Program-made: the position numbers and the translations under genes
The notes under the pieces: generated by a model
Seen by the model: the letters and a program-made list of their open reading frames with translations, nothing else
Database searches by the model: none
Told to the model about the DNA's origin: nothing
Shown here: in pieces, positions 1-64,000 of the stretch
Layout: every line of letters starts with the position of its first letter
Position numbering within the stretch: position 1 is the stretch's first letter
From: Scolanthus callimorphus
Lineage: Eukaryota > Cnidaria > Anthozoa > Actiniaria > Edwardsiidae
Assembly (NCBI GenBank): GCA_033964015.1
Contig: CM066920.1
Location: 13,421,912 to 13,485,911 of the forward strand
Length of the DNA: 64,000 nucleotides
Direction of reading: 5' to 3'

Positions 1-420
1 CCTGGGATTTCAACGCCCCCCTCGAATACATTCCTTTATTACTTGAGCTTCCTAGGATGGGGATTAGAATGTTCCATATTATCGCCCCTCGATAGCCAAG
101 AGTTTTTCTTAACATATTAAAACGCGGTACTACTATGTTATTGTTGTTCCTTAGAGCTTGGCTATCCGGTTACTTTACGAACTTCTGTTGAGGGCATTTC
201 CCGTGGGAGATTGAAAATAAGTCTAGCTGCCCTGTAATGTATTGCTTCCAAGGCGTCAAATGAACACTTATTGGAGCAGCCGCCCCATACAACCATAGCA
301 TAAGTTATTGAAGGTAGAATAACCTTATTATATAGATCCAGTCTTATTGGCTTTGGTAGAAAATAACTAACGTTTCAATAAGTTGATCTTATTTACAAAA
401 GATTTTTTGAGGCCGAGTAG
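1..420 (-). mobile_element. 5'-truncated non-LTR retrotransposon, reverse transcriptase C-terminal fragment (antisense)
   Basis: Read on the minus strand from about 350 down to 170, the sequence translates to a peptide containing LYNKVILPSITYAMVVWGG followed by ALEAIHYRAARLIF. This pattern is typical of the region just after the reverse transcriptase domain in Jockey/CR1/RTE-type non-LTR elements. Stops follow near 170 and no long ORF survives. The fragment runs off the left edge, so its full extent is unknown. It is a dead copy. Confidence 0.7.
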
Positions 421-689
421 ATGTTTAGACCATGTTAACTCATGGTCAATTGTAACTTTTAAAAGATTGGTAGCGGTGACCAACTTGACAACATTATTTC
501 CTATCTAAGGCTTGGAACGGGCCCAATTATTATTGGGCATAGAACATTTTATAAAACTTTTGATATTATTTCAATATTTTTGCACATTTCAAAGCATTTT
601 TTAAAAGAGTTCTTTTTAAATTCAAATTAAACTTACATAATTGAAGCGGGTTTCACTGAGAGAGCTTCATTAAAGAATACGTTAGCATC

Positions 690-1515
690 CTGCTGGTATG
701 CACAGCTATTTCACAGGCGGCGGACCCGGAGAGCAGGGGGTGCTCGAGCACCCCACTTTTCGTCAAATTTTCATACATTTACTGTATTTTGTGTTTCACT
801 CGTCCCATACATCCTTACTAATGAACACCCCCACTTTTTATGGTCCTGCGCCGCCTATGTATTTGCTTCTTCGCGTCATTTTTTCTGATCTGTTAGTGCA
901 TCGAACATCGAACAGTCAACTTGTGTTTCGTTGTTGTATATATCGGTTTTTGCTTCATATCTTAACGATCTCTATCGAATATAAAATTCGTAATCGTTCC
1001 TCACGCGCCCATGTGCTATCCTCTATGTAATAGGTTTAATTGGTGTAATTCATTTGCATTTATTTCACTAGAGTCATATGAAATCCGCTCTTACTATTGT
1101 TAGCGCATAAAAGAATGATCTATTGGTCATCGATAAAACGTCATCTAGTATTTTCTGTTATTATCAAGCTCTGTAAATTAAGATGATAATTATCAACAAA
1201 TCAATAGCTCGTCACCTCACTTTGTAAATTAAATAATAACTGTATAACTCATATCTTATTTTCCTCCCTACTATGCTTGTTTTGTTAACTACCACAAATT
1301 CTCCTTTTCCGTCCTTGTGTGTGTTGGTTTTTCGTGTTCTTGTTTTTGTTGTGTCACTGCGTTTTTTTTCTCTTTAGTTCTAAGATGTAATTTGTAATAA
1401 CTAAAACTTACCCCACCTCGATTAGCTACGCTATTTGTGGGGTGAGTTATTCATGTAATATTTCTAAAAAAGTAAATAAAATTGAATTGAAATTGAATTG
1501 AAAATTAAAACCGAA
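690..1515 (+). mobile_element. non-LTR retrotransposon 3' end with (TTGAA)n tail, plus unassigned repeat
   Basis: The stretch near 1405-1455 forms a hairpin (CTTACCCCAC ... GTGGGGTGAG) and is followed by a polyadenylation-like AT-rich tract ending in short ATTGAA repeats at about 1480-1505. A terminal hairpin plus a simple-repeat tail is characteristic of non-LTR retrotransposon 3' ends. The part around 740-800 resembles sequence near 55020-55090 (the phrase TTTTCATACATTTACTGTAT occurs in both). No convincing ORF is present. Confidence 0.5.
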
Positions 1516-2221
1516 AAAAAGCGTGTTTGGTCAGGAAAAACGGGGCTAAACAATGCACTCGTGACTACAGCCTAATATTTTCAAGTGAGGCAAAATAAAC
1601 ACAAGAAACCGGAATTTTAAAATGAATACATTATTGAAATGTGTACCACATACCAATTTAAACGTTCCGCAGTATGCGCAACTTTAATCATGTACCGCGG
1701 CACGCAAGACGAGCGCCGACAAGATTGCAAAGAATATCCCAGGTATTCTGGGGTTTTACTGTCTTTAAGACAAGCTTACAATTATAAAACATTACTTTTC
1801 TTAGGTAGTAGGATAAAAAAGGAAATGTTTTTAAAAAGCTCTTGAAATATCATCAGAATGCAAAACGGTAGAGTTAAACCGTCCTGGCCCTTTACGCGAA
1901 AAGACCGAAACGGCGTGCTAAAAATAGTGCCATCTATGCATAGAATGCGGCCTAAAAATAAACTGAAGCACGCGAGTAATTCATAATTTGATTCCACTGA
2001 GTTATGCGTTATATGGAACCGCAGGTAAATGTTTTTGTTATCAGTCGAGAGAAAGAACTTAGCACAAATGCCACATTGGCTGCTTCCAACGAAAGTATCG
2101 ATGGTTGTTGATAGTGCGCGATGACTCTCTCGAGACGATAACGACTGATCTATGGCGCAGAATTCAGAATTCAGCCTTCTGTTTCATTTGCTTGCAGTTC
2201 CTTATCTATGGACGATCCAGA

Positions 2222-4879
2222 ATGGCTGGAATCGATTCTCTGGCCACCAGGCTAGCCGAACGAGATCGCGCAATTGGAAAAATAGAGAACGTTTACAGCA
2301 ACATCTCAGAGTTACAAACAAAATGGGAGCCACACACGATACAACGACTCGAAGACGGACTGACTTTTACTCGACAACAATCGGCAAACGGTCGACAGAG
2401 GCCGGCTACTGTTCGGCAAGGTTCGGCAAATACTCGTCAGGAAGCATCAACTGCTCGACAAGAATCAATAGCCACCCGGCAAGGATCAATAAATACTCGG
2501 CAAGGATCAATAAATACACGGCAAGGATTGGCAGCTGCTCGACAAGGATTAATAAACACTCGGCAAGAATCGCCTCCAGTAATGATTCAACCCAATGTCA
2601 TCTATAGCATACCCAGACATTTGACCACAGAGAGAGACGAGCCTGTCATTACACAGCCGGGAACTAGAAGCGAACATATAACTAGCATCCCACGGTCTCT
2701 ACGGGATAGCCCTTCGTCACGTCCACCGCAACAGACCAGTACACACGTGGATCATAACCAGAATGTCGCGGTTAAACCTCCAGGGGAACTTAGTCCAGAC
2801 AGGACTGGAAGACCAAGGAATTTAGTAATAGAGACATATGGCCGTATAGCGTCTGTACGCGCATGCGCGCCGCCGCCTCCTGTAGGGGGGAAGGGTAAAA
2901 AGGATCATGAGCGTTGGCGACGCACGAGGACAGTACATGGTACGGACACGCCAGGCAAGAATAATAAGGAGCCTGTACCTCGCCCATCTGTCAAAAAAGC
3001 CACTGATAAGTGGTCTAGAACTAGAACTATCCATGGTGGACCTTTGTCGCCTAAACTGGAAAACACGCCACCGGCACTTGACAAGGAATCAGTCTCACGG
3101 GTAGTGACACCACTTCAACTCCAACTGAACCGGTTGTACAGGAATGGCAAACAGGTTTGTCGAGGAAGGGGTCACCTTTGCTGAAGAGGAAAACTGTGCT
3201 TGCTCCCATGGAAGTGGTAATACTTGACAAGGAAGAACAGGTTTTGCTGGACAGGGACCGGTTTTGCCGCCTAGAGAACCTATCTTACCACCTAGAGAAC
3301 CTGTTTTACCACCAAGAGCACCAATTCTTCCTGGACGTGGAAGGACAACTCATATACAGGTACAAAAACCTGTGAAAGATAGGAGACACAGAGGGCCCTC
3401 AGGTCCGAGTAGAGGACACAAACCACACAAACAAATCAGACAACCGAACTCGCACATTTTTCCAGAACGACTTGGCAATGAAAAATGGCGACGCACACAG
3501 ACCGTGCACGGCAAGGCCAATCAGCGACCACGTGAAGTTGTCAGACAGGAGTCGAGGACGAAAACAACCGACAAATGGCACAGAATTCGCACGGTACATG
3601 GCGATCATATAGCTCGGCCTCGAAACACCCCGCCTTTACACCCTGAACGGACCTATGTGACACAGGGAGCCCAGTGTAATGACGACATACCACAGGAGTA
3701 CCAGTCACAAGATCATATCAGAATAGCATCACAGAAGAGGAATTCTGGCGTGGGTGAGCCTAACGATGGGCTAGATATGGTGGCTCAACAGGATACTAGG
3801 GCGGTACGAAAACTGAGCGTCAGTAAGATACCTCCCGTGCACGGGACTCGGAAATTATCTAACGAATCAGTCCGTTCACTTGTTATTTCTGCAGACGCTA
3901 GGCAGGTATTGGACGTTGCAGGCGGACGTCCTGGACAACACGAGAGAGATGTTCCTTTACATATAACGCATGCACAAGTGCATCATCCGTTAGAGGGAAG
4001 ATTGAAATCTATACCATCGTGTTCCACGGCAGATACAGGCTGGCAGGGCTTGGATGGTTTTACATCAAAGTCTCGTGTCGTGGCAGAACCCGAACGGAGC
4101 GCATAGTATCGGAAAGTTCGGGTAAGAAAGGACAGAGAGGTAAGCTGTTGAGACGGAGCGAATCTAATCCCGAGGCGAAAGTTAGCAGTCTGGAGGAGCT
4201 ATACAGCTCATCAGAAGGCTCCAAACAAGGATTAGTTGCAGATAAGCAATCGATAAGAGGAGGCACGTCGGCGTCACCCGTGGTCCGGCGAGACAACGAC
4301 AGGAGACTGCGGGAGGAGATCGAGCATCGGAGCCGATCGTTGCCACCAAATATGACGGGCGCCCCGCATAGTCCGAAGAGAAACTCATCAATCGATACAG
4401 TGCCTCTGCGTTACTTCGCGTATCTTGGCAAACGGTTCCAGTTCCGTGATCGTCTCCCATCAGCACATAACATAAACGCCGCTCGACCTGTTATACTTAC
4501 TAGCACTAGCGTGGTGACACCCAATGTCACTAATAACTTCCGGTTAAGTTTAACCCCGGCACTTACAGATACGGAGGAAATAACCTTGCGTAACTCGGAC
4601 TGGGATGAAGTAATAGACTGTTGCACGTGTATGTGTTGCGTCAAGGCGCTGTTTTATCATTGTACTAAGGACGGAGAGGTCGAGGGTAAGATTGCTGATG
4701 ATCCTTGCGCATGCTCCCGCCCATATTGCTGCTACCGCTGGACAGCAATGGGTGTACTCTCGCTTTTCTTGCCTTGTTTGTGTTGCTTTATACCGCTACA
4801 ACGCTGTGCGGCACGTAGACAAGAAGCATACACAAAAACCTCGGATTTCGATACCATAGAAATGAATCAGCGTGAATGA
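2222..4879 (+). CDS. Sprouty-domain protein with long repeat-rich N-terminal half (three apparent frameshifts)
   Basis: The last 90 codons carry a Sprouty domain: a cysteine-rich block opening with DCCTCMCCVKALFYHC and continuing through CSRPYCCYRWTAMGVLSLFLPCL, the membrane-targeting, RTK/MAPK-modulating domain of Sprouty and SPRED proteins. Upstream lies about 800 residues of low-complexity sequence: heptads of the form TRQGSIN (about 2369-2574), a proline-rich tract (LPPREP, about 3255-3330), and four copies of a (K/R)WxRxRTVHG motif with Trp codons at 2915, 3011, 3486 and 3576. No EVH1 domain is seen, so it is not a canonical SPRED. I place the start at the ATG at 2222 (MAGIDSLATRL); an upstream exon is possible. 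The reading frame jumps at about 3100 (GGG), 3241-3245 (TTTT) and 4090 (CCC). In each case one extra base in the homopolymer restores a continuous protein, so assembly error is likelier than a pseudogene. The gene is tail-to-tail with IARS1. Confidence 0.85.
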
Positions 4880-4929
4880 AGAGAGACTATACGTTCCTTC
4901 TATTTAATCAAATACAAATATGCAGCCAT

Positions 4930-5296
4930 CAGGGTTTGTACGCTTTCTGAATGACAAAAATCCAGGATTTTCCAGGAGGTCTTTAGCTATTTTTCCAGGA
5001 GTTTTTATGGGGTACAAATGTCCCTTCCTCCCCCTCAAAAACATAAACACTTCAAAGAGGAAGCTGCTTTTCTGTACTGGATATACAGCAATTTACATTT
5101 TTCTATTCACACTTGTTGCAGTTTGAAAACAGTGCCAATGTCATAATTTGCAGCAAAAAATAAGATTCGTGAAACTGACTCATTCAACCAGAAAAGTTAC
5201 AGCATTTTCCAGGATTTTCCTTGACATTCCAGGACATTCAAGGACGTTCCAGGAAGGAATGAAAATCCAGGATTTCCAGGACGCTTACGAACCCTG
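4930..5296. mobile_element. hAT-type MITE (CAGGGTTYGTA termini)
   Basis: The left end reads CAGGGTTTGTACGC and the right end is its near inverse complement (GCTTACGAACCCTG). The body is full of TCCAGGATTTTCCAGGA motifs. The flanking octamers GCAGCCAT and GCAATCAT match at 6 of 8 positions, consistent with an aged 8-bp target duplication of the hAT superfamily. Related partial copies lie at about 5753-6032 and 37770-38007. Confidence 0.65.
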
Positions 5297-5639
5297 GCAA
5301 TCATAATTCGTAAAACGGCCTTGCTCGTGTTCTCAGGCGATGATGACAATGTAATCTCTTCGTTCTCTGGCAAAGAGCAAGATAATTTCAATAATTGCTG
5401 CCACATTACTGTATATACGAATATTTAAGTATCCATTTACGAGGCTCGAACTATTCTATCAAATTGTATTTATCAGATACTCATTGATTCCGTCTGTTCT
5501 AATAGTGCTCTATGATACTGTTCTAAGATACAAAATTAAAATATATTCATTTTACAGTGGAATTTAATGACTTATATAATTGCTTCAGTAATATGTGAAT
5601 GAGAAAGCACTGCACTCGAAAGGAAAACTCCTTCACAAA

Positions 5640-5752
5640 TTAATGCTGGAGGATAAAGATTCAAGAACAAGAAAATAAAACACAGTCGGGAATCGAACTC
5701 ACGAGCTTCGAGACACTAGCATTTGAATTTTGAATCCTGAATCACATTGACA
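5640..5752 (-). repeat. possible tRNA-derived SINE fragment
   Basis: On the minus strand the sequence contains GAGTTCGATTCCCGAC, a good RNA polymerase III B-box and T-loop-like motif, next to AAGCTCGT. I could not fold a full tRNA cloverleaf, so this is at most a tRNA-derived SINE head. It may equally be chance. Confidence 0.25.
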
Positions 5753-6032
5753 CACGGTTCGTATTCTCAGAAATTTGAAAAAATCCAGAAGTTTTAAAGA
5801 AGCTGTTGTAACGGAATTTTTCCAGGATAGTTTTCAGCCTTGTCCGCCCATTTTCAAGCTTGAAAATGATTTTTAGAATAACAACATTCTTGATTTTGTG
5901 AATGATGAAATTCGATTCATTTTTCCAGGAGTTTTCCAGGACTTTGTTCGAAATTCTAGGAGTTTCAAGGACTTTCCAGGAGTACAATAAAATGTGGGAC
6001 TTTCCAGGTTTTCAAGGAGTTGTACGAACCCT
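5753..6032. mobile_element. second copy of the CAGGGTTCGTA hAT-type MITE
   Basis: It begins with CGGTTCGTATTC and ends with TTGTACGAACCCT, and contains the same TCCAGGAGTTTTCCAGG body motifs as the element at 4930-5296. The ends have diverged and no target duplication is readable. Confidence 0.45.
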
Positions 6033-6379
6033 CATTTTAACGACTTAGCTCGTGGGAACATGTAGGTAAGCAAGGCATAGACGATGAGGGTAAAACCCCA
6101 GCAGGTCCTCTTTTCGCGTTTTCAAAGTATGGAAAAACATAGAATTTCTTTGAAAGAAAAACAACTATATTTTTCCAAAACTTTTACTGGAAATACTTTG
6201 GAAATCTAGACTACGTTGGGACTACTTTGTAAACAAATTCCTCGATTTTCTATACTTTGGAAATGCGGAACGTTTTCCTGATGGCTGGAAGATGATAAAC
6301 TGCATTCTTTCCAGCACAGCTGCTAAGTTGAGACAAAATGTTTCAAAACAGTTAAACTAAAAAACAACGTTTCTGATTT

Positions 6380-7026
6380 ACTATATATTTTATTGTCTTT
6401 GCGTGAAGAGCATTTAAAAATTACAAAACCAGTTTTTGACATTGGCGAACCTCTATTCTGATATCCTTAATTGAAGTTAAAGCGGGGAATAAATACATCA
6501 TTGACAGCGGAGATGCCAGGTAACTGTCACCCCTTTGTTGTCGAACGAAACAGAACACACACACAAAGGAACACATCCTGGCAACGCCCCTGGATAGGTA
6601 AATGGCGTTTTACCGCCTGGTTGTACTGTAGTATATCTTACGCATTATCCATGCAAACTACTGGTCATTTTTGGCCAGGTTTTACATCTTTATGAATTAT
6701 CCCTACAACCGCTTCTCATTTGAGTTTGCCTAGTTTACTATTATTCCTTCCTAATCCTTAATTCTTGACAAATGCGTACAATGTTTTGCCATGTAGTTTC
6801 TTGAGGTTTGGTATCTTTAGAACTACAACGTAAAATAAAGAGGAAGTAAATTAGTCATAATCAATTAATCCAAAATTTAAAGCTCAAATAACTAGATATT
6901 CATAGTGGGAGGTGATACAAAACCACAGGAAAAAGAGACAACAGGAGGATACAAAGTTCCTCGAAGAATAAAAAAGCCAGATATCGCTCGGGGTGTGAAT
7001 CAGGTATGTACCTTATTCCCTCTTAC
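6380..7026 (-). other. expected IARS1 3' end region, terminal exon(s) not resolved
   Basis: The donor after exon 34 (GTAAG at about 7026) is intact, so at least one more exon should follow on the minus strand. I find no stretch here that convincingly continues the C-terminal domain. A minus-strand AATAAA (plus strand TTTATT at 6389-6394) could be the polyadenylation signal. A plus-strand open stretch at 6906-7003 is treated as a finding. Confidence 0.3.
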
Positions 7027-10000
7027 CTTGGTCACAGGACTGTGAAGCGGACAGCTCCAGTTTGCTCGCCGGTTTTAATGCAAATATTTCTTTGACCTGA
7101 TGAAATATCCATTCAGTTGCACCTTATTATGTTTTTACGTTAACAGGTTAAGAAATTACCTCATCTGGCGAAAGCCCCTTTCCTTGTAGAATTCTAATTA
7201 AAAAATAGTCAAATTCTTATGGTTCTTTTCCTGCCCCTTCAATGTTAAAGAGACCGACGGTGAACGACGGAAGTGTATTAACATTACAACATTGAGAATG
7301 AACATTTAATAACATTACAACATTGAGAATGAACATTTAATATTACAACATTGAGAATGAACATTTAATATTACAACATTGAGAATGAACATTTAACAGT
7401 CAACGTTGTAAAAAAACGTCACAAATTTCTATTGGACGAGCGCTATGTTATGTAACAGTTATGTTACGTAAATGCTCGTTCACAAAGTGCCCTGTTTTGC
7501 AGTTTTGCTGTATCTGGTCTTATCTAATTTCTAACCTCAATCAAAAAGCAAGAAATCCAAAAGGACCGTCCCTAGAATTCCTTCACGTTCTACTTCGAAA
7601 TGCAGGCCGCTCTGACAAATATCGACAGTTCTTGATCAGGAATCTGTCTGTTTTTATGACCTCAAAAGCTGCATTATCTACTAAACATATTCTGTAGATT
7701 AAACGTGCATGCAACATTTTCACGATCAAGCGGCGCATGATTGTGCGTAGCCGTCTCTCCAGTGTTTTTTTTTCTCGGATATTTCATATTTGGCGAGCGG
7801 GATTCCTGTGTCGCAGAAAAGACACAGGAATCCCGCGCGCCAAAAAATCAAATATCCGAAAAAACCCACTGGAGAGCCGGCTAGCCGGCTATTTGAGTAT
7901 TGGGCGCGTGGGATTCCTGTGACACAGGAATCCCGCGCGCCCGAAAAATCAAATATCCGAGAAAACCCACTGGAGAGCCGGCTAGCCGGCTATTTGAGTA
8001 TTGGGCGCGTGGGATTCCTGTGACACAGGAATCCCGCGCGCCCAAAAAATCAAATATCCAAAAAAACCCACTGGAGAGCCGGCTAAATTTTGCGAGAGGG
8101 AGTGTATTCCTACCTGACACAAAAGGCTGTCCACCGTCAACGGTTGGTCTCCCTGTGGGTTCTCTAGCAGTACTGTAGCGCTACGGCTCTTTATTCCATT
8201 ACCAGGTTCCACTCCGCACAACTCCACGTTAACAAATCTACACACAGGGGACCCCTGGGGGACTGTTGTCTCGTGACCACGCAGGATCCATAAACTTATC
8301 TTCTCGCCTTTGATCTGTCAATCAAAGTTTAACTCGTATCAAAGTTATGAAGACAGCACATGACCCCCTTTTGTACCATAATTCTTAGCCCGTCTCCAGT
8401 GCGTCTCACGCAATTCTTGGGTATAAGAATAGTTACAAAATCGAAATCAATCTCAAAGTTTCTGAAAAAAGCGTCTTCAAACCTCAGGGTGCCCAATCCC
8501 TCCTTGGATCTTTTACACATTCCAATGAATGTATCACAGTCTTTGTTGATAGCTACTAAATCAAGATTTCGATCAATTTCACCACGGGCGCACGACATAT
8601 TTGATTAGGCTAATTTCAGCCATTTGAGAGGGGCTTTTCCTTGTGAGGTCACACCTCTATTACCACAGGGAACAGAGTGGTTGCCTGGGACTAAGAAACC
8701 TCGTCCCCAGGGTGTTGTGGGTAATTTGGCGTGTCAAAATAGCAGCATCCAAGGTGGCGGCTCTGACAAGGACCTCTCTGCCTAGCCTGCTAGAAGGCGT
8801 TGGTTGGCTGTTTTTAGGTCGTTTTATGACAAGAATTCCGGTGCGGACGCCATCTTGGACGGGTCAAAATTCGGTCTGGGTTTGTCACTCGCCCCGGAAC
8901 GAATTTTGACCCGTCAAAAATGGCGCACGCATTGGGATTCTCGCTCGCATTGGGATTCTCGCCATAATACGACTTAAAAACAGCCAACCAACGCCAGCTA
9001 ACAGGCTACTCTCTAGACTCTCTGCCCATTTTTTGACCAATGTTGAAAAGTAAGCTGACAAAACCTGAATATCATAGAAGCACCTCTGTCTACACTGCGA
9101 ATATCATAGTAAAACTCACATCTGTTTTCTCGTGTATGATCTCATCAAGAGGCGGGAGAGGTGCACAACGCACAGGCTGCTTGACACTGGTCTCGATGTA
9201 CTGCGCATGTGTACTTAAGATCTCCCCAAGCCGCTGGCTCCCAGCGGGTTCCACCTCGTATACAATGCTGACGTCATCCGCAGGTTGAAGACCAGCCTGA
9301 ATGAAAAAAATCAGACTGAGAAATACTTCCAGAGAAAAATGGAAGCATAAAATAATATGCACCTTTTTCTAAGCTTCTGTATACGGTTGACGAATTCTCT
9401 CGCAATTCCCTCGTCCAACATGGTCTGATCAGGTGTCACATCCAGTAGAATAAGTATCTGAACGGAAACAGGAAGTTAAAGGAATGTAAAGTTACTGCGC
9501 AGTAAAGTTTAACTAAATGTCCTGCAGAGCACAAGCGCACCCAGTCAATCGCAACTGAAAGCATGGTATCAAGCAAGAGGGTGCAAAACAAGAGGAAAAT
9601 AGGAATTCCAGAAAACAGGAGGATTTGAGTGGAAACAGAAAACATAAAATCACTTTCTAATAATATAGTTTATTCCAACTCTATTGCACCCGTGCTGAAT
9701 TACAGGTTTTGAAGTTAGCTTTTTTTTTATAGAAACGTCAAGAGTGAATATACATTCAAACACTTGACCTGATAACAATGTTTCATTTTGCTCCGGGGAG
9801 GAAAGAGTTTAAAATAAAGGGGTCGTAACATGGCAGGAAATGTCCCACATTTTGTGGAAAATCAACTGGATTACACCTATTTCTCTTGTCTTAAAGTAGG
9901 AGGTTTGAAGAAAAATAGGCGAACATAGGAATATGACTACAAAAAAGGAAAGGAGCTTGAGATCCTGTGATAGTAAGTACAAGAGAACAGCCTTACTAGC

Positions 10001-13000
10001 GAAGCCAAAGATAGTCCACTCACCTCCCCATCGGAGTGCGCCTCGTAGATAGAAGGACGGTCTCCATTCTGGTCAAACCTGTAGGCCAGCTGTCAGTCAA
10101 ATGAGAAAAAGCGTTTGTGAGATCTAAGCCTATTAAAACGATACAGGTAATATATCAAACACTAGCGAGCGTGTTTCATCAGGATTTCAAACACCGAGAA
10201 GCCAAGGCCGAGCCTAATTATTTAATGGCGAGAAAATGTAGGAATAAAATCTCAAAATTCTATGCAAATTAAGACTGCGTTTTCCGACCTCCTCCACGGT
10301 TATGACTTCTTTGTTTAAGCTTGATAAATTATTTATGAGTTTGAGAATCTTAGTACAAAACAATGTTTTGTTCTGCTCGTCCAATCCTGCAATGTGTTCC
10401 AAGCAGCTGTATCACTTCTCAAATTATTTGTATCAGGCGATCGCTAAGTGAAAGGCCGCCCACCTTAATGTCATCTCCAGAGAGCACGTGACCACAAACG
10501 CTGATTTCCCCCTTCTCCTGATACTCCTTTATCTGCTCGTCACTTAGTTCTAGAATAACAACACAAATATTCCGCATCAAGGGGTGCTTTAGCAATAAAT
10601 AGTAATCAACTGAAAGACGTTTGGTCTAAGAGGTGGTAGTCGATGGAGAGAAAGTACGCCAGATAAGAAGTATCTAGGCCTGCGACGTGTAGACAAATGC
10701 GATGTAATGATACTTAAATACTTGAATAAATTTAGCTCATGGTAGCTTACACTAATGTCTGAGCTGCTGACGCCAAAGAGTAAAATGGCTACAAGAGGCT
10801 ACTTTCACATTCTACTAAATCGTGGCGGTCCACATCAATAATTTAAGTGAAGTCTGGGGCTGGCATTGCCGAGACAGGGAAAATAAGAGGAAAGCTAGAG
10901 ATGACCAAACAGATAGATGAGCATGATCTCAATGGGTGGTCTAGCCTTTGCTACATGCGATGTCGCCGTGACGTCGCAGGCGTTTTGAACGTGTTCAAAT
11001 TCCACTGTGATGCGGGTGCGATTTCTTCAGATCGCCAGCAAACTGACAAATATCGCAGAGCCAAATCGCCGGCCGGTCACACCGCGCGATATGACGTCGA
11101 CAATCGCCGCAAACATCGCACCTCAAATCGCAGCTAAGATCGCGCTGTGTGAACGGGACTTAAGATAGGAAAAATGTATATTTACATATATATTAACGAT
11201 AACAATATTACAATAGAAGAATGGAAAATTTAACAGGTAGTATTGATAAAAAAGTGGAGAACGATCCCTATACAAACGAAAGATAGCGCCACAAACCTTT
11301 GACAGCCTGAAAGACTTGCTTATAAGCGCCTTTGAGTCTCCGCCCCAAGGCCTGGTTATCGGGCTCCGCGCGCAGGCGCACACCGAACTTATCCTTGTCG
11401 GATGACACGGTTACCTTTCGTACGTTCAACTCCTACAACACGATAGAGAAGGGCGGTGAACCACAGGTAGCCCGAATTTGTTTTCTAAAACCATTTTACT
11501 TTCCAATTAGAATATTTCCCAACCTCGTCCCAAGGGTCTTGTGGGTATAATATTCAAGATGGCGGTTGGTCGAACACAAGACCTTGGGGGAGGCTGAGTC
11601 ACATGACCACTGTTTGAGGACATGGGAACGAGGTTGTCCTTTGTTTCGAAGCGGTCATGTGACTCAGCTTCCCCAAGCGTCTTGTGCTCGACCAACCACC
11701 ATCTGAATATTACCCACAAGACCCTGAGGACGAGGTTGAATATTTCCTATATTCATGGCTGACAAAATGGTGGATGGGGCTCAAAGGAACTGTGGCATCC
11801 CTAAAATCCTTTTTCCAGAAATCCATAGGAGAAGCTTTTCTTAGTGGACTGTACAAACCTCCTTGATGTAGTTCTGTAGAGATAGCACATCATCTAAGCA
11901 CTGCTGGTCTTGATGGATGATCACGACCTCCGGTAACGGGTACTGAACGACAGAACATATATCAATCAGAAACAAAGGCATGTCGACCATTAGTCAAATC
12001 ACACTAGTGGTCTATTGTCAGCGCTGCGTTCTGATTGGCTGAGCTACTAGTAGGCTATAAGTTATAGCCTACTAGTAGCGAAGTGTCGGATTTGAAAGTG
12101 GCAAATGACCAGACCAGAAAACGTTTTTGGCTATACAATTGACCGACTAGTGTGATTTGAGTAAAACAATTATTCCTAATAATTGTTAAATAATTTCTTT
12201 TGGCATGCACGCTCGTATTTTTCACTAGTTTATATCTAATTTTCACACTCTACCTTCGTTGGCATGGTTTTCTGTCCCTGACAACTCGGCCGAGTTCAAT
12301 GGTGGTCTGCATCCGGGATACTGCACGTTCAATCTCCTTGTGGATAAGATTCTCTCTACAGAAGACACGAACAGTGGATAAGGCATTAGAGACAATAAAA
12401 GTATAAAGGGAGCCTGACATGATACGCGCATGCTCCAGGAGTGATCACTGAATTATCAGCAAAACTAATTAGACCATCCTATCAGATAACTATTAAGAAT
12501 TTGCAAAGCTGAAAAGCATGGTCGGATGGATTGAGAAGTAGCGAGATTATAGAAGATTTGTTTTCGAGGCTGGCCATCGTTACGGGACGAAACTTCTTCG
12601 ATTGAGAGATGCGCAGAACAGCTGCGCAGTTGTGTGACAGGCTCCCTTTACTAAGCCAGTTTAGCTCACGTGTGCTTGGATGTAATATTTAAACTGCACG
12701 AAAGAAGTTCAGTTCATATAAAGATCTGGGCATTTTGTTTCAAGGTTACATTTGTAATAAATTGTGAATACTGGATATATTTGCATGACAGACACACGCA
12801 CCACGAATAATACATATCCCTCTCCTCACCATATATGCCTATACCCCAGCTGTCTTTGCCGACAGACTGACCCGATGAACATATCAACGCACCACGAATA
12901 ATACATATCCCTCTCCTCACCATATATGCCTATACCCAGCTGTCTTTGCCGACAGACTGACCCGATGAACATATCCACGCACCACGAATAGTACATATCC

Positions 13001-16000
13001 CTCTCCTCACAAAATATGCCTATACCCCAGCTGTCTTTGCCGACAGACTGACCCGATGAACATATCCACGCACCACGAATAATACATATCCCTCTCCTCA
13101 CTATATATGCCTATACCCCAGCTGTCTTTGCCGACGGACTGACCTGGTTTGCGGTACAAACAAATAATGAATGCTGTCATTCTCCTTCTCAGATTCATCA
13201 AACACGATGAAATTCTTCAGGTTCTGATAAATGTGCTCCGTCAAGAAGGGCGTGAACGGCGCCTGGAAATACATTAATGCAATGATCTAACTATGCCAAC
13301 ATCGTTCCAGCTGTACGGGATCGCGCGTTGATTGGCTAAGATTCCGATTTAGTGAGGTCAGTACGATTACAAACTTCGTGGCGGTTAACGAAACAGACTT
13401 CGTTAAAGGTTCAGATACTTCTAGTTATATTGCACCCTTGGGGAGCTCTTCCTCTGTTCCACTGGTAATTCCACTGGTAGGGATGACGGTCGTATTTTTA
13501 GGGACTGAAACTCGACGATTCGGTATTTATCTAGAGTCTATCAAGCCGCATCAAACAAAACAAATAGTACTTTTTAGGGTGAAATTTTGCCAAATATAGA
13601 ACGGCAAGGATTTTACGCAGTCCTAGAAGGGATGTTTTTAGCCTTGTTGAAGGTATACTCAGCTTGTCGTGTATCCAATTTACTATTTAAATGTATTTAC
13701 AGCCATTCTCAGTTACACGCGGTCGCCGGGAAAAAAACTTGCAAGCGAAAACTCGTTTTTCTTTCTTGTCTGAGCGCGACAGCACGTGCGTTGCCATGCA
13801 AACTTTGACAAAAAAAGAGTTTTCGCTTGCAAGCTTTTTTCCCGGCGAGCGCGTGTAACTGAGAATGGCTGTAAGAAAGATTTTACGAAGGATTTCGAGC
13901 AATTTTGACAAAACGTGGCCACAAATCCGTTACTCAAACGTTTATAACCTGCAAAGTTGAGCCTCTTGACTTGATTTTGGTCTGTTTTGGAAGAACTACA
14001 TGAAATAATTACATCGTCCTGCCTATTCATCATAGCACATTCGGCCTCGAGGTCTAATTGTTAAATAAAGTTTGAAATGTATTTTCATAGGTTGCCATCT
14101 AGATTTCTTGACGCAACTAACTCGAGCTACTACTTGCATACACACCTTTTCTGCGATTTTCAGAATTCTGCGAACTCCAGCTTCACATTTCCGAACGCCA
14201 AACTGCGTTTTGGCTTCCGTCAATCAAACCTTAGTCAAGTCCACGCATGTTTTTTGGTTTGCATTTTACAGTGAAAAATTGTGTTTTGAAGCCTAGCTAG
14301 CCCCATCAGTTCACAAGATCTATCAAAGCCTCCGTGAAATCACCCAGAGTTGTTCACCCGTTTGATTGACGGAAGCCAAACCGCGGTTTGTTGGTCGAGT
14401 GTAGAGTTGGCAGTAGACTTTACACGTTGCTCGAATCATTAAAAAATTCATCTTAAATGTATTTAAATGAGCTTAATTTACTATTACTGTTTATCAAGTT
14501 GTCATCGCCACATACCATGAGTTTGGTGATGTTAAGTACAACACTGAACAGCGTCTGTATGGCCTGTACTTGGTCCTCGCGACCTTGGTCACCCTGTGGT
14601 ACCAACAACATACATGAACGCGACGCAAGGGAAACGTACGGCTCATTACAACGACAGGAAATAACAGGTCAGTGCAAAATGCGGAAAAGCTCTTACCTTG
14701 AGTCGTTTCCTGTTAAACCGGACGTACCAGTTTGTCAGGTAATCTATGAACTTCACGAGGCGTGGGACAACAGTATACAGACGGTATGCTGAAAAGAATA
14801 AATGAGCCCCTCAGTAGACCAAATCGGCTAACGGTGTTTACATCATCAAGGTGGTTACAATTGTCTAATTTTTCTCACTCGGCCCGGTGCACGAGTGTAT
14901 GTGCTGAACTAACAAAAGTATCAACCCAAAGGAATCAAGCGACATGATCTGAATTGGATGGCAACAAGATGTAAACACCGCTAGCCGATTTGGTCTGTTG
15001 GCGTAATGCCAGAAGGAAATACACAGCAAATAGTGAATAAAATGGAGAAGAAATGCTTTTAATCAAATTGTAACAAACTGTAAACAAGTTATAAGTAGCC
15101 AAGATTATCATTGTCAAAGATTATTCTCTTTTTCCTGAAGGGAAGTGCAACGTAGAACAACCTTCGTTTTGATAGAGTGGGCGCGTCAACGAAAGTTTTG
15201 AGATCATGGTGAACGATCGAATTAAAGAGCCCGTGTCAGCCACTCCTTTTGTTATTGTTTTCGTTCAATATTAGAAGGCGAATTACATGTAGAAACCTCT
15301 AAATAAACATCTAGAAACAAAGTTTCAGATTTGATTTACCAAATTCAATCAAGAAGAACGCTCTATATTCTCTAAATCAGCCGATAAAATGGATGCTTTC
15401 TCCGACTTGGTATGTTGCTATGCTGTCAAAATGGCGGCTGACACAGGCTCTGTAAGGGAAGCCAGACTTGTGACTTGGTTGTATTCATATGGTATTTTCT
15501 TTCCAGCAAGACTTCCTAATGACCACTGAACCACTCTGCACACTTCCAAAAAATCCAAACGACGCCCACAAGTCAGAGGGCTGTCCAGCGGCAAGTGCAT
15601 GCGCATTTATAACTTTATGACCTCTCTTCCATGCACGCACCGCCAATCATTATGGGAAGTATCCCAAGAGATCAATAAAAAAGATGCCAATGAAAGTGCA
15701 GATGTGGGGACTCTCTAGTAAGATTGTACCATCTAGATCACTAAACAAAATGTTATAAAATAAAACCAGTGATCTACACAAACAATTCGAAAGAGAAAAG
15801 AACTGAAACTTGCATTATATAGGTATTCTAACGTAAGATTTTCAAATTTTCAAGATGAAAACTGTTCAGCCTGGTAAGAAAATTTCACAATCCAATTCCA
15901 TCCGCTCGACAGCACACGAAAATACTCCAAATGTGTACTCATCTTGTAGCTGAAAGGCTTTTTAACAAACCTAGGCGATTATTTTGTTCAGTTCTTGTGA

Positions 16001-19000
16001 ATCTGACTGCACTTAAGCTATCTAAATTAACCCTAAAATCGTGTAAAATCGTGACAGTTCCCTTTAACATTGAGATAACGACACAGCAGGCTCACCTGCC
16101 ATCTCTACATGTACAAAGTCCACCAGGCTCTGCGTGAAGGACAAGATCCAGCGGTCCATGATGTTCGTGGCCTCAAACGTCTTCCTTTCCTCGTACGTAA
16201 ACTGGTGATTGCTCACCTGAAACATCCAGAAGCCAAGTAGTCATATGCACCTAATTCAACAAACGCTTTGGGATTTGCTTACGGAATACAATGCCCACCA
16301 AACAATGGCGCCCGATGACCAAAGACAAGTTCCAAAAGACCACAGCAACCTTTTTGAAATAGGTGTATACAGATTTTTTTCAAATATGATTGCACCTTCA
16401 CAACTGTCTGTTGCAGTCCGCTGTGTGTCAGAGCAACTAGATTAACCAAAACCGATAGTGAATATTGATTACACTCTTTTTTTTTATAAGAACGTCTAAT
16501 TTTCAGTTAGGCTGGGCCGTTCTTATTTTTGGAGCAGTTTGAGGCTGGAAATGTTCTTGCGGATGTTCTTACATTTCAGTTACGTCGGAACCTGAAATAT
16601 GATAGATCTTATGGAAGGATACATACATAAGGAGTATTTAAGGGGGTTTATAAATTGCAATATTGAAGGTCGTTATTATTAACACATTTGATTCTGGATT
16701 TTAGAACGCATCACTGAAAATAAATCTATTTTGCTCCTATCTGAGGCTCAGGCATGTTCTTAGCATGTTGTGACAGTTGTGACGGCGCAAAAAGGAATAT
16801 ATCACGAAAACAGTTGCGCAAATGTAAATTAGATCTTCAAAGGACTGCTGTCTCCGGAATTTCGCTCCAAGGCGCGGATCCAGGGGGGGTTCATCGGGTG
16901 GAAATGAACCCCTCTCCCAACGAACCGGGGTTTTTTGGGATCGGTTCCCTAAAGACCTTTTGTCATTTCAGAGTGGTTCTTTTCTTTGATGTGACCCAAT
17001 GTATACCAGTATATTATATTCATGATGTAGCAACCACGATTTCGCCTCGGCATCGCCAGAAAAAACGCGACATCGTTCGTAACCGTGACATGAAATTTTC
17101 GTGACCGCGTGACATTTAGAGTCGGATTCAAGATGACGGCCACTCAATTTTCGACGGTTTTTGGGTTTTGTTGCTCTTTCCGGAAATTTTCCAGATATTT
17201 TGTCTTTTATTAAACGTGTTTTTCTTCTGTAAAACTCACTTTCAAGTTTTGCCGTGAATGTCTGAATCCGCTGACCGCCTGTGGTTGTGACTGTGGTCGT
17301 GGGGGACTATTTTCGAGTGGTACAGATAGCACGTATTCGGAAGCCCTTTCCTGAAGGTTTTTAGAGGAACCTAAATATTTCGCAGGTCTTCAGAAGAACG
17401 ATGAATAGTGTACCTTCAAAATGGTGGCAAAATTCAATCTGAACGAACAGTTTCAAAGAAGATTTTGACCGGCGAAGTTCATGGATTTTCGTACTTTAGC
17501 GAGGAACCAAAGGGTTATTTCTCCATCGGCTTTTTTCAGCTCAAAAAAGGTAAGACGAAATTTGAAGTTTGGGCAAGCATTTGTGTTTTATGAGCTTCCT
17601 GGATAGATGAAAATGCAATTGTGATACGAACATTTTTTCCACAACCAAAATATCGTTTCTGCGGACCGATTACAAACTATACATGATCATCTCCGATCGT
17701 GAATTCTCATACAATCCTCTGTAAAAGTTTGAGTTCTCGGGTACTACTTTTAGATTTCAAAGTGTGACGCGAAAATGGGCTAAATTCACCAATATTTCTT
17801 GCTGGCTGTTTTACTCGGTGAATAAATAAAACTTTGAAATACGAACATTTTTCCCGACTCTCATAAACTCGAGATATGAGAGTAAATATGTTTTTCTCCA
17901 TACATTTCTCTGTAATCAATTTTGAGCTTCAATTCGCCTCAGCCGGTTGCGTGACACACGGGATGTCGCGTTTTTCTCGCGATGTGAGAAGGCCACGGAC
18001 AACAACAGAGAAGGATTGGTATAGAATGTTTCCTCGTACGTTGCACTTCATCCGCAAAAATGACCTCCCCCCCCCCTCCCCCCTCTTAAAATCCTGGATC
18101 GGCCACTGCGCTCCACAGATAAAAGATTCCCTATAAGTATGCTATCCATGAGCGGAGTTAACCTTTGATTGGATTAACTCGACTAGAAATCCAATGGGTA
18201 AAGATGTCTTTTTCGCATCAATGTCAACACATATTTTTTCTACCAGTCCTTTCAATTCTTCCATTCTTCGAGTGTCCATCTGCCTGATTTAAAGCGAACA
18301 TATCTCCCAGTGCTTATCTTTTAATCCCTACACTCCTGTCGCTGCCTCTCGCACTTAAAACCTTTCAAGACTTCCCGCCATTTTGACGATATCCCGGCGG
18401 GTACCCTGTGGCAGTGCAATGAACGCGGCTGAATTTTCGCGCCACTTATGGCATTTTCTTACAAACTCACCCTCTGCAGTTGATCAATGCTCTGACTGAG
18501 GAAGCGGTAGGCATTGTACCAGGGCAGAAACACATCTTTCACAACATCTTTTACGCCTTTCTCCTGGAATTTTAGAGTTTCAGCTCGAACCACCGGTGAA
18601 TTGATCAAGTATAATCTGAGAATGGAACATTTTAACGACATTATGAATTCATTAAACACGAAGATTTTGTTATTTCGTCAGTTCTTCACTACTTTTTAAA
18701 ATAATTAATGGAAATTTGACCGAGTGGTGAGTGCAATTAAATCTGAAATCATACCTGTTATTTATAAAACCCACACTTGAAATAAGGTGTTTTACCTACA
18801 TTTTATAATTTTGAAATTATTTGGGAAATTATTTGGGAAAATCACACTGCTGTGAACCAATCAGATTGTATGACTCACGCCTGATTTCTAAAAACTAAAA
18901 AAAAACGGAAAATAAAACAGAAATTAAAACGTCGTTCAGGTTGCTTGTGAAGGTAGTCCTACGTATAAAGGATATTAATTAATCAAACTAATTTCCGAAC

Positions 19001-22000
19001 CTGGCCAGTTGCTCAGCCTTATTTCCTACTTGGTAACGTTTGGTTGTTAAGGTAGCTATTGCTGGTCTAAATTGTGAAGTTGCTAAGATACAAGTTAAAT
19101 ATTATAATCAATGCTCTATATGAGTACACCAAAAGGGAATTATACTTATCAGTTGCTATGGTAACACGCATGCGCGATGAGTAACTAACATGCAACATCA
19201 TGTTTGTTAATTGTAAAGAAGGTCAGTGATTGGTTGAATCGAAAAAAGCAATTCAATGCCAGGAAATAATCATGAAATTCAATCTAAACAATTGGATCGA
19301 GAAGGAAATAGAATAATTAAACAAATAAAATTAATTCTTACTGCAACGGATGTCCAATTTCACTTGTAAATTGGAGAAAAATATTATCAGTCAACTTCAA
19401 TACTTATATTTACTAGCAGGGACGGGGAATACCTCTCATTCAAACCCTGCACTTAAGACAGAGCAGTGCTGTCCTGTCACGACGAATAATGAAGTCTTTC
19501 ACAGCGATATTCAGTAAAAAGAAAGCACAGGGAGAAAAGCCACTACAAAATAGAGAAAGTTCGGCGATGAGTAAGCAAGTCGGGACACTATGGCAATTTG
19601 ATTATAATAAAGCCGTCACTCCAAAGACTCTCACGAACAGGGAAAAAACAGACATGAGTCACCGGTACTTGGAGATACAAACAGCATTGGGTGAGCATCG
19701 AGTCCCTGAACGAACGGCGACAAGACCGAGGACTCTTAGTGAAGATATATGGAGTGAAGGAGCACACCGAGAGCCACTGAGCATGCTGGACATCCTGAGA
19801 GAGCAAGGTAGACAGATGGAAATAGACAGGCAGAAAGAGCGAGATAGAAATAGACGACTCGACAAGCACAAGGAGCGAGGGAGAGAGAGGGTACTCGACA
19901 AGCAGAAGGAGAAAGAGCGTGGTAGAGTGGGAGCACTTGACAAGCATAAGGAGCGAGGGAGAGAGAGGGCACTCGACAAGCACAAGGAGAAAGAGCGTGG
20001 TAGAGTGGGAGCACTCGACAAGCAAAAGCATGAAACAGCTCAGCAGTTGGATAAACCGAGTAAAGACATCTGGAGTGAAGGACACCACAAAGAACCGCTC
20101 AGTCTGCTCGACATTTCAAGAGAACGCGAAAGGCAGAGAAAACTCAAAGAAATCAAGGAACACGAGGCCAAGGCGATGCAAGAGAGGGAAACATTGGAGC
20201 TCTTAAGGCAACTGTCCAAACCAAGTAAATTCAGAGCCATTGTTTTATCTGTGTAATAGATATTCATGTAATGTGTTTGTTAAGCTCCGAGTGAGATTTT
20301 GTTTTCCTTTACCCAAACATGTTTTACTCAGGCCTCAGGAAGTGCCATTTCCAGCGATAGTTCTGTTTTTTTTAAACGCGTAGCAAAAACGTTTCTGTTG
20401 AATTTATTGACGTTCGCGTGAAGGGACTGCAAACAATCTGCAGTATTGTAAATATATTTTTGCTATAATGTTGGTATCGGTATAACAAGCCCTTGCCATT
20501 AAATTGTAACCAATTAATGAATGTTCTTTGATCAAAGCGTTTAGCATGCAAGATATTCACATGCGATTCGCCTTTTGTTATCAAAATTTACGTGTGATGA
20601 TCGTGAATATGAATGTATAAAAATTATACTTTACTAATATGAATCAATAAAATATATATAATATACTTATGATGTCAATCTAGTTGCATTGTACTACCGT
20701 CGGTTGCATCTAACCGTCTACACGCTCGACAAAAACATGCTCTGTCTTCACGTGAAAGTTTTGACGGTTGAATTTCAAACTTTGCACGCCAATGACCGAA
20801 GCATTGGCGCCACTCATAGAAAAGGTGAAACGTTTAGTTGCTTTTTTCCGAAAAAACTATAAATTGATAAAACGGAGTTGCGGACCTGAATATTGTGGCA
20901 ATAAAGTAAAAATAAATTGTTCACTGTCCAAATTTTGCAGTTTCACGTGCAGACAGAACACGATTTTATCGCGCATGCGGGCTGAGCCGACCGTATACCA
21001 TGATGAGCGGCGCTGAATTGAAACATCTATGGCGAAATATGAACTCCAAAAGGTTAAAACGGATTTGCTCAATTTTCTGTACCACAAGTGACCGTGTTGC
21101 GCTTGAACTACCTCCCGCATCAGGAATGATAACGGACATTAGTATATACCAAATCAGAGAATAGTTATTTTCGCGCGCTCTGATTGGTTCCTGAAATAGT
21201 AGATATCCAGCACTATTTACTATTTTGAGAAAACTCTCAAAATGGCGGCTCGTTTCGCGCGCGATATTGCGTTTTGAACCTTAATCCACCATATTTTATT
21301 CTACCGATTTGGTATATACTAAAACAACTATCCCCCCAGGGTCGGTGCCTAGCGGTGGATATATACCTCGACGCTTCGCTTTGAAGTTGAAAACGTTGCG
21401 AATACCGACGAGAATCTGATTAATTGAAACAATAGACAAGCTTGACAGCTCCCACTGTATTTTATTCGCCGCTGATACCTATTCAGTTGTAGAGCAGATA
21501 ATTTGAACTGGACTATTAGTCACTTTTGCTTCAAGCATGAGAACCCATAATAGATAAAGTTGACTTACCTGAGCGCATCTGAGCCATGCTTGTTGATGAT
21601 TTCCATCGGGTCGGGATAATTCTTCTTTCTCTTGCTCATCTTGGCGCCATCACTAGAGGCAAAAACGGTAAATAAAATGTAATTTCATTGATAGGTGAGG
21701 TTTGCAAAAACAGCTAAATAACATGGGTCTTATCACACGGCGGCCATTTTGGATACGATTCTTTGTTCACAGCAGCCATTTTGGATAAGATCCATTGTGA
21801 CGCGGACGCTCAAAACGTCATTCTTAAGGTGGTGAAAAAGAGGAGGTGGTAAAAACTCGTCGAGGAAAAAAACTCGTCGCTCGGTCCCCGCGAATTCTCC
21901 CGTAGTGTGTACGGTACGCGGGACTTGTTTTAGGGATTTGTCCCTTACACGTTCACACTAGGAGACTGATAGTCTGTACCGGCCTTTAGCATTGATTAAT

Positions 22001-25000
22001 GTCAATACATACGCGGCCAGAACGAGCCCATTGACAATCAGGTTCTTGAAGGGAGGCTTGTCAAACAGAGCAGTGGAGATCACCAGAAGAGTGTAGAACC
22101 TGCGTTAAGATGAAACATTAATAGCAATCAATCAACGTCCAAGCTTAATATTCAGCGTTTAGGTGTTGTTTGATTTGTTGGTTGTTTCTTTGCCGTTTTT
22201 CCTTCTTCATTCCTTGATTATCATTTCATTATCCCGGCTTTATCATCATTTACCATTATTTTCATCCTATTCCAACATCCATTTTAACACACCCTTAACA
22301 ATCCCAGGGTCCGAAATGAAAACATTAAATTTCATTGACGACTGGATCTTCGAAAATGGTTGTCCGGCTGAAGAACTTTATATTGTTTACGAAAATGTTT
22401 CTTTTATGAAATAAGGGATTCAATGATAACCTTACATTCTTCCCAGGCTGAATTTTCTCCTATTTATAACTCCGAAAAAAAAAAGATGAAGGACACAGCA
22501 TCAAATCCAAGGCCATTGGTGGCGCTTTACTTGGTGGTGAAGGAGAGAGGAGGAAGGATCATGAACACGAAGACACTACGACGATGACAATGGTGGTGGT
22601 AATAGACCTGCTGTTGTCGATGATTATGGTCATCAGGACAAGGGGTTGCTTAGATGTTGATGTTGAATACATAATGATCGTGACTGAGTGCCAATATTAG
22701 CGCTGTAGGTGAAGATAGCGATGATGATGGGCGTGAAGATGAGAAGAGGACAAGGATAAAGATGAAGTGTTCTTTTTGAATACCAATAAGGGGAGGACGA
22801 TCAGGGTAGTATTAATGTTTGTGGTGCTGATTTTTTTTTTGAATAGGATGCGGGGTCCGAAACTAACTTTTGAAAAAGATAATCAGGGATCCGACCATGT
22901 TTTAGGGTTTAGGCATCCAGAAAAAAATGTTATTTCCCCCACATCCCACCCCAAACATGCCAATGAAGACTGTTCAACCACGTTTCAACCATTCTTTACT
23001 CAGCTGATACAAAGTATTTTGTTTATCGCTCCGGTTGGATTCTGTCATTTTTGAAAGAGCACCAAAGTTTGATGGTCTGCAGCAAGCTGCAGTCACGTGG
23101 GCAGCAGTATTTTCAAGATGGCGGACGGATCGAATAAGAATGCAATTATGAAGGCACTTTTCCCAACCAAAGGAGTACAACTTCCAAATTAAGACTCATT
23201 ACAACTCCCATTCTCCCACTGGAGGCATCTACCTACCATCCCCTAGTCTGGTCAATGCCCTCAGCGATAAAGTCAGCTGGAAAGGTCTTCTCAAACTCCT
23301 CCTTTCTTTCGAACGGGTAATGTTCCTGGGCGTATGGCATGCTGTAACAAGAAAAGGTTGAATATATGCAATGGGCTGTTCCAAAAACTAGCCCCGAAAT
23401 TTTCAAAAATTGCTCTACCCCTGTGGAAATTCCAAGCTCCTGCACAACCCCTGTGGAAATTTGAAGCAACCCTTGTGGAAATTCCACGTTCTCTCAAGTG
23501 TCCCCCTGTGAAAATTCCAGCGTTGCAAATGAATACCCTGAAATTCGACGGTCAAACACAACAACCCCTGTGGAAATTCCACGTTCTCTCAAGTGTCCCC
23601 CTGTGAAAATTCCAGAGTTGCAAATGAATACCCTGAAATTCGACGGTCAAACACAACAACCTCTGTGGAAATTCCACGTTCTCTCAAGTGTCCCCCTGTG
23701 AAAATTCCAGAGTTGCAAATGAATACCCTGAAATTCGACGGTCAAACACAACAACCCCTGTGGAAATTCCATGTTCTCTCAAGTGTCCCCCTGTGAAAAT
23801 TCCAGAGTTGCAAATGAATACCCTGAAATTCGACGGTTCAAACACAACAACGCCTGTGGAAATTCCAGGGGCAAACACAACGACCTCTGTGGAAATTCCA
23901 GGTTCCTCGATAGGGGGATAACAGATATAAAATGGAACAGCCCAGTAATGTTCAAATGGAATGGGTCAAATCCTTCGAAACCAGGAACAAACGAGATTGT
24001 TTTACAAAGGACACTTCTTAACTCAAATTGAAGTGCCTATCTTGATAAATTTTGGATACTAAACAATACACATATGTTTTTTACCAAAATAAAACTAATA
24101 CCACAAAACGTACATAAACGGAGCTTTTCCCGTTGCTTGAGCGTTTAATGTAAGTAAAGGGTCCAGCCTAAGTTATTTTACACAACCATTGCCGGATTTC
24201 AAGCCGTGAGTGCCTGGGGCGAATTATCCGTTCAAGACCAACATGGGGAGAAAGGGCATGCTCAACTATACAAAATCCCAAAGTTTGGTATTAACAGGCA
24301 AATAGTGATCGAGAAACTGCCATCCAAAACGTTCACAATTTTACAAGATTTGTGTGAAATCCGGACGCGGCGTCCGGAAATCCATACAAAGCTTATAAAA
24401 TTCCGGCATCTTGGAATGGCTGTATCTCGATCGGAATTTACACAAACAACGCCAAACTTTAGGATTTTGTATAGTTCAGCATGCTCTTTCTCTTTATGTG
24501 GAGCTCGTTTCGATAATGGCAATATTAAGGGATTCGCCCCAGGCACTCTCGGCTTGAAATCCGGCAATGAAGCCTCGTTTTAGATGCTCTGAAAGGTGAT
24601 ACACAGACTGATAAGCAAGTTACCTTCCACTTTCGAACCAACAGTCAAACACTTCTGAGACTCGTCTCAGTAATCCACGGCCAGTTTTGGAGGGGATGGT
24701 CACTTTGTCAACACTGGAACGAGCAAGAATATGTCACGGAATGTGTAGCGAAGTTGAGTGACTAAAATATTAGCACAAACTTGTATCACATACTTCTCTC
24801 TGTGTAGATCTTCAAGTCGAACACCGGACAGCTCAGCCAACTCATCTATGGAGCCCACACACACGACCTTTAAACAGGAAAAACGTTTGTAAATCAATCC
24901 ACAAGGACACAGGAGGGGGCAGTGAGCGGTCGATTGCTGAAGTTGTTTGATCTCTGATTGGCTAAGTGTATTATTTGCGTTTGAGTTTTCAACACTCGTC

Positions 25001-28000
25001 TGAAAGAGCGGAATTCAGATGAGTGTCGAAAACTAAATGTAAAAGTAAAAACACTTAGCCAATCAGAAACGAAACCCATTCAACAACCAACCAATCAGAA
25101 ACGAAACACATTCAACAACCAACCAACCAATCAGAGGACGAAACCCATTCAACAACCAACCAATCAGGGGACGAAACCCATTCAACAACCAACCAATCAG
25201 GGGACGAAGTAGACTTTCCCAAAGTCCGTTGTTCCTCTTATTTTTTCTTAACTGGCTTTATTTGTACAAAGCGCCTTTTGTGTCCGCTTCGTGCGCATTT
25301 TTTCTTCACTGACGACTTGGGGCAAGTCTAAAGACGACTTGCGTTTAGACGTGAGCCAAGAAAACAGGAGACATCGTGTGTTTGTTTTTTCTTCGCATTC
25401 TGATTGGCTGATTAAACAAAGAATCAGGACCTCAACCGATAGGATCGCGTAGAAAACGCATGTCGGAAATCCGCTCTAATGTAACGTACTTGTAATAACG
25501 TACCAGTGCTCGACCTTACCTTTTTTGGCCACTAGTCCCAGGACAAGTAGCATAGAAAAGTTACTTGCCCTAGCCATTTTTTTAGTTGTCTAGTTATGGT
25601 ATAAAAAATTGTTGTAAAATATGGACCAAGCCTGTGCACGAACCATATAAATCTAAATTACTTACCAATGCCCATCTTAAAATGGTGACTGGACGAAAGC
25701 AAGACGAACATTTTTCATGAATAGCATCGAGAGTTTGACACAAAACCCGCTCAAAAAACAGTGTGAACACTTTTAAACAACAAACCACACACCAGCAAAA
25801 TGTTTTATGTTCATATTTCGCACAAAATTGTTCCTTGTCGTGTGACTAGTGCCCTTGAGTTTTCACTTGTCAGGGCCCGTGGTTTGATGCGCTGGTGCGG
25901 AAACGCATAATTTGGATTTCTCCGCATAATGCGCATAATCCGTCAAATCCCGCATAATCGCGCATAATTTCCCAAAATTTTGTGAAAAACATCAAAAAGG
26001 CATCATTCCTTGGTGAATTTCAAACTTTCTTTCCTATTTTTGCTCACAAAAGTGATACATTTCTTCTGAAATCGTCTGTCCAACGTCAAAACAACTCGAT
26101 AGAAATGAGAATAACAAGGCGTTCTATGCTAATAGCGTCACGCTGGGAACTGATATAGAAAAGCAATAAAACGTGCCTAATTGGCCAACTAACTAATATT
26201 TCCAACTGAGCAAGATTGTAGATTCAAACATGTTTGCGCTTTGGATATCTTACAAAGTAAAATCAAGGCGGAACAGAACGCTAACCGCGATAAACACGGT
26301 CGACTTTATGCAGTTCACATTGATCACATGACATTACGCTTTTTCATGGATCTTTGTTATTGTTACAGTAGCAATTTCATTTCACAAACACCAACAGCTC
26401 CCTCGATAACAACAAAAAAAACACTGACAATAACGTGGTACGTTTCCGCTTTTATAAAAGCTCTTACACTACCTCCGACGATAGGATTAATTTTGATAAT
26501 TACGCGCAGAACGACGGCAAACAAGCGCAACGATGTTTGTGATGAGAGATCGCAACGATAGCTCTGTTAGTATGCGTATAGCTCTTGTGACCGTTTAGTT
26601 CATGGTTGGATAGGAGTGCATTGCTACGATCCTTACGGTATGAAAAAAGTGTGCCTTGGTCTGAGACAAGTAAACGAAAGAAGACCAGACTTACTAATCT
26701 TTACTACCGTGTAACGGAAGTTACCGGTAGTTGGTAACGTTTTTTTGTAAGAAAGTAATAAGTTTTATTAAAAGCAAAAACACACGTCTCCCTTGGAAGA
26801 AAACGTAGCGTCATAATGTTAGTAAAGCGAAGTGATTGGAACTCATCACAGAGCATTTTATAGACAAACAAAAGTTGTTAAAGTTAAATAGCAGCTATAT
26901 CCACGTAACAAAACAGGCGAAAAGAGCAAAATATGTTACGGCACTTGTAAAAAAATATTGCGCAATCCCGCATAATTTCGTATTTTTAGCGCATAATTTC
27001 GAATTTTTAGCGCATAATTTCAGAAAAAATCGCGCATAATTTCAGGAAAAATCCCGCATCAAACCACGGGCCCTGACTTGTCCTGAAGCATTTCTTACTT
27101 GCCCATGATAAGTGCGCAACCGCTAAGGTCGAGCACTGCGTACTCATGATAGAGACACAAATGAGTCCATCAAAGTGCTGCCATCTAGCTTTCTTACCCA
27201 CCTCTTGGTAGTCGTCACTGACCCACAGGGGAATGGGAGTCCCCCAGTACCGATTACGTGACACATTCCAGTCATGCGCATTCTGAAGCCAGTTGTGGAA
27301 GCGCTTCTCCTTTACAAACTCGGGCACCCTGTGCATTGATAAAAAAGAGAAAACCACTGCTGCTGAGAATTTACAAAAACATCAAAGTTAAATTGCGATC
27401 CATCCTGGAAGAGAAGCAGTAGAAAGATTATCCTAGAGGAGAATAGACTGCCTCATTTTCAGAAGAGAATGGACTACTTCATTTAAATTCACTCTTTATG
27501 AGAGGCGCCTAAATAAAACAATCGAGTTGCCAAATAGTGAAGTTTGGTTGCCATAATAGAAATTTGGCCGCCTTGCTCTTTTTTTACCGAATAAATGCTG
27601 TTGACAGTTACTTTTGATAAACATACAGACTCGAAAGGTAATTTGCCATTTGGCGACGAGGTTGAAATGTTTCCTCACCACCCTAAATCCAGTCGCCATT
27701 GGCAACCATATGATCCTAATGTCAGGACATGTAAACTGATGCTATGACTTGTAATATGAACCTTGACTTTGACTCACCAGTAACATTGCTGGTTGTTAGC
27801 GAGGAGCTTGTCAACAATGGATTCCACGTGGATGAACCATCCTGGTACAGCTTTGTAGATAAGAGGAGAATCAGATCTGAAAACAGACAGAAGGAAATTG
27901 CTACTCAAATGTCCTCTGATTTTCTGTGGTATGTCCTCTTATGTACCTCTTATGGTCCTCTTATGTACCACAGAATGACGTAATAAAGTGGTCAAAATGT

Positions 28001-31000
28001 TGTAGACAAAAACAGTGTGTGCGCGCAGTCAAACGGTGTTGTCATTTGGTTATTTTAGCGTGCGCGCCGATGATGGCGTGTTCCGTGGTATATACTTATA
28101 TGTACCCAGGGCAGAGAGCCGATCAGAAATCGAGAAACACATGTTGTGGTATAAAGTCAGCTATACCTCAAAACAGTTATTGTAGTAGGCAATGAGTGTG
28201 TAGTTTTGATGAAAACAAGGACAGGGGAATGGAATTGTGTTAGAAAGCACTCAGAATCGCTTTTCTCTACATCTTATGTCAGATAAGATCAAGTGATTTG
28301 TCATCATAGTGCTACTACTGAGCTTCTAAGCTGTGAAACGTTCCGCTGTTCAAAGATCAAGCTGTGGACTGCTTTTAAGCGATCTCTACATCTCCAAATG
28401 TGTGGATAACAGAATAGAAAGTGTAAAAATGCGTGCCAAACAGAGCAACTAGGTACCTCAAACCAAGAAGAAAACAAAAGTGAACGGTTGGGCTTTCATT
28501 AAATTTGATTAATTCGCGCCCTAACTAATGGGCTTATGTGTGGTCATACCCCGGTGCCTCGTGTGTAGTAGGCATAACATTGAATTTGTGGATGTTTGTC
28601 AAAGAATGCACGGGCTTCAAGATATAATGGAGAGATCCAGGGTATAATTTTTGTAACTGACCGGCCCATTTTTCCAGACACCCAGGTGCCATGACTGTTG
28701 AAGAAGGCATGTATTGTCTTCGAAATGCGGTCAGAAAAATGAGGTTTGCTTGGCAGTAAATACGTACTGGGTATGGATGAGAAAATGTTGTTGCAAATTC
28801 TACCTTTTGTAAAGTGAGGTACGATTGGGAGCAAATAGGCCGCTTGAATTCAGGCTAGATCTGCCACTGGTGTGATATTTTATTTTTATAACAAACAGAG
28901 ATTTTGAGCAAAGAGAGAGTATGCTCACCTCCAACAGAAAGGGTAGTTATGTTTGCAGGTGGTCTGGTGGACAAGTCGGTTGTTCTGCTTCAGCCATTTG
29001 ATGATGTGCTTGTCTGCATCCTTCACATACTGACCAGAGAAATCAGTCACCTCAGAAGTGAACTTGCCATTAGCATCCACAGGGCAAGGTAGGCTCCCGC
29101 CTTTTTTGATAACACCATTGGCAAGGCTCACGCGGTAATCATCCTACAGAAAACCCAAACCATAACTACATTAATTACAAAGGATTCTCCATATGGAATT
29201 CCTTAACAGATTCATGACAATGCATCAAAGAGGGAATTGAAAAATACAGAGAGGTGAAGGGTCAATGTAGCACTGACTTCCATACAATCACTCCACCTCA
29301 TTTGTCATAGGAAAAACCAGAAGTATGAGTATGGGGGTATGTATTACACAATGAGTACTAAACTGTCAGTGCAATGACTGGGAGGTGCAATGCTTAAACT
29401 TATAGACCTGCATCATCAACATCATTGCGCTACCATTCAGGGCCGTAGTAAGCCTCCACATACTCGGGGGAGGGGGGGCACGACATATAAAAAAAAAACA
29501 ATATAGTTGTTAGGGAAAGTTGAAACTCTTTTGGGCTTGAAGCACGCCAAATATTATTTAGAGCCCAGCATGTGAAATTACTGCATGTTTGGGGGAACTT
29601 TGATATGCAGGGTGTAAAGTTTTAAGGATTGTTTGGGGAAAAACTGGGGGTGGGGGCACAGCTCCCATTGTCATCATCATCACTCATGTTGCACAGTACA
29701 TCCAAACAAACAAATTCATCTGTTACGTGTCATTGCAACCTTACCTCACCAAAGGCTGGGGCAGAATGTACAACACCAGTACCACTTTCCTCAGTGACAT
29801 AGCTATCAGTTAAGATTTTAAATGCGCCAGTAGACTTCATCTATGAAGAGAAGACCAACAGAGTTAATATCAAGGCTCCTCCCCACTAATGCATATTAGT
29901 TTGAATCTGTATACTTTTTGATACGTTTAGGCCTTCCGTCCACACTAACACGCTGATTGTTTTAATTGAATCCGTATACGTTAAAAAAAAACACTCGAAT
30001 GTGGATAAAAACGAATCAGATACCCTGTACATATCGTGTTGTGGATGGTCAAGAACCTATCAAAGCGAAAACGATGACGTCAACTGTACAGTACCACATG
30101 ATTTGAGATTTCAAAGACGCCGTGGTGGGAAACCAAAAATATCACAGTTGTGTCTCCTTTTGAGCATGCGTATATTATCAAAATGATGCCACACAATCCT
30201 CTCGGCATTTTAGTGTGGATGGCCGAAAATGCTATGAAAATGGTAGTGTGGAAGTGGATCAATCAACATGCAAGTGTGAACCAGCCTCAGAGTACACCAT
30301 AGTTCTAGAGCAGATTTCAAGATGATAGTGTCGAAAGTAAATCAGATTTACTTTGTTTTTGCATTGTTTCTGCATTTCGATGCGCTGCGCATCGCTGAGC
30401 CAGGGAGCTCTGGGTGCAAGAATGACTGTTTCAATACTGTTTGTTGTAGTTCCTAATTTACCTGTTCAAAATATGGAAATACTGGTTTGTAGGTCTTGCC
30501 CTCCAGTGTTCCTCCTAAGAATCTGTAAAAATGGAAAACTGCAGATTATAACACATTTTCTTGAAGATGTGCAATTGACTGGTGTTACATGTAACTGTTT
30601 TTGTATCACCTACCACTGATTGGAGTTACTAGACTGGGAGAGAAATTCAAAGCCAGGTGTGGTTATAGGATACAGAGAATGTTGAAGGGGGAAGGGGAAG
30701 CAAATACAAAGAATGTGAGGGGGTCATACCCCTCTGACCTCTTTAAATTTGCCCAAGAAAGCTAATGATAACTAGGTGACACCAGGTGAACAACTGCTAC
30801 AGACTAAGCAAAGTCGATCTAGTTCTGAAAAGCTACATGTACATGCTACAACTACATGCCAGGTGATACAGCTATAGTGTAATAATAGAAAGTAGAAGGT
30901 ACAGTACATTGTGGTGCAAGCTAGGAAAGTTAATGCTTGTATCACTATTGGATGATCAAATTAGCCATGATCAGCCCTATGTCAGCAAAGATTGACCCCA

Positions 31001-33442
31001 GCATGACACATAACGCCCTGTATTGACCATGTGCTTGTAGGAGAGCCCTTACCAGCCGAAACAATAAAATACTGGGTTCATCTTTAGGCTTATTTCATAT
31101 TGCCCCTTGAAAAAGACTCTCCCATGATTACTTCAGGCTACAACAAAATAGCATTGCATCAAACAGGGTGCAACATTTTCTGAAATAGGTGTATGCCGAT
31201 GCATAGCATGTGCTTGCTGACCTGTCTAATATGGTATATTCAACTGGTGTTTTGAAAAGTGCATCCAGTCTTGCTGCCATCATTATGTAAACCTTGTCAG
31301 TTGCATTGTCTGAAAAGCAAAGTGAAACCAAGAGATGTTAACTCCAATGGCTTGGTGGCAATGAGCAATTCCAGACAATATTGTATGCCCCATATGGGGG
31401 ACAGCACTGGAAATTACTTTAGATGGCAGGGTACGTATATGGCATTTGAGCATTTCTTATTAATTACCGGCCCAATACTTTCTACATCATACTGACAGTG
31501 CAGTCCAGGCATTTCAAAGTAACTCCATATATACCCACCTTTGACTTTCACATATTCCAAGTTTTTATTAACAACAAGTGCCAGGTTGCTTGGTAGGGTC
31601 CATGGTGTGGTCGTCCAGGCAATCATGCTTACATCAGGACTCTCGTCAAGGGGAAAGCTAATGAACACTGAGAACATAGAGATCAAAGCATTGCCATTGG
31701 CCAACGTGTGGATAGAGTTTTCTAATGTTGTACATAAGGGATATAGCAATGGCTACCGGAATCTCTGCCTTTTTTTTTGTTGCACCCTGTCTTGGAATCT
31801 TGGCCATCTCGGATTTTTTCTACTGCATTTTTGGAGTTTCAGATTTTCATTTTTCATTTTGTACTTCATTCTCGTAACCTCACGGGGGAGGCTCTGGTGA
31901 CAGTCACTGACGCATGTGCAAGATATAATACAGAGCCGCTGAGAGAAAGATCTTTCAGCACATGCTCCAATGCTCAAAATCAACCAATCAGCCATGGCCC
32001 TAATGGATGTCCTCAGAGCCTCCTGAGCTGGGAAGCTCTGGGTACAAGAATGTTTTTACTTGTAAGTGAAGCATGATAACACATGATTGACTTCCTTTCA
32101 ACTTTTAAATTATTAGTCAGTAATTAAAATCGACAAAAAATGTTTAGAGGGATGGCATCATGCAGTTCAGTAAGTACATAGAATAAGTACATCTGTTGCA
32201 TACCTGCTGGATCTACCACTTCTTTGTAGTTCTGATTGGACTCAAAGTTGGACAGAGGCGTATTACATACAGTAGAGTATGGCATCACCTGGAAAAGTGA
32301 CCAATTATTTAAAAATTATTTAATTTAATATAATTATTTAATTTAATTTAATATAATCACCTCTGTCACAGACCTGAGTTTTAATTACAGAGGTGCACCT
32401 CAGCATGACCAAATCAAGAGAATTCAAAGGTGCAAATTTCAGCCACTTATGAATTAGACAAGGGCAAAACAATTAAGGCCAAAACAGCATTTTAGCCTGG
32501 AGGGAGTAACCCAGAGAAAATCCCTTGTCATACAGAGAGATATGTACCTTGAAACTCACTCAAGATTACCCCAAGTGTATTTGAACCAGTGAACCCACTG
32601 GAACAAGAGGTAAGAAGATTGTGTCAAGACCACCTCCATACACTACATTTAAACCCATGCTCCTAACCGGTATGAGTCAATGGACGCTTGCTACACATTA
32701 GTGTATTATTTTGCATTATTTTGAAAGGGTATGGAATGTGGCACCATAGCTCCCTTAAACAAGCCTTCTGATATTTCGCAGAAAAATAATATACCAAATT
32801 TCGCGGGATTTTAAGGAGTATTTCACAGGAATTTTGCAGAAAATTTTGGTGGTTTAAGTGAAGATCTAAAAGATCTTCCTAAATAAAATGAGTTGATATA
32901 TTGAAAGATCTATCATGCTTGCTAAGAAAGGAATACAGAATTCTCAAATTAATGCGATTTGTACAAGTTGAGAACAAGTTTTTGATTTGCTCGGGTTATC
33001 GCCTCAAGTGCCCAGTTCCCAGCGGTATTACACTTGGAACGCCTTACAGTTTTTGTTGTGGCAATGAACTTGATCGATTTTGAATCGGTTTTGAAGGTAA
33101 TTTCCTGACAAATTTGGACTTTATGGCTTAAAAACACCCCCAATAACTGTGACAAGCATTTGTTGTAGTTAGTTCACTCGCGTACCCAGAGCTCCCCAGC
33201 TGATCTGCTCACAGGGGAGGCTCTGGGGACATCCATTAGAGGGCCATCGCTGATTGGAGCATGTGCTGCAAGGTCTTTTTTTGATGAAAGCATGGCTGGC
33301 CCAGTGTTAAGGCGCTGGGACTCCCACCGCTGTGGTCCAGGATCGATTCCCGGCTGGGACAGAGGAAATTTTCTTTCTGTTCGAGTCGTGATTGAGACAA
33401 GATCATATTGTGAGTTGAACTTAGTTCTACTGTGTTTCCTTA

Positions 33443-33473
<31 letters not shown>

Positions 33474-36379
33474 CGTCTGCCTTCCCTTCTACCCCTGTTC
33501 AAGGTGGACGCTAAAGAACCCATTGCACTCTTCGTAAGAGTAGGGGATTGTCTCCCGGTGCAATGGCCTGACTCTCGGAGGCATACATACTGTTCAACAG
33601 TCCTCATGATTGTAAGCTGCGCGGCTGCAATTTGCGCCATCTAATGCAGCCCGTTAAGTCCTCCAACCTCTCCTTGTCTAGCGGTTGTGTACTTTCAGCC
33701 GCTTTGAGTTCCCTCATGATGAGGAGAAGATCCTTTCTTTTTTTTTTCTTTTTTTTTCTTTTTTTTTGCAAAATTCTGGCAAATTATGTGGGATTTCACT
33801 GACTTTTGTGAATTTCGCTGGATTTCGCGGATTTACCTAAATTTCGCGGACCTGCACCCATGCGAAATATCAGAAGGACTAATTAAAAACCCACCAGACC
33901 AACCACAGTTTTACCACAGAGAGTTTTGAGGAGAATCTTATATAGGGTGAATTTAGTTGTGAGACGTTATCATGATATGAGACCAATGGATATTTTAATT
34001 TCTAACTCATTTAAAAAAAGGGTTCTATATTCAATATTATACCTTAAAACCTCTGTATACTAAATTTTTCTCATAAAGTTGCTTGAAGACCCACCTGTAG
34101 GTAGAAATAAAAGAAAAACAAATTAAAGAAGTGAAGCTTTAATCAGGGACACAAAAAGTAGTATCAATAAAATCAATCTTTTGAAACAATTCAATAAACT
34201 TAGTCGACCTACCAAACCGTTTCCATGAACCATGGGTACAATGTTTTGTAATCATTTTCAAAATCAATCCATCTCCCAAGTCTTTTGACAATAAACTATA
34301 GAAAAGATATCCACAAATTAAAATAGTTAAACTACGGTATACAGGGCTCATAATATTAGAAAAATATAAACAAAAGCTTGCTATAGAAGAATATTATTTA
34401 CCTCCCAGTCATTGGAGTACCTCATAACAATTTTACGACATTCATCATTGTACTTGGCAATACCCATTTTGGCAACATCATCTGGACCCTACCAGGGAAT
34501 CAAAGGCAAGCTGCCATTAACTTGTGGATAAGGATTAAGAGTCAGGTGATCTTTGATCAATTGATTCTAATCAATAGATTCCAGTCACAGGTGGAATGTT
34601 AGAGCAAAGAGAAATTCCAAAAGGATTGTCCACGAGTAAAACTACCTTGATTCCAAGCTTTTGGTCAATCTCATATTCCTGTAAGAAATCAAAAACATTT
34701 ATAAAACTATGAGAATAATTAAGAAACATTTACAATCAATGTACCCAACCTATCAGACACTTGCCACAGGTGGACCAAGGGCACAGTAAGATACTTACCA
34801 CAGGCAGTCCATGACAATCCCATCCAAATCTTCTTTCCACGTGATAACCACTCTGGTGTGCATAGCGTGTAACAATGTCCTGTAACAAGAGTACCACAGT
34901 AAATGCTTTCAATCTATATTCAAATTTTCCAAGTACATTAATAAATATTTATAAGTACATCTTCTTGATGCTATTTACATGTAAAACAACTAGTTTTTCC
35001 TAAAACTAGCCACCTATGCCATTTACAGTAGTGACCATAGATGGCATCTCAATGCATGCAGTCAATGTCAGCTTTTATCAAGTAAGGACATTTCAGAGGG
35101 GTGTGATGGAACTGGATAGGGTCGTTTTCTCATACAACCACTGTATTTTTCAAATGACATTAAACAAAAAAAGAAAATGTGTGTTTCCAAAAAATATCCA
35201 TACCCCCCCCCCCCCCCCCCTCCCCCACGGAAGGGTGTTGAGAAATGACCCCCCCCCCCCCTCCCCTCTGGAATTTCCAAATATAAAATACAGTGTTTGT
35301 ATGGAAAAGATCAGGTTAATTGACCCCCACCCCTCTGAAATTTCCAATCCCTTCCGTAGGGGGGGTATGGATATTTTTTGGAAACACACAATGAACAAAT
35401 AAGTATTATTTTTAATGTGTGTGAATCAGCCTTAACTTATGATACATCACCTTTATAGTTCCAGCCAAGATGTGTCCATAATGTGGAAGACCAGTGGCAA
35501 AGGGAGGGCCATCATAAAATGTATACCTAAAAGGATTTGATGTGCATATAATAGCAGTGGTGCAAATTGTAAAATGGTGAAGAACAGCCCTGAGATGTCA
35601 CAAAATTTAGTGTTGTGTCATTCAAGCACCAAATAAGTTTGCCAACATCAGGGGGCAAATTTTTTATTTGCACAGACAAAGCAACATTCAATTTCACAAT
35701 TTTGTAGGCCTGTATCTCAACCAATTTACAACATTTCATCCTGAAAATGAGCAGATTTACTAATTTTCAGGTGCTGTTTTCCGTGGTGTGGATGGATTTT
35801 CGTCAACTTGCAGATTTCAAAAGATCAAGAAACTGTGGAAGGGTCTATTGCACCATTCCATTTTCAAACCAAATCCTGGCTATGGAAGAGTTTGATTTTA
35901 ATAAACCCCTATCTCCCCCTTGGATTTTTCATCTCACCCCCTTACTTTATTGGATTTTTTATATATAAAAAACATCCTCCTCCATTGGGAATTGTTTTAC
36001 CCCCCTAGCCCTATATGATTTTCAACTCTACACCCCAAATCCCCATTTGATTTTTCGAGATCAAAATGTCCCCCTCCCTCTTGGATATCTCCATAGTGGG
36101 TCTTTGGACTAAAGAAAGAATAGCCCTTTGGTGAAAGTTGACTGATCTTTTTATGCAAAACATATTTTTAATAATAATAAGTATGATAGATTGATATTCA
36201 ATATTGTATCTAAAAACCAAAAATACGGTTTAATTGCACCAAATAATCTATTATGAATACCTTGGACGCCCCTGTGATTGTTTCAGAGTTGTTTTGAATG
36301 CATCCAACTTCTCCCAAAGTGCGAGAATTTTCTCTTCCTCCTTCGGGAAGTTATGCTGGTCACTCACGGCCGCCGCCAT
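7027..36379 (-). CDS. IARS1: isoleucyl-tRNA synthetase, cytosolic (34 coding exons placed; 3' end incomplete)
   Basis: Charges tRNA-Ile in the cytosol; class I synthetase, part of the animal multisynthetase complex. Exons from the start: 36379-36261, 35526-35451, 34879-34799, 34678-34646, 34488-34402, 34295-34213, 34094-34043, 32288-32204, 31667-31539, 31309-31222, 30522-30462, 29840-29745, 29143-28929, 27876-27778, 27328-27202, 24867-24794, 24713-24624, 23341-23237, 22099-22014, 21652-21569, 18615-18471, 16216-16096, 14788-14697, 14593-14516, 13262-13144, 12355-12254, 11942-11859, 11432-11297, 10549-10464, 10089-10024, 9457-9363, 9296-9120, 8314-8114, 7096-7027. Exon 2 holds the HIGH-type motif (LPHYGH), exon 9 the [13 protein letters not shown] editing-domain signature, exon 20 the KMSKRKKN (KMSKS-type) loop. 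Start is MAAAV at 36379. Exons 26 and 31 each need one extra A in a homopolymer to keep frame, probably assembly errors. About 1,148 codons are placed against roughly 1,260 in vertebrates; the missing end should lie left of 7027. Confidence 0.95.
7281..7400. repeat. short tandem repeat, four units
   Basis: Four nearly identical units built on ATTACAACATTGAGAATGAA lie head to tail, with a period of about 32-40 bp. They sit in the intron after IARS1 exon 33. There is no unique spacer between units, so it is a simple minisatellite. Confidence 0.8.
7752..8088. repeat. palindromic foldback repeat with 101-bp tandem units
   Basis: Starting at about 7752 the sequence folds back on itself around GGATTCCTGTGTCGCAG, giving a near-perfect hairpin of about 60 bp per arm. 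The right arm then continues as tandem units of 101 bp (CCCACTGGAGAG recurs at 7865, 7966 and 8067). Each unit holds two palindromes, GATTCCTGTGACACAGGAATC and AGCCGGCTAGCCGGCT. The array ends about 25 bp from the splice donor of IARS1 exon 33. Confidence 0.8.
8697..9011. mobile_element. foldback DNA element related to the AACCTCGTCC family
   Basis: Inverted arms pair AAGGCGTTGGTTGGCTGTTTTT (about 8790) with AAAAACAGCCAACCAACGCC (about 8975). Inside these, GGACGGGTCAAAATTCG pairs with its complement near 8900. The left flank AACCTCGTCCCCAGGGTGTTG resembles the terminus of the element at 11520. The element sits in the IARS1 intron between exons 32 and 33. Confidence 0.5.
10925..11160. mobile_element. 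CGCGATTT-rich MITE, copy 1
   Basis: Shares long similarity, in the same GCGATTTC/GATCGC vocabulary, with the element at 45828-46140: TGCGATGTCGC, GGGTGCGATTTCTTCAGATCGCC, CACACCGCGCGATATGACGTCG. It ends in TGTGTGAACGGGACTTAAG, which mirrors the CCCGTTCACAC end of the other copy. It lies between IARS1 exons 28 and 29. Confidence 0.55.
11520..11738. mobile_element. Mutator-like MITE with 9-bp target duplication
   Basis: The ends are CAACCTCGTCCC... and ...GACGAGGTTG, with imperfect inverted arms of about 100 bp. AATATTTCC occurs directly on both sides (11511-11519 and 11739-11747), a perfect 9-bp target duplication. Long terminal inverted repeats plus a 9-bp duplication is the signature of Mutator-like elements. 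It is too short to code for a transposase. Confidence 0.7.
11994..12160. mobile_element. MITE with TCAAATCACACTAGT termini
   Basis: Left end TCAAATCACACTAGTGGTC pairs with right end GACTAGTGTGATTTGA. The centre holds a strong palindrome, GCTACTAGTAGGCTATAA followed by its complement. It lies in the IARS1 intron between exons 26 and 27. Confidence 0.55.
12799..13145. repeat. 91-bp minisatellite abutting IARS1 exon 25
   Basis: Four units with starts at 12799, 12890, 12980 and 13071 (CACCACGAATAATACATATCC...). The last unit ends inside the splice donor of IARS1 exon 25, so the array grew from the first 90 bases of the intron. Open reading frames seen on the minus strand here are repeat artefacts. 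Confidence 0.9.
13700..13871. mobile_element. Tc1/mariner-like MITE flanked by TA
   Basis: Inverted termini of about 55 bp (CAGCCATTCTCAGTTACACGCG ... and complement) are separated by about 60 bp. The element is bounded by TA on both sides (13698-13699 and 13872-13873). CAG...CTG ends and TA duplication point to the Tc1/mariner superfamily. Confidence 0.65.
14199..14393. repeat. inverted repeat / MITE
   Basis: GTTTTGGCTTCCGTCAATCAAACC near 14208 pairs with GTTTGATTGACGGAAGCCAAACC near 14360. The element is short, non-coding and intronic to IARS1. Confidence 0.45.
14816..14996. mobile_element. MITE with AGACCAAATCGGCTA termini
   Basis: Inverted termini AGACCAAATCGGCTAACGG and complement (CCGCTAGCCGATTTGGTCT), extended by GTGTTTACATC/GATGTAAACAC, give about 30-bp arms. 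It begins 28 bp upstream (in transcription) of the IARS1 exon 23 acceptor. Confidence 0.6.
15226..15450. mobile_element. MITE with AGAGCCYGTGTCAGCC termini (copy 1)
   Basis: The left end AGAGCCCGTGTCAGCC is the inverse complement of the right end GGCTGACACAGGCTCT. The interior (GAAGTTTCAGATTTGATTTACC, CTCTAAATCAGCCGA, TTCTCCGACTTGGTA) recurs twice beside the assembly gap at 62368-62716. Confidence 0.6.
16870..18109. mobile_element. non-autonomous DNA transposon with GCGGATCCAGG-type ends
   Basis: The left end GGCGCGGATCCAGGGGGG and right end (complement GCAGTGGCCGATCCAGG) are inverted. GCTCCA lies directly outside each end (16864-16869 and 18110-18115). Ends of this CAGTGGCGGATCCAGG type are common in hAT-related elements of invertebrates. 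No transposase ORF is visible in the 1.2-kb interior. Located in the IARS1 intron between exons 21 and 22. Confidence 0.55.
19489..20256 (+). CDS. single-exon gene nested in an IARS1 intron; Lys/Arg/Glu-rich repeat protein of unknown function
   Basis: An intact 255-codon ORF lies on the strand opposite to IARS1, within the intron between its exons 20 and 21. The N-terminus is [15 protein letters not shown] 17-residue motif, DIWSEGxH(R/K)EPLSxLDI, occurs twice (about residues 86-102 and 189-205). Between the copies lies a highly charged, probably helical stretch with repeats of [15 protein letters not shown] and [14 protein letters not shown] polyadenylation signal AATAAA follows at 20646-20651. 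I see no signal peptide or membrane segment and do not recognise the family. The reading frame is kept open through a 120-bp tandem repeat, and the two outer motifs are conserved at protein level, which suggests a real gene. It could be a retrocopy of a multi-exon gene; no poly-A tract or target duplication was found. Confidence 0.65.
   Translation: MKSFTAIFSKKKAQGEKPLQNRESSAMSKQVGTLWQFDYNKAVTPKTLTNREKTDMSHRYLEIQTALGEHRVPERTATRPRTLSEDIWSEGAHREPLSMLDILREQGRQMEIDRQKERDRNRRLDKHKERGRERVLDKQKEKERGRVGALDKHKERGRERALDKHKEKERGRVGALDKQKHETAQQLDKPSKDIWSEGHHKEPLSLLDISRERERQRKLKEIKEHEAKAMQERETLELLRQLSKPSKFRAIVLSV
20646..20651 (+). terminator. polyadenylation signal of the nested gene
   Basis: AATAAA, 390 bases after the stop codon of the nested ORF, in AT-rich sequence. 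Confidence 0.45.
21141..21320. mobile_element. MITE with AGTATATACCAAATC termini
   Basis: AGTATATACCAAATCAGAG at the left pairs with GATTTGGTATATACT at the right, giving a 180-bp non-coding element in an IARS1 intron. Confidence 0.6.
23400..23915. repeat. 95-bp minisatellite beside IARS1 exon 18
   Basis: About four and a half units of 95 bp containing CCCTGTGGAAATTCCACG, GTCCCCCTGTGAAAATTCC and CCTGAAATTCGACGGTCAAA. Because 95 is not a multiple of three, overlapping ORFs recur in successive frames and are not genes. The array begins 60 bp upstream of the exon 18 acceptor. Confidence 0.9.
24935..25206. repeat. hairpin plus 36-bp tandem repeats containing CCAAT
   Basis: CTGATTGGCTAAGTGT near 24954 pairs with ACACTTAGCCAATCAG near 25050. 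It is followed by four units of about 36 bp (CATTCAACAACCAACCAATCAG, then GGGACGAAACC). Each unit contains a CCAAT box. Confidence 0.75.
25505..27135. mobile_element. older inverted-repeat element interrupted by a hAT-like insertion
   Basis: AGTGCTCGACCTTA at about 25506 and its complement TAAGGTCGAGCACT at about 27124 are the ends of an outer element. ACTTGCCC occurs inside both ends. The 1.2-kb element at 25871-27075 sits within it, so the two insertions are nested. Confidence 0.5.
25871..27075. mobile_element. non-autonomous hAT-like transposon
   Basis: Terminal inverted repeats CAGGGCCCGTGGTTTGATGCG / complement, about 21 bp, perfect by eye. ACTTGT is repeated directly at both outer ends. 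Both subterminal regions carry clusters of CGCATAATTTC, as seen in hAT elements. No transposase ORF is present. It lies between IARS1 exons 15 and 16. Confidence 0.75.
29935..30265. mobile_element. MITE with TCCACACTAA/TTAGTGTGGA ends
   Basis: CCGTCCACACTAACACG at the left and TTTTAGTGTGGATGGCC plus TAGTGTGGAAGTGGATC at the right form imperfect inverted ends around a non-coding core. It lies between IARS1 exons 11 and 12. Confidence 0.4.
31880..32060. repeat. interspersed repeat with CTCTGGGTACAAGAATG end
   Basis: GGGGAGGCTCTGGTGACAG and CTGGGAAGCTCTGGGTACAAG recur, in part inverted, at 33183-33265 (GTACCCAGAGCTCCCCAGC, GGGGAGGCTCTGGGGACA) and 30390-30425. It is a dispersed repeat family in IARS1 introns. 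Confidence 0.45.
33285..33775 (+). mobile_element. tRNA-derived SINE with poly-T/C-rich tail
   Basis: The head TGGCCCAGTGTTAAGG resembles an RNA polymerase III A-box, and GGATCGATTCCCG 50 bp downstream a B-box, the spacing found in tRNA-like SINE heads. A body with TTTCGGATGAGACAATAAACC follows, and the element ends in a CTTTTTTTT repeat at 33736-33770. It lies in the IARS1 intron between exons 7 and 8, in the antisense orientation to the gene. Confidence 0.6.
35177..35391. mobile_element. MITE with TGTGTTTCCAAAAAATATCCATAC termini
   Basis: Near-perfect terminal inverted repeats of about 30 bp (TGTGTTTCCAAAAAATATCC ... and complement) are followed inward by poly-C/poly-G tracts. It is one of a family: related copies at 40668-40872, 53628-53820 and, degraded, 57090-57200. 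Confidence 0.65.
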
Positions 36380-36666
36380 TGCAGGATCTTCTCCAGAGAA
36401 CGAAGAACAAATCCGAGTAAGCAATGACGCTGATCTGACACGAGAAAATGCTGAACTTGGCGATAAACAAACCCTAAAAAGACCTGGAAATCTTGCACAT
36501 GGCATCAGACCATTTCATCAGCCGGTACAGTGGGAATCAGTCAGGCGTCACTTGCGCTTAGTCGCGCAGAGGTTCCTGGATTTTTAGCATTCGGGAAATT
36601 GTCGGCCAAATTTCGGGCAATATTCGGAAAATGTTCCCACAATGCAGCGAAGGCACACAATCCAAG
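36380..36666. promoter_or_regulatory. shared (bidirectional) promoter of IARS1 and NDUFA5
   Basis: Only 287 bp separate the IARS1 start codon (minus strand, 36379) from the NDUFA5 start codon (36667). The region has no clear TATA box, as is usual for divergent housekeeping pairs. Transcription start sites cannot be placed from sequence alone. Confidence 0.6.
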
Positions 36667-39600
36667 ATGGCGTCCTACTTGAAGCGGGTGAGTTCAGAAA
36701 TGTCTTTTATTTTGCGTGTTTCCTTGCACTTAGCATGTGCCAAAACGCTAGTCTCTACCCAGGTGTGACTGTGAGAGCGTCCTTCCTTTTCTGCCGTGTT
36801 TCGAGCAGTGCAAAAATCAGTCTTTCCAAGGTTAAAGGCAAATAGCAGTAGAATAGCCATAGAACTACATAATCTGAACATACAAGTTACCTTTTGGGGT
36901 GCCAGAGATTAAGGGTGTTTTGTTTGTTCTTAGTCCACAGGGCTGGTAGGGCTTGCCGTCGCCAAGGCTCCACGTGAGGTATGAATATTATCCTCTACAG
37001 AGATGCAAACCTCTGACCTTCAAAATATAGGAGATTGCAGGGACGTCAACCCTGTCGCTCGAAAAACCTTGAGACACCAAAATATAGGGCTTTTGAGACA
37101 GGAAAAATACCTAGTAAATATGTCAAAATGTTGCTGTATTTTAGTGATTTTTAAGGTCCAGAAGCAAAAAAACACCTTCAGCAATTTTTCAAAGAAACCG
37201 GGAGATTTTACTTTAAAAAACTTGGAGACTGGGAGATGAAAAAAAAAAAACGGGACAAATTAAACTTGTTTAAAGTAATTTAATTTATCAGCAATAACAA
37301 TACTAAAACACATCCTATTCAGGTATGTTTATTAGCCATAATCTTTGCCACTTCAGGGATAGTAAAACATTCCTCTGCTGCAAAGGGATTAGCCTGAATT
37401 TCAGCCATCTGTTTGCTCTTGATGGTTCCTCACTAAATGCGAGAAGGAGACGTCTGAATTCACCACAAGATTTCCTCATCCATTACATAATTTATTTACA
37501 CAAAATCGGTCAGTAGAATCTTATTGGTTGAGTTTCTCAGTAAGATGTGCAGGCAGATGATACCATGACAACGCACACTCCCCCAAGCAAAAAAGCATGT
37601 TAAAACTACCATCATCTCAGACAACAAGTTGTCATAACTGTTGAAAAAGGCAGGTGTTGTCTTGGAAGCGTTGTAAAAAATAGTGGTTTTTACTTAACTG
37701 TGATTACACAATGGATGATAAAATCTTGTTGGTGAATTTAGATGTCTCTCCTCGCAAAGTGGAGTATGTTTGAAAAAGTCCTCGAAAATCCTGGATTTTT
37801 TTTCTTTACATGTACATGTTTGCACATTGTTTGAATGGTTCACGTGAAAGGAAAAAGTTCTGGAAAATGTTTGAAAAAGTCCTGCAAAATCCTGGATGTT
37901 TTTCTTTACATGTTCATGTTTGCACGTTATTTATGAATGGTTCGCATTAAAGGAAAAAGTCCTGGAAAATCCTGGATTTTTTTCTTTACAAAAGCGTATG
38001 AACCCTGCACCATTCAAAACCAGTTAGTGACTCTACTTGTCCAGTGAAAAGGGTTTACTAAAAATACATGCTCTTCTGATTTCATATTTCTCCATGATAG
38101 GCATTGATTGCATTGTACCAGAAGACCTTGGGAGTTCTGGATAAAATGCCCAAGGATGCAGCCTACAGAATCCACACAGAACAGATAACAAAGCAGCGTT
38201 TGAACATTGTAGAACAGGTAGGAATAGAGACAGGTTATTTTGTCCATTTGTTGTAGTCAAATAAAATCATCCATGGAACCCAACTGCCTTTGAAAGACAA
38301 GTAATAAAGATATTATAACCCTACCCTGTAGTTCAGACTTTTAGCATGAGAGCTCAATATTGAAATGATGAATGATCAGGCTGTGAGGTCAGGTCCTACA
38401 ATAATGTGGAACATATTTTCTACCATTGCAAATTTTTGAATGCTCCTCATATGCATATCTGAAATTCTGTAAGCGCATTCTTGGTGTTCACAATATATCT
38501 GTTAATTTAGCAGTTTATGCGGAATTGGTTAGGGTTCCAATGATTGTACAGTTGTCTGTTTTGCTGGCTAAAAGTACTGGTTACGGATAAAGGACTCTTC
38601 GTATAAAGATGAGTTGGTGGGAAAAGCTGCTAGGGTTTGTATTCAAACAGGAGCGCAGAATGTTAAATTTGTTAATCACTTATTAGAAATGTGTAATCTG
38701 AAGTCATTGGAGAATTTAGACTTTTCAGTTGGCAAAAGTAATTTTTCAATAATTTCAAAGTACATGAAATCTGAGTTATTTAAACACTTCGGTGTAACGT
38801 GGGCATGCCAGATTCAAAATTATAGTAAATTGCAGACTTATAAACTTGTTAAACCAAGAGTGGGCCTTGAAAAATATTTATTGCATGTGGCTAATGTAAA
38901 GTATCGCCGAGCAGTAACAAGGTTTAGAATTTCAGCCCACAAGTTACCCGTTGAGTCTGGGCGTTATGATAATATCCCTTATCAGTCCCGAATTTGTAAG
39001 CTTTGTGATTTGAATGAGATAGGGGACGAATTTCATGTTTACTCTCGTTGCTCAAAACCCGCTTTACAAGTGGTGCGTAAAGATTTTATTGAAAGATTGA
39101 TTGAGGTAAAATAAAGTATTTAGTAGTTTTAGTCAGAAAGATATATTTTTGTACTGTTTAGCAATGGTAGATGATTCTATTGTAAACTTAACAGCAAAGT
39201 ACGTACATTTACAGTATCAGTATATTTCAGGAATGTACGGTTTAGATCTTTTAGTTTTGCTGCTCTTTATTATTTGTATAGACTTATGTTTTCGTTTCCT
39301 ATGTACCTAAGAAAGGTGTCCAGGAATAAAGATTATTATTATTATGCAATTTTTATTACTAGTCTTTTTGTAATGTTTTATTTCCACTACCAGGAGACAG
39401 ACATTGCCGCATTAGAGACAAAGCTGAGTGCAGGACAAGTTGAGGAGGTTATCAGACAGGTAAGTAGTCAGCTTAGCTCTGCTAAGTGTAGCTCAATTTT
39501 GCTAATATTTTGTAGATTATATAATAATGCTATGAGCTAATTCATTATGGGCTACATATTATGGGCTAAACAAAACTGTTTCAACCTTTGCTGTGCACAT

Positions 39601-40151
39601 GATTAATAGTTATGCAGGGCTGGAAATATAAAAAAACATTAATGAGGTCACATTTTGGCCAGTTTCAATTTTAAGCTACATTTTACAGATTTTAGGGGAC
39701 ATAGTAACTAAAATCGTAGTTGCAAATGAGAAAAGTTTATTCACAAAAGTGACTCATACAGAAATCTTGGTGTAATTCTGTTAGGAAATCACTGCAAGCA
39801 CAGTCATTATTATATGTGTAATCAAAAAACGCTAAGCATAAAGTGAACATTTTAAGGTGTATCTACACCCTGTATTGGGCTCAATTTCGACCCCTGAGCC
39901 ATATCAAAATCATATGACTTGAAGTTTTTTTTGACTTGAAGTGCTACAGATTTCATTTTTAAAGTGAAAAGGGGGTAGTAAGAGGATACATAATTTTTTA
40001 ATGTGACTATCAATGGCTGTTTCCAATCTATGTGGACTTTGATCAACAGGCAGAGGATGAGTTATCACTTGCAGAAAAGATGAAATCGTGGGAGCCATGG
40101 GAGCCCTTACAGACTCCTCCTCCTGCTGGTCAGTGGAAATGGCCAATTTAG
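36667..40151 (+). CDS. NDUFA5: NADH dehydrogenase [ubiquinone] 1 alpha subcomplex subunit 5 (five exons)
   Basis: Accessory subunit of mitochondrial respiratory complex I, located in the peripheral arm facing the matrix. Exons: 36667-36687, 36934-36978, 38101-38217, 39394-39459, 40050-40151. All junctions are phase 0, giving 116 residues, the same length as the vertebrate protein. Diagnostic stretches are TGLVGLAV in exon 2, the MPKDAAYR and HTEQIT motifs in exon 3, and the C-terminal QWKWPI before the stop. The exon 2 acceptor is TTCTTAG at 36933, not the CACAG seven bases on, which would break the frame. Divergent from IARS1 and tail-to-tail with the gene at 41252-45033. AATAAA follows at 40228-40233. 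Intron 3 contains a non-LTR retrotransposon fragment. Confidence 0.95.
37765..38007. mobile_element. third copy of the CAGGGTTCGTA hAT-type MITE
   Basis: Ends in GCGTATGAACCCTG and contains two head-to-tail blocks of TGGAAAATCCTGGATTTTTTTCTTTACA, each about 110 bp, the inverse of the TCCAGGATTTTCC body at 4930-5296. It lies in NDUFA5 intron 2 and stops 94 bp before exon 3. Confidence 0.5.
38370..39350 (+). mobile_element. 5'-truncated non-LTR retrotransposon in NDUFA5 intron 3
   Basis: An open stretch at 38614-39114 encodes the C-terminal tail of a non-LTR reverse transcriptase polyprotein: [21 protein letters not shown], then a zinc-knuckle-like [20 protein letters not shown] further in-frame-like fragment ([10 protein letters not shown]) precedes it with stops between. 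The 3' end is AATAAAG followed by (ATT)n at about 39326-39345, typical of CR1/L2-type elements. It is dead: no RT or endonuclease domain remains. Confidence 0.8.
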
Positions 40152-41251
40152 ATTGGACTAGTACTCTGTCTCTCTATGGATGTTGAAAGGCTTTATGTTC
40201 CTGGATTTCGTGTATTTAATGAGTGTTAATAAAATTACTGATTTTACTATATAAATACTTCATATTCCGTAACACAGTCTGCCAGCAGCCCCTTCTTCTG
40301 CAAATACCCACAATTGGTTGATGGTATCTAGTATTCTAATGTGCCACAGTGGAGGGAATAATCCAGTTTCGAATTCTCTACTCTACCGCTGAATAGGCAT
40401 CAATGGTGCATAAATACAACAGGAGCCTCAAGTTGAAGCTGAAAAAGTTGTGAATACCAGCGAGTTGGAAAAGTTTCGTCAAGTTTGTCTATTGTCTCAA
40501 TTCAAGCTTCATCAGTTTCTCATCAGTATTCACAACTTTTTCGACTTCAAATTGAGGCTCCTGCTGTTTTTATGTGCCATCGATCTCTTCTACTCAGCAG
40601 TAGCGCAGAGAATTCGAAACAGGACTATTGAGGACCAAAATATTTCTACCTTTCTTCCATTCAATGTGCAATGCCAGAAAAATTCCATACTTCCACCATG
40701 GAGGAAATTGGACATTTCAGAGGGGTGGTGGGTCAATCTACCTGATTTCCCAGAGGGTTAATTGCCATTTAAATACTGTACTTTTTGTTTGGAAATTCCA
40801 GAGGGGTGGGGGGTCTCTAAGTGCATTCCCTCTGTGGTGAGGGTATGGATTTTTTCTGGAATTGCACAATATTTCAATTTCGATAGTTTTGATTGAATAG
40901 CATTTTGCTTACTATAATAACCAGCTTCTATTGTCGCACCCATCTTTACTTAGGGTTACCCTAAAACAACAATTTCAGTGCTACTGAATAAGCGAGTTGT
41001 TTATTTTATTATTGCTACATTGGTCTTGAAAATTTTTTATCAAAAAATTATCTATCATAGTAAACTAAATCTGTACAAATATCTACATAATAGATTACCT
41101 AACTGATATTATAAGTCTAAATCCTGTAGATTCCTTTACTAACTTCCTTCATTTGAAATTTGAAATAGATCTATTGTCTTTGTGTGCTTATATCCAGTAT
41201 TAACTATTCAGTCTGATGCACACAATTTTCCATATTTAGTTGCATAGTGAC
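40152..41251. other. intergenic, NDUFA5 to 41-kb gene
   Basis: Holds the NDUFA5 polyadenylation signal, a short inverted repeat near 40430-40560 (AAGTTGAAGCTGAAAAAGTTGTGAATAC and partial complement), and a MITE at 40668-40872. Nothing coding is seen. Confidence 0.5.
40668..40872. mobile_element. MITE, TGTGCAATKCCAGAAAAA family
   Basis: Left end TGTGCAATGCCAGAAAAATT and right end AATTGCACA preceded by TTTTTCTGG are inverted repeats of about 28 bp. GAGGGGTGG blocks lie inside. Same family as 53628-53820 and 35177-35391. Confidence 0.65.
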
Positions 41252-44200
41252 TCAGCAAGATTCACTTCTCCGCCAATCCATCTTTGGTATGGGCTCAAAT
41301 AAGAGCCGAAAGTGGGACGTAATGCGTACAGGGTGTTTCCCACGTGCTAAAGAAGTGTCCCCTTTTTGTGTACCAGTGCTGGTGGAGGGACCTTGAGGGA
41401 CTTGTCCACTTGTGACCTCGTCAGGCACAGCCGAGGGCTTCTGACTGGGCTGAGGTGTAGTCTGTGCCCATTGTAGCCTGCTCTCCAAGCTTGAGTACAC
41501 CGGTTTGTCAATCATGGACCGGATTGTTTGGCTTTCAGAGAACCTTTCAGATGCCCCTCTAGATGCATGATTCTCGGATACCCTGTCTTCATTATTAGTT
41601 GGATTAGCCTTAACATCAGATCGATCATTGATGAAGGATCGAAGAGAGTGCTCCCTACTTGGCTTGTCCATTTTCGGGCACGCTTTTCTACTGTCGGACA
41701 GATTCGTCTGCTTCTTTCCGGACTTGTTCACTCTGGTCAAACTCCCATAGCGTTTCATCGCCTCTTCTGCTCTACAGATCTGCTCAGCAGCAAGCGAGTT
41801 TATAGGGTCTGGTGCAAGGCCAGGAGGGGGGCGTCTACTGTGTGTAGTACTGCTACTCGTGGGAGGGTCACATGCTTGTTTATCAGACCCAGTTATGTCT
41901 CGTCTACACGGTTTACTGTTGCCCATGCCAACATCCCTGGTTGGTATGTAATCCATGTCATCCGTGTTTCCATGGAAAGACGAGTTGGAATTTGTAGACC
42001 ATGGTCTTAGCTTTAACGAAGACCCCGAGTCCTGGCGTGGTACTTGTGCAGGGTCTATCCTTGTGCGAGTGATGTAAATATCCGGTAGCTCATCCGTGCT
42101 GCTCTCGGCAGACGAGGATTGACTCGCGCTTGAAAGTGAAGGGGACGAGAAGTCGTTACATTGCTTGGGCTTGATGGGATCATTAGATCTTCCACTACTA
42201 CACACGCTGCTGTACGTAGGGAGACCAGTTCTATTTGTGAGGTTCACCTTGCTACTACCCTGGCTACTCTTTCTAGTGATCCCATTATCATGTATCTTCT
42301 TCGCTTCGTCCTTTACACGGCTGCCATACGTGTTACTTCGCGCATCCAAGTTAACGGGTTTGTTCTGCGATAGCTCTAGCCGCCCCATGCTATTACTCAG
42401 AATGCCTAAAGAGTTGCTTCTATAATGCGTCCCCATCGCAGGGATCTGGTGCTGTTGAAGATTTGGGAATCCGTTCCTATCTTGTCCTGGTGCTGGTCCC
42501 ACGCCCCCGTTTCCTGTAGAATGAAACATGGGCGTGGCCTGGTTGTATCCCAATCCTGCTATGTGTGGACACCCGAAATGTGTGGCTAGGTCCTGCCCCT
42601 GAGAGATGTACTGTGCTTGCGCAAGGTGGGCTGGTACCGTTGGAGACTGATACACATTAGGCTGCTGTCGATATGTGGGTATTGTGTTCGGCATCTGATG
42701 ACACACTGGATATCCCGCAGATATATTATTGCTGAATCCCGGAGGAGCGGACACGTAGTTCCCATTTGGGTATCCTGTGGCAGGGCGCAGTCCAGGGACG
42801 TTCAACATGTTTTGGTTTAGACCAGGGCTGATGCCGTTCCAGTGGGGGTGGGGGTGCGTCAGAGGTGGCTGTAAACACGTGACTACCTGGGGCTGAAATA
42901 AGATGTTTATCATGATTCATGAGTCGAGAGATACATTTGGAAAGTCATTGTATGTCAAGTCCTGTCAGAATAAGTGAGTATAACAACAAATGCAGGGTAG
43001 GCCTGATCAGAAAAATGTTGCCTTTAATGGCGATGATATGTCATTCAGCCCATCTCATGTAGCTTAGCAAACGCAGAAGAGCAATGACCCTCTCCTATGC
43101 CCAACTGCACCGAGGCGCCCTCTAAGGTTGTGGGGAGGGGCTTTAGCTACCCCTGAGCTTGTGTTAAGGTGGGGAAATACGAGACAAATAGTTCTCCCCT
43201 TGTTGCGCTGCGTTGCAAGTTTTTGGTATACCGCGCTCTACTTCGTGAATACAACAAATGCTTTTGTTGCGTGAGAGTTTTGGGGCTCAGCATCAATCAA
43301 AAACTTGCAATGCAGTAGTTACGCGACACGTTGAGGACTTCTCTAGTAGAGGAGATTTCGTGTGACTGTGAAAAGTGGCGCGGCACGGAACCTGGCCTGC
43401 TGTAGATACGGAATGAAATCGCGTAGTCGCGGCACGGTCGGGGCACGGCATAACTTTGTCGCGGCACTTTTCAGTCCTACGAAATATGCTCTATTCCCCC
43501 ACCTTTTAAGTGAAGCCGTAAATGTACCTTAAGTCCTGTACACCTGTAGTTGATATTGAGAGAGGGCTGGTGACTAGCGTATCCGGCGGCCATCCCAGTA
43601 TATGGACTTTGACCACCAACGCACGGGGCATGCGTAGAAGCTCCCGGGTTGAAATAAAGCAGCTCTGCTGTCTAAAAATGAAAGACAAAGTTTAACTCGA
43701 TCAACTGGTTCTCAAGATTAGATTAAGGATTATCCTTAATTGGTAAATGCGCTTGTTTTAAGGATTATCCTTATTACACTGCAATGGTTAGTGCTATGCG
43801 CAAATAGTACACCTTGTGTCATTGTGTAGAGTGCTCTGATCTTGGGAACCTGTTGCTCGATCAATGAGACCATAGTTAATGGAGTGGAATGGTAAGGAAG
43901 CCCGGCAAACTTGAAAGGACCAACACAATAGCGTGGGCTGGATGTTGAAAGGGGCTATCACGTGATATTGACCCTGCACAATCTTTTGTTTCATGCTCAT
44001 CTAATATGCATGTCTGGTTGTTCACTGAATGTTACTGGCTGGATTTTGGTACTTATGTACCGTGACCCTGCACAAACAAAAGGATTCCCCTGAAAAAGTG
44101 AACAAAGACATAGTACAATAACAAGTTTCCTAACCATTCTCTCTTCTATAAACTATGATGAGACCAAACAACCAGACTTGAAGGCGTTGTCATACACGCT

Positions 44201-45033
44201 CATTGTAGAGCCCCACATTCTAGTCCCCAGAATCTCCTCACTCGATCCTCTAACCGCGCTAGAATGCTCAACTAGCAAACGAATGTTGGTGTTATTTTAG
44301 CCAGATCCATTTTTCAAAGCGAGATGAAGCTTGTTTTATGTACGCATGCGCTCTTTCAGCCAATCAAACGGCTGCGTCACCAGAGCCTCTCCGCAAGAGC
44401 CGGAGTCATCTGGGCGAGAGCACCATGCATCGCATTCTCCTGGGCGCCCCTAGATAACAGTTTGTTGGAAGGGGAACGTGCCTTTTTGGCATAAGAAAAT
44501 GTGTTATGTGAAGATAGGATGGCGGTATTGACTGGACGTAAAAAAAACCAACGCTTCCGGCGCGCGTCCAGCTGGCGGCCACGACTACGATAAAAAACCA
44601 ACTGGAAGCGGTTATGTGCCAGCGAGTGCAATAAACGGTAAAAACCACAAAAATAGAGTCCATGCTGATATTCAAATTTGCTCACTACGCAGCCCAATGA
44701 CCCCGACATCTAAAATAGCTTCTAGCGATATAGCTCTGGCTTCGTAGATGAGCTGTTTCTTTTACAGTGACTGTTCCCTTCGATATGTAACGTTAAATGA
44801 AAGGGAAGTAAACTGTTCACTTGGGTGACAGGAAAATGGTCGGTCAAATTCTCCTCCGTTTCAATTATTTCAGGGTCGTTTAATTGTCGCTGATCGACTC
44901 TATGAGTCATTGGTCCAATCAGGAGGACGTCTTGTAACTCACCTGTCCTGTGGGCGTGGGGAAATGTACAGCGGTGGGAATGCCTGCTGTGGGTGGATTT
45001 GGAAACATCAGAGAAAGCTTGCTTTTGCTTTTG
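41252..45033 (-). CDS. Ser/Pro/Asn-rich, probably disordered protein of unknown function (three 3' exons)
   Basis: The last exon (42892-41252) encodes about 546 residues rich in Ser, Pro, Asn and Gln, ending in FEPIPKMDWRRSESC. Two upstream exons are supported by splice sites and matching phase: 43671-43528 (48 codons, reading TAELLYFNPG at its start) and 45033-44943 (containing SLMFPNPPTAGIPTAVHFP). The protein has no recognisable folded domain. The N-terminal half is Pro/His/Tyr-rich, followed by a Ser-rich tract (SSPSLSSASQSSSAESS) and a short charged segment (AEEAMKRYGSLTRV) that may be a helix. Further 5' exons must exist to the right, but I could not find them. I do not recognise the family; disordered regions of RNA-binding or scaffold proteins look like this. 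Confidence 0.65.
43886..44145. mobile_element. MITE with ATGGTTAGGAA termini, copy 1
   Basis: About 260 bp nearly identical to 55157-55420, including GAAGCCCGGCAAACTTGAA, TAATATGCATGTCTGG and GGATTTTGGTACTTATGTACCG. The ends are inverted: ATGGTAAGGAAG at the left and TTTCCTAACCAT at the right. It sits in the intron between the two upstream exons of the 41-kb gene. Confidence 0.7.
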
Positions 45034-45224
45034 CTGAAAGAGCAACAAAATATTATTGGAATTACAATATAATGAATACTGCATTCTCCAAAGCGCCTTC
45101 CATGTGCAGTAGCGTGAATGCGGGATACGCACTCGAGCCTCGGGTTGCGTCCATCCGCGAGATCTTCCCACGAGCATGGCTTTACAAAAGCAATAAACCA
45201 CTTATGAGCCCCTGATCATAAAAC

Positions 45225-45827
45225 ATATATTTCTGTGTTTTTTAGTGTGATATTCGCGCCTTATAAACCATAGAAAGCTAACGATGAATAACTGCTTCGA
45301 CCTGCTCTGTTACAAAGAAATATCGCAAAGTTTGTCCAAACCAGGAACGTGGTGACCCAACTTAACTTAAAATTTATTGAAGATCAAGGTCACCCCTAAA
45401 AGAGACCAAACCACCGTGATTTCAACCCCTAAAAGATACGACGATCATCCCGAGTCCCCCCCCCCCCGGGCTTACCCTACTTAGTGGGGTATCCATTGAG
45501 CTTCTAGATAATTGCGCACATTGCACATGATCGCACATGTAATCAGTTTGTTGTTGTTTATGTCATGATCTATTTGGATTGTGCAAAGAAAAATTGGGCC
45601 CGAGACGAAAACAAATGTTTCAGAGACGGGCCCTAGCCTAAAACGCCGAATGACGCTACCACAAATTGGCCCGACTGGGGATTCAAAATCGAGCTAGTTT
45701 ACAAGGGAGTGACCGACATCTAGTTTAATGCAGAACTATGCAGTGTTTTCACGTCATTTAGGATTAAAATACGGATTGCAGTGTGAGGCATGCCCAGCTC
45801 GCGGTGTTGAGGCGACATGGCCCGTTC
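45225..45827. other. intergenic or 5' intron, low-complexity
   Basis: AT-rich sequence with a poly-C run at about 45457-45468. No splice-supported coding stretch was found. The 5' exons of the 41-kb gene are expected somewhere between here and about 50 kb. Confidence 0.3.
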
Positions 45828-46140
45828 ACACGGCGCGATTTCAGCTGCGATCTGAGCTGAGGTGCGATTTCTGTGGCGATCTCATGGTGATGTGATATCG
45901 CACTGTGTGAACGACCAGCGATCTTATTGCGATTTCACTTGCCTGTTTGTTGGCGATCTGAAGAAATCGCACCCGCACCGCAGTCAAATTGTTCAAAACG
46001 CCTGCGACGTCGCGGCGACATCGCAAGTGAAATCTCTATAAGATCGCCGACCGTTCACACCGCGCGATATGACATCGCCATAAGAACGCCACAGAAATCG
46101 CACCTCAGATCGCAGCAGAAATCGCGACGTGTGAACTGCC
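45828..46140. mobile_element. CGCGATTT-rich MITE, copy 2
   Basis: Long inverted ends: CCCGTTCACACGGCGCGATTTC at the left, and GCGATTTCTGC... (complement of the right end, GTTCACACGTCGCGATTTC). Internal short repeats of GCGATCT and AAATCGC give extensive self-pairing. It is followed directly by the TTAA that borders the next element. A related copy is at 10925-11160. Confidence 0.65.
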
Positions 46141-46144
46141 TTAA

Positions 46145-47133
46145 GGAGGCTGCCTACAATTTTTCTCGGGCTTGACCACTTGACTTTATGCGATTGTAGC
46201 TCCGAAATGCAAAAAGCTATCAAAACCAAACTTCGACCACTTACTGGAGAAAGATTGAAATTAGTAGTGATGTATTTTTTATTGTTATAGGAGTTACCAT
46301 AGCAACGTTACAGGGGGAGCACACTTTTGAGGCAAACTTGTCTTGCTGGGATGTGAGAAACTGACTCAAATTTGCATGAAAATTACAACTTTTTAAAAGT
46401 GAACTAGTTGTAGAGACCTGAGCGGAACGATAAGCAAGAGGTCCAACTTTGGAATTTTCCTGCGAGACGTTGGAAACGTAAATTTTTTCTCGCGCGAACA
46501 TTGCCCTCCTAATATGCTTAAGTTTAAGTTCTGTGAGTAGGAAGAACATTCGCCACCAGAATCGCATTGTGAAGCCTTTTTCGTGTTCAGAAGTGTGGTT
46601 TGCGAAATCGCCCTAAAACTTGAAATTTGCGTTTATGTTTGTCAGGGAAAATCAAAACCACGTTTAGACGTCAAAATTGGTAGAGTTGTAGTTGAATATC
46701 TTGGGAATACGTGGCAGTCAGAAACTTATTAATTTGGTAGAAAAAAGCAAGTATATTCCATGAATGCTGGACGACGCGCAAAAAAATTAGAATTTTACAG
46801 TCAAAAAAGTCACCTTGAATTATTTGAAATCGGCTTGGTGAATGCCGTCTAAACTTCGTGTAGGGCTAGACAAATGTAAGGAGTAAGGCTCAGTGTGTCA
46901 TTTCAAAAGTTTAGATCGAATAGCACTTCATGTGCCTGTCAATCAAAAGTGTGCCCCCCCCCCTGTAACGTTGCTATGGTAACTCCTATAACAATAAAAA
47001 ATACATCACTACTAATTTCAATCTTTCTCCAGTATGTGGTCGAAGTTTGGTTTTAATAGCTTTTTGCATTGCGGAGAGCTACAATCGCATAAAGTCACGT
47101 GGTCAAGCCCTAGAAAAATTGTAGGCAGCCTCC
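46145..47133. mobile_element. TTAA-flanked element with about 190-bp terminal inverted repeats
   Basis: The left arm (46145-46336, GGAGGCTGCCTACAATTTTTC...) returns as an inverse copy at 46946-47133. TTAA borders each end (46141-46144 and 47134-47137). TTAA target sites are typical of piggyBac-superfamily elements. The roughly 600-bp centre has no long ORF, so it is non-autonomous. Confidence 0.75.
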
Positions 47134-47772
47134 TTAAGAGGTCACCGGCATTTTCTTGTTTGTTTGCTTTTATGGCAAACGTTTACTGGGCCTTCGAAAA
47201 CATGCTTTCGTAAATAAATGGAAATGTATAGATAAGATACCAAGTTTTTATTTGGCATGATAATAATTTTCTCTATTTATGTCTAGCGCATATCAAACTT
47301 ATGTCATATAAAATGAACATTGACCTAGAGTGACCTCTTTGGTAACACTATCGCATTTCTCTTTGTTGTGTAAACCGGGACGTCCATATATGGGGTTTGA
47401 TGAGATCGTATTCCGGACCTTTAACACATGGCGTGTTCGAGAGTGAAACGCGAATCGAAAGCTCCGCTCAGATTTATCGAGCAAAATCATCCACCAAATC
47501 TTAACCATAAAACGAGAAAAATCCATAGAAAGGATAATGATATCTCTACGATGTGGTTATTACTGAGGTCGACAAGGGGAAAAAATGGTCAAAATACATT
47601 ATGCTGGATAGAGTTTACTCATCGTATTAAAATACGATGAGTAAACGTGATCAAAAGGTGTTGTACAAAGTGGTAAAACGATTTACAGGCTACCCTGCAA
47701 CAGACTTATTGATGCTTTGCTCGGTTTGGAATGCGATGAACGAATATTTAATATAAAGACTTTCTTGTTTAC

Positions 47773-47905
47773 CTCGTAGGTAAACCATGGAGATTGCTGC
47801 CTTTGGGACTTTCTCGATTTTCCCCATCGATTTGAGCATTTGCCCCTCACGCGTTAAAGACAAAGATAGCAACAGAACAACCAAAGCGCAAACTTTGAAC
47901 CCCAT
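47773..47905 (-). CDS. possible signal-peptide-encoding first exon
   Basis: A minus-strand ATG opens MGFKVCALVVLLLSLSL, a textbook secretion signal, followed by TREGQMLKSMGKIEKVPKA and a good donor (ACGAG|GTAAAC) at about 47773. No second exon could be matched to the left. It may be the start of a small secreted protein gene or chance. Confidence 0.25.
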
Positions 47906-48000
47906 ATCCCGCACTATAATTTTAACGAACCCTAGCGTATTATACATCAAAATGCGCCAAATTTATCGAACGTCTCATTTTCCGGGGTAACGAAAGATTT

Positions 48001-50550
48001 GGTGGTCGTATTACAAAGCTAGGGGCAAATAATCGTCGAGCAGTCTTGCGTTATGTGAGTCTACCCATCGTCGAAAATGTGCTCGATGCCGGACTTTGTT
48101 TTTTTAATTTTGAGTTTACACGAATAAAATATAATAGTCTAAGTGTTGTTCTTTCACAAACCGTAGGTAACAAACAAGGCAGGGTACCAGAAGTGCTACA
48201 AAATGAGAAAATCTTCAACATTTGCCATGAATTTATGTGACGGGTGTTGCGTGACATTGTGATTAAAACGGGATACAAGGAAATGTTAAAGAGGAGTTTC
48301 ATATGGTTTCACTCGAAGATAAGCGTGTTACGAATTACGAGCACCTGGTACACTGGTCAAAAAACAAAAAAACAGTTTTATTAAGTGCCCGAAGTAGCCA
48401 GTGCCTGGTTTGGTATTTTTAGACAATTTCCAAGACCCGCACCTTTTACCCGTACCTGCACCTTTTACTCGCGACCATTAGACAGACTCCTCTATGATTC
48501 CTTCTAGAAGAGCCAGAGTTCAAGTGCCGCGAAACTCATTAATAACATAAAATTACTCTTGTCGTTCGTGATTTACGCCAAATGAGCCAGCCTGCTGTGC
48601 GAGTTTTGAGGCAATGACCTTAGCTTGGTAATCGGATCTTAAACGTCGAAGCACCTACCGTATAGATCAAGTCAGAATTCCATTTGTAGATGCGATACGC
48701 TCTGCGCCATTCACCTTTTTCGCCTCCTTTGAATTATGGTGGTTCGTGCCAGCAGTATTTGTTTGCGTCATTAATCGAAATTTAAATACGACGCGCGCGC
48801 CAAAAGCACCTGATAGAGCGTGCGAAACCGAGCTTAGCCCACACGCGGTAACCATGCTTTTAGCAACAATCCCTTTCACAGCCATCAAATTTTGTGCAGA
48901 GAAAAATAATTCAATTCCAAGGGTTTTTGAAAATCAGAATTAAAAAGTTACTTGGCTGTGTTGACTATACTATTTTCAGAAAACCATATAACCGTATCTG
49001 GTTTTATAGCACGCGATGCGTCGAGGGAGCGAGTAGGACAAATTCTCTGTCTTTATAGATGTAAGGGAAAAATTGAAGGTTATGATGACCAAAAAGAAGT
49101 ATCGAAATTTTGAGCAAAACTGAAAGATGGCAGAAGCTCATAAGTATGAGCTTCTGGAGATGGTGATTTTGAGAAAAAAAGATGTAAACGCTGGGCCGGG
49201 AGAGGGGCTAGGCTACTAGTGAAAACTCACTCCATTTGGCCCTGTCCGTCCATGGTAGCAACAAAACAGATTTATTATGGACACTGTTTTTTTAGGATAT
49301 TTTTTAACTGACCACCACCATCATCACCTTTGAAAAGCTAGTAAAATCTCGTGTGAAATTATGCAAGTGACACGGACATCCGTAGGGGAAGCACTCTCGG
49401 GGTCCTAACGGATTAGCGCAGCACCACACCTGTGTTCATTAGAACGTTCCGGCCCTTAGGGTATTACATGTATGCCCCTTTCGTAAAGCTACAGGGGGCC
49501 TTCACGCACTCAAAAAGCACAAACCAAATCGTTAAGTAGCGGGGTGCATCGCCTGTCGAGAGGCTTGCATAGAGTAATTGTGACACGATTGCATTGCACG
49601 GTTGTGACTTGTGTGCGCTGTTACTGTAAATCACGCAAGCGGTCGGCGAGTTTACTGCGATGTTCAAAATTTACATCGACGCGCGTATTAATACAATTAG
49701 TTTTATCGTGGATCCGATCACTGGCGTGAAACCGCGCCGCGCCGTACCTAATCACTCAGCTTGTTGACGAGGACAGGTCCAGGCTTGCGGTTGATCAAAC
49801 TACGAAACGCTCAGAGAGGAAAGAAGTCGGAAATGCCGCAATAACTCAAATCCGCTCACATTTCCTCACGTGCTCTGCTCTGACCAGAGCACGAGCACAC
49901 TTTGCATAGTTGCACGTAAACGATAACTTGAAGAGCTCTGGAAGAGCCACACGTAGCCGGTCACTGACCCCCTTAATTGAAGCTAAAATAAATGGCGAGA
50001 AAAGTACAGTCAGTTTAGTTAATTTTTTTCTACAGTGAAATTCACTCTGCCAATTCAAAGGCGCGTGTCGTGTCACGTGCCGCCTAATAGATGTTAATTT
50101 GCTGACATATTTACATTCACCCATCAAACAGATAGGCGTGGAATAATAGTCGCTAGGCATCATATATGGATTCACTCTAATTAAACCCTTTCAGTGTTAG
50201 CTTCTTACTGATCAATTTGAATAGTTTTTCCGATCCCTTCAGCTGCCCGTCTGCTAAACAAAGGAGTACCCTAAGCTTGAGCTTGTGTCAGCCGCAGGAG
50301 AGGGGGTGACGTCAAGGATCTGAGCCAATCACAACGGTTCTTCCTGGTGGACGATTGTGTTCATTCCTTAACATAAAAATTCCGATGTTATTTGTTTCTA
50401 TTTATTTTGCACTAGAGTGAGAAGTTTCTACTGATGTAGATCTTGAGTTTGGCTTTAAATCTTCTGGTGTTTGCGACGAGAGATGTTGATGTTTTGACGA
50501 GGATAGCGTGTTAGTTCACCGGAGTATTTATGAAGGGTTGCGCTTTGACA
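48001..50550. other. gene-poor region upstream of VGLL4
   Basis: About 2.5 kb with only short ORFs in conflicting frames and no splice-supported exon. A minus-strand stretch at 48670-48885 (MAVKGIVAKSMVTACG) is open but unsupported. The VGLL4 promoter and 5' UTR should lie at its right end; CCAAT (about 50325) and TGACGTCA-like (GTGACGTCAAGG, about 50307) motifs are present there. Confidence 0.4.
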
Positions 50551-53369
50551 ATGGAGACGCCACTAGACGTCCTTTCGCGGGCAGCAAGCCTCATGAACGA
50601 GCATCGATCGCGAGGTAAGATTCAAGAGCCCTTCGGCTTCGGATCTCGCTGTGATTTTAATGTGGTATCTGCTGGTGGAGGTCGAGAAAAGTGCTAAAAT
50701 GGAAAAGGTCACTAGTGTATTAATCGATCTTTCGGTGATATCGGCAAACGATAAACATTTACGATGATTCTAACACCAAATAAAAGAGTCTCGTGAAATG
50801 TACACTAGCGGATATGGGGAACCCATTTGAGTGTCGACAGAATTCAAGGGTAGGAGTGTATCAGCAGTTGAGGGGTTTCCTAATGAGATCGGCTCCGCTC
50901 CTCCGGCTTACGAAAGGGTAATCGTTGGGTTACTAAGCACTGATCAGCCATCACTGTAATAGAATGCTTGGTATGAGAACATTTCGTCGATTATGTCAAC
51001 CATGTAAATTGGTTATTCATAAAACGCGCATTCCTCGCGTGTTTGGAAGACTTGATCGAAGCCTTTTGTGCAAGGTCGCAACGCAGCCGAGATTCACCAA
51101 AAGGTGGGGATATGTCTGTAGTTTTTGATCCGTAATTCCTCCCTGTAGTTTGGCATGTGCTTCTAGTCTTGTTTAGAGCCCGATCCGGAGCTACTATCTC
51201 GGAGTTTTGACTTGGCAAGCTACCCAAGCGTCTTATGTTTCTCTCATTTCATGCATTCCATCGACATTTTTCGGGCCTTAGAACTTGCTCGGAATAATGA
51301 CTTAAACGAGGTTTATATTCAATCTTTTACTTCATATGTTGTCGAGTGTTTGTTGAGTGAATAGCTGTGCTTGTAAAGGACAATGCCTCGTAAGTAATCA
51401 TCGTAAAAGCGGCAAGTAATTCCTTCGATTCTTTGCTTGATATGCTTGGACATGACTTCCTGACCGCTACGCTCGAAGTGCGGGGTTTACAAGTGAAATA
51501 ATTCACATTTTTTGTCTGAAAAATTGTATGAATGATTTTAATGTTTACAAAGTTAAAATTCTCTGTGAATTCCGGCGCGCAATTACAAATTACTTGAGTG
51601 TAACATGCGTTGTTATGACCAGAATCAGTGTGTATTTCTTCGAGCTGTGAAATAGCATGCATTGATTGAATCGATGCTTCAGAATTTCTACTTTTAAGTT
51701 TCTCTTCCGTGCGTGAGTTTATTTAAAAAAATTATATAACGTTTCATCTTAAGTTTCCTGTCAGCTCATTCACTGTTTGTCTCTCCTTTTGTATTCAATC
51801 TTTGAATTGCATAATGACGCACGATCGAAAGTGATAATTCATTCTTACTGATTCCTTGTATTGTTGTTGTCTCAGATTCCGGCTCTGACGCCCAAACATT
51901 CGACGAATCATCCCAAATCTCCATACCCTCTTCTGAAAATCGCAGAAAAAGGAATTTAGAGAGAAGGGACTTGGCTCAAGCTTTGAGCTTCAGTGAAACT
52001 CAGTTGGGGAAAAATTCTATGAAAACAGCTGGCACGCAAACGTGAGTTAAATCATATCTTTTATAAATGATGTATAACGTACATGGCATCATTTTGTACA
52101 AATTGTACAAATTACACTACTTGGTTTATTTGTCTTGCTGTAATCAATCCACATTTTGAACACATTGTCAATGTTTTATATTAAGTACTCTGACTCTGAA
52201 AGAGCAAACGCTAATCACATATACAGCATCATAGAAAATTAACAACCCATCACATAGTTTTACTAGGTGTTGTTGGGCATCAACCGTTTTCAGCATTACC
52301 AGTTGATCTAAGCCTGTGCAGCAGCTCTAAAGGGGAGGGGAAAGGGGAGTGAAGTTTCTCAACTTCCCCCTCCCCACCCCTTAGGATCTTGGCTATAACC
52401 AATATATATATATTTTTGTAGTATAGCATTTTATATGATGGAAATTCGCCATACACAGTAAACAGGCTCAAGTTTCACTTGAATTTGACCCTGTGTAACT
52501 TTCTGCTTATATTGTCAGTGGTGCAAGGTATCACTTGCTTGGACAACCAAGGTATCCTGGCAACCAAAGCTAGGCCTTCTCATCATATTGGCCACATCAT
52601 TTCAATGATGGAATGTAAAAAAAAGGAAAATGGAAAATATATAGCACTTCAGAGCAATTGCAGAATTCCCCTCATTCATTTGCATCTCTCTCTCAATTTT
52701 TTTTTTAATGATGCAGAAAAAATATGAAAAGGATCTTTTCATATTCCTATCAGTGAGGGGATATTCTGCAATCAAGCAGTTACTTCTTTTGTGTTACTGG
52801 CATTTATTCAGTTTCTTTTACTAATCCCTAACATATCCCTGACAACTGCTGATACTATTAAGCTATATATTCTGGTGCTGGTATTAATTTGCTGTATTCT
52901 GCTTTTTTGCAGATCTCCACTAAGCCCTGTGCCTAAATCTCGTATGGACGTTGGGCCCCCACCTCTAATTTCACTTAAAAGCAAACAAGATCAAATGGAA
53001 CAGATTCCGACAACAGTTTCCCATTCACGGCCTTCTGTTATTACATCAACTAAAGTCATACAACACCCTGTTGGATTTATGCCGCAACAAATGTATGGCG
53101 CCCAACATGCTGGAGGCAATGGAGGCTTTCATAGACGAGAGATTGTTGAGTCTGGAACTATTGATCCCTTTGTAGAGGAACATTTCAGACGAAGTCTTGG
53201 GGATGACTATATCAGGGTCAGTCCTGTTCAAAAAACTGTATCAGGTTCTGTGGATGAACATTTTGCCAAAGCTCTTGGTGAAAAATGGAATCAGATAAAC
53301 ACCACAAAGATACCATCAGCAAATCCATCAGCTCCACATATGCAGTCATTGGTGCTACCTAGCAACTGA
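50551..53369 (+). CDS. VGLL4: Vestigial-like family member 4 (three exons)
   Basis: Transcription cofactor that binds TEAD factors through TDU motifs and competes with YAP, restraining Hippo-pathway output in the nucleus. Exons: 50551-50614, 51876-52041, 52913-53369, giving 228 residues. The N-terminus METPLDVLSRAASLM is the conserved VGLL4 start. Two TDU motifs stand in the last exon: VEEHFRRSLGDDY and VDEHFAKALGEKW, the paired arrangement that separates VGLL4 from VGLL1-3. RPSVIT before them also matches the family. An in-frame ATG at 50530 would add seven residues; conservation favours 50551. It is shorter than the vertebrate protein mainly in the disordered middle. AATAAA occurs at 53447-53452. 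Confidence 0.95.
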
Positions 53370-53627
53370 GTCCAGGAAGCCTACTGTTATTGGTTGCAAG
53401 TGTTCTATTACACTTGATTAATGATCCACTGGAATAGGGACATAATAATAAATTCTATTTTCTAAATTTACTTATCCAAACAACTTTCACTATCCATGTA
53501 TTCAAATATGGATTTTTTCGTGTGTACCATGTACATTTATCATTGCCTTATGCAGTTAAGGTCCATATTATTGGGCTGTATGTGATTTAGTTTATAGCAT
53601 TGTAGACTATGGTTTACATTCATAATA

Positions 53628-53820
53628 CCCATTGTGTAATTCCAGAAAATCCCATACCCCACCACGTCAGGCAATTGGAAATTCCATGTTGGTGAACAAT
53701 GAATACACTTCATATTTCTCATACAATCCCTGTACTTTTCACTGCTTTTTCGAAGGGGTTGGGGGTTCTTAGGTAAACCACTTCCTTGGGGGTATGGTTC
53801 ATTTCTGGAATTGCACATTA
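53628..53820. mobile_element. MITE, TGTGTAATTCCAGAAAA family
   Basis: TGTGTAATTCCAGAAAATCCC at the left and CATTTCTGGAATTGCACA at the right are inverted. TTGGGGGTATGG blocks lie inside. It is within the VGLL4 3' flank. Confidence 0.65.
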
Positions 53821-54956
53821 TTAATTTTGGATGAAAAAAGAGTTGCTTTACATACTGATGTGCCATTCCAGCAAAATAAATAGAAAGCATGAATGGTTTT
53901 AAAGAAAATTTCATGGGGGGCACTTGTAGAATTTGGGACCAGCATACACTTTTGGATGAAAGAATACCAGTGTTTGTACAGAATTCAAAGGGATGGCCCA
54001 GCTTACATAATTCAAGCCCTGCATTTAAAGACATTATAATTAAAGTGTTAAGTTTAATTTAGCTGAATAGTTTAAACAGAGAATACATAATTATGGCGTG
54101 AAGTAACAAAGTGTGAGTTTAATTGTAAATTCCTTGCCTTTGAAATTCTATAGGAATTTTTAAAGTTTGACATTTTGGAAGTCTGTGACAGAGATTGCAT
54201 GGGCAGCCAAAGCCTCCATTTTTTCACAACATTTTTATCTGTGTGTGTAACCAGCAATAATCTTGTTTAGCATTGATTGTCTACAGGAAAAAATGCCTGG
54301 CTGGCTCCAGCGTATTTCATTTCCTAGTAAGACTTAATGTTTTTGCAAGACATTCTTAGCTGTTGTGTTCCAAGTTATTGCATTGTCTTTTCTGGTTTAG
54401 AAAAGGATGTCAGACTTTATCACAAAGGAAATCTGGAAGATATAACATCAAATATGCTACAATTCAGTTAAATTTCAGTAAGGACGTAGCTGCTTTTGCC
54501 TCTATTATCTTTGTTTTTATGTTGAGGTGTTGGGTTGGTAGCTCTCAGCAACTATGTCCGACCCTACAAATTTAACTGGGAGGCATAGGTAGAAATAAAT
54601 TAGTCTCCCAGCTGAACCAGGGGACATCCCTGCCCTATGTTTTTACTTGCTCAGTCAACCTAACCTACAGTTTATACATAACATGATCAACCAGGACTTT
54701 TCATTTATGTGTGTCTCCAAGGCACATCATGTAATTGTTGATTGTCAGTAGAATTTTCTTCAAAAGTCTTACATTACTAGTCTGGAGTAATTTAAATCTA
54801 GGAATGACATGTTGACCTAGAGCTATTTATTAAATATTAATATATGTAAATAGAGCTGGAAATAAAAGCAAAAAAAAAAAAACCACAGTTCTTTGTCTAA
54901 TTATCATTAGATGCAGAAAATAATATCAGGCAAGACATTTAGATTAATAATATTCC

Positions 54957-55160
54957 ATAGCTGTCAACTCACCCGCATTAGGCGGGTGTCACAAGATTTT
55001 GAGGCCCGTCACCTACATGCCGGTGTTTGCGAAAATTTTCATACATTTACTGTATATCACCCGCAATGTCACTCTCAGGATTTTTCATACATTTTCTGTA
55101 TTTATTTGCCATGCGAGGGAGAATCTCAAGATTTTTGACAAAGTTGGGTTGACAGGTATG
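54957..55160. mobile_element. MITE with CATAGCTGTCAACTCA-type ends
   Basis: CATAGCTGTCAACTCACC at the left pairs with GGGTTGACAGGTATG at the right. The interior repeats CATACATTT(A/T)CTGTAT. The next MITE begins exactly at its right end, so the two insertions abut. Confidence 0.5.
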
Positions 55161-55420
55161 GTTAGGAAGCCCGGCAAACTTCAAAGGGTCAACACAATAG
55201 CGTGGACTGGATGCTGAAAGGGGCTATCATGTGATTTGACCCTGCACAATCTTTTGTTTCAGCCTAATCTAATATGCATGTCTGGTTGTACACTGACTGT
55301 TTACTGGCTGGATTTTGGTACTTGTGTACCGTGACCATGCACAAACAAAGGATTCCTCTGAAAAAGTGAACAAAAACAAAGTATAATAACAGGGTGTCAG
55401 GTTTCCTAACCATTCTGTAT
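55157..55420. mobile_element. MITE with ATGGTTAGGAA termini, copy 2
   Basis: Same element as 43886-44145. Terminal inverted repeats ATGGTTAGGAAG / TTTCCTAACCAT are clean here. Confidence 0.7.
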
Positions 55421-55694
55421 AAACTATGATCAGAAAGTTATATGTTTCTGCTATGATACAGACTAGAAATAGAAATGGCTCTGACGCTTTTAGTTCTGGC
55501 AAGTGGCTGGTTTCTTTCTTTGCATGTCTAAATGTAATCCTTGAAGAAACTACCCATCACTTTTCTAAAAAGAAATCCACTTACCCTGAAATTCTATGTA
55601 AAGATTGCTGGCATAATATGATGAGTGATTCTTGGAACACTCTGGTCAGCGGTTACCTTTCTCCAAATTGGGCTCCCTGTGGTGACATTCCAAC

Positions 55695-58600
55695 ATGGCG
55701 GCCGATGGCGGCAAAGAAGAAGGTACCGTTCTCCAATTTGCACCATTTACGAGCGCCGTGGACTCCGTATTCTGGCACAGATTGAAAGATAAGAAGTTGG
55801 ACGTGTATCATCTTGACGATAAACCGAAATCTCTGCTTGGTTATTACGTAAACAGTAAGTTTTATCAGTGTGTTGGCTCAAACAACAGGCTTAATATTTC
55901 CGGGTGTTTTACTTTAATATTCTACTTGGCTCAAGAGTTAAGCATATCTCACGCACTTCTTTATTTCAAAATAGTTTAGTATATTCCGTAGTAGGTGTTT
56001 TAAAGGTGACGATTATCCAATAATCTCTTTTAATGCCTTTCTTTGTAGTGGAACGTAAAATAGCCAGGTGAAGAAAGTTCAAAAGTTGTTTAGGCTGGGT
56101 CCCAGGGAGCCACACCAAACTGATTCCTACGTGGTTCCCTGAACTGCTGTGAAAGGTGGCCGGGAACTTTCAGCCAAATTGGATAAGTTACTGGCCACTC
56201 TTTCATTTAATTGGCTCAGTAAGCATTTTCAAGCGACAAAGAAACTGGCAGAAAGAGTAGCTTTTGAAGACATTACAAAGAGTTGAATATTTGTGGCCCC
56301 CAAACCCATTCATAACCTGTTCAGTTCACACATTTTGAAGACTCATTTACCTGTTCGCTAATTCAGCGACATTGGTTGCTAAGTTACTTTCCCAGTTCAC
56401 CCATCATTTCTGTATACATTGTTGATGTTGATGTTACTTGCATTTACTTTGCTACCGGTAGGTGACCTGGCTGGGCTGCCATGCCGACTTAATGTTGACT
56501 ATAGTGCATTTGAAAAGTAAGTTTGGTATCTTAATAACAGCAAAAAAATAATTGGTGATCAGTATAATTTAAGAGCTTATGTTGGTCAATAGGTAAACAC
56601 TCATCACATATCCTACAGCATCTCCTTCTAAGCCCTGTCCTCTCTTGAAAAAAAAAGGCATTTGACACAATGATGCCTTTTCAGTGTATCTTGTGCAGAA
56701 TTTCATTGTTACCCCACTTACTCTAGGGTTTAATGACTGTGAAATTTCAGCAGGAAAAATAGCTTCATCTTTTGATTATCAGTTAGAGCAGGGAAGTGGT
56801 TAGATGAAACTCATCAACTGATAAACCAAGAGCACTTTGGATGTACCGGTACAGTTAGTAATCTAAATGTCGTTTTACATTCTTGTGTTTAGTGGTGCTC
56901 TACCTAAGAGAGCCTGTCAGGTCCAAGGCATGCTCATCAATACTAACACTATGGATACATTCAAAACTCTGGACAAGATTTCATTAATGGAGTCTGCAGG
57001 ACAAAGGGTAAGGGGAACATTTTCTGTTTTGTTTGAATACTAAAGCTAAATACAGTAGTATAATGAAAAGCATATTATCCAATATGTTTGTTTCCCAAAC
57101 TTTTCCATATTACCCTTCCCACGGAAGGGGGCAGCAATGTGCCCCCCTCCCCCTACATGTACCAATCTGGAATTTCCCATTAAAAACAGTGATTGTAGAG
57201 CAAATTTCAGACTTTTGTCGTGAGTAATTTGCTGCAAGGCAATTTGATTATCCCCTGCCCATGCATGTGGAAACTCTTCCTACTGGAATCACAAAATCCA
57301 CTCATAAAATAACAGCAGTGAATCTCATGCTCTGATTGGTCAAAATGTCTTCCCTTTGGGCACATGCTCAAAGGGATTAATTGCCTGACTGACGTGTGAC
57401 GTCACATGCGTATAAAAGGGGCATGCTCATTAGTTTTTAGTTAGATAGAGTAGAGTCAGAGAGACAACAACAAATAGCGTGAACTTCTTAAAATTTTATT
57501 AGAGTACAGTCGCGTGTGCCAAGGACCATCATCCAGCATTACAAGTATTCACATGCAGGCGATGTTTGCGGCTTTATGCGTTGTAATTGGCCATGGATTG
57601 GTCACATTTGCGCTACCTGCTGGCGGAGGGGAACGCCTTCAAGTGCAGCCTCCAACAGCTACTCGTACTCGCCACCACGGGAAGAACTGGGGATTACGAC
57701 ATGGTTTACTTTGCTACGGTTCCTCTGGATTTTACGGCTGGGCATTTCTAAACTCCTACCTATTCCTTCTCATCGTGGTCACGACTTTCATTCTTGGTGT
57801 GATCTTGCCTCTGAGTTTCTATCCGTTGACAATCGAGACTTTGTTTTTGAACCGCATCATTGTCGTGACTTTACTTGTGAGCGGGATCGAGACTATGAGT
57901 TTCTACCTTATTGATAATCGAGACTTGCACGATATTTCGGATGATCTATTTCTTGGCGTTCCCTTGCCTCTGAGTTTTCTATCTTGACCATCGAGACTGT
58001 TTCAACCACATCGTAGTCGTGACTTTACTTGTGTGCGGGATCGAGACTATGACTATCGCGACTTGCACGATATTCCGGATGCTATATTGGCGTGCTCTTG
58101 CCCCTGAGTTTTTCTATATTGAAAGTCGAGACTTTGTTTTTGAATCGCATCATTGCCGTGACTTTACTTGTGTGCGGAACCGCAACTACGACTTGGTACC
58201 TTATTAATAAGACCTGCACGCTATTCCGGATTAGATATTTATTTGCGTGATCGTGCTTCTGAGTTCGGGACTTTATTTTTGAATCGCATAGTTGTCGTGA
58301 CTTTACTTGATAATCGAGCCTCGCCCGATATTACTAACATTACTGTTTCCGGGAAGGCGATCATTTTCTTTTAATAGCTCGTGGAGAAAGGACATGGTTT
58401 CGTTAATTATCGAGACTTGCACGATATTCCTGATTAGATATTTATTTGCGTGATCGTGCTTCTGAGTTGTCCTATCTTACCAATCGGGACTTTATTTTTC
58501 AATCGCATAGTTGTCGTGACTTAACTTGATACTCGAGACCCGCACGATATTACTAACATTACTGTTTCTGGGAAGGCGATCATTTCTTTTCATAGCTCGT

Positions 58601-61600
58601 GGAGAAAGGACATGGTTTCGTCGTATTGACGCTGCGTGTTGGCCGACAAGTCGCAAGCAGGGGTTTTACCACGACATGTCGTCAGTTGCCCAACTCTTCC
58701 TTCTTATCATCGTGATCGACACTTCATTCTTTGCACGATCGTGCCTCTAGTTTTTCTATCTTGACACTTGAGACTTCGTTTTTGAACCGCATAGTTGTCG
58801 TGTTTTCTTTTTCTACTTAGTTGCATGCATTTGATAACCGAGACTGCTCGAAATTCCCGATTTGACATGGGCGCATTTCTATGTTCGTGACATTAATTGT
58901 GCGCCAGTTAGTGATAGTGTTTCTGTGTTTTTGTGTTCGAGGCAAGAGCCAGCTGCTGTTCGTAACTCTTCTGTTATTTAGAGCATGGTGTGCAGCGAGA
59001 CTTGATGTCTCCTTCCATTGATAACATGATAACGCACTGTTTGTGTTTCCGACCGCTGTTGATCCACCACATATTTTCATGCCGTTTGTGACAGTTTTGC
59101 AGGTTTCTCTGAAATCATCTTACTTCACTGTTCGTCATTACTGTTAACGTTTGGTGTCCCCTCTATTTCGGTGTTTCGTCTTACCATTGACAGGTGGAGT
59201 GTTTTTACGGTGTACACTCCTCTGGCGTTCGTGACTTTCCCGTCAGGGTATTAAAGAAAGTTTGTCTACTGTGTTGGCTATGGGGCGTGCCGTTTGAATC
59301 GCCCCCTTTTCAGGATGGTTGTGTGGCGTCTCCGCACTGCATTGCAAACTCTTGCTACGCGTGACTCTGGGTCGGTCTGTTAATGACGGCATTCCGCGTT
59401 CGTCTTTCTGAGACAGGAAATTGACTTGTGTTCCCTTACCGTTGGATGTCATTATGGGGAGCAATACTTTCTATGGGATCAGGATGTCCATTGTATAACC
59501 GTGACTTTTTGTGGATCGGCAGGATTATTTTGGAATAACTCATATTATTTTAATACTGTGTTTATTATGGGCCGGTGATCCGCTGCACTTTTGTCAGCGT
59601 TGTACCAGTTGTACTCGCGTCTTGGATACACTCGTATTTTGACCTTATCGGTGTTTCGATAGCACAGGCCGCCTTTATCTGATTTAATTTTCCAGTGCTT
59701 GGAGAACAGGAACTCGGCCTAAAAGTACTCTTCCTCGAAGGACAGCGAGTTATTGATCATGAATGAAACATGGTATGGACGACGTGGCGGACCTGTCTTA
59801 CAAAAACGTTGCTTAAAATAAAAACAGTGTTTCGTTGGGTACTCATCATTGTGTATTGTGTCAGAGATGTGCTCCACAGTCAAGTTTTTATTTGCCGGCC
59901 TTCTCTATGTCTCTACCGACGCGTATTTAACTTGTGTGGGCTATTGGCCTGACTAGTTGCTTTCAACGACGTTCCTCGCATCTTTCTCTATAGTAAAATT
60001 CCTTCGAGTTGTCGTACCTCTTATAAAACTCTGTGGTCATCTGAGGTTCTGGCTGGTTGTTCGCTACAATCACTCAACGAGGTTGCTGTGACGGTGTTGA
60101 CCTCGTGGGTCATCCTGTCGTGACGGGAGATATGCTTCCTCGCGGTATCCTCCAACTTTGAACTAAATTTGGTACATCCAATCACGGTACTGGACGTCCC
60201 CTCCAGACGGGACTTTACGTCAACCGCTACTCAGCTGGGAGCTACGCGCAACGTTGTACGCTATTTTGAAGCGAGCGTGACACTCGCCCATTTCAGTCTT
60301 CGAACATTTAGTTGAGGAATCAGTTGCGTTCTTATTGTTTAGTTTAGTTTAGTTTAACTTTATTTCCACAGACATATATATTTAAGATACATTACTGTTC
60401 TTGGAAGTCGTACTCTTCGGCCGCCTTTTATTAGAAATTTGTTCGTGGGGTCCAGTTACATTTTGTTTCATAGCCTTCTCACTTTCTATCATATCAACAT
60501 AATCAGTTTGGGAAGCGCAGATTACATATTCCTTTCTTGCCTATTTCGGGTTTATGTACAGTACCTGCTAGTCTCGGGTCTCACTGTTTTTTGGTGGAGT
60601 TTCGCCGTCATCTTTGTGCTACCGCAGGTAGTTCAGACGTACAGCTATCGCAGGCATTCTTTTCGACGCGGCTATGCCACTTGGTCGTTTACTTTGGGGT
60701 GCCCCGTGAAATCATACGCCGACTGGTAACGTGATGCTTCAAAGCCTTATTCAGGAGACTTTCTCTCTTGTTCTCCTTTTTGTTGGTTTCTTTTTTGTTT
60801 GTTTCTTTTCGTTTTTTGGCCGCGTGGTTTGGTGGCAGAGAGGTTTATTGTTGGTAGATTCCACTTTGTATTTGATCTTGATAATAAACTTCTCTTTGTG
60901 CCAAAAAGCGAAAAGTGTGCATTGCCTCTCACACGATCAGTTGGGAATTTCTTCCCTTTGGGCACATGCTCAAAGGGATTAATTGCCTGACTGACGTGTG
61001 ACGTCACATGCGTATAAAAGGGGCATGCTCATTAGTTTTTAGTTAGATAGAGTAGAGTCAGAGAGACAACAACAAATAGCGTGAACTTCTTAAAATTTTA
61101 TTCCCGCCCTCCCACCCGGGGATATATATTGTATAGGGTGGCAGAGAGGTTTATTGTTGGTAGATTCCACTTTGTATTTGATCTTGATAATAAACTTCTC
61201 TTTGTGCCAAAAAGCGAAAAGTGTGCATTGCCTCTCACACGATCAGTTGGGAATTGACACACTTTTGTGTGTTAGTTATTTTAGAATAGCAATAAAATGC
61301 ATTTCCTGTGTCTTCGAATTTTATAAACATTCAGGGAATGCTGGTCAAACTGATAAAAAACTTGAAAGTCACTCACCAAAGACAGCTACACAATGTGGCT
61401 TTCACGCTTCTTTATTGATTCTCCCAACATCCCCCTCATGAAATGGAAATGTGTTTTATCACTTAAATAAAAACATTATTCTGATTGTATGGCAATTACA
61501 CATATATTTTTCTTGGCATCTGGAAATGAAAGAGTAGTGTACATGGAAGATACTTGAAGCTATTGTCATTTTATCTGGCTTTTTTAGATTTGGGATGCCA

Positions 61601-61664
61601 TTACCAAGAGGGAAGTATTAGAAAATCCTTCCCTGTTGTGCCAATTTCTCCTCATCACATTGCT
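55695..61664 (+). CDS. ATG7: autophagy protein ATG7, E1-like enzyme (exons 1-4 only; 3' part missing at the gap)
   Basis: ATG7 activates ATG12 and ATG8/LC3 for autophagosome formation. Exons: 55695-55854, 56462-56516, 56893-57007, 61588-61664; phases are consistent (1, 2, 0, 2). The start MAADGGKEEGTVLQFAPF leads into the conserved N-terminal domain (SAVDSVFWHRL, YHLDDKPKSLLGYY), then INTNTMDTFKTLDK and IWDAITKREVLENPSLLCQF. These 135 codons cover less than a quarter of the usual roughly 700-residue protein; the E1 adenylation domain with the catalytic cysteine is absent. No further exon lies between 61664 and the N-gap at 62268. Intron 3 is expanded by the split-direct-repeat element at 57348-61255. 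Confidence 0.93.
57090..57200. mobile_element. degraded MITE of the CCATAC/CCCCTCCCC family
   Basis: TTTCCCAAACTTTTCCATATTACC at the left, GAAGGGGGCAGCAATG and CCCCCCTCCCCC inside. It resembles the element at 35177-35391 but lacks a clean right end. Confidence 0.35.
57348..57500 (+). repeat. A1 repeat of the split-direct-repeat element
   Basis: Begins TCTTCCCTTTGGGCACATG and ends CTTAAAATTTTATT; identical to 60950-61102. Its first 25 bp can form a hairpin (CCCTTTG ... CAAAGGG). Confidence 0.9.
57397..57417 (+). promoter_or_regulatory. CRE and TATA box of the A1 repeat
   Basis: TGACGTCA (57397-57404) is a perfect cyclic-AMP response element; TATAAAA begins at 57411. Together they form a plausible RNA polymerase II promoter for the retroelement. 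The same pair recurs in A2 at 60999-61019. Confidence 0.65.
57514..58207 (+). pseudogene. degenerate repeat-peptide reading frames inside the element
   Basis: Two short overlapping ORFs (57514-57987 and 57516-57914) and a third (58019-58207) are present. The latter two end in related peptides, RDFVFEPHHCRDFTCERDRDY and RDFVFESHHCRDFTCVRNRNY, each followed by a stop. The opening part holds CNWPWIGHICATCW, faintly like a zinc-binding Gag motif. No known domain is certain. These may be remnants of a Gag-like ORF or products of a DNA repeat. Confidence 0.3.
57838..58810 (+). repeat. internal degenerate repeats of the retroelement
   Basis: GTCGTGACTTTACTTG or a close variant recurs near 57868, 58014, 58153, 58291 and 58509, with a shorter match near 58792. 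The first four are about 140 bp apart. ATCGAGACT and CACGATATTCC lie between them. Units starting at 58268 and 58489 are a clearer 221-bp tandem duplication. Confidence 0.7.
60831..60949 (+). repeat. B1 repeat of the split-direct-repeat element
   Basis: Begins GGTGGCAGAGAGG and ends CAGTTGGGAATT; identical to B2 at 61137-61255. AATAAA lies at 60883-60888. Confidence 0.9.
60950..61102 (+). repeat. A2 repeat of the split-direct-repeat element
   Basis: Second copy of A, directly abutting B1 without a spacer. Contains the CRE (60999-61006) and TATA box (61013-61019). Confidence 0.9.
61137..61255 (+). repeat. B2 repeat, right terminus of the element
   Basis: Second copy of B, separated from A2 by 34 bp that include a poly-C/ATATAT tract. 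AATAAA at 61189-61194 would be the 3' processing signal of the full-length transcript. Confidence 0.9.
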
Positions 61665-62032
61665 GTAAGTATCATGATTGTAATATTATAACTCCTGTGC
61701 AGCAACCATGTAAAGTTTGTTAAGTCTGTTAATGTGTTTAGTGGCAATATTTTTCGCAATTTTCAAACCAAACAGCCTGCAAAAACGAGGGCTGCAGACA
61801 TCTTGTTTTCAATTGTAAAGTGAAGCAGAGAACTGGGAACTAGGCACTCAATACTTTATTCCACTCTATAGTGTTATTGGCCCTAGGGTGTTTTTCCACT
61901 CTGTACGATTATTCTGCTCTATTATTATTGGTTTACATGGTCTTTTCCACTCTGCACTATTTTTGCTCTGTTCTATTATTTATAACTTTTCTTGTACTGT
62001 ATCTTGTTACTACAGAGGGCATTAAAGTATTG

Positions 62033-62056
62033 TTGTTGTTGTTGTTGTTGTTGTTG
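62033..62056. repeat. (TTG)n microsatellite
   Basis: Eight or so TTG units in the sequence after ATG7 exon 4. Confidence 0.9.
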
Positions 62057-62267
62057 AGACTAATTCAGAGTATGGATCTTTTTTGGAATTACCCAATGCT
62101 GTATTTATGCTTGAATGTTTGGAGTGTTATCCTGCCTCTTTCCCTTTGTCAATGTTGTAATGTTAATTGATTTATACGTTTCTCTCTGCCTTAAAGAAAT
62201 CAATGAAAGGGACAAAGGGGGATATTTTAGCCAAGTCATTTCAGGCCACAATGATAGGGATAATTAA

Positions 62268-62367
62268 NNNNNNNNNNNNNNNNNNNNNNNNNNNNNNNNN
62301 NNNNNNNNNNNNNNNNNNNNNNNNNNNNNNNNNNNNNNNNNNNNNNNNNNNNNNNNNNNNNNNNNNN
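62268..62367. other. assembly gap of exactly 100 N
   Basis: A run of 100 N is the convention for a scaffold gap of unknown size. The right flank is a duplicated repeat. The gap separates the truncated ATG7 and SMC1 genes, both of which run into it. Confidence 0.95.
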
Positions 62368-62716
62368 TATTGTTTTCGTTGATATTAGAGGAGGAATTAC
62401 GTGTAGAAATAACTTATAATATAAATATAATATAATATAAAAACGAAGTTTCACATTTGATTTACCAAATTCAATCAAGAACATTGCTCTATATTCTCTA
62501 AATCAGCCGATCGAAACGATGCTTTCTCGACTTGGTAGTGTTGCTATGCTGTCAGTGTAGAAATAACTTAATAGACATATAAAAACGAAGTTTCACAATT
62601 GATTTAACAAATTCAATCAAGAACATTGCTCTATATTCTCTTAATCAGCCGATGGAAACGGATGCTTTCTCCGACTTGGTAGTGTTGCTATGCTGTCAAA
62701 ATGGCGGTTGACACAG
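62368..62716. repeat. tandemly duplicated MITE interior beside the gap (copy 2 of the 15.2-kb element)
   Basis: Two head-to-tail blocks (about 62397-62560 and 62553-62712) share CGAAGTTTCACATTTGATTTACC, AATCAAGAACATTGCTCTATATT and the GATGCTTTCTC/GACTTGGTAGTG end with 15240-15440. The right end reads GGCGGTTGACACAGTG; the left end is lost in the gap. Confidence 0.7.
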
Positions 62717-62949
62717 TGGGATTGCAGTGTTTGGGGTATTTTTTTATTCCACTAACAGAAAAAGAACCAGTCCCTTTGTGAGGGAAAAAAATTGTTCCCC
62801 TATGAATTTTCTCACAGAAAAGAAATTAAAGTAGACTTTGCAATCTTTAAATTCGCAGCCTAGCAAAGTATTTGTCGCGGGCTTCCTGTGTCACGCGCAC
62901 ACGCGCCAAAAATGGCGGGAATTTCAGCCAATCAGACATTGCGACAGAC

Positions 62950-63930
62950 CTGTTCCTTGAGGTACTGTATACAGTCTTTTGCCGTCTTCTCCGTGTCCAC
63001 GATGATGGCATCCATGTTCATTCCAAGGACTTTGGTGATTGCAAGGTTATACCTGCCAGTGTATATATAAACATTAGCCTAGGATTTTTTTTTAAACAAG
63101 ACTAACATTTCCCAAACGTAAGGAACGTTCTGCCATTGGATGCAATGGTTTTGGGATCAAGTATTCAGGGACCACAGGAACCCATATAGTATTTGCAGAG
63201 TAATCAAAATCTCAAAATCAAAATCTCAGGTTCCTAATTCGCTTTCTTTCATCTATCTGGGTATCTTGTCTTACTGGGCCTGGTTGCTCGATAGTGGTTT
63301 ATCACTATTAATCCAGGATTAATTACCATGGTAACTCGATGGTTTTGTTCAGGACTAAACCTGGTTTAAATTTAACCCATCTTTTAACAACCCGCTCCTG
63401 GAGTCTCGGATTCTTTTCGCAAATAAGATATTTTTTTCACTTATCGGAGAGCAACTACTGTACATACCCAAAACACTCAAAACTTTTTTTCAGCATAGTG
63501 GAGATAAGGAATTAACCTTGTGTGAAAGCTAACGTGCTAATGAAATGGTCCCATGTGTGCTTCTGAGCGTTAGCCCTAGTAAGCGGAGAAAGAGAAAAAA
63601 TCTCTGACCCCGAGAGGGGGTTAGCAAGACGTGAAATTGGGGCTTTTTTGTCTCTGCCAGTAGCTGTCAACTTACTTCTTATGAGCTGGTTGACAGAGGT
63701 CAATAAGCCTTCCATAGACACCTGGGAACAATCGCTTCATGCTCTCCATCACTTCCTTCCTCTTCTGATGCCGAGTGCTCTCATATTTATTGGACTTTGC
63801 CTCATTCAGCTCCGTCTGTACATTTTCTAACGAGGTGGAGACATCCTTGTGTCTGGCGTTAGCATCATTCACCTCTCTTGAGAGCGTCTCACTTTCTGCC
63901 TTTAGTTTGTTCACAGTCTCTACATTGGTT
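62950..63930 (-). CDS. SMC1A: cohesin subunit SMC1 (two internal exons: coiled coil into hinge)
   Basis: SMC1 pairs with SMC3 in the cohesin ring that holds sister chromatids together. Exons: 63930-63676 (85 codons) and 63052-62950; the junction reads ...[14 protein letters not shown] in frame. The first exon is coiled coil ([19 protein letters not shown]) running into the conserved entry to the hinge, [16 protein letters not shown]. The second is hinge sequence ([21 protein letters not shown]). This matches the SMC1A type; a meiotic SMC1B cannot be excluded. The N-terminal ATPase half lies beyond the right edge. The rest of the hinge, the second coiled coil and the C-terminal ATPase half should lie to the left but are not in 62368-62950, which is repeat, so they fall in or beyond the gap. 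Confidence 0.93.
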
Positions 63931-64000
63931 CTAAAAGAAACAAACTCCTAGTTACTCAAAGCTCTTCACATTTCATAGAGGGGTCATTCTCGTACCCAGA

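Follow-up and report, generated by a model that had tools for sequence, protein, structure and literature searches.

The 3.9-kb sequence at 57348..61255 of the window, i.e. the whole stretch of 64,000 nucleotides from Scolanthus callimorphus that was analyzed, is very probably a non-autonomous split-direct-repeat retroelement, likely spread by the reverse transcriptase (RT) and tyrosine recombinase (YR) of Ngaro-type relatives in the same genome. The element occupies an intron of ATG7 and was active recently. We regard it as a non-autonomous derivative and not as a full Ngaro member, because the window copy holds a broken YR only. Mobilization in trans is likely because the recombinase is broken, yet copies with the same damage are found elsewhere and a near-identical copy of the intron is exactly empty.

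Sequence comparison bore out the arrangement described in an earlier note on this DNA, namely the order A1-interior-B1-A2-B2 with its coordinates, repeat lengths of 153 and 119 bp and 100% identity. A1 equals A2 and B1 equals B2 at 272 of 272 bases, and the edges of the matches are exact. B1 directly abuts A2 and, as the note had claimed, their junction is the element's own ends joined; the 34 bp that separate A2 from B2 had been overlooked. The CRE (TGACGTCA) and the TATAAA in A, as well as the AATAAA in B, were located in both copies of each repeat (Table 1), in line with the promoter and polyadenylation motifs assigned earlier. The AT skew of the interior is -0.275, as compared with -0.126 to 0.183 in 217 other sequence windows.

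Table 1. Features of the split-repeat element and its host gene (positions in the window).
Position	Strand	Feature	Basis
55731..57010	+	ATG7 exons upstream of host intron, ~55731-55898 and ~56897-57010	Pfam ATG7_N
57348..57500	+	Repeat A1, left end; CRE 57397, TATA box 57411	Identity to A2; left edge set by empty site
57501..60830	+	Interior, T-rich; degenerate ~140-bp repeats at 57794-58817	AT skew; self-repeats
59370..59590	+	Possible RT traces, individually weak, in expected order	tblastn with L051 RT pieces
60406..60750	+	Decayed YR gene; HSFRRG box from ~60655	tblastn; shared gap runs
60831..60949	+	Repeat B1; AATAAA 60883	Identity to B2
60943..60956	+	B1/A2 junction GGGAATT/TCTTCCC, element ends joined; predicted circle joint	Sequence; similar junction in relatives
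60950..61102	+	Repeat A2; CRE 60999, TATA box 61013	Identity to A1
61103..61136	+	Spacer x, 34 bp; C-rich tract CCCGCCCTCCCACCC	CCCACCC comparison across elements
61137..61255	+	Repeat B2, right end; AATAAA 61189	Identity to B1; right edge set by empty site

The first upstream exon matches the Pfam domain ATG7_N with 44.1 bits (cut-off 27) and the second with 26.1 bits, just under the cut-off; the following exon was placed near 61588 by eye alone. At a distance of 283 kb the ATG7 intron is present a second time, in a near-identical copy from which the element is precisely absent. In this empty site (L055), 90 of 90 bases agree with the flanks of the element put together, with neither target duplication nor target loss; over 300 bp each, the two flanks align next to one another at C10:13196168-13196763 (99% and 98%). 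Integration of Ngaro elements is likewise not known to produce a target site duplication. The insertion point at the window site lies between G and G, and the element terminates in AATT. A Helitron, which has a 3' CTRR end and inserts between A and T, was rejected on these grounds.

The empty site without target duplication also speaks against a conventional LTR retrotransposon, or a LARD, whose LTR was rearranged and whose insertion was due to a DDE integrase. That the repeats contain promoter and poly(A) signals, and that solo-LTR-like A-x-B copies exist, would suit such an element. However, the relatives encode a YR, and no copy among the loci retrieved has A+B as one LTR, or A-x-B, at both ends, the arrangement that the earlier note had named as a refutation. 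We consider this explanation extremely unlikely.

The layout of the split-repeat element recurs at four further loci (L031, L032, L033 and L034), whose flanks all differ from those of the window and from each other. The L032 copy contains ~1.7 kb inserted, and a C1 copy, at a fifth further locus, is split by a nested 26-kb insertion. No flanking sequence is shared beyond the edges of the five full copies in 15 bases either side. The fact that the layout recurs at other loci with other flanks dismisses a local assembly duplication as the source of the repeats. Repeat pairs within each copy differ by 0-1 mismatches (plus up to 14 gapped columns in L033 and L034), and the interiors are 96.6-99.4% identical between copies. 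Together, the exact empty site, the different flanks of the other copies and the near-identical repeats within copies support the recent mobility that had been proposed.

Units of A-x-B occur singly (L003, L010/L011 and L045) and in tandem (L016/L017 and L047), and L026/L027 are a short A-...-B form without x. These forms would agree with a tandem pair, in which a 3.6-kb A-interior-B and an internally deleted 306-bp A-x-B were inserted one beside the other. However, five loci that differ in their flanks show the same order with exact B/A joints, and a B1-A2-x-B2 block follows the recombinase in the relatives L039, L051, L041 and L052, as expected of one unit. A tandem pair is therefore a very improbable account, and we continue with a single split-repeat element. 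The viral and prokaryotic collections contained no match to exact patterns taken from A or B.

The interior contains the remains of genes. A decayed YR was found by tblastn with the YR of L051 (E 2e-6) and of L039 (E 8e-8); the L051 match reached 38.9 bits, as compared with 25.0 for the best of 200 shuffles. In this region nine gap runs relative to L039 are common to all five copies compared; as two of the runs belong to a single deletion, they represent eight deletions, and 11 columns are gapped in some copies only. Because five copies share these gap runs, an already broken element must have been copied. The RT-like pieces (E 0.016-0.023) are individually about at shuffle level and stand in the expected order. 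The longest open frame of the interior, 161 codons, is no evidence of a gene because a frame at least as long occurred in 33 of 300 sequences simulated with its dinucleotide composition. For a 144-codon frame at 57553, none of 34 candidates was a protein relative at E 0.01, and for a 554-codon frame elsewhere in the window none of 6057 was. In six frames of A1-interior-B1 the only Pfam match, to Fasciclin, stayed below the threshold (13.9 bits, cut-off 22), and the six frames of the interior gave no methyltransferase match at E 1, which is weak evidence of absence. The possibility of a retrozyme was dropped because Rfam showed no ribozyme: no match reached its gathering score, and the three weaker ones were at chance level. 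The statement that the element lacks recognizable coding capacity thus holds in that no working protein is encoded, but not with respect to the decayed YR and the weak RT-like pieces.

A search of the genome for YRs gave 249 candidates, 150 of which were scored; many are without stops, and some are two frames of one locus. L051 has an RT frame and an open YR frame of 355 amino acids, followed by B1-A2-x-B2; its A resembles that of the window over the first ~40 bases only, and its own A1 is truncated. L039 has a Phage_integrase match (6.6e-4), a frame-broken YR and the same 3' block, with 78% identity to the window element in A and 86-88% in B. L041 has an open YR frame of 350 codons and an RVT_1 match of 4.9e-11. 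The RVT_1 match of L051 (0.0067) is below the cut-off; its RT matches that of L041 with 1e-48 in tblastn. Pfam gave a weak match (0.098) or none for the open YR frames of L051 and L041. In the window as well as in L039 and L051, the YR region is followed by B1. No split repeats were present within the 1200 bases examined at L053, which left L052 as the informative one of two additional regions. The best named YR matches are uncharacterized proteins of Nematostella and Pocillopora, and the YR has no relative in the viral collection. One MAG contaminant (L054) has a 31% YR match, with no repeats or CCCACCC in 537 bases downstream. A PAT-like element is improbable given the missing methyltransferase domain in L051 (no Pfam match in three frames at E 0.1, itself weak evidence of absence), although a PAT lineage of Caenorhabditis briggsae is reported to have lost this domain (PMC4157794).

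An intact helper with matching ends was not found among the loci retrieved and the YR matches listed; 12 of 40 scored B matches lie outside the loci retrieved, and none of the 150 listed YR matches is within 50 kb of them. The 5' interior turned up in eight candidates, all of which are accounted for by the broken copies, an alternative contig (one) and a short form (one). The missing partner, like the fact that some short contigs repeat the same locus, would be expected if the five copies had decayed independently or had been copied as DNA by segmental duplication. This is highly unlikely, given the different flanks at all five loci, the shared gap runs, the near-identical repeats inside each copy and the exact empty site for one of them. 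Mobilization in trans, as suggested earlier, is supported by the shared lesions plus the relatives that have its design and carry recombinase genes.

The insertion sites resemble the predicted circle joint. The left target cores of 13 sites match AATT at 44 of 52 positions, which none of 20,000 random sets equaled. The AATT at the edge is not a target duplication, since at six of the nine sites where both edges were read the left core is not identical to the AATT on the right. The 5-bp arms of the joint alone are no mark of a recombinase site because 687 of 20,000 random joins equal them; the short palindrome is not significant. Integration by a YR, also claimed in the earlier note, is supported by the duplication-free empty site, the core match at the insertion sites and the YR-bearing relatives.

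From the position of the TATA box and the poly(A) signal, RNA polymerase II would start ~30 bp past the A1 TATA box, near 57441, and the RNA would end ~20 nt past the B2 AATAAA, near 61215. Because of this start and end, the RNA would be short of ~93 bases from A and ~40 from B. Both missing pieces stand joined in the internal B1A2 block, which would serve as the template when the cDNA is closed to form a circle bearing the joint; the recombinase of a relative would then exchange this joint with an AATN target. To reach full length, the RNA would likewise have to run past two poly(A)-like signals inside the interior (ATTAAA 59250 and AATAAA 59817).

The motif CCCACCC occurs in the B1-B2 interval of five elements from four families and is absent upstream of B1 in the same five; the copies compared have in common that A, B, the joint between them and the C-rich spacer are kept. 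The spacer beside B2 may make transcripts pass the B1 poly(A) signal and stop at B2. Tentatively, the tract (core CCCACCC; potential quadruplex on the opposite strand) could be a dedicated 3'-end selector in split-direct-repeat retrotransposons, which bypasses the B1 signal, ends the RNA at the identical one in B2 and so lets B1A2 template circle closure; broken elements reduced to A, B and the tract would then stay mobile. We consider this general role possible but doubtful. A hairpin in B was rejected as a common feature; shuffles were as stable in 19, 7, 0 and 16 of 200 cases for the window, L051, L039 and L041 respectively, making it clear in L039 only.

The exact empty site and the shared lesions show recent movement, in an animal genome, of a split-repeat element that has no working genes. 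Two points can now be tested directly: which sequences are required in cis, and by what means an element with two identical poly(A) signals ends its RNA at the second. The view that non-autonomous split-direct-repeat elements are little described may hold for animal Ngaro-type cases, but not in general. TOC1 of Chlamydomonas, a PAT-related, non-autonomous element, has split repeats and internal tandem repeats and is not known to carry an RT gene. The window element is like this green algal element in both kinds of repeats, as judged from the description of TOC1 alone. SIRE of Trypanosoma cruzi, a short, non-autonomous relative of VIPER, consists of A2, ~30 bp of its own sequence and B2, as the available text describes it (PMC6681497). 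The A2-34 bp-B2 part of the window element is similar in layout only; unlike kinetoplastid SIRE, known in the short form only, the full 3.9-kb split-repeat unit is copied here too. No non-autonomous Ngaro-type element in animals was met in a literature search that left subscription journals and Repbase mostly outside. A caecilian study reports DIRS and Ngaro and the transcription of non-autonomous elements in general; the available part of it names no non-autonomous Ngaro (PMC8498967).

Among other YR elements, defective copies of non-autonomous animal Cryptons are mobilized by relatives (PMC3212892, available part); Cryptons are DNA transposons without RT or split repeats, unlike the window element. 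In DIRS1-like elements a 3-bp circle junction recombines with the same target sequence without duplication, and ATT is the commonest end (PMC3266345, available part); these elements have inverted repeats, whereas those of the window element are split and direct. Ngaro-type elements of the DIRS order have the structure A1-[ORFs]-B1A2B2, a YR in place of the integrase and isolated AB repeats elsewhere (PMC8547959, available part). The window copy differs from them in that it encodes no working protein, and it is likened to them by layout. It shares with them the split direct repeats, the internal pair downstream of the YR and the duplication-free site, as well as a relative (L051) without a methyltransferase match and isolated A-x-B units in the genome.

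Self-comparison of the window bore out the arrangement claimed in the earlier note, A1-interior-B1-A2-B2 with repeat pairs of 153 and 119 bp and 100% identity, at 272 of 272 bases. The identity of A and of B stops exactly at the repeat edges on both sides; B1 directly adjoins A2, and 34 bp (the spacer x) lie between A2 and B2. With 0 differences in the 272 bases compared, repeat divergence is at most about 1.1% (95%). The interior has a marked excess of T on the + strand (AT skew -0.275 vs -0.126 to 0.183 in 217 other stretches of its size), and degenerate repeats of ~140 bp are seen within it at 57794-58817.

Features of the window element and position of the CCCACCC motif in related elements
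Feature	Position	Remarks
A1	57348-57500	153 bp; identical to A2, 60950-61102
B1	60831-60949	119 bp; identical to B2, 61137-61255
HSFRRG box	starts ~60655	
CCCACCC, window and L039	-26	offset from B2
CCCACCC, L051	-29 and -21	offset from B2
CCCACCC, L041	-12	offset from B2
CCCACCC, L052	-50	offset from B2

Copies were sought across all 302 contigs (596.8 Mb) of the assembly with three queries: A (best 40 of 69 candidates scored), B (best 40 of 99) and the 5'-most 300 bp of the interior (all 8 candidates scored). Loci were read for 37 of the 40 scored A matches and 28 of the 40 scored B matches; among the matches listed, no tyrosine recombinase match lay within 50 kb of the other 12 B matches. 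The 5' interior occurs at six loci, on contigs C10 (window), C8, C14, C1, C13 and C3. It is also carried by C59, an alternative contig with flanks in common with C1, and by C204, a short form whose flanks match the short form L027 on C14. Among 20 larger stretches fetched, the full order A1-interior-B1-A2-x-B2 was found in L031, L032 (with an insert of ~1.7 kb), L033 and L034 (which includes 100 N). A 26.4-kb insertion interrupts the C1 copy (L040/L041) at interior position 731/734. The remaining loci hold lone A-x-B units, B-A-x-B without interior, or tandem A-x-B units. A-x-B flanks an interior at both ends in none of the fetched loci, which argues against A+B as a conventional LTR, and the split-repeat layout recurs at loci with different flanks, which argues against a local assembly duplication, the other refutation named beforehand. 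Reading the element as a tandem pair, a segmental duplication or an LTR element fits less well than split direct repeats.

The 306-bp A-x-B unit apparently varies in copy number: C6 has two tandem units (L016/L017) and C25, its apparent alternative, has one (L021). The insertion nested in the C1 copy (L040:1959 to L041:5366) has, by eye, inverted ends CATGACGAGCTTAG/CTAAGCTCGTCATG. Its frames, in a search covering about half of the 26.4 kb, match OTU protease and YqaJ/viral alkaline exonuclease, and it is a putative large DNA transposon or virus-like element. The L041 element with reverse transcriptase and recombinase itself sits inside it.

An element-free second copy of the ATG7 intron lies 283 kb upstream and belongs either to a duplicate of the gene or to an allele left unmerged. 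The 300-bp left flank is matched at C10:13196168-13196466 (99%) and the right flank at the abutting C10:13196467-13196763 (98%). Because 90 fetched bases across this junction equal the joined window flanks in every letter, the insertion placed 3908 bp between ...CAAAATG and GACACAC... and neither duplicated nor removed any bases. AATT, with which B ends, was compared with the four bases left of the element at 13 left edges; 44 of 52 positions agree, a score equalled by 0 of 20000 sets of randomly chosen window positions. L026/L027, L010/L011, L040/L036 and L035/L037 were each counted as one site, and loci lacking a full left edge and internal B-A joints were left out. The left and right cores are unlike at 6 of the 9 sites with both edges read, so that they do not represent a target duplication. 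As the window target is AATG and its right edge AATT, the fourth position need not match. Elsewhere in the window, a VGLL4-like match (26.2 bits vs cut-off 27) adjoins ATG7 at 52992-53210; VGLL4 and ATG7 are adjacent in vertebrates as well. By eye, a 180-codon frame at 38572-39114 resembles a LINE reverse transcriptase end.

The earlier note had described the element as lacking recognisable coding capacity. The window copy indeed has no intact gene, but decayed recombinase remains are present. The 3' block recurs in the relative L039 (A 78%, B 86-88%), where B1 is preceded by a Phage_integrase match in broken frames (E 6.6e-4, 19.9 bits vs cut-off 27.1). The window interior aligns with this recombinase region, and a translated search against L039 recovered two collinear pieces of the recombinase, one with 48% over 48 residues and one with 46% over 41 (E 8e-8). 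Against the 355-codon recombinase frame of the relative L051 the match reached E 2e-6 and 38.9 bits, the best of 200 shuffles 25.0. RT-like pieces precede these remains in the expected order; since each scores close to the best shuffles, they are no more than suggestive.

In the final third of the recombinase region nine gap runs relative to L039 (47, 30, 12, 9, 7, 6, 2, 1 and 1 columns; those of 12 and 9 look like a single deletion) are common to all five full copies; 11 columns of the region are gapped in some copies only. The flanks of the full copies are unlike, interiors are 96.6-99.4% identical, and repeat pairs within each copy have 0-1 mismatches, with gapped columns in L032, L033 and L034. 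Together, these sequence comparisons point to an ancestor that was already broken and was then copied and inserted.

Part of the L039 recombinase was used as query for possible helpers in this genome; many of the best 150 of 249 candidates scored are without stops. L051 consists of a 477-codon frame at the gag place (no Pfam match), an RT/RH frame, the recombinase and then B1-A2-x-B2. Its joint of GGGGAATT with TTTCCCTCTTTGGGC resembles that of the window, and its A1 lacks the first part. L041 and L052 represent further families with B1-A2-x-B2 downstream of a recombinase. Among the loci examined in this genome, no coding element matched the A and B of the broken family as closely as members of that family match one another. 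The host is probably an anthozoan, because Nematostella (70-73%) and Pocillopora (73% over one third of the query) supply the top named recombinase matches.

The predicted RNA would be short of ~93 bases from A and ~40 from B; the B1A2 block would supply both missing pieces joined, the principle on which split direct repeats work. Full-length RNA would also have to read past two further poly(A)-like hexamers found in the interior. We propose, from sequence, that the C-rich tract of the spacer is a candidate selector of B2 over B1 as RNA end. CCCACCC occurs between B1 and B2 in 5 of 5 elements from four families and immediately upstream of B1 in 0 of the same 5. The motif was chosen from the window and L051, and both test families (L041, L052) contain it; the background is 6 of 598 190-bp stretches of the window and 27 of 1965 of L031-L050 away from B. 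An exact pattern made of four C-tracts and then the B start matches the genome at 45 places, counting alternative contigs (backward control 0). Of the best 30 of the 150 recombinase matches, 10 have this pattern 390-653 bp downstream on the correct strand and 20 do not. The four full C-tracts are not kept in every copy, and the lone unit L003 is without CCCACCC. In mammals, poly(C)-binding proteins globally affect 3' processing, according to PMC4797308, which cites a 2013 study.

Lone A-x-B units may be left when 5' and 3' repeats recombine, the origin that PMC8547959 proposes for isolated AB repeats; resolution of a circle at its two joints is another route that we suggest. The nearest printed parallel we met for this short form, compared by description, is SIRE of T. 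cruzi, given in PMC6681497 as A2, ~30 bp of its own sequence and B2 of VIPER. The insertion recalls the printed model for DIRS1-like elements, in which a short circle junction recombines with a matching target sequence without duplication; ATT is their most frequent end (both from PMC3266345). The window element fits Ngaro by layout, by the absence of target duplication at the window site and by the genes of its relatives, and is classed as a non-autonomous derivative of this type because the window copy encodes nothing intact.
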